From Akkermansiaceae bacterium (GTDB taxonomy: Bacteria; Verrucomicrobiota; Verrucomicrobiia; Verrucomicrobiales; Akkermansiaceae), in the NCBI GenBank assembly GCA_015062055.1, contig SUVK01000003.1:1-64000 (forward strand): a stretch of DNA of 64,000 bases. Direction: 5' to 3'. Positions 1 through 64,000 of this stretch are shown piece by piece. The number at the start of each line of letters is the position of its first letter. The stretch's first letter is position 1. The notes beneath the pieces were generated by a model, which worked only from the letters and a program-made list of their open reading frames with translations, searched no databases and was not told the DNA's origin. Made by a program: the position numbers and the translations under genes.

Positions 1-317
1 CAGCGTGGTTGTGAGAGCAGCCTTCGCCGTGCACGTGTTCTTCTGTGGCGTGGTCAGCGTGGTTGTGAGAGCAGCCTTCGCCGTGCACGTGTTCTTCTGC
101 GGCGTGGTCAGCGTGGTTGTGGGAGCAGCCTTCGCCGTGCACGTGTTCTTCTGTGGCGTGGTCAGCGTGGTTGTGGGAGCAGCCTTCGCCGTGCACGTGT
201 TCTTTTGCGGCGTGGTCAGCGTGGTTGTGAGAGCAGCCTTCGCCGTGCACGTGTTCTTCTTTTGCGGCGTGGTCAGCGTGGTTGTGAGAGCAGCCTTCGC
301 CGTGCACGTGTTCTTCT
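1..317. repeat. 54-bp direct tandem repeat, about 6 copies, cut by the window edge; one copy carries a 3-bp insertion
   Basis: Unit cagcgtggttgtgagagcagccttcgccgtgcacgtgttcttctgyggcgtggt starts at 1, 55, 109, 163, 217 and 274; on the minus strand it encodes an 18-aa repeat. Confidence 0.95.
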
Positions 318-382
318 GCATGGCTGAGTGTGCAGAATGCGCTCAAGGACGACAAAAACAGGGTGATACGAGAAAATTTCAT
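1..382 (-). CDS. Partial secreted His/Cys-rich repeat protein (probable metal-binding, possibly N-terminus of a CusB/CzcB-type adaptor); continues beyond window
   Basis: Not in ORF track because it runs off the edge. Minus strand reads [22 protein letters not shown] then (K/E)[16 protein letters not shown](A/T) repeats without stops; ATG overlaps the upstream gene stop as ATGA. Confidence 0.85.
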
Positions 383-1662
383 TGTTGATTAAAAGTGGGG
401 TTAAGGTATTGAAGTTTGCAACGTGCCTCCAGCAATTCGGACAAACAGTCTAAGTAAGTAATGTGGCGCTCGTAGGCTACGTGGCGAGATTCTGCTAATT
501 CCAGAATACTGGTTTCGCCTAATTTAAAGAGAGCTTCTTGATGATTAGCTGCGTTCTCAAGCTCTTTGAGTCTCGTAAACTCGGTAGTGCAGTGATGGTG
601 CAGCAAATGTTGTTCGTTATCCAAGAGAGTAGCTTGTTGAACAAGCTTGCACCATTCGGTGATAAGCTCCGCCTGTTTGAGGGCGCGGTCTCCCGTTGCT
701 CGTGCAATGGCCTCGCGATTGCGGTTCCATATGGGGAGCGAAAAGGAGAAGCCGAGCGATACTTTGTCGTTGCCTCCATCGCGTGCATAAAGCGGGGATA
801 TCCCCAGCTCCGGGTATTGCTTACGTATCTCTGCCCGTAATTCGGTTTCGGACGCCCCATAAGCAGCCTGCATGGCCAAGAGCGAGGGTGTGTTGAGCAA
901 GAGGTCGGGTGTGGGCGCGCTTACGGTACCGGGTACGCCGTGGGGCAGGTGCCCGCCTAACTCAATATCACCTACAGCGGGGTGCAAGCCCAACTTCTCG
1001 ATGAGCTCGTTACGCTGGCGCAGGTGCTCGGTCTCCAGTTCCATTAGCTCACGGCGAGTATCGTTGAGTCGCTGGGTCGCCACTTGAAACGCCCCGAAAT
1101 CAACTTCGCCCAACTCATACAATCGAGTGATTTTCTCTTGCTCGTCCTGCATGACGGCAAGGCGTTTTTTCATAACATCCAACTTGGTATGAGTTACCAT
1201 AATACGGTGGCGCAGGCATTCCAGCTCCATCATATAACGACGTTCGGCCGCGCGCATCTCCCAATAATCGCTTTCTTGGTATTGCTCGGCAATTTTGGCG
1301 GACAGCGCGGGCAGGCCGGTCACCGGCAGGGTAAGTCCGGGCGAGATAGCGTTGTTGGTAATGTTTTCGCCGAACACACGCTCGAGCTCAAATGAGATGG
1401 TTGGGTCTTCCCACAACCCGGCAAACTCTGCTACCGAGGTGCTCTTGGCGACTTTCAAACGTGCTTGATTGAGGTCTCTGTTCAGCAAAAGACCAATATC
1501 GAGCATTTTCTCGCGGCTCAAGTGGGTACCTTGGCACAGCATAGTAGAGATCTGCGCCCATTCTTCAGTTTCAAGACTCAGGTCTATCGGTTCTGCTTGG
1601 TATGTAATGCAACTGCTCAGCGCCATGGCGCACAAGGCTGCTGTGTAATAGTGAATTTTCAT
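379..1662 (-). CDS. TolC-family outer membrane efflux lipoprotein (CusC/CzcC-like)
   Basis: Lipobox-like LSSC; helical OEP-type sequence [11 protein letters not shown]...[20 protein letters not shown]; flanked by His/Cys-rich genes. Confidence 0.8.
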
Positions 1663-1762
1663 TTCGTGATGAGTAAATATTAAAGTATTCTGCCTGCAGA
1701 AAAAGACAAAAGCACTACGCCGCAGGCCGGGCGGGGGGCTTGGTTTCGGTCTTTTCAGGTCT

Positions 1763-2152
1763 TTAAATCAATAGCGGGCAGCACCGTGTGTCCGGTGGCT
1801 CCCATAGCCCGACACGCTCCAAAGTGAGCGTCACCATGTGGTGTGCATTAACATGGCATCGGTGAAAACTCGGCACTTCAATAATCTCGACATTGATGTC
1901 GGCAAACTCCGGCAGAGAAATATGGCCGGATGTGGGCTGCATTTCGTTCTCTACATGGGTGCAATGGTGTTGTGGCTGTTCTTGCTTCTGCTGTTCGCTC
2001 TTGTGCAAGTGACCGTGCTTACAGCCACACGTGTCACCCATGTAAACAGTCTCATGATGACAAGTGCATACACTGAAAGCTCCACCGGCAGCCACAGCCG
2101 GTAATATCAGCAGTGCCAGCAGTATCTTCACCCATGTCCATACGCGTATCAT
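1763..2152 (-). CDS. Small His/Cys-rich signal/TM-anchored protein of the metal-efflux operon
   Basis: N-terminal hydrophobic segment, then CTCHHETVYMGDTCGCKHGHLHKS...HHCTHVE. Confidence 0.65.
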   Translation of the reverse strand: MIRVWTWVKILLALLILPAVAAGGAFSVCTCHHETVYMGDTCGCKHGHLHKSEQQKQEQPQHHCTHVENEMQPTSGHISLPEFADINVEIIEVPSFHRCHVNAHHMVTLTLERVGLWEPPDTRCCPLLI

Positions 2153-2164
2153 ACGTATGGTTTC

Positions 2165-2193
2165 ATTTTACCCCCCTTGACCTATCTTGTCAA
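2165..2193 (-). promoter_or_regulatory. Sigma70-like promoter of metal operon with TTGAC-N7-GTCAA palindrome across -35/spacer
   Basis: Minus strand TTGACA-N17-TAAAAT; palindrome TTGACCTATCTTGTCAA at 2177-2193. Confidence 0.65.
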
Positions 2194-2292
2194 CCCCCGA
2201 GATAACGCTTGCAAAATTTTCTTTTCTTTGCTTAAATAAGAGTGGCCCCGTTTATAGTGGGTGGGTTGGTGTGCTCAACGCAGATTAATAAT

Positions 2293-3246
2293 ATGACGAC
2301 GGCAGAACTTGTACTCAACTATTTGCACAACTTGCAGACGCAAGGTGTGGAGCGTCTGTCTGTCGATGAGTCGGCACGCGGTATTTTGCGCGAATGGATG
2401 TTGGCGGCTCGCCGTGGTATACCCAAACCTACGGTTGCCACCGTGCCCGCAGCAGCCTCTGCAACCATGTCGCCGGCAGAAAATGTTGCTACCCAAGCTG
2501 CACCGGTAGAGACCGTAGCCGGTATCAGCGATTTGCGCTCTGCATTGCATGCAGATGATGCCCCCTCAGCTACCCCAGCCTATCGAGAAGAAGAGGTGCC
2601 TTTCTTCCGCCCCGGTGGCAGCAATGCAGAAGAGGTATGGGCTAATGCGGAGCGCATGCTGCCTACTTGGCGCCCGTTGAAAGAGCTGGGTACGCTCAGA
2701 GAAAAAGTGGTGTTGGGGGAGGGCAACAGGCAAGCCTCCATCATGTTTGTGGGAGATGCCCCCAATTACTACGATGAGAGGGCAGGGCGCCCCTTCAGTG
2801 GCGAGGCCGGCGAAAAACTCAACGGTATTCTCAAGGCCATGGGGTTGACCAGAGAGCAGGTGTATATCACTCACTTGGTCAAGTTTCGCCCCTTATTGCC
2901 ACGCCAAACAACTAATAACCGCGTACCCTCCGAAAAAGAAATTCGCTTTTCTACCTCGGTGGTAGAGCTTGAGGCTCGCTTGGTGCAACCGCGTGTTATT
3001 GTGGCGCTGGGTATAGTGGCTGCGCGTGGTCTGTTGCAGCGTGGGGAGCTGCCGTTGGCTGACTATAGGCGGGATGGCGGGCAATTCTGCGGTATTCCCG
3101 TCATTGTAACGCACCATCCCAGTTATCTTTTACGCACCAACGATTTGGCGGAACGCCGTGAGCTGTGGGAAGAAATGTTGCGCGCCATGGCCTTGGCGGG
3201 GCTGCCGATATCTGAAAAACAGCGCGCTTTCTTCACGAAAAAATAA
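2293..3246 (+). CDS. Uracil-DNA glycosylase superfamily (family 4-like) protein, Fe-S cysteines missing
   Basis: SIMFVGDAPNYYDERAGRPFSGEAGEKLNGIL, VYITHLVKFRP, VIVTHHPSYLLR motifs. Confidence 0.8.
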   Translation: MTTAELVLNYLHNLQTQGVERLSVDESARGILREWMLAARRGIPKPTVATVPAAASATMSPAENVATQAAPVETVAGISDLRSALHADDAPSATPAYREEEVPFFRPGGSNAEEVWANAERMLPTWRPLKELGTLREKVVLGEGNRQASIMFVGDAPNYYDERAGRPFSGEAGEKLNGILKAMGLTREQVYITHLVKFRPLLPRQTTNNRVPSEKEIRFSTSVVELEARLVQPRVIVALGIVAARGLLQRGELPLADYRRDGGQFCGIPVIVTHHPSYLLRTNDLAERRELWEEMLRAMALAGLPISEKQRAFFTKK

Positions 3247-3263
3247 AGAATTGATAATTTTTC

Positions 3264-3291
3264 TTGCCTGAATGAGCATTCTGTGCATAAT
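3264..3291 (+). promoter_or_regulatory. Promoter of dedA-like gene, leaderless arrangement
   Basis: TTGCCT-N16-CATAAT, then 6 nt to ATG at 3298. Confidence 0.55.
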
Positions 3292-3297
3292 GCCCGC

Positions 3298-3969
3298 ATG
3301 CACGAACTTATGCACGAACTGATTGTGACGTGGATGCACTGGGTGGAAACTTGGGAGTATCTGGGTGTAGTCATTCTTATGGCGATGGAGAGCTCGATTA
3401 TACCCGTACCCAGCGAGGTTGTGGTGCCCCCGGCTGCTATTTTGGCTGCCTCCGGCAGCGATATGACATTTTGGGGTGTAGTGCTTGCCGGTACCGTAGG
3501 TTCTTACATAGGGTCGGTTATCATGTACTACACGGCTATGTATGCAGGCCGTCCGTTTATCTATAAGTTCGGTAAATATTTCTTCATGCCTAAACATAAA
3601 GTCGAAAAGGCAGAGGAGTATATGCGCAACTATGCCTCGGGCGGTATCTTTTTCTCGCGTTTCTTACCGGTGATTCGTCACCTTATTTCCATACCTGCCG
3701 GTATGGCCAAGGTGAACTTCATGAAGTTCAGTATTGCCACCATCACGGGCTCGGCTATATGGTGCTGGGTGTTGGCTTGGTTCGGTTATGAAATCGGCAA
3801 GGATAACCCGGAGCTGATAAAATCTCCCGATGCTTTAATTGATGCCGTTAAAGATAAGTCTCACCTTATCGTCTTGGGGGTACTTTTGCTTGTGGCTTTG
3901 TATGCTGTCATGAAATTCATGACCCGCTCCAAAAATAAAGCGACAGATTCTTCTGATAAGTCAGAATAA
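3298..3969 (+). CDS. DedA family (SNARE-associated/VTT) membrane protein
   Basis: ESSIIPVPSEVVVPPAAILAASG; FFSRFLPVIRHLISIPAGMAKVNFMKF. Confidence 0.85.
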   Translation: MHELMHELIVTWMHWVETWEYLGVVILMAMESSIIPVPSEVVVPPAAILAASGSDMTFWGVVLAGTVGSYIGSVIMYYTAMYAGRPFIYKFGKYFFMPKHKVEKAEEYMRNYASGGIFFSRFLPVIRHLISIPAGMAKVNFMKFSIATITGSAIWCWVLAWFGYEIGKDNPELIKSPDALIDAVKDKSHLIVLGVLLLVALYAVMKFMTRSKNKATDSSDKSE

Positions 3970-4028
3970 CCTTGCCTGTAAGCTGCGTTTTGTGATATGA
4001 TACCCGCGTTGTCATATTTCCGGGTATC

Positions 4029-4817
4029 ATGAAACGCAGCCTTATTATTTATACTATCGGTTTGGTATTGTCGGCCATTGTCTTGGGTGCTGCCGCAGCT
4101 CTATTTGTAGGGCGCAAGTTGTTTGAGAATAAATCTGCTGATTCTGTGCTTTCTCCTGAGCAATCCTCTGTTTCCGAACAGACGCCTGCCACCGCACCCG
4201 AGCAACCAGCCGTGACCGCGCCGGTGCCCGCACCCGAGCAACCTGCCGTGACCGAGCCGGAGCCCGCACCCGAGCAACCTGCCGTGACCGAGCCGGAACC
4301 CGCGCCCGAGCAACCTGCCGTGACTGAGCCGGAGCCCGCGCCCGAGCAACCCGCCGTGACCGCGCCGGAGCCCGCACCCGAGCAAAAAGTTTTACCCAAA
4401 GACCCCGATATTCAAAAAATCATAGATTCATTGTCCACTCTTAACGAGCCCGAGTTACCCACTCTTGTTGCGGCTGCGCAGAAAGGCGACGTGGCAACAG
4501 TAACTCAACTTATTGATGCCGGAGCCGATATCAACGTGCAAGATGTAGCCGGCTACACCCCACTCATTGCAGCCGTTATGGCCGATAAACCCGAGGTGGT
4601 AAAGTTGTTGCTGGATGCAGAGGCTAATCCTAACATTGCAGATGTTCTCGGTGTTACCCCTCTTATGTATGCGGCCTACAAGGGACAAACGGAGGTTGTG
4701 CGTCTACTGCTGGCCGCCGGTGCAGATAAAACGATGGTCGACAAAAGAAAGGTGCCTGTTCAACTGTATGCTCAAGAGAGTGGAGTGCCCGAGATTATTG
4801 AGCTTTTGAAAATATAG
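4029..4817 (+). CDS. Membrane-anchored ankyrin-repeat protein with PEQPAVTEPEPA linker
   Basis: N-terminal TM, Pro-rich repeat, ankyrin repeats (GDVATVTQLIDAGADINVQDVAGYTPLIAAV...). Confidence 0.85.
   Translation: MKRSLIIYTIGLVLSAIVLGAAAALFVGRKLFENKSADSVLSPEQSSVSEQTPATAPEQPAVTAPVPAPEQPAVTEPEPAPEQPAVTEPEPAPEQPAVTEPEPAPEQPAVTAPEPAPEQKVLPKDPDIQKIIDSLSTLNEPELPTLVAAAQKGDVATVTQLIDAGADINVQDVAGYTPLIAAVMADKPEVVKLLLDAEANPNIADVLGVTPLMYAAYKGQTEVVRLLLAAGADKTMVDKRKVPVQLYAQESGVPEIIELLKI
4193..4383 (+). repeat. Low-complexity repeat encoding (PEQPAVTEPEPA)n
   Basis: About 36-bp repeating units cccgagcaacctgccgtgaccgagccggagcccgcr. Confidence 0.85.
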
Positions 4818-4845
4818 TTTTTTCAATCGTTTTTGCCTTCATAAT

Positions 4846-4880
4846 AAAACACGCATGCGATTCAACCGCATGCGTGTTTT
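4846..4880. terminator. Bidirectional intrinsic terminator between ankyrin gene and metY
   Basis: AAAACACGCATGCG-attcaac-CGCATGCGTGTTTT. Confidence 0.9.
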
Positions 4881-4900
4881 GTAACTTAATGTTTGAATCA

Positions 4901-6181
4901 TCAGCCTTGGATGGCCTCGAATGCCTGTTGCAGGTCGGCTATAATATCCTCCGCTGCTTCGATGCCCACAGAGAAGCGAATGAGGTCGGGCTTGACACCT
5001 GCCTCAATCAATTGCTCATCGGAGAGCTGGCGGTGGGTGTGGCTGGCCGGGTGCAGCACACAGGTGCGGGCGTCTGCCACGTGGGTGACAATGGCAGTGA
5101 GTTTGAGGCTGTCCATGAACTTAATGGCTCGCTCGCGACCGCCCTTGATACCGAAGGTAACAACGCCACAGCTGCGGCCTCCATCAAACTGGCGCTGTGC
5201 CAGCTCGTAGTATTGGTTGCCGGGCAAACCGCTGTAGTTAATCCACGCTACGTCATCTTGCTTCTCCAGGTATTCTGCCACCTTTTGAGCATTCTCACAA
5301 TGGCGGGGAACACGCAGGTGCAGGGTCTCCAGCCCCAAGTTCAGCAAAAAGGCATTCATGGGAGAGGGTATGGAGCCCAGGTCTCGCATGAGCTGCACAG
5401 TGCATTTGGTGATGTAGGCACCTTTGCCGAAAGCATCGGTATACACCAGACCGTGGTAGGAGTCATCCGGTTGCGTGAGCCCCGGGAACTTGTCGGCATG
5501 GGCCGCCCAATCAAAATTGCCGCTGTCTACCACAACACCGCCCACCTGTGTAGCGTGGCCATCCATATACTTGGTGGTAGAGTGCATCACGATATCGGCC
5601 CCGTGTTCAAACGGACGGCAGTTCATGGGCGTGGCAAAGGTATTATCCACAATCAACGGTACACCGTTTTTGTGGGCTATGTCGGCCATCTTGCGGATGT
5701 CGAGCACCTGCAGAGACGGGTTGGAGATGGTTTCGGCAAATACACATTTGGTGTTGGGGCGAAAAGCCTTCTCAATTTCCTCTGCCGGGGCGTCTTGGTC
5801 TACAAAGGTTACCTCAATGCCCAGCTTTTTGAAGGTTACGGCAAACAGGTTGAATGTGCCGCCATATATAGCGCTGCATGAGATGAAGTGGTCGCCCGCC
5901 TCGCAAATGTTGAAAATGGAGTAGAACGAAGCTGCCTGCCCGGAGGAGGTCAGTATTGCTGCCACACCACCCTCAAGCTCGGCTATCTTTTTGGCCACAC
6001 ACTCATTGGTGGGGTTTTGCAGGCGGGTGTAAAAGAACCCCGCTTCCTCCAAATCGAACAGGCGTGCCATCTGGTCGCTTGTCTCGTACTTGAAGGTGGT
6101 AGACTGGTAGATCGGCAGCACACGGGCCTCGCCCTTCTTCGGCTGCCATCCGCTTTGTACGCAAATGGTGTCTCTGTTCAT
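4901..6181 (-). CDS. metY: O-acetylhomoserine aminocarboxypropyltransferase / Cys-Met metabolism PLP enzyme
   Basis: MNRDTICVQSGWQPKKGEARVLPIYQSTTFKY; HSTTKYMDGHATQVGG. Confidence 0.85.
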   Translation of the reverse strand: MNRDTICVQSGWQPKKGEARVLPIYQSTTFKYETSDQMARLFDLEEAGFFYTRLQNPTNECVAKKIAELEGGVAAILTSSGQAASFYSIFNICEAGDHFISCSAIYGGTFNLFAVTFKKLGIEVTFVDQDAPAEEIEKAFRPNTKCVFAETISNPSLQVLDIRKMADIAHKNGVPLIVDNTFATPMNCRPFEHGADIVMHSTTKYMDGHATQVGGVVVDSGNFDWAAHADKFPGLTQPDDSYHGLVYTDAFGKGAYITKCTVQLMRDLGSIPSPMNAFLLNLGLETLHLRVPRHCENAQKVAEYLEKQDDVAWINYSGLPGNQYYELAQRQFDGGRSCGVVTFGIKGGRERAIKFMDSLKLTAIVTHVADARTCVLHPASHTHRQLSDEQLIEAGVKPDLIRFSVGIEAAEDIIADLQQAFEAIQG

Positions 6182-6308
6182 AACGCCCGCAAAAGTAACA
6201 CATTTGCCACCACTCTGCAACACTATACTTTGCCAGTAGGAATTATTTTTATGTCTTTTCTGTTTCTCGAGCTTGCACAACTTTCAAGACGTCTCTGCAT
6301 CAATCTGC

Positions 6309-6337
6309 TTGACATTCGTGTTGCCCTCCTGTATACT
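6309..6337 (+). promoter_or_regulatory. prfB promoter
   Basis: TTGACA-N17-TATACT, ATG at 6348. Confidence 0.75.
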
Positions 6338-6347
6338 CCCCGCCCGT

Positions 6348-7455
6348 ATGGAGAACCAGCCCACCAATTACGATCTCTCGACGCTTGACACGGAGGCCAT
6401 GCGCAGCCGTCTTTCCGAGCTCGGGAGCTATCTTTGACCTCGCTGCACTTGAATCTAAAGTTGCTGAGCTTGATGAACGCATGAGCGCCCCGGATTTCTG
6501 GGATAACCCCGCCACAGCCCGTGCCCTCATGGCCGAAGTTAACCCCCTTAAGCGCCGCTTGGAGCAGTTCCGTGCTCTCGAAAGCGGGCTCGAGGACGTA
6601 GAGGTTGCCCTCGAAATGGCCAAGGAAGACCCCGACATGGGTGCCGAAGCCGCCGGCGAGGCCGCCGCTTGGGAAAAACGCTTAGAGGAGTTTGAGCTCA
6701 TCACACTGCTCAACGGCCCGCACGACAGCTCCGGTTGTTATGTCACCATTCATGCCGGTGCCGGTGGTACCGAGGCATGCGACTGGGCCTCCATGCTGCT
6801 GCGCATGTACCTGCGCTATTGCGAGCGCCATGGCTTCAATACCGAGGTGATGGAAAGCACCGATGGGGATGAGGCCGGCATTCGCTCCGTCACCTTCAAG
6901 GTAGATGGTGAGTATGCCTACGGTTACCTCAAGAACGAGCGCGGTATTCACCGTTTGGTGCGCATGAGCCCCTTCGACTCTGCCGGCAAACGCCACACCT
7001 CATTCTGCTCGCTCGATGCCACCCCCGATATCTCCGATGACGTGGAGATTGAAGTGAAAGAGTCTGACGTGAAGATGGATACCTATCGCTCCGGCGGTAA
7101 GGGTGGTCAGAACGTGAACAAGGTGGAAACCGCCGTGCGTCTTACCCACTTGCCCACCGGTATTATCGTGGCCTGCCAGACTCAACGCTCGCAGCTGCGC
7201 AACCGAGAAGAAGCCATGCGCATGCTCAAGGCCCGCCTCATTCAATTGGAGGAAGACCGCAAGCGCGCCGAGGCCGACCGCCAGTACTCCGAAAAAGGTG
7301 ATATTGCCTGGGGTAACCAGATTCGCTCTTACGTATTCCAGCCCTACCAAATGGTGAAAGACCTGCGCACAGGGGTGGAGTCCGGCAACATTCAGGATGT
7401 GATGGATGGTAATATCGACGCCTACATCGAGGGAATGCTGCGCCACAACATGTAA
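6348..7455 (+). CDS. prfB: Peptide chain release factor 2 with programmed +1 frameshift at 6432-6438
   Basis: Zero frame [29 protein letters not shown] then CTT-TGA-C slippery site into DLAALESKV...; [14 protein letters not shown]. Confidence 0.95.
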
Positions 7456-7485
7456 TTGATGATTTTGAAATTTTGATTTTGAATA

Positions 7486-7528
7486 TACTCGCGTTGTGCA
7501 ACGTTGCAGATAGTTGCCAACGCGAGTA
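7486..7528. other. 11-bp perfect inverted repeat between prfB and trmD (possible attenuator/terminator)
   Basis: TACTCGCGTTG-N21-CAACGCGAGTA. Confidence 0.7.
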
Positions 7529-7564
7529 GTTTTCAAGCCGAACGGTAAAATCCTAAACTTAAAA

Positions 7565-8362
7565 ATGCTGCAAATCGACGTTCTCACCCTCTTCCCGGAG
7601 CTTATCAGCACTCCGCTCTCGCAGAGCATCATGGGGCGCGCAGCCGATAAAGGTATTATCGAGGTGCGTGCCCACCAGCTCCGCGATTGGGCAACGGATA
7701 AGCACCACCGTACGGATGACTACCTGTGCGGGGGCGGGCAGGGCATGCTCATGAAGTGCGAGCCCCTCTTTGCAGCCATCGAAGAACTGCGCCGAGAGAA
7801 CACGCGCGTTATCCTCATGACCCCTCAGGGGCGCGTTTTCTCTCAACCCGTGGCAGAAGAGCTTGCCGCCCCCTGCGTAGCAGGCGAGGATACCCACTAC
7901 ATTTTTGTTTGCGGCCATTACGAGGGCGTAGACCAGCGCGTGATTGATACGCTGGTGGATATGGAGCTCTCCATCGGCGATTATATTTTGACCAACGGGG
8001 CGATTGCGGCAGTGGTGGTGATAGATGCCATTGCCCGCCTGTTGCCCGGTGCATTGGGCGATGCCCGCAGCTCAGAGGAAGAATCCTTTGCCAACGGCTT
8101 GCTCGAGGCTCCCGCCTACACTAAGCCCAACGTCTTTCGCGATATGCCCGTACCCGAGGTGTTCCTCTCCGGCAACCACAAAGCCATTGCCGAGTGGAAA
8201 CTCGAGCACGCCCTCGAGCGCACCCGCACCAACCGCCCCGACCTCTACGATGCTTGGGTAGCGGCTCACCCCGAGCATTTTGCCCCGAAAAAGAAGAAAA
8301 AGAAACCGACCCCGCTCACCCATTACAAAAACCGTAAAGCGCCCGAGCAAGCCCCCGAGTAA
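7565..8362 (+). CDS. trmD: tRNA (guanine-N1)-methyltransferase
   Basis: MLQIDVLTLFPELISTPLSQSIMGRA; DDYLCGGGQGMLMK; GDYILTNGAIAAVVVIDA. Confidence 0.93.
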   Translation: MLQIDVLTLFPELISTPLSQSIMGRAADKGIIEVRAHQLRDWATDKHHRTDDYLCGGGQGMLMKCEPLFAAIEELRRENTRVILMTPQGRVFSQPVAEELAAPCVAGEDTHYIFVCGHYEGVDQRVIDTLVDMELSIGDYILTNGAIAAVVVIDAIARLLPGALGDARSSEEESFANGLLEAPAYTKPNVFRDMPVPEVFLSGNHKAIAEWKLEHALERTRTNRPDLYDAWVAAHPEHFAPKKKKKKPTPLTHYKNRKAPEQAPE

Positions 8363-8427
8363 GCATTTGTGCTCTGTCCCGTTTGCGCAGTGCCGGGTTT
8401 GATTTTGATAAATTGGTATTTGCTGGG

Positions 8428-8487
8428 TAATATACGAAATACGAAGTCAATTTAGTTCGGCTCACAGCTACGGGAAGTCTCCCATGC
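8428..8487. repeat. Dispersed intergenic repeat, copy 1
   Basis: taatatacgaaatacgaagtcaatttagttcggctcacagctacgggaagtctccc; second copy at 48207-48270. Confidence 0.75.
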
Positions 8488-8708
8488 TGAAAGCAAAATA
8501 AGCATTGCTATCTCAACGCTTACTGCCGTGACTTATGCATGACTTTGCAACATTGCGCCGCAGGCGCCTAACTTTAAAATTTGTAATTCGTATATCGTAA
8601 TTCGTATTTACAAATTACAATTTACCGTGGAGGCACATCTATTCACTAAAAAGCGAGCCACTGCACGATGAATGCAGCGACTCGACTTGTTTTATTAAAA
8701 TTTTTTGA

Positions 8709-9335
8709 TTAACGGCGGCGGCGACGCACGGCCAAACCTGCCAAGGCCAACAGTGAAAGCGTAGCCGTGGTGGGCTCGGGTATCTCTTCCACTTGTTCAA
8801 TTGTGGCGTAGTTAAATGAAGTTGTGTGTGCTTCTGATTCTTTTGTGATTTTAAACGTAATGTTGCCGTTGTCATCTGCTACAATGCCATCTACTACAAA
8901 GAGGGTAATATCGCGTACCTTAATAGAGCTAGAGCCTAATGCTACGCTTGATGTTTCATATTCATTGAATAGATTCATCTTGTTCCATGAACCGGAATCT
9001 TCAAAGGGCACTCCGGTTACAACTGAAACATTGTACTTGGCACCGGCCGTTAACCCGGAGAATGTTAATGTGAGGGTAGAGCCCCAAGTCTTCCCACTGG
9101 CTGCAATGTAGTCATACTCCGGGCCGGTTTTATCTGCCCAGTTGCCGCCTACAAGAGTAAAATTCTTCCCGGGTTCGCCAACGGAAATGGAAGCTTGAAT
9201 CAAGGTTTCCGGGTCTGTGTATGAGATGTTTTTGAGGCCGGTTTCCGTTAAGTCTGACGGCTTGAAGTCAAACGTGGCTGTGCTTGCTGCACATACCCCG
9301 GTCATTGCCATGATTGTGAGAAGAGTCTTTTTCAT
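8709..9335 (-). CDS. PEP-CTERM sorting-domain secreted protein
   Basis: Signal peptide; C-terminus EIPEPTTATLSLLALAGLAVRRRRR. Confidence 0.85.
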   Translation of the reverse strand: MKKTLLTIMAMTGVCAASTATFDFKPSDLTETGLKNISYTDPETLIQASISVGEPGKNFTLVGGNWADKTGPEYDYIAASGKTWGSTLTLTFSGLTAGAKYNVSVVTGVPFEDSGSWNKMNLFNEYETSSVALGSSSIKVRDITLFVVDGIVADDNGNITFKITKESEAHTTSFNYATIEQVEEIPEPTTATLSLLALAGLAVRRRRR

Positions 9336-9528
9336 AATGCGATGTCTCAGTTTATGCTTCAGTCTACCTCTTTTTAATGGTGTTGTCGAGTAAAAAAAGT
9401 TTTTTGGTTAGGTTTAATAATCTTATTTATCACTATTTCCACCTTTTATTTCTGTTGATACGGCAACCCTGTTTTTCTGCTTGCAGACAGAGGTTGAAAT
9501 ATGCTAGTTTAAAAGAGCATACATAACC

Positions 9529-12500
9529 ATGAAACTGAGTAAAATGAACAAAATGCTGGCATGTTTGAGCATGCTGGCGGCGAGCACAACGAGTTGGGGG
9601 TTCAGTCCTGATTGGGAATTGGTGTTCAATGATGAATTTTCCACGGCCTCCTTCAATGGTAATAAATTGGATTGGAGTGACGGGGATTGGAACAAAATCA
9701 GTTATGTGAATTGGGGCGTTTCTGATTGGCGTAAATATCAATCTCGCGATGACTCGTTGGTGACAAAAGGTCAGAGCAATGGCGTAGATTATGTAACGCT
9801 GAAAGGCTCATACGGCGACTATACCAGCCAGAACGATCAATCCGGTGCGAATGATACCTTTGCCTGCGGTGGTATCTTTACGGATCAAACCTTCAGTTTT
9901 CAGTATGGTTATGTAGAGGTGCGTGCCCGCTTTGAGAGTGCGCAGGGGGTGTGGCCGGCTATTTGGCTGATGCCGAAGAGTGGTGGCTGGCCGGATGCCG
10001 GCGAGATTGACATGATGGAGCATTTAAATTTTCAAAGTCAGATATGGCAAACCCTGCATTTAACCGGGAACCACGGCAGTGGGGATGCCGCTCCGTCTGT
10101 GCAGACGCAAATTTCCAATGTGAACGGATGGCATACCTATGGCATGGAGTGGACGGCTGACTCCATCCGTTTTTACATCGATGGTAATTGGACGGCAACC
10201 TTCAATTCCTCTGATTTCACTTATTGGCCGTTTGATGATGGCCGTGAGTTTTACCTTCTCATCGACCAGCAGATAGGCGGTTCCTGGCCGGGGGATGCCA
10301 ATGCTAGCACTCTAAAAAATAATAGTGCCGACTTTGATATCGACTTCGTGCGCGTGTACTCCACGGAGAAAAACAGCCCGAGCGCTGCCGTTTGCCCCTC
10401 TTGGAGCGCCAATGGCCCGGTGGAAAAGAACGGGGTCGCTATTCAGTATGCCGAGGTTTCCGGGGTGCATAACGGAGCCTTGGAGCAGGCAACGGCAGGT
10501 AACTATAGTTACAGCATTAACGGAACGCTCGGGCGCATTTTGGCAGAAGATTCCAATATTCGAATAGCCGCTCAAAACGGGGGCGATTCTCATAACTGGG
10601 TGGGTGATATGGTGCAATGCCGCTCCCTTCATATTGCCGATGGTAAATTCTCGGTGCAGGGTAATTCCACGTTTGATGTGGATACGCTGTATGTAGTAGG
10701 AGGCTCGCTGGAGATGGGGGCCGCCAACGCCCTCAATAGCGTGGAGCATTTGTACTTGGGTATGGAGGCAGATGCCATTACTCAAGCCGCCCAGCGCAAT
10801 GCGGCTTTGTATATCACCTCAAACCAGCACATCAAGGCTGATGTTACCTTGGTGGATGACAGCAAGATTGCCGTTGCGCATGGCCGCACCCTGAAAATCT
10901 CCGGCGATATTCATGCCGCCGAGCATACTCTTAATATGGTGGGTGTAACCAATGAGGGTGCCGGTATTGTCGAAATATGCGGCAAGGAAAATCACTTGGG
11001 CCGCCTTTCTCTGGGCGTTGCTGAAACTACGCCGAATGGCAATACGTTCAACGGAGCCGGGCAAATCTTGCAGGTGAACTTGGCACAGGGTAGCCAAACA
11101 ACCGTGGGTGATTTGGTGACCAATACTCCCAGCAGCGTTGCCGCCTCATCGCTGACGATTGCGGGCGGCGCTCAGTTGACGGTGACGAAGGAGTGGAAAA
11201 ACGCTTCTTCCGCACATACGTACAACGTGCATATTGCCCAAGATGGTGTACTGAGCATTGGCAACGGTACACAGGCTGCCAAAGCGGTGAATCTTGCCGG
11301 TGTGCGCATCAACAACAATGGCACACTGCATGTGCAGGCCGGCGCAGAGATGGCGGTGGATGCTATAACCGTGAACTGTGCCGCCAATGATTCGGGCCAC
11401 CGCGCTGTGCTGAAGGTGGACGGCAGCTTGACAGCCTCCGAGGTGTTTGTGGATGCCAACAGCTGGCACTCCATTGGTACGCTGGATGTACTGAATGGCG
11501 ACAATGTGCATATTTCTACTCTGCGCATCGGTGCTAATGGGCAGGTGGATGTTAATGTGCGCGGTGGTCATTTAAGTTTGCAGTCACTCAATCTCGGTAA
11601 TGTTCATCCTGTGGTGTTGCAGGCAGAATCTCACGCCGTTGGCACCGTATCCGTGCAAAATGCCGTGCATAATACGCAATCCATTCATGTGCGTGCCGGC
11701 AGGGTGGAGTTTAACGGTGGCTTGAGCGGTGGTGGTACGCTGGAGATTAAGAACAACGCAGAGGTATCTGTAAAATCCTCCGCAGGGGCTCAACGCATCA
11801 ATCTGGAGAAAAATGCCGTATTGGAAACGGCCGGTAACTATTCCGGCGGCACCGTGAATGGCAGCGGTACCATCCGCAAAACGGATGCCGGAACGGCCAC
11901 GGTGCAAGTGGCCGGTGAGTTCAACGGCGCCGTTCGGGCAGATGCCGGTACCCTTGAGGTTCGGGGCTCTGCCTCATACTCCAAGTTGGCGGCCCGTGGT
12001 GGTGATGTAGTATTGAGTGGGGCAGACCAAGGTGTCACCACAACTGCTCTCAGTGTGGCGGGAGTCGGTAATGTGAGCGCTCAAAAGTCGGATTCCTCGG
12101 CAGCACAACTTACCGTGGCTTCCGGTGGCACCGTGCAAGCCGATGGTGGCTCCGTCAGTGCAGACCTTATCCTGAATGACCATGTTACCCTAAGCCTTCT
12201 TCATGAAGATGGGCTTGTTGTTAACGGCTCGCTGAGCTTCAACGGCCTCATTGCCCTGACGGCAGATTCCCTGCAAACCAAGGCAGAGGATGCGGCCCTT
12301 ACCTTGGCGGTTATTCGAGGCGATTTTACCGTAAATGGGCAAGTGTGGCAAGTCGGTGAATCTGCCTCGGCAGATAGCCTCTTTACCATGGCCGGGGTAG
12401 ATTTGAGTAACTATACCGTTCACTACATTGTCCCCGCTACATACACCGTCAATGCCTCGGCATATCTGGTGCTCACCCACAATTCTATACCTGAGCCCAC

Positions 12501-12561
12501 TACTGCTACGCTGAGCTTGCTTGCTCTTGCCGGTTTGGCCGCTCGCCGTCGCCGCAAGTAA
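9529..12561 (+). CDS. Glycoside hydrolase family 16 enzyme with long beta-repeat passenger-like region and PEP-CTERM anchor
   Basis: WPAIWLMPKSGGWPDAGEIDMMEHLN (GH16 ExDxxE); autotransporter-like G/N repeats; IPEPTTATLSLLALAGLAARRRRK. Confidence 0.88.
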   Translation: MKLSKMNKMLACLSMLAASTTSWGFSPDWELVFNDEFSTASFNGNKLDWSDGDWNKISYVNWGVSDWRKYQSRDDSLVTKGQSNGVDYVTLKGSYGDYTSQNDQSGANDTFACGGIFTDQTFSFQYGYVEVRARFESAQGVWPAIWLMPKSGGWPDAGEIDMMEHLNFQSQIWQTLHLTGNHGSGDAAPSVQTQISNVNGWHTYGMEWTADSIRFYIDGNWTATFNSSDFTYWPFDDGREFYLLIDQQIGGSWPGDANASTLKNNSADFDIDFVRVYSTEKNSPSAAVCPSWSANGPVEKNGVAIQYAEVSGVHNGALEQATAGNYSYSINGTLGRILAEDSNIRIAAQNGGDSHNWVGDMVQCRSLHIADGKFSVQGNSTFDVDTLYVVGGSLEMGAANALNSVEHLYLGMEADAITQAAQRNAALYITSNQHIKADVTLVDDSKIAVAHGRTLKISGDIHAAEHTLNMVGVTNEGAGIVEICGKENHLGRLSLGVAETTPNGNTFNGAGQILQVNLAQGSQTTVGDLVTNTPSSVAASSLTIAGGAQLTVTKEWKNASSAHTYNVHIAQDGVLSIGNGTQAAKAVNLAGVRINNNGTLHVQAGAEMAVDAITVNCAANDSGHRAVLKVDGSLTASEVFVDANSWHSIGTLDVLNGDNVHISTLRIGANGQVDVNVRGGHLSLQSLNLGNVHPVVLQAESHAVGTVSVQNAVHNTQSIHVRAGRVEFNGGLSGGGTLEIKNNAEVSVKSSAGAQRINLEKNAVLETAGNYSGGTVNGSGTIRKTDAGTATVQVAGEFNGAVRADAGTLEVRGSASYSKLAARGGDVVLSGADQGVTTTALSVAGVGNVSAQKSDSSAAQLTVASGGTVQADGGSVSADLILNDHVTLSLLHEDGLVVNGSLSFNGLIALTADSLQTKAEDAALTLAVIRGDFTVNGQVWQVGESASADSLFTMAGVDLSNYTVHYIVPATYTVNASAYLVLTHNSIPEPTTATLSLLALAGLAARRRRK

Positions 12562-12586
12562 AGCTTTGTTGTTTTCATTTAAACAC

Positions 12587-12624
12587 AACACCATTGCTCT
12601 GAAACATGAGCAATGGTGTTTTTC
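12587..12624 (+). terminator. Intrinsic terminator after GH16 gene
   Basis: AACACCATTGCTC-tgaaacat-GAGCAATGGTGTTTTTC. Confidence 0.9.
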
Positions 12625-13305
12625 AATTGCGCTCTGTTAAACATTTAGGCTGATAAATTTGAGTTTGTCGGGCAGATGGCTCGTGTAAGTGAGCGGAATT
12701 CAGGCGCCCCGGAGTGGGCGCAAGAACACAGGCAGGGGCAAGCGAGCAACGTGAGCGCTGCCCCTGTTAAAGATAAAAAAGAAATGGAGTCTAGGGAACC
12801 TGCGGCGACAGAAAAGCGTGGCTTTATGTTTCTTGTATCGTCTACATATTGAACTGCAATATAATTCATAAAATCAACAACTGAATAATTCACCCGCTAT
12901 TTCCTTTTGCTACGGCTATTCTGTCACCACCGTTTTCAACGGGGTTCCATGCATCTTGTATCTCGACCGGAGGTTCTGCTCGCCCGCTGTCGCAGGCTCA
13001 CTGCACGCTCCGGCTAAGTATCTTATCGCCCCTAACCGGGGCTTAAAAATTCGACTCGCTATCGCTCGTACTAAACAGCCCCACAACTTTCCATTGGTCG
13101 GGCTGTTGCATCTATCAACCGAAATCTTTAACATAGCCTTGAATTGCCACGATATGCGTACGACAGTGAAAAGTACCCATGCGGAAGATGCCCTTGGCTC
13201 GGAGAACTCAGCATGTCGTTCAATTTATTATAGGGAGTAACTTTTTATCTCAAGAAACACCCGGCAACATCTTGAACGAAAAATGCCCGAAAGCATACTT
13301 TAGGC

Positions 13306-13334
13306 TTGCCATTGGTGAGGGTATAGAGTACACT
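13306..13334 (+). promoter_or_regulatory. Promoter of RelE-like gene, leaderless arrangement
   Basis: TTGCCA-N17-TACACT-7 nt-ATG. Confidence 0.55.
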
Positions 13335-13341
13335 CAAGGCG

Positions 13342-13713
13342 ATGCATCAGATCGTATTTAATGAAATCAGTGCCGGCGAGGTGTCTGCTATACCGACCCT
13401 CGAGCAGCTTGAGCTCATCTCCGGTTTCAAGGTAGATGAAGCATTCCTCAACGGGGAGAAAGACGACCCGAGCTTCGGCGTGGTAGAGCGCGATGGTAAG
13501 AAGATTTACCGCTATCGCTCCAGCGATTACCGCATTTATTTCACCATGGAGAACGGCGCCGTTGTCGTACAACGTGTATTACATGCCGACTCCCTCAAAG
13601 ACTTCCTCTTCCGTTCCGGCATGGGGGCAGGGTCCGAAGACCAGAAGCTGGGTAACTCCCGCTCGTTCTGGAAGCTCATTGAAGCCGGTGAGCAGGCCCG
13701 TCGTAAGTCATAG
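13342..13713 (+). CDS. Uncharacterised small protein with RelE/ParE-like core
   Basis: KKIYRYRSSDYRIYFTMENGAVVVQRVLHADSLKDFLF resembles the RelE YRxRxGDYRIxY...VVVxRVxHR pattern. Confidence 0.5.
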   Translation: MHQIVFNEISAGEVSAIPTLEQLELISGFKVDEAFLNGEKDDPSFGVVERDGKKIYRYRSSDYRIYFTMENGAVVVQRVLHADSLKDFLFRSGMGAGSEDQKLGNSRSFWKLIEAGEQARRKS

Positions 13714-13731
13714 CTATAACAGCAAAAGCCC

Positions 13732-14655
13732 ATGAGTGAAGGGGTGCGCAGTTTGGCGTGTATGCCTGCACGAGTATTCGCGCTGGCCGGCGTTACATTC
13801 ACTCAACTTATCCGCATGCGCCTGTTTTTGGTGCTTGCGGTTTTTGGTATCGGGTTTATGGGCATGCAGTTTCTGCCGTACCACGGGCACCTGGGGGTAG
13901 AGACGCGAGGCGTATACCAACTGCAACTCATCAAAGATGTAGCGTTGGGCTGCATGCAGATGTTCGGGCTGATCTTCTGCGTAGGCGCCACAGCCTTGCT
14001 GATACCGCGCGATGCCGAGGACCGCATCTTGTACACCATACTATGCAAGCCGGTGCCGCGTTTTGAGTATTTACTGGGCAAGTTATTGGGGGTGTGGAGC
14101 ATATTGTTGCTCATGATGCTGTTGATGGACGGCATGATGGTGCTGATTTTGCATTTGCGAGAGGCGTCGCTTACCGCCGAGATGGTAGAGGTGCTGGGCA
14201 GCCAAGGTGCTACAGCAGAGCAAATGCAACCCTATATCGACCACATAGCAGAAGCCTCTAATTCTTGGAATATGCAACGTGGCATTATAGCCATGTTTTT
14301 AGGGTACGGTGTGCTCACAAGTGTTACACTTTTGTTTTCCACCTTCACCAGCGGTACCATTATCAGTATGATTTTCGGTCTGGGTGTGTATTTTGTGGGC
14401 ATGTTCCGCCATCAAATGTTTGCCGGTATCAATGCCGGCTTAGGCGTCGAGGGCTCGACTGAAAAGATGAGATTTGCCGAGCAGATTGCCTCGGTCATCC
14501 TGCCCGATTTCAGTATCTTCAACATTGCAGACACCGCATCGTCCGGGGTTGCCTTTACAAATGGCATGCTTGGCTATTTGGTATTGATAGCCTTGGGGTA
14601 TATGTTGCTGCATCTGTTGGTTTCGACTCTTATTTTCTCACGTAAAGAATTTTAG
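13732..14655 (+). CDS. ABC-2 type transporter permease
   Basis: Multi-TM; RDAEDRILYTILCKPVPRFEYLLGKLLGVW. Confidence 0.75.
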   Translation: MSEGVRSLACMPARVFALAGVTFTQLIRMRLFLVLAVFGIGFMGMQFLPYHGHLGVETRGVYQLQLIKDVALGCMQMFGLIFCVGATALLIPRDAEDRILYTILCKPVPRFEYLLGKLLGVWSILLLMMLLMDGMMVLILHLREASLTAEMVEVLGSQGATAEQMQPYIDHIAEASNSWNMQRGIIAMFLGYGVLTSVTLLFSTFTSGTIISMIFGLGVYFVGMFRHQMFAGINAGLGVEGSTEKMRFAEQIASVILPDFSIFNIADTASSGVAFTNGMLGYLVLIALGYMLLHLLVSTLIFSRKEF

Positions 14656-14669
14656 ACACGCATATAGAT

Positions 14670-15299
14670 ATGGACTGGTCATACATTATCGCTACGGCAA
14701 GTGCTCTGTTTTTAGTTATGGATCCTCCCGGCAATGCCCCCTTGGTGCAGGGCTTGCTGCAAAATGTGCTGCCCAAACGCAGGTTTGCCATCTTGTTGCG
14801 AGAGATGTTCATTGTATTGATTTTGCTCTTTCTTTTCTTTTTCTTGGGCGAAGAGATATTGGGCTGGTTGGGGCTCAGCAGCGGCTCGCTGAACCTCACC
14901 GGTGGTATTATGCTCTTTTTGATAGCAGTGGGCATGGTGTTCCCCTCTGTGGCTTCTCACGACCCGCAGGCACACCCGGCTGACCCCGAGCCCTTTATTG
15001 TGCCCGTGGCCATGCCTTTGATTGTGGGGCCTGCAGTTATCTCGTTGGTTATGATGCAGGCTGCCATGTCTGCCAATGAAAGCCTGTTAGCCGAGGGTAT
15101 TATTGCATTGCTGTTGGCTTGGGCTGCATCTTCGTTGATTTTGTTCTTCTCCGGTAAGATATTGGATAAATTGGGGGAGAAGGGCACCGTGGCCCTCACG
15201 CGTCTTATGGGTACCGTTCTTGTAATGATTGCCGTGCAGATGGTTCTTAACGGTATTACGGAGTACCTGAAGTCCTTGCCTGAACTTTTGAAATCATGA
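14670..15299 (+). CDS. MarC family integral membrane protein
   Basis: FLVMDPPGNAPLVQGLL; VPVAMPLIVGPAVISLVM. Confidence 0.85.
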   Translation: MDWSYIIATASALFLVMDPPGNAPLVQGLLQNVLPKRRFAILLREMFIVLILLFLFFFLGEEILGWLGLSSGSLNLTGGIMLFLIAVGMVFPSVASHDPQAHPADPEPFIVPVAMPLIVGPAVISLVMMQAAMSANESLLAEGIIALLLAWAASSLILFFSGKILDKLGEKGTVALTRLMGTVLVMIAVQMVLNGITEYLKSLPELLKS

Positions 15300-15703
15300 G
15301 CGAAGAGCTGGAAAAAGCCGCAGCTGCCGGCGACCCCGGCGCCTGCATGCACTTGGCAAAGCGCCTGATGCGTGGCCGTGGCGGTCCTCGCAATTATGAG
15401 CGCGCCGTGCTGCTTTTTGACGTAGCTGCACGCGCCGGCGATGCAGATGCCCTTTACCAGCTCGGTAAATGCTACCTCAAGGGGATAGGTTGCCCGCGCG
15501 ACCCCTCCGGCGGGGTCAGTTGTTTTGAACAGGCGGCTCGATTGGGGCACTCGGGGGCAATGCAGCGCCTGGGTGAGTGTTTTGAGAACGGTAACGGTGC
15601 CCCGAAAAGCCTTGAGCTTGCTGCTTGGTGGTACCGCAAGGCTGCTGCTCTTGCTGTGCCCGGCGCTTTCGATGCCTTGCTTCGCTTGGCCCGAAGAAGG
15701 TGA
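15296..15703 (+). CDS. Sel1-repeat protein
   Basis: ADALYQLGKCYLKGIGCPRDPSGGVSCFEQAARLGHSGAMQRLGECFENGNG; ATGA overlap with marC-like gene. Confidence 0.85.
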   Translation: MSEELEKAAAAGDPGACMHLAKRLMRGRGGPRNYERAVLLFDVAARAGDADALYQLGKCYLKGIGCPRDPSGGVSCFEQAARLGHSGAMQRLGECFENGNGAPKSLELAAWWYRKAAALAVPGAFDALLRLARRR

Positions 15704-15751
15704 ACCACCGGTCATCGGTGGCTCTTTGATTTTTCGTTATGACGTATATAA

Positions 15752-18355
<2,604 letters not shown>

Positions 18356-18378
18356 CCCTTAACCGTTTTTTCTGAATT

Positions 18379-21096
18379 ATGAGTGAAACAAGAATTCGCC
18401 CGGTAGACGTAGCAGAGGAGGTCTCCCGCAGCTTCCTGGACTACTCCATGTCCGTTATCATCTCCCGCGCCTTGCCCGATGCCCGAGACGGCCTCAAACC
18501 CTCCCAGCGCCGCGTGCTTTATGCCATGCACGAGCTTGGCCTGGTGCCCTCTAAGGGTACCATCAAATGCGGTAAAATCGTGGGTGATACCATCGGTAAC
18601 TATCACCCCCACGGCGACCAATCCGCCTACGGTACCCTCGTTACCATGGCCCAGCCTTGGAATATGCGAGACGTTCTCGTACAAGGGCAGGGTAACTTCG
18701 GAACTCCCGAGGGCGACCCCCCTGCCGCCATGCGTTATACCGAGGCTAAGCTCAGCCACTTGGGTGTGGCCCTCATGGATGACTTGGACAAAGACACCGT
18801 AGACTTCCAGCCCAACTACGACAACCGCCTTACAGAGCCCGTAGTGTTCCCCTCCGCCTTCCCCAACCTGTTGGTGAACGGTGGCACCGGTATTGCCGTA
18901 GGCATGGCTACCAATATGGCCCCGCACAACCTCGGCGAAGTGGTAGACGGCATTTGCGCCTTCATCGACAACCCCCTCATCACCTCCGAGGCACTGCGCG
19001 CCTACATCAAGGGACCCGACTTCCCCACCGGTGGCTATATCCTTGGTTACAAAGGCATAGACAGCTACTTCCGCACCGGCAAAGGCAGCGTACGCATGCG
19101 CGGTAAAATTGAGGTTGTTACCAATGAAAACGGCCGAGAGTTTTTACATATCTCCGATGTGCCCTACGGCGTAAACCGAGCCGTACTGCAAGAGCGCATT
19201 GCCGAGCTGGTGCGCGACAAGGTTATTACCGACATTGCCGGTATGCGCGACCTGACCGACTACATCGAGATTGAGCTCAAGCGCGATGCCCGCCCGCAGG
19301 TAGTCATCAACCAGCTCTACAAACTCACCAGCATGGATACCTCATTCTCCGTAAACATGCTGGCCATTCACGAGGGACGCCCCAAGGTGCTCACCATGAA
19401 AGACGCCATCAACTTCTACGTAGAACACCGCCGTGAGGTTGTTGTGCGCCGCACTAAGTTCTTGCTGCGCAAAGCAGAAGACCGTGCCGAGGTGTTAGAG
19501 GCCTACCTCATCGCCTTGGCCAACCTCGATGAGTTCATCCGCATCATCCGCGAGTCCCGCAACCGAGAGGAAGCCCGCAACAAGCTCATGGCGTTCCGGT
19601 TCCCGGTAGAGCTGGCACGCGGACTCGGCATCCTCATCCACAGCCAACCCTCCGTACAAGGGGACTCCTACGTGTTTACCGAGCGCCAAGTCAACGCCAT
19701 TCTCGACCTGCGCCTCTACCAACTCACCGCGCTGGAGAACGACAAAATCTCTGACGAGTACAAGAAGCTGCTCGAGATTATCGAAGACTATCTGGACATT
19801 CTTGCCAACGAGGCACGCGTGCTCGGTATCGTGAAAGACGAGCTGCGCACCATCAAAGAGAAATATGCCACCCCGCGCATGACCCACATCATACCGTTTG
19901 AGGGCGACATGGCCATTGAGGACCTCATCCCCAATGACTCGATGATTGTAACCATCTCTCACAGCGGCTACATCAAACGCACCAACTCCGACGAGTACCG
20001 CCTGCAGGCCCGAGGCGGCAAGGGCATCAAAGCCGCCACCACCAAGAGCAAGAAAGACGCCAACGACTACGTAGAGCACCTCTTCGCTGCCCAGAATCAT
20101 GACTACATCATGTTCTTCACCAACACCGGCCGTGTGTATGTAGAGCGCGTGTACGAGATTGACGAGGCTGCACGCTCTGCCCAAGGCCGCTCGATTAAGA
20201 ACCTGCTCGACATGCAGCAAGACGAGCGCATTGCCGCTATCCTTAGACTCGAGCGCAAAGTGAGCGACGACGGCAAGGATATCACCTTTGCCGAAGGCAG
20301 CGGTAACGTTGTCTTTGCCACCAAGGACGGCACCGTCAAGAAGACCTCCCTGCATGACTTCGTCAACTACCGTAAAGCCGGTATCATCGCCATTAACCTC
20401 GAGGATGGTAACTCCCTCGTCAATGCCGTGCTTACCACGGGCGAGCAAGATGTCATTATCGTAACGCACAACGGTATGAGCATCCGCTTCTCCGAAAGCC
20501 AAATGCGCACTCAAGGCCGCAACACTATCGGTGTGCGTGGTATCAAACTGCGCGAAGGGGACTACGTGGTTGCCATGGCAGTGGTGCCCGAGGGCGAAAC
20601 GGCTACCCCCGCCGCTGACGATGCCGATGACTCCGCAGAACCCGCAGACGATGCGGTAGAAGTGTCGGCCGACGACACCACCGAAGCAGCCTCTGCCTAC
20701 TCGTTGCTCGTTGTCTCCGAAAACGGCCTCGGTAAACGCACCAAGTTCGGTGCCTATCGCCTGCAAAGCCGTGGCGGTATCGGTATCAAGACCATGAATT
20801 GCACCGAAAAGACCGGCTTGGTAGTCTCTGCCACCACGGTGACAGATGCCGACGAACTCATGATTATGACCAGCGGCGGCCAATCCGTGCGCATGAAGGT
20901 TAATACCATCCGCGAAACCGGCCGCACGGCTCAGGGTGTAAAACTCATTACCCTCAACGATAAAGAGGCCATCCAAGAGATTACCCTCGTTATCCCCGAC
21001 GACGATGAGGATTCCCCCGCCGATGAGGCCGACACTACTGAAAGCACCGAGGAGGTGACCGATACCCCCGCCCCCGAAACCGAGGTGCAAGAGTAA
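18379..21096 (+). CDS. gyrA: DNA gyrase subunit A with acidic insertion in C-terminal domain and acidic tail
   Basis: SFLDYSMSVIISRALPDARDGLKPSQRRVLYAM; PHGDQSAYGTLVTMAQPW; QARGGKGI. Confidence 0.95.
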   Translation: MSETRIRPVDVAEEVSRSFLDYSMSVIISRALPDARDGLKPSQRRVLYAMHELGLVPSKGTIKCGKIVGDTIGNYHPHGDQSAYGTLVTMAQPWNMRDVLVQGQGNFGTPEGDPPAAMRYTEAKLSHLGVALMDDLDKDTVDFQPNYDNRLTEPVVFPSAFPNLLVNGGTGIAVGMATNMAPHNLGEVVDGICAFIDNPLITSEALRAYIKGPDFPTGGYILGYKGIDSYFRTGKGSVRMRGKIEVVTNENGREFLHISDVPYGVNRAVLQERIAELVRDKVITDIAGMRDLTDYIEIELKRDARPQVVINQLYKLTSMDTSFSVNMLAIHEGRPKVLTMKDAINFYVEHRREVVVRRTKFLLRKAEDRAEVLEAYLIALANLDEFIRIIRESRNREEARNKLMAFRFPVELARGLGILIHSQPSVQGDSYVFTERQVNAILDLRLYQLTALENDKISDEYKKLLEIIEDYLDILANEARVLGIVKDELRTIKEKYATPRMTHIIPFEGDMAIEDLIPNDSMIVTISHSGYIKRTNSDEYRLQARGGKGIKAATTKSKKDANDYVEHLFAAQNHDYIMFFTNTGRVYVERVYEIDEAARSAQGRSIKNLLDMQQDERIAAILRLERKVSDDGKDITFAEGSGNVVFATKDGTVKKTSLHDFVNYRKAGIIAINLEDGNSLVNAVLTTGEQDVIIVTHNGMSIRFSESQMRTQGRNTIGVRGIKLREGDYVVAMAVVPEGETATPAADDADDSAEPADDAVEVSADDTTEAASAYSLLVVSENGLGKRTKFGAYRLQSRGGIGIKTMNCTEKTGLVVSATTVTDADELMIMTSGGQSVRMKVNTIRETGRTAQGVKLITLNDKEAIQEITLVIPDDDEDSPADEADTTESTEEVTDTPAPETEVQE

Positions 21097-21130
21097 TCCC
21101 CCCCCCCACACACCTTCAGTATTCATTTTC

Positions 21131-21172
21131 CCACCCCTCGCCCCACTTTGCGGTGCGAGGGGTGGCTTTTTA
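21131..21172 (+). terminator. Intrinsic terminator after gyrA
   Basis: CCACCCCTCG-N15-CGAGGGGTGG-CTTTTT. Confidence 0.92.
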
Positions 21173-21352
21173 TAAAAAACGGTTTCATCTATTTGATTAA
21201 AGTTTTTTAGGAGTAATAATTCCTACTATACTAAAATGATTTATAAGCTTTTTTTTTTAGTTGTTTACGAAAATTTATCTGTACATGCCATTCGAAATAA
21301 GTTCTACTGCCGGAGAATTAGTGTAACTGATAACTAATAAAAATATACTGAT

Positions 21353-21952
21353 ATGATTACAATTCTGGCAGCGTATGACGTAACGGTATCATCTTGGTTG
21401 CTTCATGCATTTTCCTCGATGGTGTCGGACCCCTTCTATGCATTGGTAATACTGTGTGTAGTAACGGTGGCTCTGTTCTTGATTTTCGGCAAGCTTTGGG
21501 GCTTGGCGTGGAATAAGAAGTGGGTATTCTCCGGGAATCGATTCTTGACGGTTGGTTTGATTTCTCTTATTGGAGGTCTGAGTCTTGCAGCGGTAAATGG
21601 CTTGTACGGCGGTAAATTCTTCCAGACGGAGGTGGTCGATGCTATGGAGGCCATTCAGCAATCCGGTGCTGTGCTATATGACGATATTAAGGATCCGGAC
21701 ATGGGCTATACGGCCGCTCGTCCCATGCTTGATAAAGTGCAGCTGCAGGCCGTTGAGTCTGATGAGGAAAGAATCGAGCTGGAGAAGGGAAACCCGATTA
21801 TTGTTACTGTAGATGACAAGGTGGTAGCCCCTTATTTCACGGCCCTGCGCATTCTCTGGACTCTGTTCTGGTGCGTATTGGCTTCACTGATTATCGGTGT
21901 AGCTTGGTTTGCCTATAAGGATATTAAAGTAAAAGAGAAGTATAACTTTTAA
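21353..21952 (+). CDS. 3-TM membrane protein, first gene of tubulin/MotAB-like cluster
   Basis: Two N-terminal TMs, soluble loop, C-terminal TM ending WFAYKDIKVKEKYNF. Confidence 0.7.
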   Translation: MITILAAYDVTVSSWLLHAFSSMVSDPFYALVILCVVTVALFLIFGKLWGLAWNKKWVFSGNRFLTVGLISLIGGLSLAAVNGLYGGKFFQTEVVDAMEAIQQSGAVLYDDIKDPDMGYTAARPMLDKVQLQAVESDEERIELEKGNPIIVTVDDKVVAPYFTALRILWTLFWCVLASLIIGVAWFAYKDIKVKEKYNF

Positions 21953-21966
21953 TCTGACTTACTACA

Positions 21967-24900
21967 ATGGAAGGAAAGAAACCTCAAAATGAATTAATTA
22001 TTGGTTTGGGTGGTTGTGGTGGCCGCTCCATCAAGGAATTCCGCCGCACGGTAGAAATGCGTGCGAAAGATTACAAATATATCACCGATATAGGTACAAA
22101 GATAGATTATTTGTACATTGACTCCAATAATGATATTTTGGGTGCCAATGACTGGACGGTGTTCGGCAAGAATATCCGTTTGGAGCCTAATCAGATAATT
22201 GAACTGAAACAAAGCGGTGTTACTCCGGATATTGATGAAATTTCCTCTTATCCCAATGTTGAACCATGGATCGGTGATATTAAGGATAGCTTCCGCCAGC
22301 GTTCCAATGCCACCGATGATGAGAGCGTGCAAAGGACTCTGCAGACCATGCATGGCGCCGGGCAGTTGCGCCGTTATGGACGTGCTTTGTTCTCCATGCA
22401 TTCTGCCGCTGTTCGTACAACGCTCAGACAGAAAATAGATGATTTGGTGACCGGTAGAGATAATGAGGTGACATTCCGCATTTTCTGTACACTGGGTGGC
22501 GGTACCGGCAGTGGTAGCCTCATCGACATGATTACGCTGATTCAGTCTCTTTGTCAATCAATGGGAGTGAGAAGAAGTGTGATTGTGTATGCTTATGTTG
22601 CTGCTTCCAGGGCAGATGGCGCAAATGCCGGGTCGTTCTATGAGAATGAGTATTGCTCTTTGCGTGACTTGAATGCCTTGATGGTTGGTAGTTATCATCC
22701 CATGGTAACGGGAATGCCGTTTAACGATGCTCGAGATAGCGAGTTTAATTTGCCGACTCCTGTTAATCGCGTCTACATTTCATCGGATCTTGCTCCGGGT
22801 ACTCCTGAGTTGCGAGACCAAGTTAAGTCGGTAACGGCTGCTTGTTTTGACTCCATTGTATATGCTCATTCTTATCAAGACCCGAATTGCTTGAGAGCCA
22901 TTTCTGATGAAGACTTGGTAGATGTTACTCCAGGTGAGCCGAATAGCCGTGGCAGAATCGTGCGCAGCTATCGCTTTTCTGTGTTAGGCTCTCGCCGTTG
23001 GAGTGTACCTACTACGCAGATTCGCGAGTTGTTGAACTGCGAGACGGAGGTTCGCGTTTGGGATTCCTTGCTCCATGGTAATAAATTACCCGATGGTACA
23101 GAGCGTGATATAAGTGTGTTGGAAGGATTCCGTTTAGGATTTACGCAGACTGAAACATCAGATGAGCTTAAGAAACTTGAGGTAGAGTCTATCCAACAGA
23201 TTACAGCCCTGTACGAGGAAATAAAAACACAAAATCGCCGCGATGAACGCGTGCTGACCGATTTACGTGCCAAGGCAGAGGAATTCTTGGCCTCTTCCAA
23301 GAAACTGCATGCAGATCAAAATAGGAGAGTTCGCCTCATTGATTCTTATAAGAAATCTGTGAACACCATAGAGCGTTCTCTCTTGGAAGCTTTGGATAAT
23401 GTAATTACTTGGGACATCAAGCCCAGCGTATGGGGGCTCAAGGATGTACAGCGCTATTTGGCTGAGCTTCGCCGCTCTTTGATTAATTGGCATGAGGTCT
23501 ATGTGCCGAACTCCTCTCAGGAAGATATTGAAAAGGAGAGAGGTATTATCTGCGACATCATGCAAGAGCGCGAGGAGCAGTGGCTGAAACTGGGTGTGCT
23601 CACCATTCAATTTACTAAGTTGGATGAGCGTATGATTGAGGCTCAATATGCCGATTCCTGCAGCATGGTATTCAATGGCCTTAAGGAGTTCAAGCGGATG
23701 GTCCTCAGTGAGTTGATTAAGAAGATTGACGACATGATTCGCCGCATTGAAGCTTCTCTGAATACTCTTATCAGCGGTATTGAGAGCACACGCGCAAGCG
23801 CTGAACAGCTGGTTACGACCTTGTCTCATGAGTTGCAAGCTCATACTAGTGCTGCAAAAGCCCGTGGTATGCGCGATATGTATGCCTACGATGATAATAA
23901 TCTCAGGGCTATTCGTAACGCCATGGCTGAGCAGGATGACTTGCATGTGGAAGAAATGAAGAACTACACCGATGCTCTCAAGAAAGCCGTTGGTGATGGT
24001 GAACGTATGATTCTGTGCAACTCCAATACAGCGCAGCTTTTTGTCAATGATTTGCGTACCGGTATTTTGAATGAAACAATGGAGCGCATCCATGACAGAG
24101 CTGTGAATGTTGCTGCATTGCAGTCTGTTCTTGTGGGTAATATTATAGACCGTTTGGCACAGATTGGTACTGATGTGCCTGCTAACTGGGAGCATAACCT
24201 CGGGCCTCTTGTTGAGCAGTTTATGAGAGGAATGCCCATTAGTGCCGAAATTAACGGCAATGATGGTTTGCGTCAGCCCCAGGTTTCTCCGGCTGCTGCT
24301 ATTGTTGTCGGTCTGCCTGAAACTGCGCAGAATCCTGCCTTGCTCAACTGGCTTGAGCAAAAAATTCGGACTTCTCGCCCGAATACCTACATTATTCTCG
24401 GTGGCCGTATGGAGTTCTATAAACACCATAGCCCGGAGGAAATCCGCGTATTGTATGTGCCATACTGGATGCCCTGCCGCTTTGCCGGCGTGTCCTCCTA
24501 CGTGGAGGGTAGGTACCAGAGTACTCTGGAGGAAAACGATCGCGCCAAGATTTACTTCGCGAACTATGACGCTACCGGTGAAGATGGCAGCAGGTTCTTC
24601 AATCGCCCGGCTCTGACATTGGGCGGTGAGCCTGATGAGAGAAATATCAGCACTACGGAACTTATGTCGGAACTTTTCATTCGCGTGAAGGGTAAGGAAG
24701 AGCCCATGATCATGAAGACCACCAGAGGAGTCGAATTCGCTAGGGATGTAGACAAGTATGATGGTATTAATTACACTAATCCATATACTGAGACTCAGAT
24801 TCGCTTCCCCGGGCAGGCATATAAAAATGATATGATGAGAGCCTTGCGCATGGCCGTACGTGAATCGACTGAACCAGATTTGTATGTATCGATGACCCTC

Positions 24901-25023
24901 AAGGAAAAAGAAGCTGTTTATATGAAGTATAGCGATAAGCTGGCCGCTGAAGAACAAGGTTCGGAAGCGTGGTTGGAAGCTCGCGAAAAACGTGATTTGG
25001 TACGTAGATTGCTTGAGCTGTAA
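21967..25023 (+). CDS. Tubulin/FtsZ-like GTPase-domain protein (Tubulin_2-type) with central coiled coil
   Basis: NELIIGLGGCGGRSIKEFRR (T1-like), YLYIDSNNDILG, TLGGGTGSGSLIDM (GGGTGxG signature at 22492-22518). Confidence 0.82.
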   Translation: MEGKKPQNELIIGLGGCGGRSIKEFRRTVEMRAKDYKYITDIGTKIDYLYIDSNNDILGANDWTVFGKNIRLEPNQIIELKQSGVTPDIDEISSYPNVEPWIGDIKDSFRQRSNATDDESVQRTLQTMHGAGQLRRYGRALFSMHSAAVRTTLRQKIDDLVTGRDNEVTFRIFCTLGGGTGSGSLIDMITLIQSLCQSMGVRRSVIVYAYVAASRADGANAGSFYENEYCSLRDLNALMVGSYHPMVTGMPFNDARDSEFNLPTPVNRVYISSDLAPGTPELRDQVKSVTAACFDSIVYAHSYQDPNCLRAISDEDLVDVTPGEPNSRGRIVRSYRFSVLGSRRWSVPTTQIRELLNCETEVRVWDSLLHGNKLPDGTERDISVLEGFRLGFTQTETSDELKKLEVESIQQITALYEEIKTQNRRDERVLTDLRAKAEEFLASSKKLHADQNRRVRLIDSYKKSVNTIERSLLEALDNVITWDIKPSVWGLKDVQRYLAELRRSLINWHEVYVPNSSQEDIEKERGIICDIMQEREEQWLKLGVLTIQFTKLDERMIEAQYADSCSMVFNGLKEFKRMVLSELIKKIDDMIRRIEASLNTLISGIESTRASAEQLVTTLSHELQAHTSAAKARGMRDMYAYDDNNLRAIRNAMAEQDDLHVEEMKNYTDALKKAVGDGERMILCNSNTAQLFVNDLRTGILNETMERIHDRAVNVAALQSVLVGNIIDRLAQIGTDVPANWEHNLGPLVEQFMRGMPISAEINGNDGLRQPQVSPAAAIVVGLPETAQNPALLNWLEQKIRTSRPNTYIILGGRMEFYKHHSPEEIRVLYVPYWMPCRFAGVSSYVEGRYQSTLEENDRAKIYFANYDATGEDGSRFFNRPALTLGGEPDERNISTTELMSELFIRVKGKEEPMIMKTTRGVEFARDVDKYDGINYTNPYTETQIRFPGQAYKNDMMRALRMAVRESTEPDLYVSMTLKEKEAVYMKYSDKLAAEEQGSEAWLEAREKRDLVRRLLEL

Positions 25024-25044
25024 TAGCTGAATTAACTTAAAAAA

Positions 25045-25082
25045 GCCACCGGGTTGGGTTTGAGAGAGCCCGGCCCGGTGGT
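25045..25082 (+). other. Intercistronic hairpin between tubulin-like and OmpA-like genes
   Basis: CCACCGGG-ttGGG-tttgagagag-CCCgg-CCCGGTGG; no T-tract follows. Confidence 0.75.
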
Positions 25083-25116
25083 GCTGAAAATAAATCTCTC
25101 GATAGGAAGTGACGTT

Positions 25117-27498
25117 ATGGATCCTAAGCATAAAAGTTTGCTCATAAAAGTAGGAGGTGTTTTTGCTGCGCTGTTGGGATTAGCGTGGTGCTGTTCTGAT
25201 GATGGGGAGGAAGCTTACAATATAGATGCGGAGGTGTATAAAAAGATGGTAGTAGCCGAAGTTAATAAGGTTGTGAAAGCTGCATCGAAGCCCGTGAAAG
25301 CGCAATATGTTTATGATGCAGATGCTTTGTTGAGTCAATTGGAATCTTGCTTACGAGAAATAGAAAGTAAGTCTCGCGATTCTCAAGTGTTGGCAGAGGA
25401 AATTGAAGAATTGAATAATAAGCAACAGCCGGAAAATGTGGTGGTAGAATGCGGGGAAAAGCTTGCTCGCATTAAAGAGTTGAATAAAGAGTGCCTTGAG
25501 CTTCAGAACGAAGCTCAGAGTCTATATGACGAGGTTCTTAAAGAGTGGGAGACTAAGGCCAATGAACCCGACGAAACGTATGCTAATTATGCTATGGTCG
25601 AAAAAATCTGCGCCGAATTACCGAAGTATAAAGATGAGGCGATAGAACGGCGAAAACACGGTAAATCCCATTGGGAGGGGCGCCGTACCTACACTTGGAT
25701 TATTGAGAAACTGTATAAAGTGAAAGTGCCACGTGTCATATCGCAGATGAATAAGCGTAAAGCTGAGGTGGCGGATGCTAGGGCGTCTCGAGAGATGGTT
25801 ATCACCAACGAGAAGGTTGGCGAAGGTAAGCAGGCTAAGTTTATAGTAGATCATAACAAGCCGAAGATGGTGGAAATTGATACCACTTTGAATAAGATAA
25901 AAGAGTGCAAAGGTGGTAATGAATCCGTTGCTATGCCGGACGTAAAACCGGAGCCTAAGCCCTTGCCTCCGCCCGAGTTTAAACCCGATTTGGTGTTGAC
26001 GGCAACAGGCGATTTGGCTGACTCCTTGTTGAGTAGCTTGGTGACCCGCTGGCTTACGGAAAATCAAGCTAAGCCTGTGAACGGCTCTCGATTTGTCTGG
26101 GCTAAACGTAAAGGTAACTTGGAGCTCGAAGCAAATGTGCCGTCCGCATTACAAGGGACCGAGCCTGGCAAGTTGCGTATACGCATTATTCCTACGCAGA
26201 ATGCTGCTGATGCGTTTAAGTCCGTAGGAGCACAAGGTAACGCCAACTTGATGCTTACGGGAATTACTCCCGATAGAGCAATGTTGGTCACCTGGTTGCC
26301 GGACGGAATGAGACAAGAGCAGTTAGGTCGCGCGTTCAAGGCTCGCGTGTGTTACGATGCCTTGGTGTTCTTCCGTGGTGACCAGCTGCTTGACATGAAG
26401 ACCCCGTTGCGTTCTGCTACCATGAAGCAGCAGCCTTCAGTGTATTCTGTGAATGATGCTGCACGCACGGAGGCGGCTCAAGTGTTCGGTTTGATGCCTA
26501 ATACGCAAAAAGGCGATGTGCAGGAAAAACGCAACCTCTCCATGCGAGATTTGCGTAACGAGCATGCTAAAAAAATGATTTTCGGTGTGTGGCATAAAGA
26601 TGCCGCCGGAGCGTTGTCCTATAGCGATACTCCGACCATTTGTTATGCTGCCGGTTGGGAGAGTGAGGAAGCTTTCAAACATGTGCCCGGAGAGTACATG
26701 CCTAGCACTCAGGGGGTAGACCCCACTCCGGCCAACATAGCTACCGGGCGTTATGCTTATTCATACAGTATTTATGGATACCGCAGCACACGTGATACGG
26801 ATTCTCGCGCCTCTGCCTTGTCTGCAGACTTGCTGGCATTCATTGCCAATGCAGAGAATGCCGGTGTAACGCAAATTATAAGCGACGCCGGTTTTGTGCC
26901 GGTTGAGCTGGGTATGGATAACCTGAAGCGTGATAATGAGCTGACCCGAGATGACTTACCCATTCCCGTTCTGCTTAAGGCTATGGGCAAAGATGCCGAA
27001 AAGTTTGGCTATGATGTGGAAGAAGCCAATGAGAACAACTACTCCGTGTATGGAGTGCGCGTGCCCTTTGCCATCTATTTCGAGACGGGTAGTGACAAGA
27101 GCGAAGAAGGCCGTATCATGCTGGATGCGGATGCAGCCTATTATACCTCAACTCAGGCTTTTGCGCGTATACAAGAGCTGGTGAAGAACGAGCGCGCCGT
27201 TATTGTGGTGGTAGGCCATGCCGATATTCAGCATAGAGGGCTACTCATGGTGGATCAATCATCTTGGAAATCTAATTTGAATTTGTCTCAGAGACGTGCT
27301 TCTTTCTTGGGTGAAGAGTTAAAAAAGAAGTTCCCCGGCAGCAAGTTGCTGAGCCATGTCGCCATTGGTACCGGTTGGGCCCGCCCCGCATGCGATATCA
27401 GTCTTAACAAAGATACTGCGGCACAGGAAAACGAGTTGTCCCGCTGCCGTCGCGCAGAGGTCTTCATCATCTTCCCTGTGCCCGGGAGTGGTGAGTAA
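25117..27498 (+). CDS. Membrane/lipo-anchored coiled-coil protein with PBP-like middle domain and C-terminal OmpA-like domain
   Basis: LVLTATGDLADSLLSSLVTRWLTEN; FETGSDKSEEG...VIVVVGHADIQ...NLSQRRASFLGEEL...CRRAEVFIIF. Confidence 0.75.
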   Translation: MDPKHKSLLIKVGGVFAALLGLAWCCSDDGEEAYNIDAEVYKKMVVAEVNKVVKAASKPVKAQYVYDADALLSQLESCLREIESKSRDSQVLAEEIEELNNKQQPENVVVECGEKLARIKELNKECLELQNEAQSLYDEVLKEWETKANEPDETYANYAMVEKICAELPKYKDEAIERRKHGKSHWEGRRTYTWIIEKLYKVKVPRVISQMNKRKAEVADARASREMVITNEKVGEGKQAKFIVDHNKPKMVEIDTTLNKIKECKGGNESVAMPDVKPEPKPLPPPEFKPDLVLTATGDLADSLLSSLVTRWLTENQAKPVNGSRFVWAKRKGNLELEANVPSALQGTEPGKLRIRIIPTQNAADAFKSVGAQGNANLMLTGITPDRAMLVTWLPDGMRQEQLGRAFKARVCYDALVFFRGDQLLDMKTPLRSATMKQQPSVYSVNDAARTEAAQVFGLMPNTQKGDVQEKRNLSMRDLRNEHAKKMIFGVWHKDAAGALSYSDTPTICYAAGWESEEAFKHVPGEYMPSTQGVDPTPANIATGRYAYSYSIYGYRSTRDTDSRASALSADLLAFIANAENAGVTQIISDAGFVPVELGMDNLKRDNELTRDDLPIPVLLKAMGKDAEKFGYDVEEANENNYSVYGVRVPFAIYFETGSDKSEEGRIMLDADAAYYTSTQAFARIQELVKNERAVIVVVGHADIQHRGLLMVDQSSWKSNLNLSQRRASFLGEELKKKFPGSKLLSHVAIGTGWARPACDISLNKDTAAQENELSRCRRAEVFIIFPVPGSGE

Positions 27499-27530
27499 AA
27501 AGAAAACAAAACTTCTGCTATAAGAAGGCT

Positions 27531-29162
27531 GTGTTGGATACCCTATTGAACGAAGAGACGATACGCGCTATACTGTTGGCAATGTTGCTGACAGTTGGCG
27601 TGTTGACTCCTTTGCTGATATGGCGCGCCATGCTCAATTTGGAGAAAGAAGAGCGCGCGTTTAACTGTTGCAAAAAAAGAATTGAAAGATTAAAGGAAAG
27701 GACCGGCCATGACAAGGATCCATACCTTGAGCTGATGGCTGCTGCAGGGGATGACAACCCCATGAACTCATCTGCTGCGGTACAGCGTTATATTTATGGG
27801 GACAACGCAGAGCGTGAGTTAAACTCCGGCTACGCCTCAGACCGTTTGTATGCTATTATTGCTTCCGTAAGCACAAAAAACTTGGTCCGTAAAACACCCA
27901 GTTTGGGAGATTTGCACGAGTTGACCGTACAGCGTGAGCGTGGTGGAGTTTCTACAGCAACCTTTCGCGTATTGGCTCCGGGCATTTTGGTGATGGGTAT
28001 CTTGGGTACCTTGCTCGGCGTGCACAATAAGTTGGATAATATTACCGCTGAGGTTGGGGTGAGCGTTTTGGCTGATGCACTGATACCCGGTGCCTTGGCT
28101 GTATTCTTCACCGTGTTGGTGATGGTGTTGAGAGGCTGGTATAATAAAAAGCTTTCGTCGTTTATTTCTGATTTTGACGAATACACCCTGACAACCCTGC
28201 TGGTCTTTTTTCAATCGGAAACTCAGGATTCATCCAATGTCCGCAGCCTGATAAATGTGTTGCAAGCGGTGAAAGGTGGCAAGCAAACAATGGAGGATAT
28301 TTTGCATGGCGTCAAGAAATCCCACGAAGATGCTTGCGAAAGTGAAAAACTTTGCGCAGATTTGCTTTTGCAAACGCATGAGAACTTAACGGAGATGAGT
28401 ATCGTTTTCGGTACTGCCTTCGATAATCACGCGGTTCTGAATAAACTGCGTCAAGATACCGTGAAGGCGCTTTCTTCTTATGTGAGGCTCTGTCATGCAT
28501 ATGCCGGACAACTGGACCATATTCAGCAATGGATGAATAGGGCTGAAACCTTATTCAGCTATATTTATGAAGAAGTGGGGTATAAGGGGATGGTGTATAT
28601 ACATGGAATGCGCGGCTGGAAGATGAATTTGCAGCAGCTTAGAGATTCTGCTGCCAACATCGGCACCTACGTTGAGGATCAATTTTCCATGTCTGCCATA
28701 GATGAATCTGTGGTTAAATTGAAAAAGCTGGTTGTTTTCCTGAACTCCTTGCCGGATTCGGTGCAACGGTATAAACATAATGAAAGTGTTATCAACGCTG
28801 CGGATGATTTTATTGACAATAAAATTGCAGAGATGGCCGTCTTGGCAGAACAATTGCCGGACCTGTATGCAGAACAGGAACGCCGATTTGAAAAAGCAAA
28901 GCTGGGATGTAAAAAAGTCTTTGATACCTACCAGAGAATGCAGCAGGAGGTTATTGAAAAATTGCGAAATTATAATATTGCAATACGACACATGCAACAT
29001 GGTGGACGGAGTATTTATGCTTCGGGCTGGCGCGGTTTTGTACAACGCGTTAAAGACCGCATGATGAAATTGCGCTCCTTCTATAAAAAGCCTTGGGGGC
29101 TTGTTGTTGTGTTATTGGTGTGGTATTTATTGGTAGTATGGAACCTTTGGGTGCAGTTATGA
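27531..29162 (+). CDS. MotA/TolQ/ExbB (ZorA-like) protein 1, long coiled-coil tail, C-terminal TM
   Basis: TPSLGDLHELTVQRE...VMGILGTLLGVHNKL...LIPGALAVFFTVLVMVLRGWY. Confidence 0.75.
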   Translation: MLDTLLNEETIRAILLAMLLTVGVLTPLLIWRAMLNLEKEERAFNCCKKRIERLKERTGHDKDPYLELMAAAGDDNPMNSSAAVQRYIYGDNAERELNSGYASDRLYAIIASVSTKNLVRKTPSLGDLHELTVQRERGGVSTATFRVLAPGILVMGILGTLLGVHNKLDNITAEVGVSVLADALIPGALAVFFTVLVMVLRGWYNKKLSSFISDFDEYTLTTLLVFFQSETQDSSNVRSLINVLQAVKGGKQTMEDILHGVKKSHEDACESEKLCADLLLQTHENLTEMSIVFGTAFDNHAVLNKLRQDTVKALSSYVRLCHAYAGQLDHIQQWMNRAETLFSYIYEEVGYKGMVYIHGMRGWKMNLQQLRDSAANIGTYVEDQFSMSAIDESVVKLKKLVVFLNSLPDSVQRYKHNESVINAADDFIDNKIAEMAVLAEQLPDLYAEQERRFEKAKLGCKKVFDTYQRMQQEVIEKLRNYNIAIRHMQHGGRSIYASGWRGFVQRVKDRMMKLRSFYKKPWGLVVVLLVWYLLVVWNLWVQL

Positions 29163-30250
29163 GCAGACAGTTTCACGCAAGAAATATAAAAAAAAGTGCG
29201 GTATCAGGTTCCGGATTGCGTTTCGGGGGTATCGTTGCCCTTTGTTTGGTTCTTCTGTATACTGCACTGATTCTTTGGCATGTTCAATTGCAACAAAAGA
29301 TAACATCTATCATGAAATTCATCGGGCATTCTCAGATGATGTCCATCATGGTATTTTTGTTGATTATTATCGGCGGGGTTATGTTTGCGCTGAGCTGGAA
29401 ACGTATATCGTCTGAGTTGGCGGTGTTAAAAGAACGTCGAGATGAAAACTTGAGCAGGAATGCAAATCCCGAACAATGTTATACGTGGTTAAAGGAGCAC
29501 AAAAAAGAGCATACGCTCATCTATCGTCGTTTAGATGTTTTGCTGGCCGGACAGGTGAATACTCGTGGTGAAAAGAAATTATCGTCAATGTCAGATTTGC
29601 ATGAGATTACCCTGCAACGTGAGTTGAGTAATTGGGATTCTGCCGGCTTGAATACCATTATTTCCTTTTTGTTGATTTTGGGAATTTTAGGAACTTTAAC
29701 CGGTGTTCATGGGGTATTGGCTGCGGATGATTATGAGACTCTGTATGCTGATAAGTACGGTATAAAATTATTAAAACTGGCACCGGCATTAAGCCCGAGC
29801 GCCTTTGCCGTGCTGGGTACAGTATTGTTAATGATTTGTCGCGCTTGGTATTTACGCTTTGTCGATTCTTATTTGGGGCTTTTGGATGAAGTCACTATGA
29901 CCTCTATTTTGCCGTGCCTATCTCGCCCTCGGGGACAATCTATTTCTGACGGTTGGGATGAATTGACCAAAAATTTGAAAGGTATGGAGGCTCTGGAGGT
30001 GCCGGATTTTCCCGACGATTCAGAGCGCGAAGTAAGATGGAATGCTGTGCAAGTGGCCGGTAAGGTGGCAGAGGCTCAGGTGGCTCAATTAAAAGAGCTG
30101 CAAATTTCATCCGACCCCGAGGCCCCCTTACCCCCCAACCCGCCAACTCAGTTTTTAGCGAGCCACACCGTGCATTCTCGTCTTACCATGGAGCATATCA
30201 GGCGAGGGGAAGAATTGTGTGCAATGAATGAACGTAAACTCAAAGATTGA
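29159..30250 (+). CDS. MotA/TolQ/ExbB (ZorA-like) protein 2, short tail
   Basis: SSMSDLHEITLQRE...LILGILGTLTGVHGVL...LSPSAFAVLGTVLLMICRAWY; start overlaps previous stop (ATGA). Confidence 0.75.
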   Translation: MSRQFHARNIKKSAVSGSGLRFGGIVALCLVLLYTALILWHVQLQQKITSIMKFIGHSQMMSIMVFLLIIIGGVMFALSWKRISSELAVLKERRDENLSRNANPEQCYTWLKEHKKEHTLIYRRLDVLLAGQVNTRGEKKLSSMSDLHEITLQRELSNWDSAGLNTIISFLLILGILGTLTGVHGVLAADDYETLYADKYGIKLLKLAPALSPSAFAVLGTVLLMICRAWYLRFVDSYLGLLDEVTMTSILPCLSRPRGQSISDGWDELTKNLKGMEALEVPDFPDDSEREVRWNAVQVAGKVAEAQVAQLKELQISSDPEAPLPPNPPTQFLASHTVHSRLTMEHIRRGEELCAMNERKLKD

Positions 30251-30255
30251 TAAGT

Positions 30256-31872
30256 ATGCGAACTTTGATAACATTTTTTTTGCGCCTCTTGTTATTTTTG
30301 TTGCAATTAATGGTTGCAATCGCATTGTTGGCGCAAGTTTGTCGCGAAATGACCGGTGCTGATAGCTTGATATCTATTTTCAACAGGCCGTTGGGTGATT
30401 CAGCTCATTCCTTAATGGTGGTATGCGTGTTGTTGTTGTTGAGTTTGTACATCGGTTTTTTATCGGTGTGGAAAGCTTGGCGCAAGATAAACAAAGAGAG
30501 TATCAGTTTTGAACGCCGTCGCAAACATGATTTAAACAAGAAGAATTGGCCTTCTCTTAAGCAGAAGGCAACATCTTTAAAGCTGGAGGAGTCTTTGGCT
30601 GAAGATGCCGGTCTCTATGGGGCCGAGTCACATCACTTCGTGCGCTTTGCGTTAATTTTGAAGTCGATTAGTCATCCCGGAGGCCGTCTCCCGTCATTAA
30701 GTGACTTGCGCGCTTTGACTTATGCTACAGAAGCTGCTCGCAATCCCGTGTGGATGCTGCGTGTGGTGATTTCGGTATTGCTGATAATTGGTATTCTGGG
30801 TACCTTGGTGGGTGTGCATGCCGCTATTGATGGTGATACATTCAACATGGAAAAGCTGCCGATAGCTCTTATACCCAGTTCTATCGCTGTGACATTTACG
30901 GTTTTGTTGATTATATGTCGCGGCATGTACCGAAGAAGAGTGGAGGGATACATAGGCCGTTTGGACCGCCATACGGTGAGTTTTTATTTTCCTTTTTTCC
31001 GTCCTGCAGAGAAGAGCTCTGTGCAGCTGCAAGAAATTAATGAATCCCTTACTTCTTTCAGTAATAGCGTAAAGGGAATGTCCGAGTGCATTTCCGGTAT
31101 GGAGCAAATACGCAGACAATTAGTCGCATGTGGCGAGACGATTCGTGAGGTGCATGCCAAAATGTATGCGTGGCAACGGGAGTTGCCGATAGTTGATGCT
31201 GAATCTTACACGCGAGTGTTAGAGTCTATCCGCACCGGGTTTACAAAAACGCTTGATCTGAGAGACCGTCTTCTAGTTCAAATACAGGTTTTATCTGATA
31301 ACTTCGATAAAACCACATCCGAGCTGTTTAAGAAAAATTTTGCACAGTTTGTTCAGGCATCTAAGCCGTTTACTGCGGACATCGCAAAGATGCGGCAATA
31401 TGCAACTCAAATCCCGAACATGGATTCAGCTTCTCGAGAACGCATACAAGCTCGCTGGGTAACGGCAACAAGAATAGATCAGCACCTGCAAGATGTGGTG
31501 TTGCTGGGGAGCGATATCGCCCATAGCTTGAATGAATGTGTACTGCAGGCAGAAAACTCTGCCATTTTTGCCCGTAAAACGGCAGAGCTTTATACTGAGA
31601 TGAAGACCGATACGGAGCAGAACTTATCTTCTTTCCAGACATATCTCACGATGTTGAATAATATGTTTGGTGAGGCTAAACGAAATCTTGAAAGTCGAAT
31701 CCAATCTCTGGAAGATAATTGCGTGAAGAAAATACGTGGAATACGGGAGAGCCTGCAAGACCGCAACTCTCGTTATTCGAAAGAGCCTGCTGCGTATTGG
31801 TACGAAATCGTATTTATACTCCTCGTGTTGCTTTTACTGTCTTGGAATGTATCATTAACAATAGAAAATTGA
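30256..31872 (+). CDS. MotA/TolQ/ExbB (ZorA-like) protein 3, long tail, C-terminal TM
   Basis: LPSLSDLRALTYATE...LIIGILGTLVGVHAAI...LIPSSIAVTFTVLLIICRGMY. Confidence 0.75.
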   Translation: MRTLITFFLRLLLFLLQLMVAIALLAQVCREMTGADSLISIFNRPLGDSAHSLMVVCVLLLLSLYIGFLSVWKAWRKINKESISFERRRKHDLNKKNWPSLKQKATSLKLEESLAEDAGLYGAESHHFVRFALILKSISHPGGRLPSLSDLRALTYATEAARNPVWMLRVVISVLLIIGILGTLVGVHAAIDGDTFNMEKLPIALIPSSIAVTFTVLLIICRGMYRRRVEGYIGRLDRHTVSFYFPFFRPAEKSSVQLQEINESLTSFSNSVKGMSECISGMEQIRRQLVACGETIREVHAKMYAWQRELPIVDAESYTRVLESIRTGFTKTLDLRDRLLVQIQVLSDNFDKTTSELFKKNFAQFVQASKPFTADIAKMRQYATQIPNMDSASRERIQARWVTATRIDQHLQDVVLLGSDIAHSLNECVLQAENSAIFARKTAELYTEMKTDTEQNLSSFQTYLTMLNNMFGEAKRNLESRIQSLEDNCVKKIRGIRESLQDRNSRYSKEPAAYWYEIVFILLVLLLLSWNVSLTIEN

Positions 31873-31881
31873 TAATCGGTT

Positions 31882-33312
31882 ATGATGAACGATATATTAA
31901 AGAACCTGTCGAGTTGGGTGTTGCCGCTTATTTTTATTTTTACGGCGATAGGTGTATGGTGTGCAATATGGGCCATTTACGGTGTGTGGCGAGATGCCTC
32001 TCGCTTAGAAAAATGTGATAAGGAAATGGATTTTTCTTCCGAGGAGCAGCAATTTGATAGTCGTAAAATGAAGCTTGATGCTTACATTCAAAAGCTCAGC
32101 AAAGGTAAGGATATGGCTCGCGTGGGTGAGGGAAAATTGTTGCAACTGCGCTTGGAAACCATTAGAGATGCCATCGAAGCGCAGAGTACCAAGTTGATGC
32201 CGTCTTTGCATGACTTGCACTCTTTGTCTGAGCAAGATGAAATGAGCCGACGCTCCTCTTGCTGGTTGCGTACCATTACATCCTTTTTGTTGATTATGGG
32301 TATTTTGGGTACTCTTACCGGTGTGCATAAGGTGTTGGAGAATGGTTCTGCTAATATCCCGGAGCTGGGTAAGGCTTTGCAACCCAGTATGTACGCTGTT
32401 TTCTTTACGATTATTTTGATGTGGCTGCGCGGTTGGTATGTGGCTAAGTTGGATGGCTACCTGGAGAAGTTGGATTTGTTTACCATGACAGAGCTGATGC
32501 CGTTTCTGCAACCGGTGACGGATGTGGTCTCTACCAGTATCAATTTGAGCCAAAATTTGGAAGAATTGAAGAGAAAAGAAAAAGAACTGGTAGATCTTAA
32601 TAACCGAATGAAAGAACTTCATGGCAATATGAAGAAGTATGTGGAAGTCGCCTCGATGAATAAACAATCTATTGCTACGCTGAAAGATACACTTAATACA
32701 GTAAGCGGTCAATTGGCTCGGGGGCGGGATAGCGTGGCTGCGCTGAGCTCCTTGGAGCAGTCCGCTAATCAATTAAAAGAGCATTTTAATGCAGGTGTTT
32801 CTCAAATTGAAAAATATGTACAAGAGACACAGCCTCGCTGCGAATCTATAGCTGCGCAATATGGGCATCTGCTGGGTAATCTTAATACCGTGTCTCAAGA
32901 TGTTGCTCATGGTCGCGCAACATCCGAGGATATTAAAAATAAAGCAAGTTATATGAATGAAATGGGTAAACTCGTTTCATCTTATGATTCGAATCTCTCC
33001 GGTATGAGTGAAAAGATGCTCCAAGTTGAGAAGGTATTAGCTGAAGTTAATACCATGAAAGAAAAAGTGACTAATTCTCAAAATTTGGTGAATGATAGTT
33101 CAAAGCAGGCCACAGAAATGTTGAATAAGTCTAAGAAAATGATGCAAAGTATCGGTGATTCTAATACTGATTTCTCGCATACGATGAATGACGGTATTCG
33201 CGATGTGCAGTTTGCTATGGATACCTTGGCGAAAAAAATTGACGACCTAGACAAAGTGGGTAAAGATTTGGCCATTGCTTGGGGCAAGAGTGCCAAAGAA
33301 AGAGCGTTGTAA
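31882..33312 (+). CDS. MotA/TolQ/ExbB (ZorA-like) protein 4, coiled-coil tail
   Basis: MPSLHDLHSLSEQDE...LIMGILGTLTGVHKVL...LQPSMYAVFFTIILMWLRGWY. Confidence 0.75.
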   Translation: MMNDILKNLSSWVLPLIFIFTAIGVWCAIWAIYGVWRDASRLEKCDKEMDFSSEEQQFDSRKMKLDAYIQKLSKGKDMARVGEGKLLQLRLETIRDAIEAQSTKLMPSLHDLHSLSEQDEMSRRSSCWLRTITSFLLIMGILGTLTGVHKVLENGSANIPELGKALQPSMYAVFFTIILMWLRGWYVAKLDGYLEKLDLFTMTELMPFLQPVTDVVSTSINLSQNLEELKRKEKELVDLNNRMKELHGNMKKYVEVASMNKQSIATLKDTLNTVSGQLARGRDSVAALSSLEQSANQLKEHFNAGVSQIEKYVQETQPRCESIAAQYGHLLGNLNTVSQDVAHGRATSEDIKNKASYMNEMGKLVSSYDSNLSGMSEKMLQVEKVLAEVNTMKEKVTNSQNLVNDSSKQATEMLNKSKKMMQSIGDSNTDFSHTMNDGIRDVQFAMDTLAKKIDDLDKVGKDLAIAWGKSAKERAL

Positions 33313-33336
33313 TTAAACCTTATTTTTATTATATCA

Positions 33337-34794
33337 ATGAGTAGACGGGATTTGCACAGTGATGAGAACTTTTGGCCATGTGTCAGTGACATGTTTTTGG
33401 CCTTGTTCGTAATTGCTTTGGTGCTCTACTCCACCATGTCTGTCGAAAAAGGCAGGGGGGATAAGTATGTATCTGATCTGGCCGCTCAAGAGGCCTGCTC
33501 TTTATTCGAAACTCTCCAACGTGAATACCCCGACTCTGAAACTATAAAGGGCATCAATGTGGAAGAAATTCGAAATGAGGAACACGGCGCCCGCCCTAAA
33601 TTGGCAGAAGCCTTGTATGGTTTATTGTCGTGCGAAGAAACGGCCCGATATTTTTATGTAACGGATGACACCTTAACAAAAATTCCGGATGCCTCAGAGA
33701 TGTATCGGTACAACGATGCTATTGCACTGTTGTATGAGACCCGGACGGAATGTGGTGCTCCGCCGGATGAGAATGACCCCTGTTATCATGAGCACATGCG
33801 TAAGGTAAGAGAACATGTGGAGAGCGAAATTTATAAATCAAAATCAGATTCGACATACGCGGATGCGTCTTATGAAGAACTGGTGGAAGAAGCTGAGAGG
33901 CTGGATGCTCAAATCCGAAGTATGAAAACGAAAGATGAGTACGATGCGCTTGCAAGTAAGAAGCAGGAACTTTTTGATAAATCGGAAGAAGTAAAACAAT
34001 TGCAGGCTCAAAAAGAGGAGCTCGAACAACAAATAGCTCAGTTTGATGAAAAGTTAACTCATGCAAACACAGAAGGCCAAAAATTGAACGTTCAAATTGC
34101 AAAGTTGGACGAAGATATCAACAATATAAAAAAAGAAGATCCTCGTAAAGATGTTATGGAGGAGGTGCAGAACAAGTTGAATGAAGATAAGTATTCTGCC
34201 TTGAAGGGAAACGGCGCTGTAAAAGTCGACGTGGAAAAAGGTATTGTTATTATCTCGTCTGAAGTATTCGCATTCGATCAGGCTACAGGAGATTATTATA
34301 GACAAGGTAGAGGTGTTAGACCCGATGATGTGGAGCATCGTTTGGAAAAACCGATAGATAAATATGGGGATAAATTAAAACTTTTAGCCAAATTCTTAAT
34401 CGAGATTGCTCAAATGGTGGAGAACGGTGACTTGCCTGTCGACAGTATTTCCATTGAGTGCCACACAGATGATGATGTAGGCAAAGTTACAGATAAAGTG
34501 TATTTCAATGATGGGTTGAGTCTTCAGCGCGCATTTGATGTTTGGCTTTTATTGGATAAGTATGCCGAACGCGCATTGTCGAAATGTAAGAACTTGCAGG
34601 GGCAAAGACTTTTCACAATGACCGGGTTTGGCCGTCGTGTTTTGCTGACAGAAATAGATGGCGAAGATACAGAGGATTATCAAAAACGATGCCGACGAAT
34701 GCAATTGAGATTCAATTGTATTCCCCCCATGTCATCGAGTGCCCCCTTGCCCCAAAAAACTCCTAAGCGTATTAGGCTTTATGAGAATAAGTGA
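33337..34794 (+). CDS. MotB/ZorB-like protein 1 (TM with Asp, coiled coil, OmpA-like C-terminus)
   Basis: DENFWPCVSDMFLALFVIALVLYSTM; C-terminal VDSISIECHTDDD...LSLQRAFDVWLLL...RRMQLRFN. Confidence 0.75.
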   Translation: MSRRDLHSDENFWPCVSDMFLALFVIALVLYSTMSVEKGRGDKYVSDLAAQEACSLFETLQREYPDSETIKGINVEEIRNEEHGARPKLAEALYGLLSCEETARYFYVTDDTLTKIPDASEMYRYNDAIALLYETRTECGAPPDENDPCYHEHMRKVREHVESEIYKSKSDSTYADASYEELVEEAERLDAQIRSMKTKDEYDALASKKQELFDKSEEVKQLQAQKEELEQQIAQFDEKLTHANTEGQKLNVQIAKLDEDINNIKKEDPRKDVMEEVQNKLNEDKYSALKGNGAVKVDVEKGIVIISSEVFAFDQATGDYYRQGRGVRPDDVEHRLEKPIDKYGDKLKLLAKFLIEIAQMVENGDLPVDSISIECHTDDDVGKVTDKVYFNDGLSLQRAFDVWLLLDKYAERALSKCKNLQGQRLFTMTGFGRRVLLTEIDGEDTEDYQKRCRRMQLRFNCIPPMSSSAPLPQKTPKRIRLYENK

Positions 34795-34842
34795 GGGAAG
34801 ATAAAAATAGTGCTGTAATCAAATTATACATATATTATCATA

Positions 34843-36204
34843 ATGAGCAGACGAAACTTACACAATGATGAGAACTTTTGGCCATGTGTCAGCGACATGT
34901 TTTTGGCCTTATTCGTGATTGCTTTGGTGCTGTATTCTACCATGTCTGCCGAAAAAGGCAAGGGGGATGAGTATGTGTCTGACTTGGCCGCTCAGGAGGC
35001 CTGCTCTTTATTCGAAACGCTCCAACGCGAATACCCCGACTCTGAAACTATAAAGGGCATCAATGTGGAAGAAATCCGAAATGAGGAACACGGCGCCCGC
35101 CCTAAATTGGCAGAAGCCTTGTACGGTTTATTGTCGTGCGAAGAAACGGCCCGATATTTTTATGTAACGGATGACACCTTAACAAAAATTCCGGATTCTA
35201 CAGAGATGTATCAGTACAGTGATGCTATTGCCCTCTTGTATGAATCCAGATGGATGGGGGGCTCTCCGCCCGATAAGACGGACCCCTGTTATCATGAACA
35301 CATGCGAAAGGTAAGAGAACATGTGGAGTTTGAAATATATAAATCAAAATCAAATTCCTCCTTTACAACGTTATCTGAAGAAGAACTCTTGGCTAAAATT
35401 AAAGAGTTGAAAGAGCGGATTAATGGCATGAAAACGCAAGAGGATTACGATAAGCTTAACCGTGAGTATCAGGAACTTTTGAAGGTTGGTACGAATCTCG
35501 ATGAATGGAGGACGCGGGTAGCTGCTTTAGCTGCAAAAAAAGCACAATTGGAAAGGGATTTGAAGAATGTAAATAATGCCAATGATAAAAAAAAGTCTGA
35601 AAAAGGTGAGAAGGAAGAAATCCTCCAAAACCTCAAACTGGCAGATACTCGTAAATTTGTTATGAAGGAGGTGCAGAAGTTGTTGGATGGGAAGTATTCT
35701 GCCTTGAAGGACGCTGGTGTAGAGGTTGATGAGGAAAAAGGTATTGTTATAATTCCGTCCTTCGTATTCTCTTATCCCTCAGTTGTCATCACAGATTATA
35801 AGAAAGGTAAGGCTACTATAACCGGGGAGCTTGATAAGAAGTTGATAGGAAATCTGACTTCTAATCAAGAAAAATATTTGCTGCAGCTGGCAATGTTCTT
35901 GGCCGAGATTGGTCAAATGGTGAAGAATGAAAAATTACAATTACCTGTAGACAACATAGCAATTGAGTGCTATATGAAGGGGGAGGGGAATGAAGGGTTG
36001 ATTCTTCAGTGTTCTTTTGATGTCTGGCGTATGTTGGACAAATTTTCCAAACAACGTTTGGGTGAATTCAAAAATGCAGATAGTCAGGGGTTATTCTCGA
36101 TGACCGGTTTCATCAGCGAAGACGGGAAGGTCACCCCCCAACTGCAATTGAGATTTAATTGTTCGCCTAAGAGAATGGCAGAATCGACAGGGCAGACAAA
36201 ATAA
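34843..36204 (+). CDS. MotB/ZorB-like protein 2, tandem paralog of preceding gene
   Basis: Near-identical N-terminal region including WPCVSDMFLALF; divergent coiled coil and OmpA-like C-terminus. Confidence 0.75.
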   Translation: MSRRNLHNDENFWPCVSDMFLALFVIALVLYSTMSAEKGKGDEYVSDLAAQEACSLFETLQREYPDSETIKGINVEEIRNEEHGARPKLAEALYGLLSCEETARYFYVTDDTLTKIPDSTEMYQYSDAIALLYESRWMGGSPPDKTDPCYHEHMRKVREHVEFEIYKSKSNSSFTTLSEEELLAKIKELKERINGMKTQEDYDKLNREYQELLKVGTNLDEWRTRVAALAAKKAQLERDLKNVNNANDKKKSEKGEKEEILQNLKLADTRKFVMKEVQKLLDGKYSALKDAGVEVDEEKGIVIIPSFVFSYPSVVITDYKKGKATITGELDKKLIGNLTSNQEKYLLQLAMFLAEIGQMVKNEKLQLPVDNIAIECYMKGEGNEGLILQCSFDVWRMLDKFSKQRLGEFKNADSQGLFSMTGFISEDGKVTPQLQLRFNCSPKRMAESTGQTK

Positions 36205-36282
36205 GCATGGGAGTATTCCGAATAGACGACAATGTTTCAAAGGATAGCGCCGTAGATAAGGATGCGGAGTGAATAGCAGTGC

Positions 36283-36990
36283 ATGAGTGAGATATTTATC
36301 AAATTGTTTTCGTTTTGGGGAGGCACGCAGCTGTTGTACCTTATGGTGTGCCTTGGAGTATTTTGGGGGATATTGTGTGGGTGGATGTATTTGTGGCACA
36401 AAACGTGGGCGGGGGAGAACAAAGGTAAGGTGCTGTTGTTGGCGCTGATACCCACATTGCCCATGTTGTGGGCTAATCATGCCGCTATGAGTGACGAAAT
36501 TTTGAAAAAAGGTCCTCGTATTTTTGAGCATCGCGTAGAGCACCAGATGCCCCAAGTGGTAGAAAATTTTTGTTCTCGCTTTGCTTCGAGATGCGGCAGT
36601 GCAGAGCAATTTAAGAAAAGAGCTATTCCCGAGTATACCGCTTTGGTGATAGGCGAAAATTCCATGCACTATTTCCCCATGGATACAACGGCCGACTATG
36701 AGCCTGCAGACCCAGCATCCATCAAATTATTGACCTACGTATACAAGATGCGCAACAGCGCAGAATCTCCATTTGCCGAAAAAGAAAATTTGACTCTTTG
36801 GTATAAAATGCTTTGTGGGTATATGGCACAGCATCAATTTGAGCACAATAAAGCACAATTAGAGCAGATGTCGGCTTATTCGCCATACGGTTGGTTTGCT
36901 TTACTGCTTGCCATTGTCATGGGGATATGTGCTCGCCTTGCATATAAAGACATAAATGAGCGTTATTGTTACCCCTACCGGAAAAGATAA
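36283..36990 (+). CDS. 3-TM membrane protein, last gene of cluster
   Basis: Two N-terminal TMs, loop, C-terminal TM ending ARLAYKDINERYCYPYRKR. Confidence 0.65.
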   Translation: MSEIFIKLFSFWGGTQLLYLMVCLGVFWGILCGWMYLWHKTWAGENKGKVLLLALIPTLPMLWANHAAMSDEILKKGPRIFEHRVEHQMPQVVENFCSRFASRCGSAEQFKKRAIPEYTALVIGENSMHYFPMDTTADYEPADPASIKLLTYVYKMRNSAESPFAEKENLTLWYKMLCGYMAQHQFEHNKAQLEQMSAYSPYGWFALLLAIVMGICARLAYKDINERYCYPYRKR

Positions 36991-37044
36991 GTGCATTATG
37001 AAGCCGCAAATGGCATAAATTCGGTTATTTTGCGGATTATATGC

Positions 37045-37073
37045 TTGCGTTGGGGGTTGAAACTGTGTAAAAT
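37045..37073 (+). promoter_or_regulatory. pnp promoter candidate
   Basis: TTGCGT-N17-TAAAAT about 155 nt upstream of pnp ATG. Confidence 0.5.
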
Positions 37074-37119
37074 GGGCGCGAATGCGTGTAACTGTGTCAA
37101 ACAGAGGCGCGCATGATGC

Positions 37120-37203
37120 GGCAGGGTAGCTTAAGAACCCTGCCACCTGCCGAGGAAGGGAGTTTGCCGGTTCCGTCCTTTTGAGGTGAAGCAAGGAGCC
37201 GGC
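37120..37203 (+). promoter_or_regulatory. pnp 5' leader with two stem-loops
   Basis: GGCAGGGT-N9-ACCCTGCC (37120-37144) and GCCGGTTCC-N20-GGAGCCGGC (37166-37203, one G-U). Confidence 0.65.
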
Positions 37204-37228
37204 ACAAGAAGATAGAAAAGAAAATAAA

Positions 37229-39379
37229 ATGAGTATACATTCCGTATCGTGCGCCGTTGGCGCCAATCCCATCACAATTGAAACCGGTAAGATTGCCCGC
37301 CTGGCAGATGGCGCAGTGACTGTTCGTTGTGGTGATACCGTGGTGCTTGTTACCGTTGTGAGTGCCACCAAGATAAAAGAGGGGCAGACCTTCTTCCCCT
37401 TGTCCGTAGAATACAAAGAAAAGGCAGCAGCTGCGGGTATGTTCCCGGGCGGGTACTTCAAGCGTGAGGGTCGCCCCACGGAGAAGGAGATTCTGACCTG
37501 CCGTATGACGGACCGTCCTCTGCGTCCGATGTTCCCCAAGGGCTACTTCTATGACACGCAGGTAATCTCCCTGCTGATGGCAGCTGACGGCGAGAACGAG
37601 CCGGACATCCTCAGCATCAACGGTGCATCTGCCGCATGTGTTATCTCTGATCTTCCCTTTGCCGAGCCCGTAGGCGCCGTGCGCGTGGGCCGTATCAACG
37701 GTGAGTTCGTTATCAACCCCACCAACAGCCAGCGTGGTGAGAGCGACCTGGATCTCGTGTATGCCGGTTCTAAGGACCAGGTAATCATGATTGAAGGTTC
37801 TGCCAACGAGCTGCCCGAAGAGGACTTTATTGCAGCCTTGCGCTTTGCCCAAGAGAATGTGGCCAAGATTTGCGCTGCCCAAGAAGAGCTGCGCGCCCTT
37901 TGCGGTAAACCCACTCGCGAGTACGAGCTTACCTTGGCCAAGCCCGAGTTGCTCGAAATCGGCTACCAAGTGGCCGGCGACCGCATCGAGGATGCTATTT
38001 ACGCTCCCAACAAGATTCAGCGTCAGAAGCAGGTAGGTGCCCTCCGCGATGAGGTGGAGGCCAAGATTAAGGAGACCTACCCCGAGGCTACCGACTTCGA
38101 CGTCGAGCAGGTGTTCGAGTACATTCAGAAGAAGGCTTTCCGTATCTCCATCATGGAGCAAGGCAAGCGCGCTGACGGCCGCACTATTAAGCAGCTGCGC
38201 CCGCTCTCTGCAGAGGTGAACGTGCTGCCCGGCGTGGTACACGGCTCCGCTCTCTTCTCTCGCGGCGAAACCATGTCTATGTGCTTGGCTACCCTCGCCC
38301 CCATGGAGGAGAAGCAGTACCTCGACAACTACACCGGCTCTGTGGATGAAAAACGCTTCATCCTGCACTACAACTTCCCCCCGTTCACTGTGGGTGAAAC
38401 CGGTCGTTTCGGTGGTCAGAACCGCCGCGAGATCGGCCACGGTGCCTTGGCAGAGCGCTCCATTGCCCCGGTAATCCCCGATGAGGCAGATTTCCCCTAC
38501 GCCATCCGCGTTTCCTCCGAGATTATGGAGTCTAACGGCTCTACCTCCATGGCTTCCGTATGTGCCGGTACGCTTTCTCTGCTGGCTGCCGGCGTGCCTC
38601 TTAAGCGCCCGGTTTCCGGCATTTCCGTCGGTTTGGTGACCGAGTTTGCCAACGAGGGCGACCGCGAGCCCGCTCGCTTCGAGACCCTGCTGGACATCAT
38701 CGGCTCGGAAGACTTCTATGGTGACATGGACTTCAAGCTTTGCGGCTCCGAGGTAGGTGTAACCGGCTACCAGCTCGATCTCAAGCTGCCGGGTATTCCG
38801 CTCTACATTTTGGAGGATGCCATTCATCTGGCTCGCAAGGGCCGTCTGGATGTGCTTGCTACCATGAATGCCTGCATTGCCGAGCCGCAGAAGATGAGCC
38901 CCAATGCCCCGCGCATTGAGTCTACCTCCATCCCGCAAGACCGCATCGGCGAGCTTATCGGCCCCGGTGGTAAGAATATCAAGGCCCTGCAGGCCGAAAC
39001 CGGTACCGATATCAATATCGAGGAGGACGGCACCGTGCGCATCTACGGCAGCCGTCAAGAGGGTGTCGAGCGTGCACTCTACCTCATCGACCGCATGTTC
39101 AAGGAGATTGAAGTGGGCGAAACCTACGAGGGCAAGATTGTGTCCACCAAGGAGTTCGGTGCCTTTATGGAGGTGCTGCCCGGTAAGGATGGCCTCATCC
39201 ACATCTCTGAGCTGGCCGAGGGCCGTACGCAGAAAACAGAGGATGTTGTGAAAGTGGGCGACATTGTGACTGCCAAGTGCATCGGTATCGATGACAAGGG
39301 CCGTGTCAAGATGTCCATGCGCGCTGCTGCCCGCGACCGCAAGGCCGCTGAGGCTGCTGCCAAGGCAGAGCAGGCCTGA
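37229..39379 (+). CDS. pnp: Polyribonucleotide nucleotidyltransferase (PNPase)
   Basis: Two RNase PH domains, IPQDRIGELIGPGGKNIKALQAETGTDINIEEDG (KH), S1 domain. Confidence 0.95.
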   Translation: MSIHSVSCAVGANPITIETGKIARLADGAVTVRCGDTVVLVTVVSATKIKEGQTFFPLSVEYKEKAAAAGMFPGGYFKREGRPTEKEILTCRMTDRPLRPMFPKGYFYDTQVISLLMAADGENEPDILSINGASAACVISDLPFAEPVGAVRVGRINGEFVINPTNSQRGESDLDLVYAGSKDQVIMIEGSANELPEEDFIAALRFAQENVAKICAAQEELRALCGKPTREYELTLAKPELLEIGYQVAGDRIEDAIYAPNKIQRQKQVGALRDEVEAKIKETYPEATDFDVEQVFEYIQKKAFRISIMEQGKRADGRTIKQLRPLSAEVNVLPGVVHGSALFSRGETMSMCLATLAPMEEKQYLDNYTGSVDEKRFILHYNFPPFTVGETGRFGGQNRREIGHGALAERSIAPVIPDEADFPYAIRVSSEIMESNGSTSMASVCAGTLSLLAAGVPLKRPVSGISVGLVTEFANEGDREPARFETLLDIIGSEDFYGDMDFKLCGSEVGVTGYQLDLKLPGIPLYILEDAIHLARKGRLDVLATMNACIAEPQKMSPNAPRIESTSIPQDRIGELIGPGGKNIKALQAETGTDINIEEDGTVRIYGSRQEGVERALYLIDRMFKEIEVGETYEGKIVSTKEFGAFMEVLPGKDGLIHISELAEGRTQKTEDVVKVGDIVTAKCIGIDDKGRVKMSMRAAARDRKAAEAAAKAEQA

Positions 39380-39414
39380 TGCCTGCTGCCCGACTCTGAT
39401 AATAAATTAAATTC

Positions 39415-39455
39415 CCCGTGCCCGGTGCGTTTTTTCGCCGGGCACGGGTTTTTTT
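39415..39455 (+). terminator. Intrinsic terminator after pnp
   Basis: CCCGTGCCCGG-N12-CCGGGCACGGG-TTTTTTT. Confidence 0.93.
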
Positions 39456-39580
39456 ATACCCGAAATTCGTAAGCTACTAAAAAAATTGCAATAAAATTCG
39501 CGCCAAGTGCTTTTTTTGATTGCCAAGAAGAGAAATCTGGTGTAAAAGATATATCGAACAGTTGCAAATTTACTTACACC

Positions 39581-40414
39581 ATGTGGAAATATATCATCAT
39601 CTCGTCGTTCGTCTTTATCGGCGCATCGTTCTATTTTTACACGCAGAATCATAAGGGCTTGGTACAGCAGGATTCCGGTGAGATTACGCACGTTTTCAAA
39701 CGGATGGGGTCTGCCGTCAGCAATAAAATTGATGCCAAACAGCAAGAAATTAATGCAGCCTACAGCAAGCTGCGCGAAGAATACTATACCTCTGAGGTAG
39801 AGCGCGAGGCCAAAGTGCAGAAGGAAGCAGAGGCTCAGGCTGCTGATTTCAAATCTGAAGGTGATGACTTGAAGAGTCAAAACGATGACCTGTTGGCTGA
39901 GACCGAAACCGTAGAGCGTAACCTCAAGGATGTTGTCAGCAAGACGGCAGAGGTAGTAGGGCTCGATGCCAATAGCTCCGAACCGAGTGAGATTATCGCT
40001 GCTGCTAAAGATTTGATGGATGCCAACGCTGAGTTGCAGAATCAAATTGACATGGAAACCGCCCAAATCGCTTCTCTCGGCGAGCAAAGCGACGACCTTA
40101 ACACACGTATTGCTGCCGCTCAAAAGCTTGGTAAGGACCGCCAGAACAGTATCTCTCCCCCCGAGCTGAAGTGCCGCATCAGTTATGTGGACCCCAACTA
40201 TTCATTCTTTGCTCTCGATGCCGGCATTGATAACGGTGGCGTAGTTATCGGCTCTGAGCTTGCCGTTATGCGTGGGGGTAAGCAAATTTGTGTTCTCAAG
40301 GTGACCAACGTAGAATCCAAGGTTTCCACCGCCACGGTGAAGAAGGGTACCCTGTTGATTGGCGAACGCGTCAAACTGGGCGATGAAGTCATCTCTATTC
40401 GCAATGATAAGTAA
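39581..40414 (+). CDS. TM-anchored coiled-coil protein with small C-terminal beta domain, pair member 1
   Basis: N-terminal TM, long coiled coil, GGVVIGSELAVMRGGKQICVLKVTNVESK...GERVKLGDEVI. Confidence 0.7.
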   Translation: MWKYIIISSFVFIGASFYFYTQNHKGLVQQDSGEITHVFKRMGSAVSNKIDAKQQEINAAYSKLREEYYTSEVEREAKVQKEAEAQAADFKSEGDDLKSQNDDLLAETETVERNLKDVVSKTAEVVGLDANSSEPSEIIAAAKDLMDANAELQNQIDMETAQIASLGEQSDDLNTRIAAAQKLGKDRQNSISPPELKCRISYVDPNYSFFALDAGIDNGGVVIGSELAVMRGGKQICVLKVTNVESKVSTATVKKGTLLIGERVKLGDEVISIRNDK

Positions 40415-40433
40415 ATTTTAACTCCTGTTTTAT

Positions 40434-41294
40434 ATGAAAGTATTTCCCGTTATTCTCTCCGTAGTGGTGTTAGGGCTTTCTGTCGGCTCTTGGTATTATT
40501 CCTCTCAACAGCAGGCAATGATGCGTGCCGTTGTCAATGTAAGTGGCGGTAAAGCCGGCAAGGGCATGGAGGCCGTTAAGAAACAGGCCGAATCCGATTT
40601 CAATAAAGCTCTGTTAGATGCAAACAGTGCCGATGAAAAGACACGTAAGGTCAGCAATGAGCTTAATGGTGTAGACGGCGCCATCGAGAAACGTGAGGTA
40701 GCCGAGAGTACTCGCGATGAACAAAGAGATTACCGCGATGGTATGTCTGCCGAGCTGGAAGTTACGAAGGGGAAACATGAAGAGGCCCAGAAAAAGGCTG
40801 AGGCTTTGTTGGAGACCATGCGCACTCTTGACGATTTGGCCAGTGTATCCGACCTGACCGAGGTGGTAGATACGTTCCAAACAATTGTAACGGACGCCAA
40901 AGAGAAGAATGCCGAGCTGACCAGTGAGCACGCCTCTCTTGTTGAGGTACGTGGCAAGGCAGAATCCAAGGTGGCTGCCGAGCAGGCCGAACTTGCTCGT
41001 TTGGAAGAGCAGAATCGCAAGTTCGAGGCTACATACCGCAAGAATGTTCTTGAGTACGTGGTGAGTCAGGTTAAGCCCGAGAGTCGTATCGTTGTATTCA
41101 AGGCACCCAAAGATAGTGGTATCGTTATTGGTGATACCGTGCCTCTTATCGTCAAGCGTGGCGATGTGACCGTTGCGAATTTGCGAGTTGAGAGTGTCAA
41201 AGGCAATGAGGTGGTAGCTAAGTATACCTTGGTGCCCGGTCAAGAGATTCGCGTAGGCGACAATATCATCCACAAGAAGCCCCACGGTTCGTAA
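40434..41294 (+). CDS. TM-anchored coiled-coil protein with small C-terminal beta domain, pair member 2
   Basis: N-terminal TM, coiled coil, SGIVIGDTVPLIVKRGDVTVANLRVESVKG...GQEIRVGDNII. Confidence 0.7.
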   Translation: MKVFPVILSVVVLGLSVGSWYYSSQQQAMMRAVVNVSGGKAGKGMEAVKKQAESDFNKALLDANSADEKTRKVSNELNGVDGAIEKREVAESTRDEQRDYRDGMSAELEVTKGKHEEAQKKAEALLETMRTLDDLASVSDLTEVVDTFQTIVTDAKEKNAELTSEHASLVEVRGKAESKVAAEQAELARLEEQNRKFEATYRKNVLEYVVSQVKPESRIVVFKAPKDSGIVIGDTVPLIVKRGDVTVANLRVESVKGNEVVAKYTLVPGQEIRVGDNIIHKKPHGS

Positions 41295-41546
41295 TGTCCG
41301 TGTAGCGTTAAGCATCTGTTTAAATTGCCGCCGCGTGTCAAAAACACCGGCGGCGATTTTATATACGGAACTTTGCTTGATGGACGAGTTGCCTGAATCA
41401 AAATTATGCTGGCTTGAGCTCGCGGCGTAGCCTTACATATTCCTCGTTATCGGGCTGTGTTAAATGTGATTATGTCATATTCTTGCTGAATTGGGCTGGC
41501 AAAGTGCGGTGTTTTGTGCTATCATAAGGGCACGTTGAATATAGCC

Positions 41547-41750
41547 ATGAATAAGACGTTCCTTTATACCTTAGTAGTTGCAGCATCGGTTATGATGGTA
41601 TCTTGCCAGCCGGCTTTGCCGATGGTGCCGGATAGTGGCCGCACTGTTGTGCCGCCTCAGGGCAGCACCACCACCGAAAAACCGTGGAATGCTCCCACTA
41701 AGACCGAGGGCGACGCCGCACTGGGCCCCTTGAGTAACATGAGACGTTGA
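41547..41750 (+). CDS. Small lipoprotein
   Basis: MNKTFLYTLVVAASVMMVSCQPALP. Confidence 0.65.
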   Translation: MNKTFLYTLVVAASVMMVSCQPALPMVPDSGRTVVPPQGSTTTEKPWNAPTKTEGDAALGPLSNMRR

Positions 41751-41770
41751 TATCCCCCCCCTCTCCGTAT

Positions 41771-42391
41771 ATGTTGCGGAAACAGCGCGCAAGCATAGTG
41801 CTCGAGGAGCTGGAGCGGGCGTACCCCGCCCCCGGTTGCCCCTTGCACCATACCGACCCATTCACTTTGCTGGTGGCAGTTATGCTATCGGCCCAGTGTA
41901 CCGATGCTCGCGTCAACAAAGTGACACCCGAACTTTTTGCTGCTGCGCCTACACCACAAGCTATGGCTGCCATGGAGTGGCAACAGGTGCGGGAGTTTAT
42001 CGCTACCTGCGGCCTCACCCAAACTAAAGCAAAACGCTTGGTAGAAACCTCCAAATTGTTGCTCGAACGCCATAACGGGCAGGTGCCCTCTACCTTCGAA
42101 GAGCTTGAGGCTTTACCGGGGGTCGGTCACAAAACAGCGTCGGTCGTTATGGCTCAGGCCTTTGGTATGCCTGCTTTCCCTGTCGATACGCATATCTTTC
42201 GGCTCGCTCGCCGGTGGAATCTGAGCCGTGGTAAAACCGTAGAGGCTGTTGAGGCCGATTTGAAAAAATGTTTCCCGAAACATTTGTGGAACAAACTGCA
42301 CGTGCAGTTTGTTTTGTGGGGTAGGGAGCATTGCCCGGCGCGTGGTTGTAAACCGCTTTGTCCTGTCTGTGCCCGCTTGGCTGTGACATAA
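41771..42391 (+). CDS. nth: Endonuclease III
   Basis: MLSAQCTDARVNKVTPELF; LEALPGVGHKTASVVMAQAFGMPAFPVDTHIFRLARR; HCPARGCKPLCPVC. Confidence 0.88.
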   Translation: MLRKQRASIVLEELERAYPAPGCPLHHTDPFTLLVAVMLSAQCTDARVNKVTPELFAAAPTPQAMAAMEWQQVREFIATCGLTQTKAKRLVETSKLLLERHNGQVPSTFEELEALPGVGHKTASVVMAQAFGMPAFPVDTHIFRLARRWNLSRGKTVEAVEADLKKCFPKHLWNKLHVQFVLWGREHCPARGCKPLCPVCARLAVT

Positions 42392-42467
42392 AGTGCACCT
42401 TTTTGAATGTTTGGGATTGACATTTATCCCAAAAAGTTGTTTCATATCCGCCCGAAAGTAACACGTT

Positions 42468-42806
42468 ATGCTTGTTTCTCAGCTAAAATCAAAAATTCAT
42501 CGCGCCATGGTAACACGTGGTGATGTGGAATATGAAGGTAGCATAGAAATACCGCAAGATCTCGTCGAGGCTGCCGGCATTTGGCCGGGCGAGAAGGTGT
42601 TGGTTGCCTCCATCACCTCCGGTAACCGCTTCGAGACCTATGTGCTTGTCGGCCCTCCCGGAACCGGCCAAATTATTATCAACGGTGGAGCGGCGCATCT
42701 CATCAAAGCCGGAGAACGCGTGGTTATCATGAGCTTTGCGCTCGATGATAAGCCGATAACGCCTACTCGCATCGTTTGCAATGAACTTAATGAAATCATT
42801 GCTTGA
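42468..42806 (+). CDS. panD: Aspartate 1-decarboxylase
   Basis: LKSKIHRAMVTRGDVEYEGSIEIPQDLVEAAG (GS self-cleavage site), RFETYV, NGGAAHLI. Confidence 0.92.
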   Translation: MLVSQLKSKIHRAMVTRGDVEYEGSIEIPQDLVEAAGIWPGEKVLVASITSGNRFETYVLVGPPGTGQIIINGGAAHLIKAGERVVIMSFALDDKPITPTRIVCNELNEIIA

Positions 42807-42809
42807 GGC

Positions 42810-42838
42810 TTTACAAATCCCTTTTAATCTGATATAAT
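42810..42838 (+). promoter_or_regulatory. secG promoter, leaderless arrangement
   Basis: TTTACA-N17-TATAAT-7 nt-ATG. Confidence 0.75.
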
Positions 42839-42845
42839 AACCGCC

Positions 42846-43397
42846 ATGTTTTTCTTAATCACCTTTAAATACATCGTTTTCGCTCTGCTGTTGATGGTTT
42901 CAGCCCTGCTTCTTTTGCTTGTGCTGATGCAGCGCCCCAAGCAAGAAGGTCTTGGTGCTGCATTCGGTGCTCAGATGACTGATCAGGCTTTCGGTGCCCG
43001 CACCACAGATGTGCTCAAAAAGGGTACTATTATTTTCGGCTCTCTTTTCATGATTCTTTGCTTCTTGTTGAGTGTACTCATGCTCAACGAACATAAAGAA
43101 AAAAATAAAACCGAATTGGGCCAAACCAACAGCAACGCCGTTCAGCCCGGTGTTGTGACAAATAATGCTCAGACAACTGCCGCTCAGACCTCCACCGAGC
43201 AACCCGCCGTTGAGCAACCTGCCGCCGAGCAGCCTGCTGTTGAGCAGCCCGCCGTTGAGCAACCTGCCGCCGAGCAGCCTGCTGTTGAGCAGCCCGCCGT
43301 TGAGCAACCTGCCGCCGAGCAACCTGCCGCCGTTGAGCAGCCTGCCGTTGAGCAGCCTGCCGTTGAGCAGCCCGCCGTTGAGCAGCCCGCCGCCTGA
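42846..43397 (+). CDS. secG: Preprotein translocase subunit SecG with (EQPAV/A)n C-terminal tail
   Basis: SALLLLLVLMQRPKQEGLGAAFGAQMTDQAFGARTTDVLKKGTIIFGSLFMILCF. Confidence 0.88.
   Translation: MFFLITFKYIVFALLLMVSALLLLLVLMQRPKQEGLGAAFGAQMTDQAFGARTTDVLKKGTIIFGSLFMILCFLLSVLMLNEHKEKNKTELGQTNSNAVQPGVVTNNAQTTAAQTSTEQPAVEQPAAEQPAVEQPAVEQPAAEQPAVEQPAVEQPAAEQPAAVEQPAVEQPAVEQPAVEQPAA
43197..43395 (+). repeat. 15-bp-periodic coding repeat in secG tail
   Basis: gagcarcctgccgyyg units encoding EQPAV/EQPAA. Confidence 0.9.
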
Positions 43398-43415
43398 TTA
43401 GAAAAGATATCTACT

Positions 43416-43456
43416 AAAAACTGCGGTCATCCATTCATCGGGTGACCGCAGTTTTT
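43416..43456. terminator. Bidirectional terminator between secG and FHA gene
   Basis: AAAAACTGCGGTCA-N13-TGACCGCAGTTTTT. Confidence 0.92.
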
Positions 43457-43487
43457 TGTTTATCGCTGTATAGACTTTCGAGAAAAA

Positions 43488-44717
43488 TTACTCACCTGTT
43501 TTGATGGTAAGCATGGCGACAGACCACAAAGCGTCTGCGAATTTCTCCATATCTTTGAAGTGCGCAATGGTATTACGTTCGACTTCTCCGAGGGTACTCA
43601 TGTTATCACGTTGAGCGAGGTTTTCTTGCCAAACGGGAATCCAGTCGATATTGTGTGTGCCGGCTACGATAAATATGGTATCGGTGCCATAGGGGGGCTC
43701 GACATAAAGCTCGTAGCAACTATTGTTACCGGTTGGCGGAATTTGCAATTCGCAATGGGCTTTCAGCTTGTTGAGAGCCCCGCCAACACCGGGTACAAGT
43801 ATGGCTGCATTGTTATCGCTATCGTATTGAATCAAATAAAAATAGCAATCTTTTTCAGCTTTGATGGCGAAGCGGAGCAAGTCTCCTTCTTCTAAAGTAG
43901 GAAAGGTGTTCAGTAACCTTAAGCTTAACCCGAAATCGTATGGCAGCCCCATAGAGGTAGCAGCGATGGAGGGCTCTCGCTTTACCTTGTCGCCATTGGC
44001 AGCCTTGCGGTGTTTAAGCTCCTTGGGCTTGGCTGTCTCGGTATCGGTGTTGAGTTTGCCGGTGGCGGTGTAAAAAGGGCGTGGTGCGGCTCGTTGCACG
44101 AGGGCTTTACGTGGTGGCGGCGGTACAAACTTTCGTTTGGGGGCAGGGCGCGTTGTTACCGGGCTCGGTACCGGCTCTTCAGTTGGCTTATCCTCGGGGA
44201 TAGGGGTTGCGTGCTCTTGCTCTGCCTTGGGTTGCGTTGCCTCCTCTTGCGCTACAACAGGTTCTGCATCGCGTGCCACCTCTTCTACTTGCTCTGCCGG
44301 CAGCTCTTGGGGGGCAATTTCTATTTCATTGTATTCCTCAATCGGTAGCGGGGCTACCGTCAATTCTTCAACCGCCGGGGTATCGGTATAACTCGGTACA
44401 TACTCCGGGGCGGGCTCTGCCACATACTCGAGCATCAACTTACAGTTACCGGCGCGGTATTGTTTGCCCGGCAACATTAAAATCTCTTGCACACGCTCAT
44501 TATCCTCAAAAATACCATTGCTTGAGTTATTGTCCGTCAGCAAGACACAGCCGTCTCCTATGGTCAGAAAACAGTGCACGCGAGAGAGGTGCAGCTCATC
44601 GGGCAGGGCAATTTCGCAACTGCTCGAGCGGCCCAGTCGGTATTGCACCCCGGGCGTAGAATCAAGCTCGAAAGACGAGCATATATTATCGCTGTTGATA
44701 ATGGTGAGAGAAAGCAT
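43488..44717 (-). CDS. FHA-domain protein with C-terminal DUF4384-like domain
   Basis: YRLGRSSSCEIALPDELHLSRVHCFLTIGDGCVLLTDNNSSNGIF; GDLLRFAIKAEKDCYFYLIQYDSDNNAAILVPG. Confidence 0.82.
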   Translation of the reverse strand: MLSLTIINSDNICSSFELDSTPGVQYRLGRSSSCEIALPDELHLSRVHCFLTIGDGCVLLTDNNSSNGIFEDNERVQEILMLPGKQYRAGNCKLMLEYVAEPAPEYVPSYTDTPAVEELTVAPLPIEEYNEIEIAPQELPAEQVEEVARDAEPVVAQEEATQPKAEQEHATPIPEDKPTEEPVPSPVTTRPAPKRKFVPPPPRKALVQRAAPRPFYTATGKLNTDTETAKPKELKHRKAANGDKVKREPSIAATSMGLPYDFGLSLRLLNTFPTLEEGDLLRFAIKAEKDCYFYLIQYDSDNNAAILVPGVGGALNKLKAHCELQIPPTGNNSCYELYVEPPYGTDTIFIVAGTHNIDWIPVWQENLAQRDNMSTLGEVERNTIAHFKDMEKFADALWSVAMLTIKTGE

Positions 44718-44721
44718 GGTA

Positions 44722-46182
44722 TCAGAAGTCAATGGTAATGCCTTTTTCCTGTGCCTGCTCTTGCAGTACATTGAGTATTTTGTCGCCGAGGTCGCCGGAG
44801 GCCTTTTGCTCTTTATAGTGTTCTAAAAGGAGGGTACGGCGCGCAGCCTTTTGCCGCAAGTCGGCAATGATTTCTTCATCGCTCATGCCACGCATGCTGA
44901 TGGGTAAGTTGCCTCTACCGCCCAGAGACTCGATACTGAACTCTTCTGCCGGGGTACTGCGGCAAATCTCGATGGCGTCCCACTCGTAGCCCAGCAGAAT
45001 GCGGCGTTTGTTTTCCATCAACCATTTTTGCAACTTCTTGGGGTTGCCGGTCGGGGGAGCGGTTGCTTTTTTAAGCATATCAATGTGGCGGCGTTGCACG
45101 GCAGGCGAGCCTATGGGCAGCGGGGCACAGTCGTGCAAGGCTTTGAGGGTTTTATATAATTCTTCATACGAAACCTCCGGGGCAGAGCCTGATTGTATAT
45201 CAAGGGTAAGGCCCACGCCACGCCCCAGCTCGGCGGCTTCTTCCCATTCTGTTTCGGGCGGACCGCAGTGAATGGTGTTGATGATGATATTTTGCTCGTT
45301 AGCCTCGGCAATAGCCTCTCGGTAGTCTTTATCGCCTTGGTCAAAGGCCTCATTGCCGGCAATAAAGATAACCTTGAGCATGTCGTCGCGGTCTCGGCGG
45401 TTCCACTCAAAATTGTTTACAGCATACGCAATAGCCGCACCGCATTCTTCAATGGCGCCATCGCAAGCTACTTTCTCTAACCTCGACTTCATTTTCCGGA
45501 CCTGCGTCGTGAATGGCGTTAACTTCATCGGGGCGCCGTTTTTCATCGCCTGGCCGTAAATGACGATGCCCACATTCACCTTGGTCTTTTTGCCGTTAAG
45601 TTTGGCGTTGCTCAGGGTGGTTATCACCTTTTCCATAGAGGCAGCAGCTGCTCTGAACAACTCGCTCATGCTGCCGGAGGCATCCAGCACCAGCACTACC
45701 TGAATGTCGTCGTTGTACCCTATGCGCTTACCCCTGTCTCCGTCGCCGGAGCTTTCTTCCAAGCCCATGACGTCACTCATTCCATCGCCTAAATCGCCGG
45801 CGCCGAATCCAAAGTCGCCCATCCCGGAATCATCCGATACACCGGCTGACAGGTCACCGAAATCTGCCGGTATATCCATCGAGAACGGTGAGTTGTGAGC
45901 GATGAGCATCGATGAAGGGGCGGAGACCCCCGGGTCCGATGCAATGGCATTTTCTTCTTTGGCAACTCTTGTTTTGTTTTGTTTTGTTTTTTGTTGCGGT
46001 GGTGTATAAGTTACGAACGAGCTGTCACCTTCGCCTGCAAAATAGATTTCGTACAGTTTGAGTGCGGTGCCGGTGAGGAGGATGCAGCATAAAGCAAGAC
46101 AGAACGCGATGGCGAGCATGCGCCGTATGATAGACACAAGCTTAATTTTAATTCTGTTGGTCGGGCGTACGTGAATAGCCAT
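44722..46182 (-). CDS. Membrane-anchored von Willebrand factor A domain protein
   Basis: DDIQVVLVLDASGSMSELFRAA (MIDAS DxSxS). Confidence 0.88.
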   Translation of the reverse strand: MAIHVRPTNRIKIKLVSIIRRMLAIAFCLALCCILLTGTALKLYEIYFAGEGDSSFVTYTPPQQKTKQNKTRVAKEENAIASDPGVSAPSSMLIAHNSPFSMDIPADFGDLSAGVSDDSGMGDFGFGAGDLGDGMSDVMGLEESSGDGDRGKRIGYNDDIQVVLVLDASGSMSELFRAAAASMEKVITTLSNAKLNGKKTKVNVGIVIYGQAMKNGAPMKLTPFTTQVRKMKSRLEKVACDGAIEECGAAIAYAVNNFEWNRRDRDDMLKVIFIAGNEAFDQGDKDYREAIAEANEQNIIINTIHCGPPETEWEEAAELGRGVGLTLDIQSGSAPEVSYEELYKTLKALHDCAPLPIGSPAVQRRHIDMLKKATAPPTGNPKKLQKWLMENKRRILLGYEWDAIEICRSTPAEEFSIESLGGRGNLPISMRGMSDEEIIADLRQKAARRTLLLEHYKEQKASGDLGDKILNVLQEQAQEKGITIDF

Positions 46183-46186
46183 GGCG

Positions 46187-47437
46187 TCAGTTTTTCTTTT
46201 GCGGTTGCAGCCCGGCGGCATTCAAGGCTTCTGTAGCAGACGGGTCTTTAGCCAGTTTTGCGTAATAATGGGCGGTGTGGCCATCTTTATCTGTCGCGTT
46301 GAGCAACTCCGGCGATATATTCTCGAGCACTGCTGCCAAGGTATCGGCATCTCCGCTCAGGGCGGCATGCATCAGCACTGTTTCTCCGCGAGAGTTTTTT
46401 TGCTCGACCTCGGCTCCCAGCTTTACGAGTTCTCGGTAAAGTGCTGCGTCTCCACGGCGGGCGGCCTCGTGCAAGGGGAGGTTGCCTTCCGCATCTTCCT
46501 CAGAGAGCAATTTGAGATGATTGGTAGCCACTTTTATGGCACATGCAGTATCGGCCAGCCTTATCACCAGGCAAAAATACGAGGTGCCATCCTCAGTTTG
46601 CATCTTTTTTTGAGAAAGGGCTTGGTCTATCCAGGCGCTTAGGCAGTCTGCCTTGTCCTCACTCATCAAATGTCGAAATACCGGTATGCCATCCGAAAAA
46701 ATGATTTCCGTTTCACTCAGGGCACCCAGTAAGTAATCTAATGCATTGGCGTTGTTAAATTTTACAGCCATCTCCACCAGCGTAGTGCCATCGCTCATGC
46801 GGTTGCCGGCATGTGCCCCGTGCATCGTCAATATATTAAACAAGGTATCATTGCCGGTGTAGATAGCGAGCCCGAGCGGGGGCTCCCCGTTAACCGGCCA
46901 ATCGGCATTGGCTCCGCAATCCAGCAGGGCTTGTATCTCATCCGCGTTGTTGGCGGTAAAGGCGTTATTCCAGCGGTCTTTGAGTATATTACCCACGGCG
47001 GTGCCTCCCCCCATTTGCTCGTAGTCCATGGCGACTCGGCCATCTTTATCCATCGCCATTAAATCGGGGGAGTCTCGCAATACCATCTCCGTTGCCGTAT
47101 CATTACCCAGCCCGGCCACCAGCATAAGCAGCGTGCGCCCCTTGTCGTCTTTCAAATCAATTTTGCCACTCTTTCTGACCTTGGGTGCCAAATCTCGTAT
47201 GGCCGACTTAAATGCATTACAACGGCGGTTCTCTTCGTTGATTCCTCTTTTGAGTTCGTTGGCGTACTCCTTTTGTTCTTTATCGACCTCTTCAAGCTCT
47301 CTTTCCATTTCGGCCAGCCGTGTGCTACCGTGGTCGGTGAGTTTGATGAGGGTCTTGTCATCCAATGCCTGAGCGCCCCAAACGGCATAAGCCATCAGCG
47401 CGGTGCATAACAATTTGTGTAAACGGAGGAGATGCAT
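46187..47437 (-). CDS. Secreted/periplasmic ankyrin-repeat protein
   Basis: Signal peptide; DKGRTLLMLVAGLGNDTATEMVLRDSPDLMAMDKDGRVAMDY...GNLPLHEAARRGDAALYRELVKLGAEVEQKNSRGETVLMHAALSG. Confidence 0.85.
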   Translation of the reverse strand: MHLLRLHKLLCTALMAYAVWGAQALDDKTLIKLTDHGSTRLAEMERELEEVDKEQKEYANELKRGINEENRRCNAFKSAIRDLAPKVRKSGKIDLKDDKGRTLLMLVAGLGNDTATEMVLRDSPDLMAMDKDGRVAMDYEQMGGGTAVGNILKDRWNNAFTANNADEIQALLDCGANADWPVNGEPPLGLAIYTGNDTLFNILTMHGAHAGNRMSDGTTLVEMAVKFNNANALDYLLGALSETEIIFSDGIPVFRHLMSEDKADCLSAWIDQALSQKKMQTEDGTSYFCLVIRLADTACAIKVATNHLKLLSEEDAEGNLPLHEAARRGDAALYRELVKLGAEVEQKNSRGETVLMHAALSGDADTLAAVLENISPELLNATDKDGHTAHYYAKLAKDPSATEALNAAGLQPQKKN

Positions 47438-47512
47438 GGGGATTCTCCCCATATTCTACCAGTTGTTATGCCTCACTGCAAGCTCAGAGTGCAGGGTATA
47501 GTCGTTTTTTTC

Positions 47513-47540
47513 TTGATAGTTATACAGCAGATGTTATAAT
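47513..47540 (+). promoter_or_regulatory. Leaderless-type promoter
   Basis: TTGATA-N16-TATAAT-6 nt-ATG(47547). Confidence 0.7.
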
Positions 47541-47546
47541 AACTAC

Positions 47547-48191
47547 ATGAAAAAGTGGCTTTTATGCAGTGCCTTAGCAGGGGTGATGGCCTCTTGTTGC
47601 CATACGGAGTTTTCTCAGGCACTTCTTAAAACATGTGAGTATTGGCCCGAGTGGAAAGAAGAGCTGCCCCTTACCGTTTACCGTAAGGGCGAGCAGTTTT
47701 ACTTGTGTTGCGATGTTGTTTACAAGTGCGAGCGTGATAAAGTGCGTTGCGCGAGTATAATTGACCCTCCGGATAATGTGTTGCATACCGAAATCCCCGT
47801 CAATATTAAACGTAAACGGGTAGAAAGGCGGTATTATTGCCTGATGGGGGCGGAGGTTGTGCAGAAATTGCTGGGGGTGAAGCCACCGCCTGCACCCGGT
47901 GATTGCCCCATTTGTATTCCCGCAGATGAGTGGGATGCTGCGGATGCCGTGCCGGTGACGGTAAAACTCTCGCCGAAAAAAGCATGGTTGTGGGACGGTG
48001 ATGATGTTTGCCGATACGATAAATGGCATATTGATAAACCATATGAGGTTTATGTTCCGGAATACACGCCGTGGGATTATTGGATAAAGGCGCCCCTGAG
48101 CGCGGTGCTGCTGGTGGCGGTGGATGTGCCGTGTACCATTGTGTGGAATGTCGGCGTGGCCATCTATGCCACTATACCCGCTGAGTTCTAA
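47547..48191 (+). CDS. Hypothetical lipoprotein
   Basis: MKKWLLCSALAGVMASCCHTEF signal/lipobox; C-terminal hydrophobic segment. Confidence 0.6.
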   Translation: MKKWLLCSALAGVMASCCHTEFSQALLKTCEYWPEWKEELPLTVYRKGEQFYLCCDVVYKCERDKVRCASIIDPPDNVLHTEIPVNIKRKRVERRYYCLMGAEVVQKLLGVKPPPAPGDCPICIPADEWDAADAVPVTVKLSPKKAWLWDGDDVCRYDKWHIDKPYEVYVPEYTPWDYWIKAPLSAVLLVAVDVPCTIVWNVGVAIYATIPAEF

Positions 48192-48206
48192 TAAAGGAGA
48201 ACGGTG

Positions 48207-48270
48207 TAATATACGAATTCCGAAGTTAATTATTAGTTCGGCTCACAGCTGCGGTAAGTATCCCTTACTG
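48207..48270. repeat. Dispersed intergenic repeat, copy 2
   Basis: taatatacgaattccgaagttaattattagttcggctcacagctgcggtaagtatccc. Confidence 0.75.
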
Positions 48271-48357
48271 CTCGTAAAATTGGTGTAAGTTTCTTATTTT
48301 TAATTTGTAATCAACGTGTCCTGAATCTTTGGGGCACGTATGCGCAGATACGCGGGG

Positions 48358-48386
48358 TTGACATTACTTGCCTGCTGCGCTACAAT
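48358..48386 (+). promoter_or_regulatory. Consensus promoter lying inside the track ORF 48340-49431
   Basis: TTGACA-N17-TACAAT-7 nt-GTG(48394). Confidence 0.75.
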
Positions 48387-48393
48387 GCAGGGC

Positions 48394-49431
48394 GTGCATT
48401 ACGATTCCGTTATTCAACTCAAAAACGCCGCTGCCGAGGGAGAGACCCAAGGCGATGTCTTTGTGCAGCTTACACAAAAGCTTACCCGCACCACCAAAAC
48501 GGGTAAACCCTATTTGGAGCTGACATTTGCTGATGCTGCGGACAGCATGGTGATTAAGGTGTGGGATAACGCCCCGTGGAACCCCGCTTGCCGTGCCATG
48601 CAGGAGGGTGCCTTTGTGGCGGTAACTGCTAACTGGACCAGTAACCAGTACGGTATGGATGCCGCGGATGTGGATTACCGCCCGCTTACCCCCGGTGAGG
48701 AGGAAGTGTTGTTGAGCGGCGGCACCGAGCTGCGCGCTGCGCAACAACAGGCTTGGCAAGAGATTTTGAATTTTATAGCCTCGATGAAAGACCCGCGAAT
48801 CCTTGCTTTGTGTAAGGCGCTGACGGAGGCGCACGAAACGCGGTTCCGCCGTGCAGCGGCAGCACGCGGCATGCACCATGCCCGCCGTGGCGGCTTGGTG
48901 GAGCACACGGCAGGGGTGATGCGCGTGGCGGATTCCATTTGCCGTGCTTACCCCCACATTAACCGCGATTTGGTGTTGGCGGGGGCACTTTTCCACGATT
49001 GCGGCAAGATGTGGGAGACCGGCTGTGCGGAGCAGGGCTTTGCCGTGGAGTATTCCGACATGGGCGAGCTGCTGGGGCATATCTCCGTGAGTATAGAGGT
49101 GGTCAACAAACTTTGGCAAGGTATTTGCACGGCTGAGCAACGCTCTGAGTGGAAAACGCTTGCGCCGGCAACAGAGCAAGTGCGCCTGCACCTGCTGCAC
49201 CTCATTGCCTCTCACCATGGCGCGCTGGAGTACGGCTCACCCGTAGTGCCTAAAACCCCCGAGGCCTTGGTGCTGCACCATGCGGATAATATTGATGCCA
49301 AGCTAGAGATGTTCCGCGCCACCTACGAAACCTCGGAGGCACTCACCCCAACCATCACCCGCCGCAAATTCGGGCTGGAGGGCAACGCCGTGCGCCCCTT
49401 GGCAGCTTTTAACGGAGAGGGGGCAGAGTGA
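48394..49431 (+). CDS. OB-fold plus HD-domain phosphohydrolase (YhaM-like 3'-5' exoribonuclease family)
   Basis: OB-like N-terminus; HHARRGGLVEHTAGVMRVA...LVLAGALFHDCGKMWE; start revised to GTG. Confidence 0.78.
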   Translation: MHYDSVIQLKNAAAEGETQGDVFVQLTQKLTRTTKTGKPYLELTFADAADSMVIKVWDNAPWNPACRAMQEGAFVAVTANWTSNQYGMDAADVDYRPLTPGEEEVLLSGGTELRAAQQQAWQEILNFIASMKDPRILALCKALTEAHETRFRRAAAARGMHHARRGGLVEHTAGVMRVADSICRAYPHINRDLVLAGALFHDCGKMWETGCAEQGFAVEYSDMGELLGHISVSIEVVNKLWQGICTAEQRSEWKTLAPATEQVRLHLLHLIASHHGALEYGSPVVPKTPEALVLHHADNIDAKLEMFRATYETSEALTPTITRRKFGLEGNAVRPLAAFNGEGAE

Positions 49432-50045
49432 TGGAAGCCTTGCTCGGTATGGCGTTTGTATGTGGCTTGCTGGTGCTCTCTCAGCTCAGCCCGGGGCCGG
49501 ATGTGTTTTTTGTATTTCGCACAGCACTGGCGCAGGGGTTCCGCGCCGGGGTAGCCGTGGGGGCGGGCATCAGCCTGGGTTTTTTCATCCAGGCAGCCGT
49601 GGCATGTAGTGCAGGGGCATGGGCCATGCAGCAGGGCTGGAGCCGCTACTTGCTGTATGCCGCCGCCGCTTGGCTGCTGTACTTGGCATGGAAGATTTTT
49701 CCGAAAAGACGAAGCGTGGCCGAAGTTGATTTGGCTCAAAAAGAGCAGGGGAGCCCCTGCCGTGTCATGTTGTGGCAGGGCTTTTTGTGCAATATCCTCA
49801 ACCCTAAGTGTATGCTTTTCATCCTCACCCTCAGTGCCGGTCCCTTGCAGGCGCATGCTGCTTTGCCGTGGTATGCACCGGCGCTGGTGGTAGCATTAAC
49901 CCTGAGCGGTTTACTGGGCTGGGTGGTGTGGAGCGCCCTGCTGCAATGGCAACCCGTGCAGGGGGTATACCGCCGAAACACCCTGTTGATAGATGCCGTA
50001 TTTGCGGTTTTGTTGGCTGTTTTTGCATTGTTGATTATCGTGTAA
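49431..50045 (+). CDS. LysE/RhtB family exporter
   Basis: LSQLSPGPDVFFVFRTALAQGFRAGVAVGAGISLG; NPKCMLFIL; TGATG overlap with previous gene. Confidence 0.82.
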   Translation: MEALLGMAFVCGLLVLSQLSPGPDVFFVFRTALAQGFRAGVAVGAGISLGFFIQAAVACSAGAWAMQQGWSRYLLYAAAAWLLYLAWKIFPKRRSVAEVDLAQKEQGSPCRVMLWQGFLCNILNPKCMLFILTLSAGPLQAHAALPWYAPALVVALTLSGLLGWVVWSALLQWQPVQGVYRRNTLLIDAVFAVLLAVFALLIIV

Positions 50046-50136
50046 AATAGAAAAAATAGCCCGGTATCGTGCATTGGTGCTTGCTTTTTCGGGAGGAATG
50101 GGGTAGAGTATGTGTCGCAAAGACGTTATTGCACTT

Positions 50137-50808
50137 ATGAACGACATTATCACGACAGCATGCAAATTCGTCACGTCCTCTATCGGTCGCAAGATTCTTG
50201 TGGCTCTTACAGGTTCGTGTCTCCTCCTCTTCCTGGTGGGGCACCTTGCCGGTAACATGACCATTTTCGGTGGCAATGTTGCCGAGGGTGAAACCTCCTG
50301 GATTAACTACTACGCAACAGGTTTGCACTCAATGCCCGCCTGGCTTCTGTGGTCCATTCGTTTGGGCTTGTTGGCCGTGGCTCTTGTTCACATTGTGCTT
50401 ACTCTGGTGCTCAAGTACGAGAACTACAATGCCCGCACCCATTACCAGAAAGAGGGTACCCTCAAGGCCACCCTTTCCTCTCGTACCATGGTGATTACCG
50501 GCATCATGATTCTCTGCTTTGCCGTATTCCACCTCTGGCAGCTTACTTTCAACGGCGACCCGCATGATTGCTACAACCACATCATTGCTGCGTTCCAAGA
50601 CCCGCTGTGCTCCATCTTCTACATTGTAGCCATTTGCTGCCTCTTCATGCACGTGCGCCACGGCTTGCAGTCCGTTCTGCAAACCTTGGGCCTTGCCACC
50701 CGCAAGGTGCGCCCGCTCTACAACATCATTGCCGTTCTCTTCGGCTTGGTTGTATGCGGTGGTTTCATTGCCATCCCCGTGTGTGTGATGCTGGGTATCC
50801 TTAAATAA
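50137..50808 (+). CDS. sdhC: Succinate dehydrogenase/fumarate reductase cytochrome b subunit
   Basis: SIGRKILVALTGSCLLLFLVGHLAGNMTIFGG; HVRHGLQSVLQTLG; upstream of sdhA/B. Confidence 0.88.
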   Translation: MNDIITTACKFVTSSIGRKILVALTGSCLLLFLVGHLAGNMTIFGGNVAEGETSWINYYATGLHSMPAWLLWSIRLGLLAVALVHIVLTLVLKYENYNARTHYQKEGTLKATLSSRTMVITGIMILCFAVFHLWQLTFNGDPHDCYNHIIAAFQDPLCSIFYIVAICCLFMHVRHGLQSVLQTLGLATRKVRPLYNIIAVLFGLVVCGGFIAIPVCVMLGILK

Positions 50809-50832
50809 ACCTTTACTTAAAAAGCTCTGATT

Positions 50833-52797
<1,965 letters not shown>

Positions 52798-52833
52798 AGA
52801 CACGTTCCAAACTCTAACTTTTCATACACTATT

Positions 52834-53601
52834 ATGGCAAATCTCAATCTTACGCTCAAGGTTTGGCGCCAAGAGTCCCCCGAGGCCCAGGGCCGTATCG
52901 AGACCTACAAGGCTAAGAACATCCCGGACGAAGCTTCCTTCCTCGAGATGCTCGACATCGTTAACGAAGAGCTCGTTCACGAGGGCAAAGAGCCCATTCA
53001 CTTCGACCACGACTGCCGCGAAGGCATCTGCGGTATGTGCTCCCTCACCATCAACGGTGTACCCCATGGCGGCAAAAAGGTAACCACCTGCCAGCTGCAC
53101 ATGCGCCAGTTCAAGGATGGCGACACCATTTGGATTGAGCCGTTCCGCGCTGCTGCATTCCCGCTGCTGCGTGACTTGGTGGTAGACCGCACCGCTCTCG
53201 ACAACATCATCGCCGCCGGCGGTTTCGTAGACGTGCGCACCGGTGCTGCACCCAATGCCAACAACGTGCCCGTGCGCAAGAAGACGGCCGACGCCGCTTT
53301 CGACGCCGCTGCATGCATCGGCTGCGGTGCTTGCGTGGCCAGCTGCAAGAACAGCGCTGCCATGCTCTTCACCTCTGCCAAGGCTGCTCACCTCAATCTG
53401 CTGCCCCAGGGCCACCCCGAGAAGAACAAGCGCGTTCTTGCCATGGTGCGCCAGATGGACGCCCTCGGCTTCGGCAACTGCACCAACCTCTACGAGTGCG
53501 AGGCCGCTTGCCCCAAGGGTATCAGCGTAGACAACATTGCCAAGCTCAACCGCGACTACATGATCGCTTGCGCTTCCGAGGCTTTCGGTGTCTTCTCCTG
53601 A
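52834..53601 (+). CDS. sdhB: Succinate dehydrogenase/fumarate reductase iron-sulfur subunit
   Basis: [52 protein letters not shown]. Confidence 0.93.
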
Positions 53602-53627
53602 TAAGGCTCCCTCAATCATTCAACACC

Positions 53628-53668
53628 GCCACCGGAACGGGATTTCCCGCTCCGGTGGCTTTTTACTT
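53628..53668 (+). terminator. Intrinsic terminator after sdhB
   Basis: GCCACCGGAACGGGA-TT-TCCCGCTCCGGTGGC-TTTTTA. Confidence 0.88.
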
Positions 53669-53716
53669 GCTAAAGGGGCAGGCGGTGAGTATAATGTGCG
53701 CAGCATAGCACTGCAT

Positions 53717-54601
53717 ATGAAGTTTTACATCGTCACCCCCGCCTATAACGCCTTGCACTGGTTGAAGACCTGTGTGCGCTCTGTCGCAGACCAAGCGTGC
53801 GACGGTGTAGAAGTACACCACCACGTGCAAGACGGTGGCTCTGCCGATGGTACGGTAGAGTGGCTGCGTGAGTGGCAAGACAGCCATCAGCAGGCGGGCT
53901 ATTGCCTCAGCTTCGAAAGCGCCCCCGATAAGGGAATGTATGATGCCATCAACAAGGCTTGGGATAAATTGCCCGCAGATGCCCATATAACCGCCCACCT
54001 TAATTGCGACGAGCAGTATGCCCCCGGCGCCCTGCAAAAGGTGGCACAGGCCGCCTCAGCTGCCCCCAAGGCCGATATGTTCGTGACATCGCACATCATC
54101 ATCGATGCTCAAAACCGCTACATATGCCATCGCCGCCCCCTCAAGCCGTATAAGTGGGTCAGCCATACCACGTGTGAGATTATCACATGCACCTGTTTCC
54201 ACAGGGTTGCTTACTTCCTCAGCCACGGGGTGCGTTTCGATACGCAGTGGCGCTCCATCGGCGACTTGATTTTTTACCGCGATATTTTGCAGCATTCTCC
54301 TCGCGTGGCTCTGTTGCCGCATCTCTTTGCCAGCATCTTCCGCGTTACCGGCTCTAATTTGGCCTGGTCCGACATCACGCAGAAAGAATGGGATATTTAC
54401 AACAACCTGATGCCCAAGGCCGCCTACCGTTTCCGCAAACTCGCAGATGTTCTCAGCAAAGTCAAGCACCGCCTCTGCAATGCTTTACACGCAAACCCCG
54501 ACTCTTACGAGGTGTACCCCCCCGATGCGTCCCAACGCGTGAAAATACACATCAAACACCCCACTGTTCATTGGGGCTGTCGTACCGTCGGCGAAGAATA
54601 A
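53717..54601 (+). CDS. Family 2 glycosyltransferase
   Basis: MKFYIVTPAYNALHWLKTCVRSVADQ...VQDGGSADGTVEWL...SAPDKGMYDAINKAWD. Confidence 0.88.
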   Translation: MKFYIVTPAYNALHWLKTCVRSVADQACDGVEVHHHVQDGGSADGTVEWLREWQDSHQQAGYCLSFESAPDKGMYDAINKAWDKLPADAHITAHLNCDEQYAPGALQKVAQAASAAPKADMFVTSHIIIDAQNRYICHRRPLKPYKWVSHTTCEIITCTCFHRVAYFLSHGVRFDTQWRSIGDLIFYRDILQHSPRVALLPHLFASIFRVTGSNLAWSDITQKEWDIYNNLMPKAAYRFRKLADVLSKVKHRLCNALHANPDSYEVYPPDASQRVKIHIKHPTVHWGCRTVGEE

Positions 54602-54723
54602 TGACCTGGTACCCCGCCGCTGACTGCAAAAATTACTTGCATTAGTTATCAAAAATTAACTTTTTTGTGACATCATGTCATTTTAAGCTGGGCGAACGGC
54701 TCAAGATATAGTATAGTGGTGGC

Positions 54724-55446
54724 ATGAAGAAGTTTTTATCAACCCTCTTTATAGGCATAGCCGCCATGGCATCGGCCGTGGTATCGGCGCGTGCGGAGCA
54801 AGATTTTAATGCCGACGACATACTGTATGTGATGCGGCAAATGACGGTGAGCCAGCAGAACACGGATGTAATGGGAGCCATACGCAAAGGGGCGGTCAAG
54901 GTGCCGTTCAGCCTCAGCTCGCGTGGCGATACCATCGTCTTTCAATACAAGCAGAACAATGCCTGGCATCGTTTCGACGTTCGCATTAAAGAGAAGAATG
55001 TGGATATTATGCGCGTAGTAAAGGGCAAGGCGCAAGTGATATCGGCCAAGGGGTATTCTACCCCCATAGCCGGCACGGATGTTTGCTACGAAGACCTCTC
55101 GCTGCGTTTCTTGTACTGGACCGGCGCCAAGCTGATAGACGACCCCGATAACAGCCGCGTCAAAGGGCGAGATTGCCATATTGTCGAGGTAGCCAACCCC
55201 AAACCCTCGGTAGGGCAGTTTGCCTGGGTGCGCATGTGGGTCGATAAAGAGAACGGCACTGCTTGGCAGATAGATGGTTACGGCAAGGATGGTAAGCTCA
55301 GAAAACGCTTTACCATCACCTCGGTGCAGCGTTTGGATGACGGTCGCTGGTTCTTCAAGCAAATGAAGCTCGAGGTAAGAGACCCCAAAGACCCCAACCG
55401 TAATATATCCATTAACTATTTGGATATGGAAGACCTCAAAAAATAA
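54724..55446 (+). CDS. Outer membrane lipoprotein-sorting-like protein (LolA-type/TP0789-like)
   Basis: DADDILYVMRQMTVSQQ-type N-terminus; VRMWVDKENGTAWQIDGYGKDGKLRKRFTITSVQRLDDGRWFFKQMKLE. Confidence 0.65.
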   Translation: MKKFLSTLFIGIAAMASAVVSARAEQDFNADDILYVMRQMTVSQQNTDVMGAIRKGAVKVPFSLSSRGDTIVFQYKQNNAWHRFDVRIKEKNVDIMRVVKGKAQVISAKGYSTPIAGTDVCYEDLSLRFLYWTGAKLIDDPDNSRVKGRDCHIVEVANPKPSVGQFAWVRMWVDKENGTAWQIDGYGKDGKLRKRFTITSVQRLDDGRWFFKQMKLEVRDPKDPNRNISINYLDMEDLKK

Positions 55447-55473
55447 AGCAGCCCTCAAGCTATATACGCCGGT

Positions 55474-56070
55474 ATGAAAAAGTTGCTACTGCGCATGCTC
55501 ATCATGGCTGCCCCGGGTGTGGCCTTTTGGTGGCTGGTGCAATATGTGGTGATGCCGCTTTTTCATACTGACGAGGTAATAAACGCCCTCGGCTATGTGT
55601 TCGGGGGCGTTCTTGTGTTGGCCATCTGGGAGGGGGTGGCCATTCGGGCGTGGGTTTTGCCGTTCTTCGGTCGCGTGTTCAGCAGTTCGGTATACGGTGG
55701 GGGCTACTCATCGCAAGATGACCCTTTGGCCGCCATGGCTGCGCGTATTCGTGCCGATAAAGATTCTGCCCTTTTGCCCGATTTTTTGACGTTGGTCGAG
55801 CAAGATAAAACGCGCGCCCGCGCATGGTCAGAGCTCGCCTCCTTGTACGAAGAAACCTTTCAGAACATGCCCGAGGCCTTGTCTGCTTTGTTACAAGGGG
55901 CAGCCCACGCAGATTCTGCCGAAGACCGCGCCATGTTTTTGTACCGCGCTGCTCGATTTCGCCAACAGCGCATGAATGATGCCCGTGGCGCGCGCGAGCT
56001 GTATGCCCGAGTTGTTGGCGAGTACCCGCGCACAACATACGGCCGCAAGGCTGCCACGTTGGTCAATTAA
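55474..56070 (+). CDS. Membrane-anchored TPR-like protein
   Basis: N-terminal TMs; ARAWSELASLYEETFQNMPEALSALLQGAAHADSAEDRAMFLYRAARF. Confidence 0.5.
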   Translation: MKKLLLRMLIMAAPGVAFWWLVQYVVMPLFHTDEVINALGYVFGGVLVLAIWEGVAIRAWVLPFFGRVFSSSVYGGGYSSQDDPLAAMAARIRADKDSALLPDFLTLVEQDKTRARAWSELASLYEETFQNMPEALSALLQGAAHADSAEDRAMFLYRAARFRQQRMNDARGARELYARVVGEYPRTTYGRKAATLVN

Positions 56071-56194
56071 CCCCTGTATGAGGGTAAAAAAAATCTCCAT
56101 ACTTTTCAGTATGGCGATCTGAATACACTGTAAGTCAGTGTCAACTGCTCGGATGCATCCCGAGGGTAGCTATCGGCTTACATCCTGACCTAAA

Positions 56195-56296
56195 TCAGCG
56201 CTGAATGGCAACGGGTGCCTCCGGTGTGGGGGGCAGTGTGTTGGCAGCGGCGGTAACAGCTGTAAGGCCGAGAAGAATGGTGATGGTCTTAATCAT
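56195..56296 (-). CDS. 33-aa small secreted peptide candidate (not in ORF track)
   Basis: MIKTITILLGLTAVTAAANTLPPTPEAPVAIQR*; promoter candidate TTGACG-N16-TAGAAT at 56361-56388 (minus). Confidence 0.55.
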   Translation of the reverse strand: MIKTITILLGLTAVTAAANTLPPTPEAPVAIQR

Positions 56297-56458
56297 GGCT
56301 CTTAATTCGTACTGATTTGTTTGTTTTCCCTTTTTTGCTCACCTATAAGTGGGCGCGTTGATTCTACTCGTTTTTTTCGGAACGTCAAGCGTAAAAAAAA
56401 GAAATTTTTCAGATTTTTTATTTTGGCGGCAGAATTTCTGAATTTTTAACTCGCCATT

Positions 56459-57625
56459 TTATCTGCGTTTGCGAGATTTGCCGTATTTTTTCGTCGAGCT
56501 TTTCTTATCAGACTTCTTTTTGTTGGTTTTTTTAGTCTGTTTTTTAGCAGGTTCTGACTTCTTCTTAGAAGACTCCGCTTGTTTTTTCTGTTCTTCTTGG
56601 GGCGGGGTAGGTTGAGTGACTGTGGGTTCTACCTTAATAGGTTCGGGGTTAACGATTTGGGCCCCGGGGCGTATGGTTTCTCTGAAGGTAACAATGGCAC
56701 CGGTCAACGATTTGACGATGGCGGCTCGGTAGGCATCCGTTGCCAAGTCGGTTGCTTCTTTTTCGTTGGTGGTGTAGCCCAGCAACACCATGGCAGACGG
56801 GCAATTCAGTGTGTTGAGCAGGGTGTAGTGTGCACGCCGACAAGCGCGGTCATACGCTTTGGTGTGGAACACCAGGTGCGTGTGCAGGGCAAAAGCCAAC
56901 GCCATGTTGGTTGCATCGTGCCGGTGGCACTCCATCGTCCGCTTGCCGGGCATGAGGGGAGCGGCCGTGTAGGTTTCGATGCCTGCCATATCGGAGCGCC
57001 CCGCATTCAGATGCAAGCTGATAAAGAGGGCATTAGGCGTATTTTTAGCTAGTTCTACACGCTGCGCATCATTGACCGAGTAATTGCCGTTGCGGGTTAA
57101 GACAACGTTAAATCCCTGCGCTTTGAGCGATTCTGCCAACTCGGTAGCCACTTTGAGGGTGTAGGCACTTTCGGTGTCGGCGGGTGTTTTGTTGCCTTGG
57201 TCGGCTCCGCCGTGGCCGGGGTCGATGATGACGGTTTTAATCTCTCGGCGCTCAGTGATATAGGTGGGGCGCAGTATGGGGTCGATAACCTTAACAAAGT
57301 CCGTCTCGGAAATGTAAAGTTCGCCTTGTTCATCTTGCAAAACCGGCACGCTTAACTGCACGCGGTATCCGCTGATGGTGATTTCTCTCTGCCCGGCGGT
57401 AAGCCCCAATGAAAAGTCTGAGTTGCGAATGATTTTTTGTGACGTTTTTCCTTTATTATCAACTGCCGACAGCTTGTAGAAGGATTGAATGGAGTTGAGG
57501 CTGATATATTCTACCCCGTTCACCGTAGCTGTGGTCCAGGCGGTCGTCTCTTGTGCAGAGAGCGGGGCTGTAGCCAAAAGCGGCATCGTAGCCGTCAGAA
57601 GAGAGAAGAAGAGAGACGCCTTCAT
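56459..57625 (-). CDS. N-acetylmuramoyl-L-alanine amidase (Amidase_3) paralog with Lys-rich tail; probable catalytic Glu lost
   Basis: VIIDPGHGGADQGN, FISLHLNAG; PSAMVLLGYTTNEKEA in place of PxVLxExGFxSNxxE. Confidence 0.82.
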   Translation of the reverse strand: MKASLFFSLLTATMPLLATAPLSAQETTAWTTATVNGVEYISLNSIQSFYKLSAVDNKGKTSQKIIRNSDFSLGLTAGQREITISGYRVQLSVPVLQDEQGELYISETDFVKVIDPILRPTYITERREIKTVIIDPGHGGADQGNKTPADTESAYTLKVATELAESLKAQGFNVVLTRNGNYSVNDAQRVELAKNTPNALFISLHLNAGRSDMAGIETYTAAPLMPGKRTMECHRHDATNMALAFALHTHLVFHTKAYDRACRRAHYTLLNTLNCPSAMVLLGYTTNEKEATDLATDAYRAAIVKSLTGAIVTFRETIRPGAQIVNPEPIKVEPTVTQPTPPQEEQKKQAESSKKKSEPAKKQTKKTNKKKSDKKSSTKKYGKSRKRR

Positions 57626-57646
57626 GTGTTGAGGGTAAGAGGTAAA

Positions 57647-58714
57647 TTACTTGAGGCGGGTAGACCCCCTGTAGCGATTGCCACCACCATGAATGGTGCC
57701 ACCGCCTGTGCGGGGATTGCGAACTTTGAGCGGTTTGGCTTGTATGGTGTTGATATAAGCCACGATTCCTTGGAAAAGGCATTCGGCCAGTTTTTCGCGG
57801 TATGCGTCGGTCGATATGAGTTTACCCTCTACCGGGTTAGACACGAAACCGCCTTCAAAGAGCACGGCAGGGCGGGTGATGGTGCAAAGCACCGAAAAGC
57901 GCGCGCGTTGAATCCCGCGGTCTACGGCGCCGGTGTATTTGATGGCTCGGCTGTGAATGGCGGTGGCCAAGGCTATGTTGGCGCTGTCTTGGTTATTGCC
58001 GGCAAGAGACTCTCTTCTGCGGGTGCGAGCAAAGGGAGAAGTCGTGCCGTGCGGGGCCAGGGTAAAGGTTTCAATGCCTTTGGCGGCACGTCGGCCCGAG
58101 TTGTGGTGAATGCTCACAAACAAGCTGTTGGGTGTTTTGTTGGCAATGGCTACGCGCTGCTCCAAGGTTAAAAAAACGTCCGCGTCTCGTGTCATCACCA
58201 CTTTGTAACCGGCTTTTTTCAATTTATCGCGCAGCTTGCGGGCAACGGCCAAGTTACAATCTTTTTCTTTTGCCCAAGAGCTGACGGCGCCGGCATCGTG
58301 CCCGCCGTGGCCGGCATCTATCACAATCGTGGTGATAACGCCTGCTTGTTTGTTGTAGGTGGGGCGCAAGACGGGGTCTACCAGCTTCTTCATATCCACC
58401 GCAGAGATGAGCAGCTTGCCGTTATGCTCTTTGATGGGGTAGGAGAGAATATAGCGATAATTATTGACGTAAAAATCTTGTTTCCCGGCTTTTACGGAGA
58501 TGATGTATTTGTTGTTACCGTAAGATAAAAAGCCGGGGCGCCCTTTTTTCGGCAGGTATTTGTAGAACTTACAGGCATCTTCAACCTCAACGTATTCAAC
58601 TCCATCTACCTTCCATACCTGCCATTCGGTTTCATCTGCCTGTGCCGCAACAACCATGCAAGCCCCCAGCATGAGGACCAGCATCAGTACGATATTTTGC
58701 AGCATGTTTCGCAT
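57647..58714 (-). CDS. N-acetylmuramoyl-L-alanine amidase (Amidase_3)
   Basis: VIDAGHGGHDAGA, FVSIHHNSG, PAVLFEGGFVSNPVEGKL. Confidence 0.88.
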   Translation of the reverse strand: MRNMLQNIVLMLVLMLGACMVVAAQADETEWQVWKVDGVEYVEVEDACKFYKYLPKKGRPGFLSYGNNKYIISVKAGKQDFYVNNYRYILSYPIKEHNGKLLISAVDMKKLVDPVLRPTYNKQAGVITTIVIDAGHGGHDAGAVSSWAKEKDCNLAVARKLRDKLKKAGYKVVMTRDADVFLTLEQRVAIANKTPNSLFVSIHHNSGRRAAKGIETFTLAPHGTTSPFARTRRRESLAGNNQDSANIALATAIHSRAIKYTGAVDRGIQRARFSVLCTITRPAVLFEGGFVSNPVEGKLISTDAYREKLAECLFQGIVAYINTIQAKPLKVRNPRTGGGTIHGGGNRYRGSTRLK

Positions 58715-58806
58715 ATGTTGATGCTAACATGCTGCATGCCTGTTTGGCAAGGTAAAATTTTGACAACAGGCAGATGAATTATGTCCGCATTTCCCACGGT
58801 ACTGCA

Positions 58807-59313
58807 TCAGCGCACGTACGTAGCGGTGATTTCACATATATAAACCTTGTGCAGCGGGTTGGTGGGGTCGTACCACTGCGGCGATACCTCTGCAAAGTTT
58901 ACAAAGTCTGCCTCTTGCATGGTCGCTACCGCCATTTTGCGGCACTCCAGCACCAAGTCGGCATCTGCCATGGCTACCAAGCCGTTGGGCGTGGTAAAGG
59001 GCTCCAATGAAGTGGCGGCCATTTTGTCCACATCTCGCCCGGAGTTGCGCCCGCAGAAGATGAGGTCCTCGCGGTATTTCTCGGGCATGAAGGAGAGGGT
59101 GAATGCCGCTTGCTCATCTATAAACTTGGCCGTATGGCGGTTGGGGCGCACAAAGACGAAGGCGACGGGGCGGTTCCACAGGAACCCCAAGCCGCCCCAA
59201 CTGGCGGTCATGGTGTTAAAGCTTTCTTGCGTGCCGGCGGTGATAAGCATCCATTGCTTACCGATAAGCTCGGCGGGGTTCTTTTGCAGGGTGGTGAAGT
59301 CGATGTCGTTCAT
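58807..59313 (-). CDS. Flavin reductase-like / FMN-binding split-barrel protein
   Basis: LITAGTQESFNTMTASWGGLGFLWNRPVAFVFVRPNRHTAKFIDEQAAFTLSFMPE. Confidence 0.85.
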   Translation of the reverse strand: MNDIDFTTLQKNPAELIGKQWMLITAGTQESFNTMTASWGGLGFLWNRPVAFVFVRPNRHTAKFIDEQAAFTLSFMPEKYREDLIFCGRNSGRDVDKMAATSLEPFTTPNGLVAMADADLVLECRKMAVATMQEADFVNFAEVSPQWYDPTNPLHKVYICEITATYVR

Positions 59314-59318
59314 GGTGA

Positions 59319-59441
59319 TTATTCGAGGCGGGAGGTGGCGATGGTGTTACCCAAATCGGTGCGTATGCAAGAGCTAAAACCTGCTGCACACAAGAGTGTG
59401 AGCAGCAGGGTGGTTAGAGCTTGTAAGCTTATACGGCGCAT
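59319..59441 (-). CDS. 40-aa small lipoprotein (not in ORF track)
   Basis: MRRISLQALTTLLLTLLCAAGFSSCIRTDLGNTIATSRLE*; start overlaps acnA stop (TGATG); stop 5 nt before flavin reductase ATG. Confidence 0.7.
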   Translation of the reverse strand: MRRISLQALTTLLLTLLCAAGFSSCIRTDLGNTIATSRLE

Positions 59442-62158
59442 CAGCAATAGCGGGTAAGCACATATTGCAGAATACCACCGGCGCGGAAGTATTCTTTCTC
59501 AATAGGTGTATCGATACGCACAATGAGCGGCAGCTCAAAGCTTGCCTCGCCGGCGGGTGTTACCACCAGCATGGCCTTGGCGCGCGGTTGCAGGTCGTTG
59601 TGCAGGCCCACAATGGAGAAGGTGGCATCTTTGAGGGCCTTCACGCGGTCATAGTCGGCAGGGTTCTCAAAGTTGAGGGGCAGCACGCCCATGCCGATGA
59701 GGTTGCTGCGGTGAATGCGCTCGAAGCTCTTGGTGATAACCGCGCGCACCCCCAGCAGGGAGGTACCCTTGGCGGCCCAGTCGCGGCTGGAGCCCATGCC
59801 GTAATCCTCGCCGCCGATGATGATGGTGGGCACGCCGTCTGCCTTGTAGGCCATGCCGGCATCGTAAATAAAGGTGGGCGTGCCGCAGGGGGCGCAGATG
59901 CAGGTGTCGGGCTCGCTGACGGCTTGGGTGCCGAAGTAGAGCGTGTAGCCACCCTCAATACCCTCGGTGAGCAGGTTTTTGATGCGCACGTTGGCAAAGG
60001 TGCCGCGTGCCATCACCAAGTCATTACCGCGGCGGGAGCCGAAGGTGTTGAAGTCTCTCTTCTCAACCCCGGCGGCAGCCAAGAACTTGCCGGCAGGCCC
60101 CGTGGGTTTGATGGCTCCGGCGGGGGAGATGTGGTCTGTGGTCACACAGTCGCCGAAGATACCCAGTGCGCGTGCCCCGCAAATGTCGGTAATATCGCTC
60201 TTCTTGCCGTCAAAGCCCTCAAAGAAGGGCGGGCGGTGTATGTAGGTAGAATCCGCGTTCCAAGCAAAGGTGGCACCGGTGGGGGCGCTCACTTTGCCCC
60301 ACTCGGGCACCACGTTGCTGTAGCTGGCGGTGTAGTCCGCAGGGGTGGCGGCGTTGGCTTGGGCTGCGGCAATCTCGGCACTGCTCGGCCAAATATCTTT
60401 CAGGAACACGGGGGTGCCGTCGGCTGCCGTGCCCAGCGGCTCGGTTGCGGTGTCAATATCCACCCTGCCGGCCAACGCAAAGGCAATCACCAGCGGGGGC
60501 GACATCAGGAAGTTGGCCTTCACGTGGGAGTGAATGCGGGCCTCGAAATTGCGGTTGCCGGACAGCACGGAGCAGGACACGATGTCGTTCTCCGTCACGG
60601 CTTGCTCCAGCGCAGCGTTGAGCGGGCCGGAGTTGCCGATGCAGGTGGCGCAGCCATAGCCCACAATGGAGAAGCCGATGGCATCCAGCGCCTCGGTGAG
60701 GCCGTTGTTTTCAAAGTAGCGTGCGGCAATGCGGCTGCCGGGGGCAATGCTGGTCTTAACATGGGCGGGCACCTTCATGCCCAGCGCCGCTGCCTTTTTA
60801 GCGAGCAGGCCTGCGGCCAGCATCAGGCTGTCGTTGCTGGTGTTGGTGCAGCTGGTAATGGCGGCCACCAAGATGGAGCCGTCCGTAATCTCTACCTCGT
60901 GCGTGGTGTCGGCATCGGGGTTGCCGGCATCGCCCTTCATGGTTACGGCTACGCCCTCTGTCTTTTGCGGGTGGCCGTAGGTTTTTTCGCACATCTCGGC
61001 AAAGCTGCTCTTGAGGGCGGTGAGGGCAATGTGGTCTTGCGGGCGCTTGGGGCCGGCCACGGCGGGTACTATGCTGCCCAGGTCGAGCTCCAGCTCGGTA
61101 GAGTAATCAATCTCGCCCTTGCGGGGCATACCGAAAATACCCTGAGCTTTCAGGTAGGCCTCATAGGTGGCTACATGCTCTTCGCTGCGGCCGGTGGCGC
61201 GCAGGTAGGCGGCGCTGGTGGCATCTGCGGGGAAGAAGCCCATCGTGGCGCCGTACTCCGGTGCCATGTTGGCCACGGTGGCGCGGTCCGGCAGGGAGAG
61301 CGCCTCTGCCCCCTCGCCAAAGAACTCTACAAACTTGCCTACCACACCGTGTGCGCGCAGCATCTTGGTGACATGCAGTGCCAAATCCGTGGCGGTAACA
61401 CCCTCGCTGAGCTTGCCGGTAAGGTGCACGCCCACAACCTCGGGCACCAAGAAAGTGACGGGCTGGCCGAGCATACCGGCCTCTGCCTCAATGCCGCCTA
61501 CGCCCCAGGCAACAATGCCCAAGCCGTTAATCATGGTGGTGTGAGAGTCCGTACCCACTAGGGTATCGGGGTAGTACACGCCGTCTTGCTCCATCACGCC
61601 GCGGGCCAAGTGCTCCAGGTTTACTTGGTGTACAATACCTGTGCTGGGCGGTACGACGGAGAAGGTTTCGAAGGCCTGCTGGCCCCATTTCAAGAATTCA
61701 TAGCGCTCTGTGTTGCGCTCAAACTCGCGGGTCAGGTTCTTTTGGTACGCCCCGGGGAAACCGGACCAGTCTACCTGTACGGAGTGGTCTACCACCAAAT
61801 CCACCGGTACCAGCGGCTCCATGGCGGCGGGGTCGGCCCCCAAATCTTGCACGGCGGCGCGCATGGCGGCCAAATCTACCAACAGGGGTACACCCGTCAG
61901 GTCTTGCAAAATAATGCGAGCCACCGTAAACGGGATCTCGTAGTTGCCCGGTTCTTCGGCTCTCCAGCCAGCCAGGTTCTTTACATCTTGCTCCGTCACT
62001 TTCAGCCCGTCGCAGTTGCGCATCAAACTCTCCAGCACAATGCGCAGCGATATCGGCATGCGCTTGATGCCACTGTATCCCGCCTCTGCCAACGCCGGCA
62101 GCGAGTAGTATTGTCCCTGTGTCCCTTTGCCTGTCGTAAATGTACGTACCGTCTCCAT
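59441..62158 (-). CDS. acnA: Aconitate hydratase
   Basis: VGTDSHTTMINGLGIVAWGVGGIEAEAGMLGQP; ITSCTNTSN; GYGCATCIGNSGPL; GGEDYGMGSSRDWAAKG. Confidence 0.95.
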   Translation of the reverse strand: METVRTFTTGKGTQGQYYSLPALAEAGYSGIKRMPISLRIVLESLMRNCDGLKVTEQDVKNLAGWRAEEPGNYEIPFTVARIILQDLTGVPLLVDLAAMRAAVQDLGADPAAMEPLVPVDLVVDHSVQVDWSGFPGAYQKNLTREFERNTERYEFLKWGQQAFETFSVVPPSTGIVHQVNLEHLARGVMEQDGVYYPDTLVGTDSHTTMINGLGIVAWGVGGIEAEAGMLGQPVTFLVPEVVGVHLTGKLSEGVTATDLALHVTKMLRAHGVVGKFVEFFGEGAEALSLPDRATVANMAPEYGATMGFFPADATSAAYLRATGRSEEHVATYEAYLKAQGIFGMPRKGEIDYSTELELDLGSIVPAVAGPKRPQDHIALTALKSSFAEMCEKTYGHPQKTEGVAVTMKGDAGNPDADTTHEVEITDGSILVAAITSCTNTSNDSLMLAAGLLAKKAAALGMKVPAHVKTSIAPGSRIAARYFENNGLTEALDAIGFSIVGYGCATCIGNSGPLNAALEQAVTENDIVSCSVLSGNRNFEARIHSHVKANFLMSPPLVIAFALAGRVDIDTATEPLGTAADGTPVFLKDIWPSSAEIAAAQANAATPADYTASYSNVVPEWGKVSAPTGATFAWNADSTYIHRPPFFEGFDGKKSDITDICGARALGIFGDCVTTDHISPAGAIKPTGPAGKFLAAAGVEKRDFNTFGSRRGNDLVMARGTFANVRIKNLLTEGIEGGYTLYFGTQAVSEPDTCICAPCGTPTFIYDAGMAYKADGVPTIIIGGEDYGMGSSRDWAAKGTSLLGVRAVITKSFERIHRSNLIGMGVLPLNFENPADYDRVKALKDATFSIVGLHNDLQPRAKAMLVVTPAGEASFELPLIVRIDTPIEKEYFRAGGILQYVLTRYC

Positions 62159-62228
62159 GGTTCTTCTCTTTGTTTCTTGCTAATACGCGGGCCATTATAC
62201 GCCTTTTTTTCTATATTGCAAGAAAGAA

Positions 62229-62259
62229 AAACCGCAGAGGTTTTTCCCTCTGCGGTTTT
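62229..62259. terminator. Intrinsic terminator between PEP-CTERM gene and acnA
   Basis: AACCGCAGAG-N8-CTCTGCGGTT flanked by A and T tracts. Confidence 0.85.
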
Positions 62260-62323
62260 GGGAGCTGTTGCTCTTCTGAAATTCGCTTTTTTTACTTGCG
62301 GCGACGCTTGCCACGCCATAGCT

Positions 62324-62983
62324 TTAGCGGCGGCGGCGGCGTGCGGCAAGCCCGGCCAATGCCAGCAAGCTCAACGTTGCTGTCGTCGGCTCCGGTACAG
62401 TGGGGGCTGCAGCCATGCCCTTCATGGCGCTTGTTATCTCATCCGCGCTGAGAACGGAATCGTATACTTCAATCTCACCGATACCCGTGTGCTTGGTGAG
62501 ATTGGTGATGGCAAGTTGAGCGCGGGTTTTTCCACCTTCGACAGGCTCATAATTTGTTTCTACTCCCTGTGCATCAATCAAGGTAAGATAAAACTTTGAT
62601 TTTTGATTCGTACCGTATGTGTAACCTACGATAGCCTCGGTAAAACCAATGATGCTTTTATAGCCAGAACCGGAGCTGTTGTAAAAACCCTCAATACCAT
62701 TGGAATATGAGTATCCGGGGTCATCCAAATAGTAATGCTCTACACCACCATTTACACTGCCGTACTCATCAGTGCCATCCCATTGGAAAATCGGTGTTTT
62801 AATGGGCTCATATAACCCGGTTGCTGTTAATTGAGATAAATCAAACGTAAACACAACCGAAATGGCGTCAAGGGAGCTCTGCAGGCTGGCCTTGTTGTCT
62901 GCATCCCACGTAATATCGAGGGGATCCGATGCTGCGACAGCCAAGCCGGCTGTGGCTAACAGTAATGTAATTGTCTTTTTCAT
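62324..62983 (-). CDS. PEP-CTERM secreted protein, paralog A
   Basis: MKKTITLLLATAGLAVAASDPLDITW...VPEPTTATLSLLALAGLAARRRRR. Confidence 0.88.
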   Translation of the reverse strand: MKKTITLLLATAGLAVAASDPLDITWDADNKASLQSSLDAISVVFTFDLSQLTATGLYEPIKTPIFQWDGTDEYGSVNGGVEHYYLDDPGYSYSNGIEGFYNSSGSGYKSIIGFTEAIVGYTYGTNQKSKFYLTLIDAQGVETNYEPVEGGKTRAQLAITNLTKHTGIGEIEVYDSVLSADEITSAMKGMAAAPTVPEPTTATLSLLALAGLAARRRRR

Positions 62984-63035
62984 ATGCCTTTATTTATTGA
63001 AATAGAGAAAGTTAAGACTCTTTTCTGAGAAGAGG

Positions 63036-63262
63036 GTTGTTATTTTGTGAACAACGCGCGGGAGCATATCTGATTTTAAATGAGATGTCAAGCAGAAAGT
63101 TTGTATTTTGTTTATTTTTATGAAATTAGGTCATTTTCTTCATATTGTTATTGTAGGAATTAACATCAAATAACAAGTTGTTATTGCTATTAAAAAGAAA
63201 CGACAACGAGAAATCTCATTTAAAAAGAGCTAAAGTCGCGCGCGTTGTTTGTAAATAACAAC
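63036..63262. repeat. Inverted repeat arms (63036-63086 / 63213-63262) between divergent PEP-CTERM paralogs
   Basis: Both arms, read toward their genes: CTCATTTAAAA...GCGCGTTGTT...AATAACAAC. Confidence 0.8.
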
Positions 63263-63321
63263 TTTCCTCCCGCAGAGGGACAGAAAATTCTCAATATATA
63301 ACATAGAACACACATTCGCAC

Positions 63322-63996
63322 ATGAAAAAGACAATTACATTACTGTTAGCCACGGCCGGTTTTGCCGCTGCTGCAACGGATCCCTTGGAAATCACCTGGA
63401 CCGATAACGAAGCCACGCTCTCCGAGTCGCTCGACGCTATCTCCGTGGTGTTTACGTTAGATTTTGAATCCTTGGGTACAAACAGACCTCTTAATGAAGA
63501 AGTTTACACAACGATATTCTCTTGGAGTGGTACTACTGAAGAAGGGAGTGAAAACGGTGATGTAAAACACTACTTTTTAGATGATACTTACTTTGGTGAT
63601 TACTACAATGAATTGCAATTCTCTGCTCCCGGTAACTCAAAGTTCAGTAGAGATAAAGTTGAGGGGTATGTAAAAGCTATCATTGGCTATACATACAGTG
63701 TAAATGAGACGGCCTGCCGTTACCTGACATTGATTGATGCCAATGGTAATCCAATCGATAAGGGTATTGTTTCAGGTACGAGGACGCGTGACTCCCTTTC
63801 CATAACCGTGTTGTCAAAACACGCTGCTGTTGGCAACATTGAGGTGTATGGTTCCGTTCTTTCTGCTGACGAAATGGCCGCAGCTATGACCAATCTTGCA
63901 AATCCGGCACCGACTCCCTCCGTGCCCGAGCCGACGACCGCTACGCTGAGCCTGTTGGCTTTGGCTGGTCTTGCAGCACGCCGCCGCCGCCGCTAA
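63322..63996 (+). CDS. PEP-CTERM secreted protein, paralog B
   Basis: MKKTITLLLATAGFAAAATDPLEITW...VPEPTTATLSLLALAGLAARRRRR. Confidence 0.88.
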   Translation: MKKTITLLLATAGFAAAATDPLEITWTDNEATLSESLDAISVVFTLDFESLGTNRPLNEEVYTTIFSWSGTTEEGSENGDVKHYFLDDTYFGDYYNELQFSAPGNSKFSRDKVEGYVKAIIGYTYSVNETACRYLTLIDANGNPIDKGIVSGTRTRDSLSITVLSKHAAVGNIEVYGSVLSADEMAAAMTNLANPAPTPSVPEPTTATLSLLALAGLAARRRRR

Positions 63997-64000
63997 AGCA

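Follow-up and report, generated by a model that had tools for sequence, protein, structure and literature searches.

A variable histidine- and cysteine-rich repeat array as the likely metal-binding arm of an RND pump adaptor in Akkermansia

The window analyzed here, a 64,000-nucleotide stretch of an Akkermansiaceae bacterium genome, begins inside a tandem array that encodes the N-terminal arm of a periplasmic adaptor protein. We consider it likely that these repeats form an arm on the adaptor of a tripartite heavy-metal RND pump and that the arm binds metal, either raising its local supply or gating the pump. The His/Cys arm and a family of small proteins encoded upstream of it both extend through most of the genus Akkermansia and are present in A. 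muciniphila.

The repeat array and its continuation past the contig edge

The features at the start of the window are as follows.

1-316 (1-319 by TRF), minus strand: 54-bp His/Cys array, from TRF and a listing of the units
317-382, minus strand: signal peptide, at the 5' end of the adaptor gene
2..382, minus strand: 5' part of the RND periplasmic adaptor gene, 127 codons, with synteny in L024 and L070
5..388, plus strand: ORF antisense to the adaptor gene, judged spurious
379..1662, minus strand: TolC/CusC/CzcC-type outer membrane factor (OEP PF02321, two stretches)
1763..2152, minus strand: small exported-looking protein of 129 aa, about 100 bp upstream of the TolC-type gene, in the position of CzcI
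2165..2193, minus strand: sigma-70-like promoter, TTGACA-N17-TAAAAT, with 11/12 consensus matches, upstream of the small gene

On the minus strand, the frame from 382 to 2 is open over 127 codons, and its translation has a signal-peptide-like start followed by repeat units. At 1-319 TRF reports a unit of 54 bp in 5.9 copies, with 95% matches and a score of 576. These visible copies make up six units of 18 aa (the first of 19 aa), spaced 19, 18, 18, 18 and 18 residues apart, and each unit contributes 5 His and 1 Cys. The 13-residue cores of the units have the same protein sequence, and at the DNA level they differ only in synonymous TCT/TCC serine codons; the units are therefore recent copies. 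The adaptor ATG overlaps the TGA stop of the TolC-type gene as ATGA. The original prediction of an unlisted minus-strand gene, with a signal peptide and 18-aa His/Cys units, is thus borne out by the open frame, TRF and the unit listing, and its coupling to a TolC-type efflux gene can be read directly in the sequence.

The window starts at the first base of contig C11, in a genome of 87 contigs, and the sole other copy of the repeat in that genome lies at the end of contig C62. There the repeat frame (G000:C62:3-1370, L003) spans 455 codons: a few further units come first, and an adaptor domain (HlyD_D23; RND_mfp; CzcB/NccB-like) follows. The next gene, 13 bp past the adaptor, encodes an RND protein of the CusA/CzcA family. 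The best join of the two contigs, which rests on overlap and synteny rather than on a read, is an overlap of 126 bp with 1 mismatch and gives about 7 units. Overlaps of 180 bp (4 mismatches) and 72 bp (3 mismatches) can also be drawn, and more units are possible too; since contig C11 ends at the window edge, the assembly does not fix the copy number. The order is unbroken in two other Akkermansia loci, L024 and L070, which read DNA glycosylase (UDG), small gene, TolC, adaptor and RND. Assemblies of many relatives break at the array as well, with many matches stopping at contig edges.

Both the HlyD/CusB domain and the RND pump that had been predicted past the window edge are found on C62, and an early stop with no metal-efflux genes beyond it, for which C62 was checked, is absent. 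Two roles had been proposed for the repeat protein. The extended N-terminus of a CusB/CzcB adaptor is the correct one, as the C62 frame goes from repeats into the HlyD_D23/RND_mfp adaptor; the free-standing periplasmic metal scavenger fails, because the same frame reaches the adaptor without a stop. A separate secreted scavenger would suit the window alone, in which the ORF stays open up to the edge, but intact long-arm homologues are also single ORFs, of about 460-610 aa, and, provided that C11 and C62 do join, we reject this reading as hardly tenable. The repeat frame is not a product of chance, because it continues on C62 into a homologous adaptor and because the architecture recurs across the genus. 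The plus-strand ORF at 5-388 is open too, but it is antisense to this signal-bearing frame running into the conserved adaptor, and its product consists of hydrophobic repeats that end over the adaptor gene start; that it is a real gene is next to impossible.

Other repeats in the window are a 36-bp tandem array (PEQPAVTEPEPA repeats) in a plus-strand gene at 4029-4817, followed there by apparent ankyrin repeats, and a 15-bp, Glu/Pro-rich array at 43197-43392.

The adaptor and pump compared with known efflux systems

The adaptor scores 35.1 bits (1.1e-8) against HlyD_D23 (PF16576), above the cut-off of 30, and 86.9 bits (1.2e-24) against RND_mfp (TIGR01730), slightly under the cut-off of 94.9. 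It lies in an operon with an outer membrane factor and an RND pump, as expected of a CzcB/CusB-type adaptor. In an AlphaFold2 model of the L124 orthologue, built from an alignment of 50 rows, most of the core exceeds a pLDDT of 90, whereas almost the whole stretch of residues 21-105, which corresponds to the arm, stays below 50. In this model and its Foldseek matches we find the domains of an adaptor: alpha-hairpin, lipoyl, beta-barrel and membrane-proximal. The best PDB matches are ZneB (2.6e-19) and CusB (1.3e-17); whole-length TM-scores are low, as they should be when a protein is hinged and its arm is disordered. Thus, the protein is predicted to have a standard adaptor fold plus a disordered N-terminal arm. 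ZneB, of the ZneB/ZneA pair, is both the top fold match and the closest PDB adaptor by sequence, although identity to its solved chain is only 19%.

The pump matches ACR_tran at 3.1e-226. Its best NCBIfam match is the CusA/CzcA family TIGR00914 (635.6 bits, 1.4e-190; below the cut-off of 701), and its best PDB match is CusA. Two routes to the transported metal were tried. A Cu(I) assignment failed, since the CusA methionine triad M573/M623/M672 is absent from the pump, which has F/A/S at the aligned positions. A DFG-D-EN motif in a membrane helix marks CzcA-type exporters of divalent cations (PMC11647595). A divalent-metal assignment by this motif failed as well: the pump has AVAVGDVVDNAIIFVEI in its place, conserved across the genus. 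By its His/Cys composition, the arm could suit Zn, Cu, Ni, Co or Cd. Among the matches listed, the closest plasmid-borne RND protein, from Methylorubrum (37% identity), adjoins copper genes; it does not settle the metal, because it differs from the pump at the metal positions.

It is instructive to set the system beside characterized pumps. In CzcCBA of Cupriavidus metallidurans, CzcB as read from pMOL30 has a His-rich N-terminus and a C-terminal EHGH, and the gene order is I-C-B-A. The Akkermansia system shares the His-rich adaptor N-terminus, the His-bearing C-terminus and an operon order of small Cys/His protein (CzcI), CzcC, CzcB and CzcA. However, CzcB has only a short His stretch, with no tandem array and no Cys, and after it an additional N-terminal region that has no counterpart in the Akkermansia adaptor, and CzcA carries the DFG-type motif, whereas the Akkermansia RND protein, 28% identical to it, does not. 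CusB/CusA and SilB/SilA are likewise tripartite heavy-metal RND systems, and CusA is the closest solved pump; yet the Akkermansia arm has His/Cys repeats instead of the methionines of CusB and SilB, and F/A/S replace the CusA triad. A His-rich, CzcB-type adaptor is therefore a known kind. What makes this variant worth testing is its long tandem arm, which contains Cys and differs between lineages, along with the near-invariant tail and the absence of both metal motifs from the pump. Our literature search found no paper on the His/Cys arm of the Akkermansia adaptor.

Variation of the arm within and beyond the genus

The adaptor was found in 67 of 76 genomes of the genus Akkermansia. Nearly every species has an N-terminal repeat of its own (EHVHGPGCSHDHAAETKA, HEHGEGCTHDHAAEA, HDEHSQCSGHDHAAEHK, DDHSHA and others), while the core is conserved and the last ~15 residues (AGHFHADGxFHEGE) are nearly invariant. 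When 50 adaptors are compared with one reference, identity averages 27% in the arm, 49% in the core and 83% in the tail. In the same set, the median His content of the arm is 25%, versus 2% for the core, and His count follows arm length with r=0.95. Arm and signal together span about 35-243 residues and hold 2-65 His. Comparison of close species supports a changing repeat copy number: L082 and L084 have cores that are 99.2% identical and carry 57 versus 65 His, and L108 has 28 His versus the 20 and 19 of L110 and L111, with cores 98% identical.

Some species reach 65 His and 13 Cys per chain. Together with a His count that scales with length, and with the six adaptors per pump that a CusB-like assembly would have, such chains would offer hundreds of ligands. 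The arm might then mainly store or buffer periplasmic metal, as a tethered, metallothionein-like sink for which handover to the pump is secondary. In the loci read, however, every arm is fused to a pump adaptor and none stands alone, and the tail motif carried by the same chain stays constant. We therefore regard storage as an unlikely main role.

At the other extreme, the arm amounts to no more than a stub of ~16-28 residues with 2-5 His in about eight species known from rabbit-derived MAGs, and the pump can therefore do without a long one. That these species manage with a very short arm, together with the hypervariable length, species-specific units and low identity of the arm elsewhere, is what one might see in a near-neutral, slippage-prone, low-complexity extension tolerated on the free-hanging N-terminus of the adaptor. 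Unstructured His-rich tails can arise with little selected function. However, drift would not keep His near 25%, and across independent repeat families (Akkermansia, Opitutales and Kiritimatiellae) it is the His/Cys composition that is kept and not the sequence; we judge a near-neutral arm improbable.

The stub-arm species are L153, L154, L156-L160 and L162, and the small upstream gene is likewise missing from those whose upstream region was inspected. This rabbit-MAG clade is thus without both the small protein and the long arm. A general co-loss of the two was rejected, as L025 and L071 retain long arms although the small gene is apparently missing there.

Outside the genus, none of the sampled genomes of its order gave a match to the adaptor core at E<=1e-40, and the adaptor had no match among the plasmids searched. 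Relatives are carried by gut Opitutales and Kiritimatiellae, as found in a scan that was seeded partly on the tail motif and so favors its holders. The motif AGHFHADGxFHxGE is common to adaptors of gut Opitutales and Kiritimatiellae/Lentisphaerae (L178, L179, L184-L198). With the tail motif present in these gut groups and no orthologue found in the sampled non-Akkermansia genomes of the order, it is possible that tail-motif adaptors have spread horizontally in guts.

The upstream small protein and the proposed role of the arm

The 129-aa protein encoded before the TolC-type gene has a hydrophobic N-terminus, CxC and HHC motifs, and a C-terminus that reads PPDTRCCPLLI-stop. By hand count, equivalents precede TolC in about 42 of the 52 loci with enough upstream sequence. 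The invariant positions of their alignment are one Cys and one C-terminal Pro, with a PP pair nearly invariant; the proteins are otherwise very divergent, and most end in P-L-(L/R)-(I/C)-stop. The TolC-type protein itself begins with MALSSC, which by eye is lipobox-like.

Proteins of the CutF group are small and exported, with Cys and C-terminal proline motifs, and precede OEP/CusB/CusA genes; CutF controls translation of the next gene (PMC9973294). The 129-aa protein resembles CutF/DUF2946 and CzcI proteins in its hydrophobic, signal-like N-terminus, its Cys motif, its C-terminal proline motif and its position directly before metal genes. It differs in its ending, PP...P(L)(L/R)(I/C)-stop, and in the lack of a profile match: it has no Pfam or NCBIfam match, and comparison with the CzcI profile gave a probability of 2%, which is no match. 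Membership in the CutF/DUF2946 or CzcI families was therefore rejected in favor of a shared layout. Because sequence membership failed, we claim a functional likeness only, in that the protein may be a metal-responsive leader working as CutF and CzcI proteins do.

A CutF-like leader would be expected to have an RNA structure that masks the ribosome-binding site of the next gene. In the window copy, a conserved RNA hairpin between the small gene and TolC has no support (z about 0). Predicted RNA folds at this position are strong in L097, L099 and L100, with z of -3.8 to -5.0. One sigma-70-like site was found where 1.1 are expected by chance, which leaves the promoter suggestive only. In L093:1-4200, a 72-aa HMA-like (CxxC) ORF precedes TolC, and the distance from TolC to the adaptor is about 2 kb.

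In CusB, metal is bound by the N-terminal 61 residues, which confer partial resistance; the protein also hands metal to CusA and activates it (PMC4446572). Extra metal sites in CzcA/CzcB proteins have been proposed to give flux control (PMC11647595). By analogy with these systems, we infer that the Akkermansia arm collects metal and presents it to the pump, or gates the pump. Once the signal peptide is removed, the His/Cys units would form a disordered periplasmic chain by the metal entrance of the pump. The adaptor ring occupies the periplasmic face of the pump, so that the arm would place many His/Cys ligands close to this entrance. There it would bind transition-metal ions weakly at many places, and the bound metal would raise the local supply or gate the pump, much as has been proposed for the extra CzcB sites and shown for the methionine-rich CusB N-terminus. 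The near-invariant C-terminal HFHADGxFHEGE tail may provide a second, fixed metal site beside the pump, and repeat number, being free to vary, would tune capacity. More tentatively, the arm and the small protein might together act as a metal rheostat, in which arm copy number sets the pump's capture of metal and the CutF/CzcI-like family couples periplasmic metal to translation; we hold this to be possible rather than probable.

What looks like a low-complexity repeat, and breaks many Akkermansia assemblies, thereby becomes a concrete element of metal homeostasis that can be tested in a prominent gut genus. Arm lengths form a natural series, with 2 to 65 His on an adaptor that is itself conserved, and this series lends itself to asking whether repeat number tunes a transporter. 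Finally, the upstream small-protein family, absent from both Pfam and NCBIfam, is a plausible metal-sensing leader.
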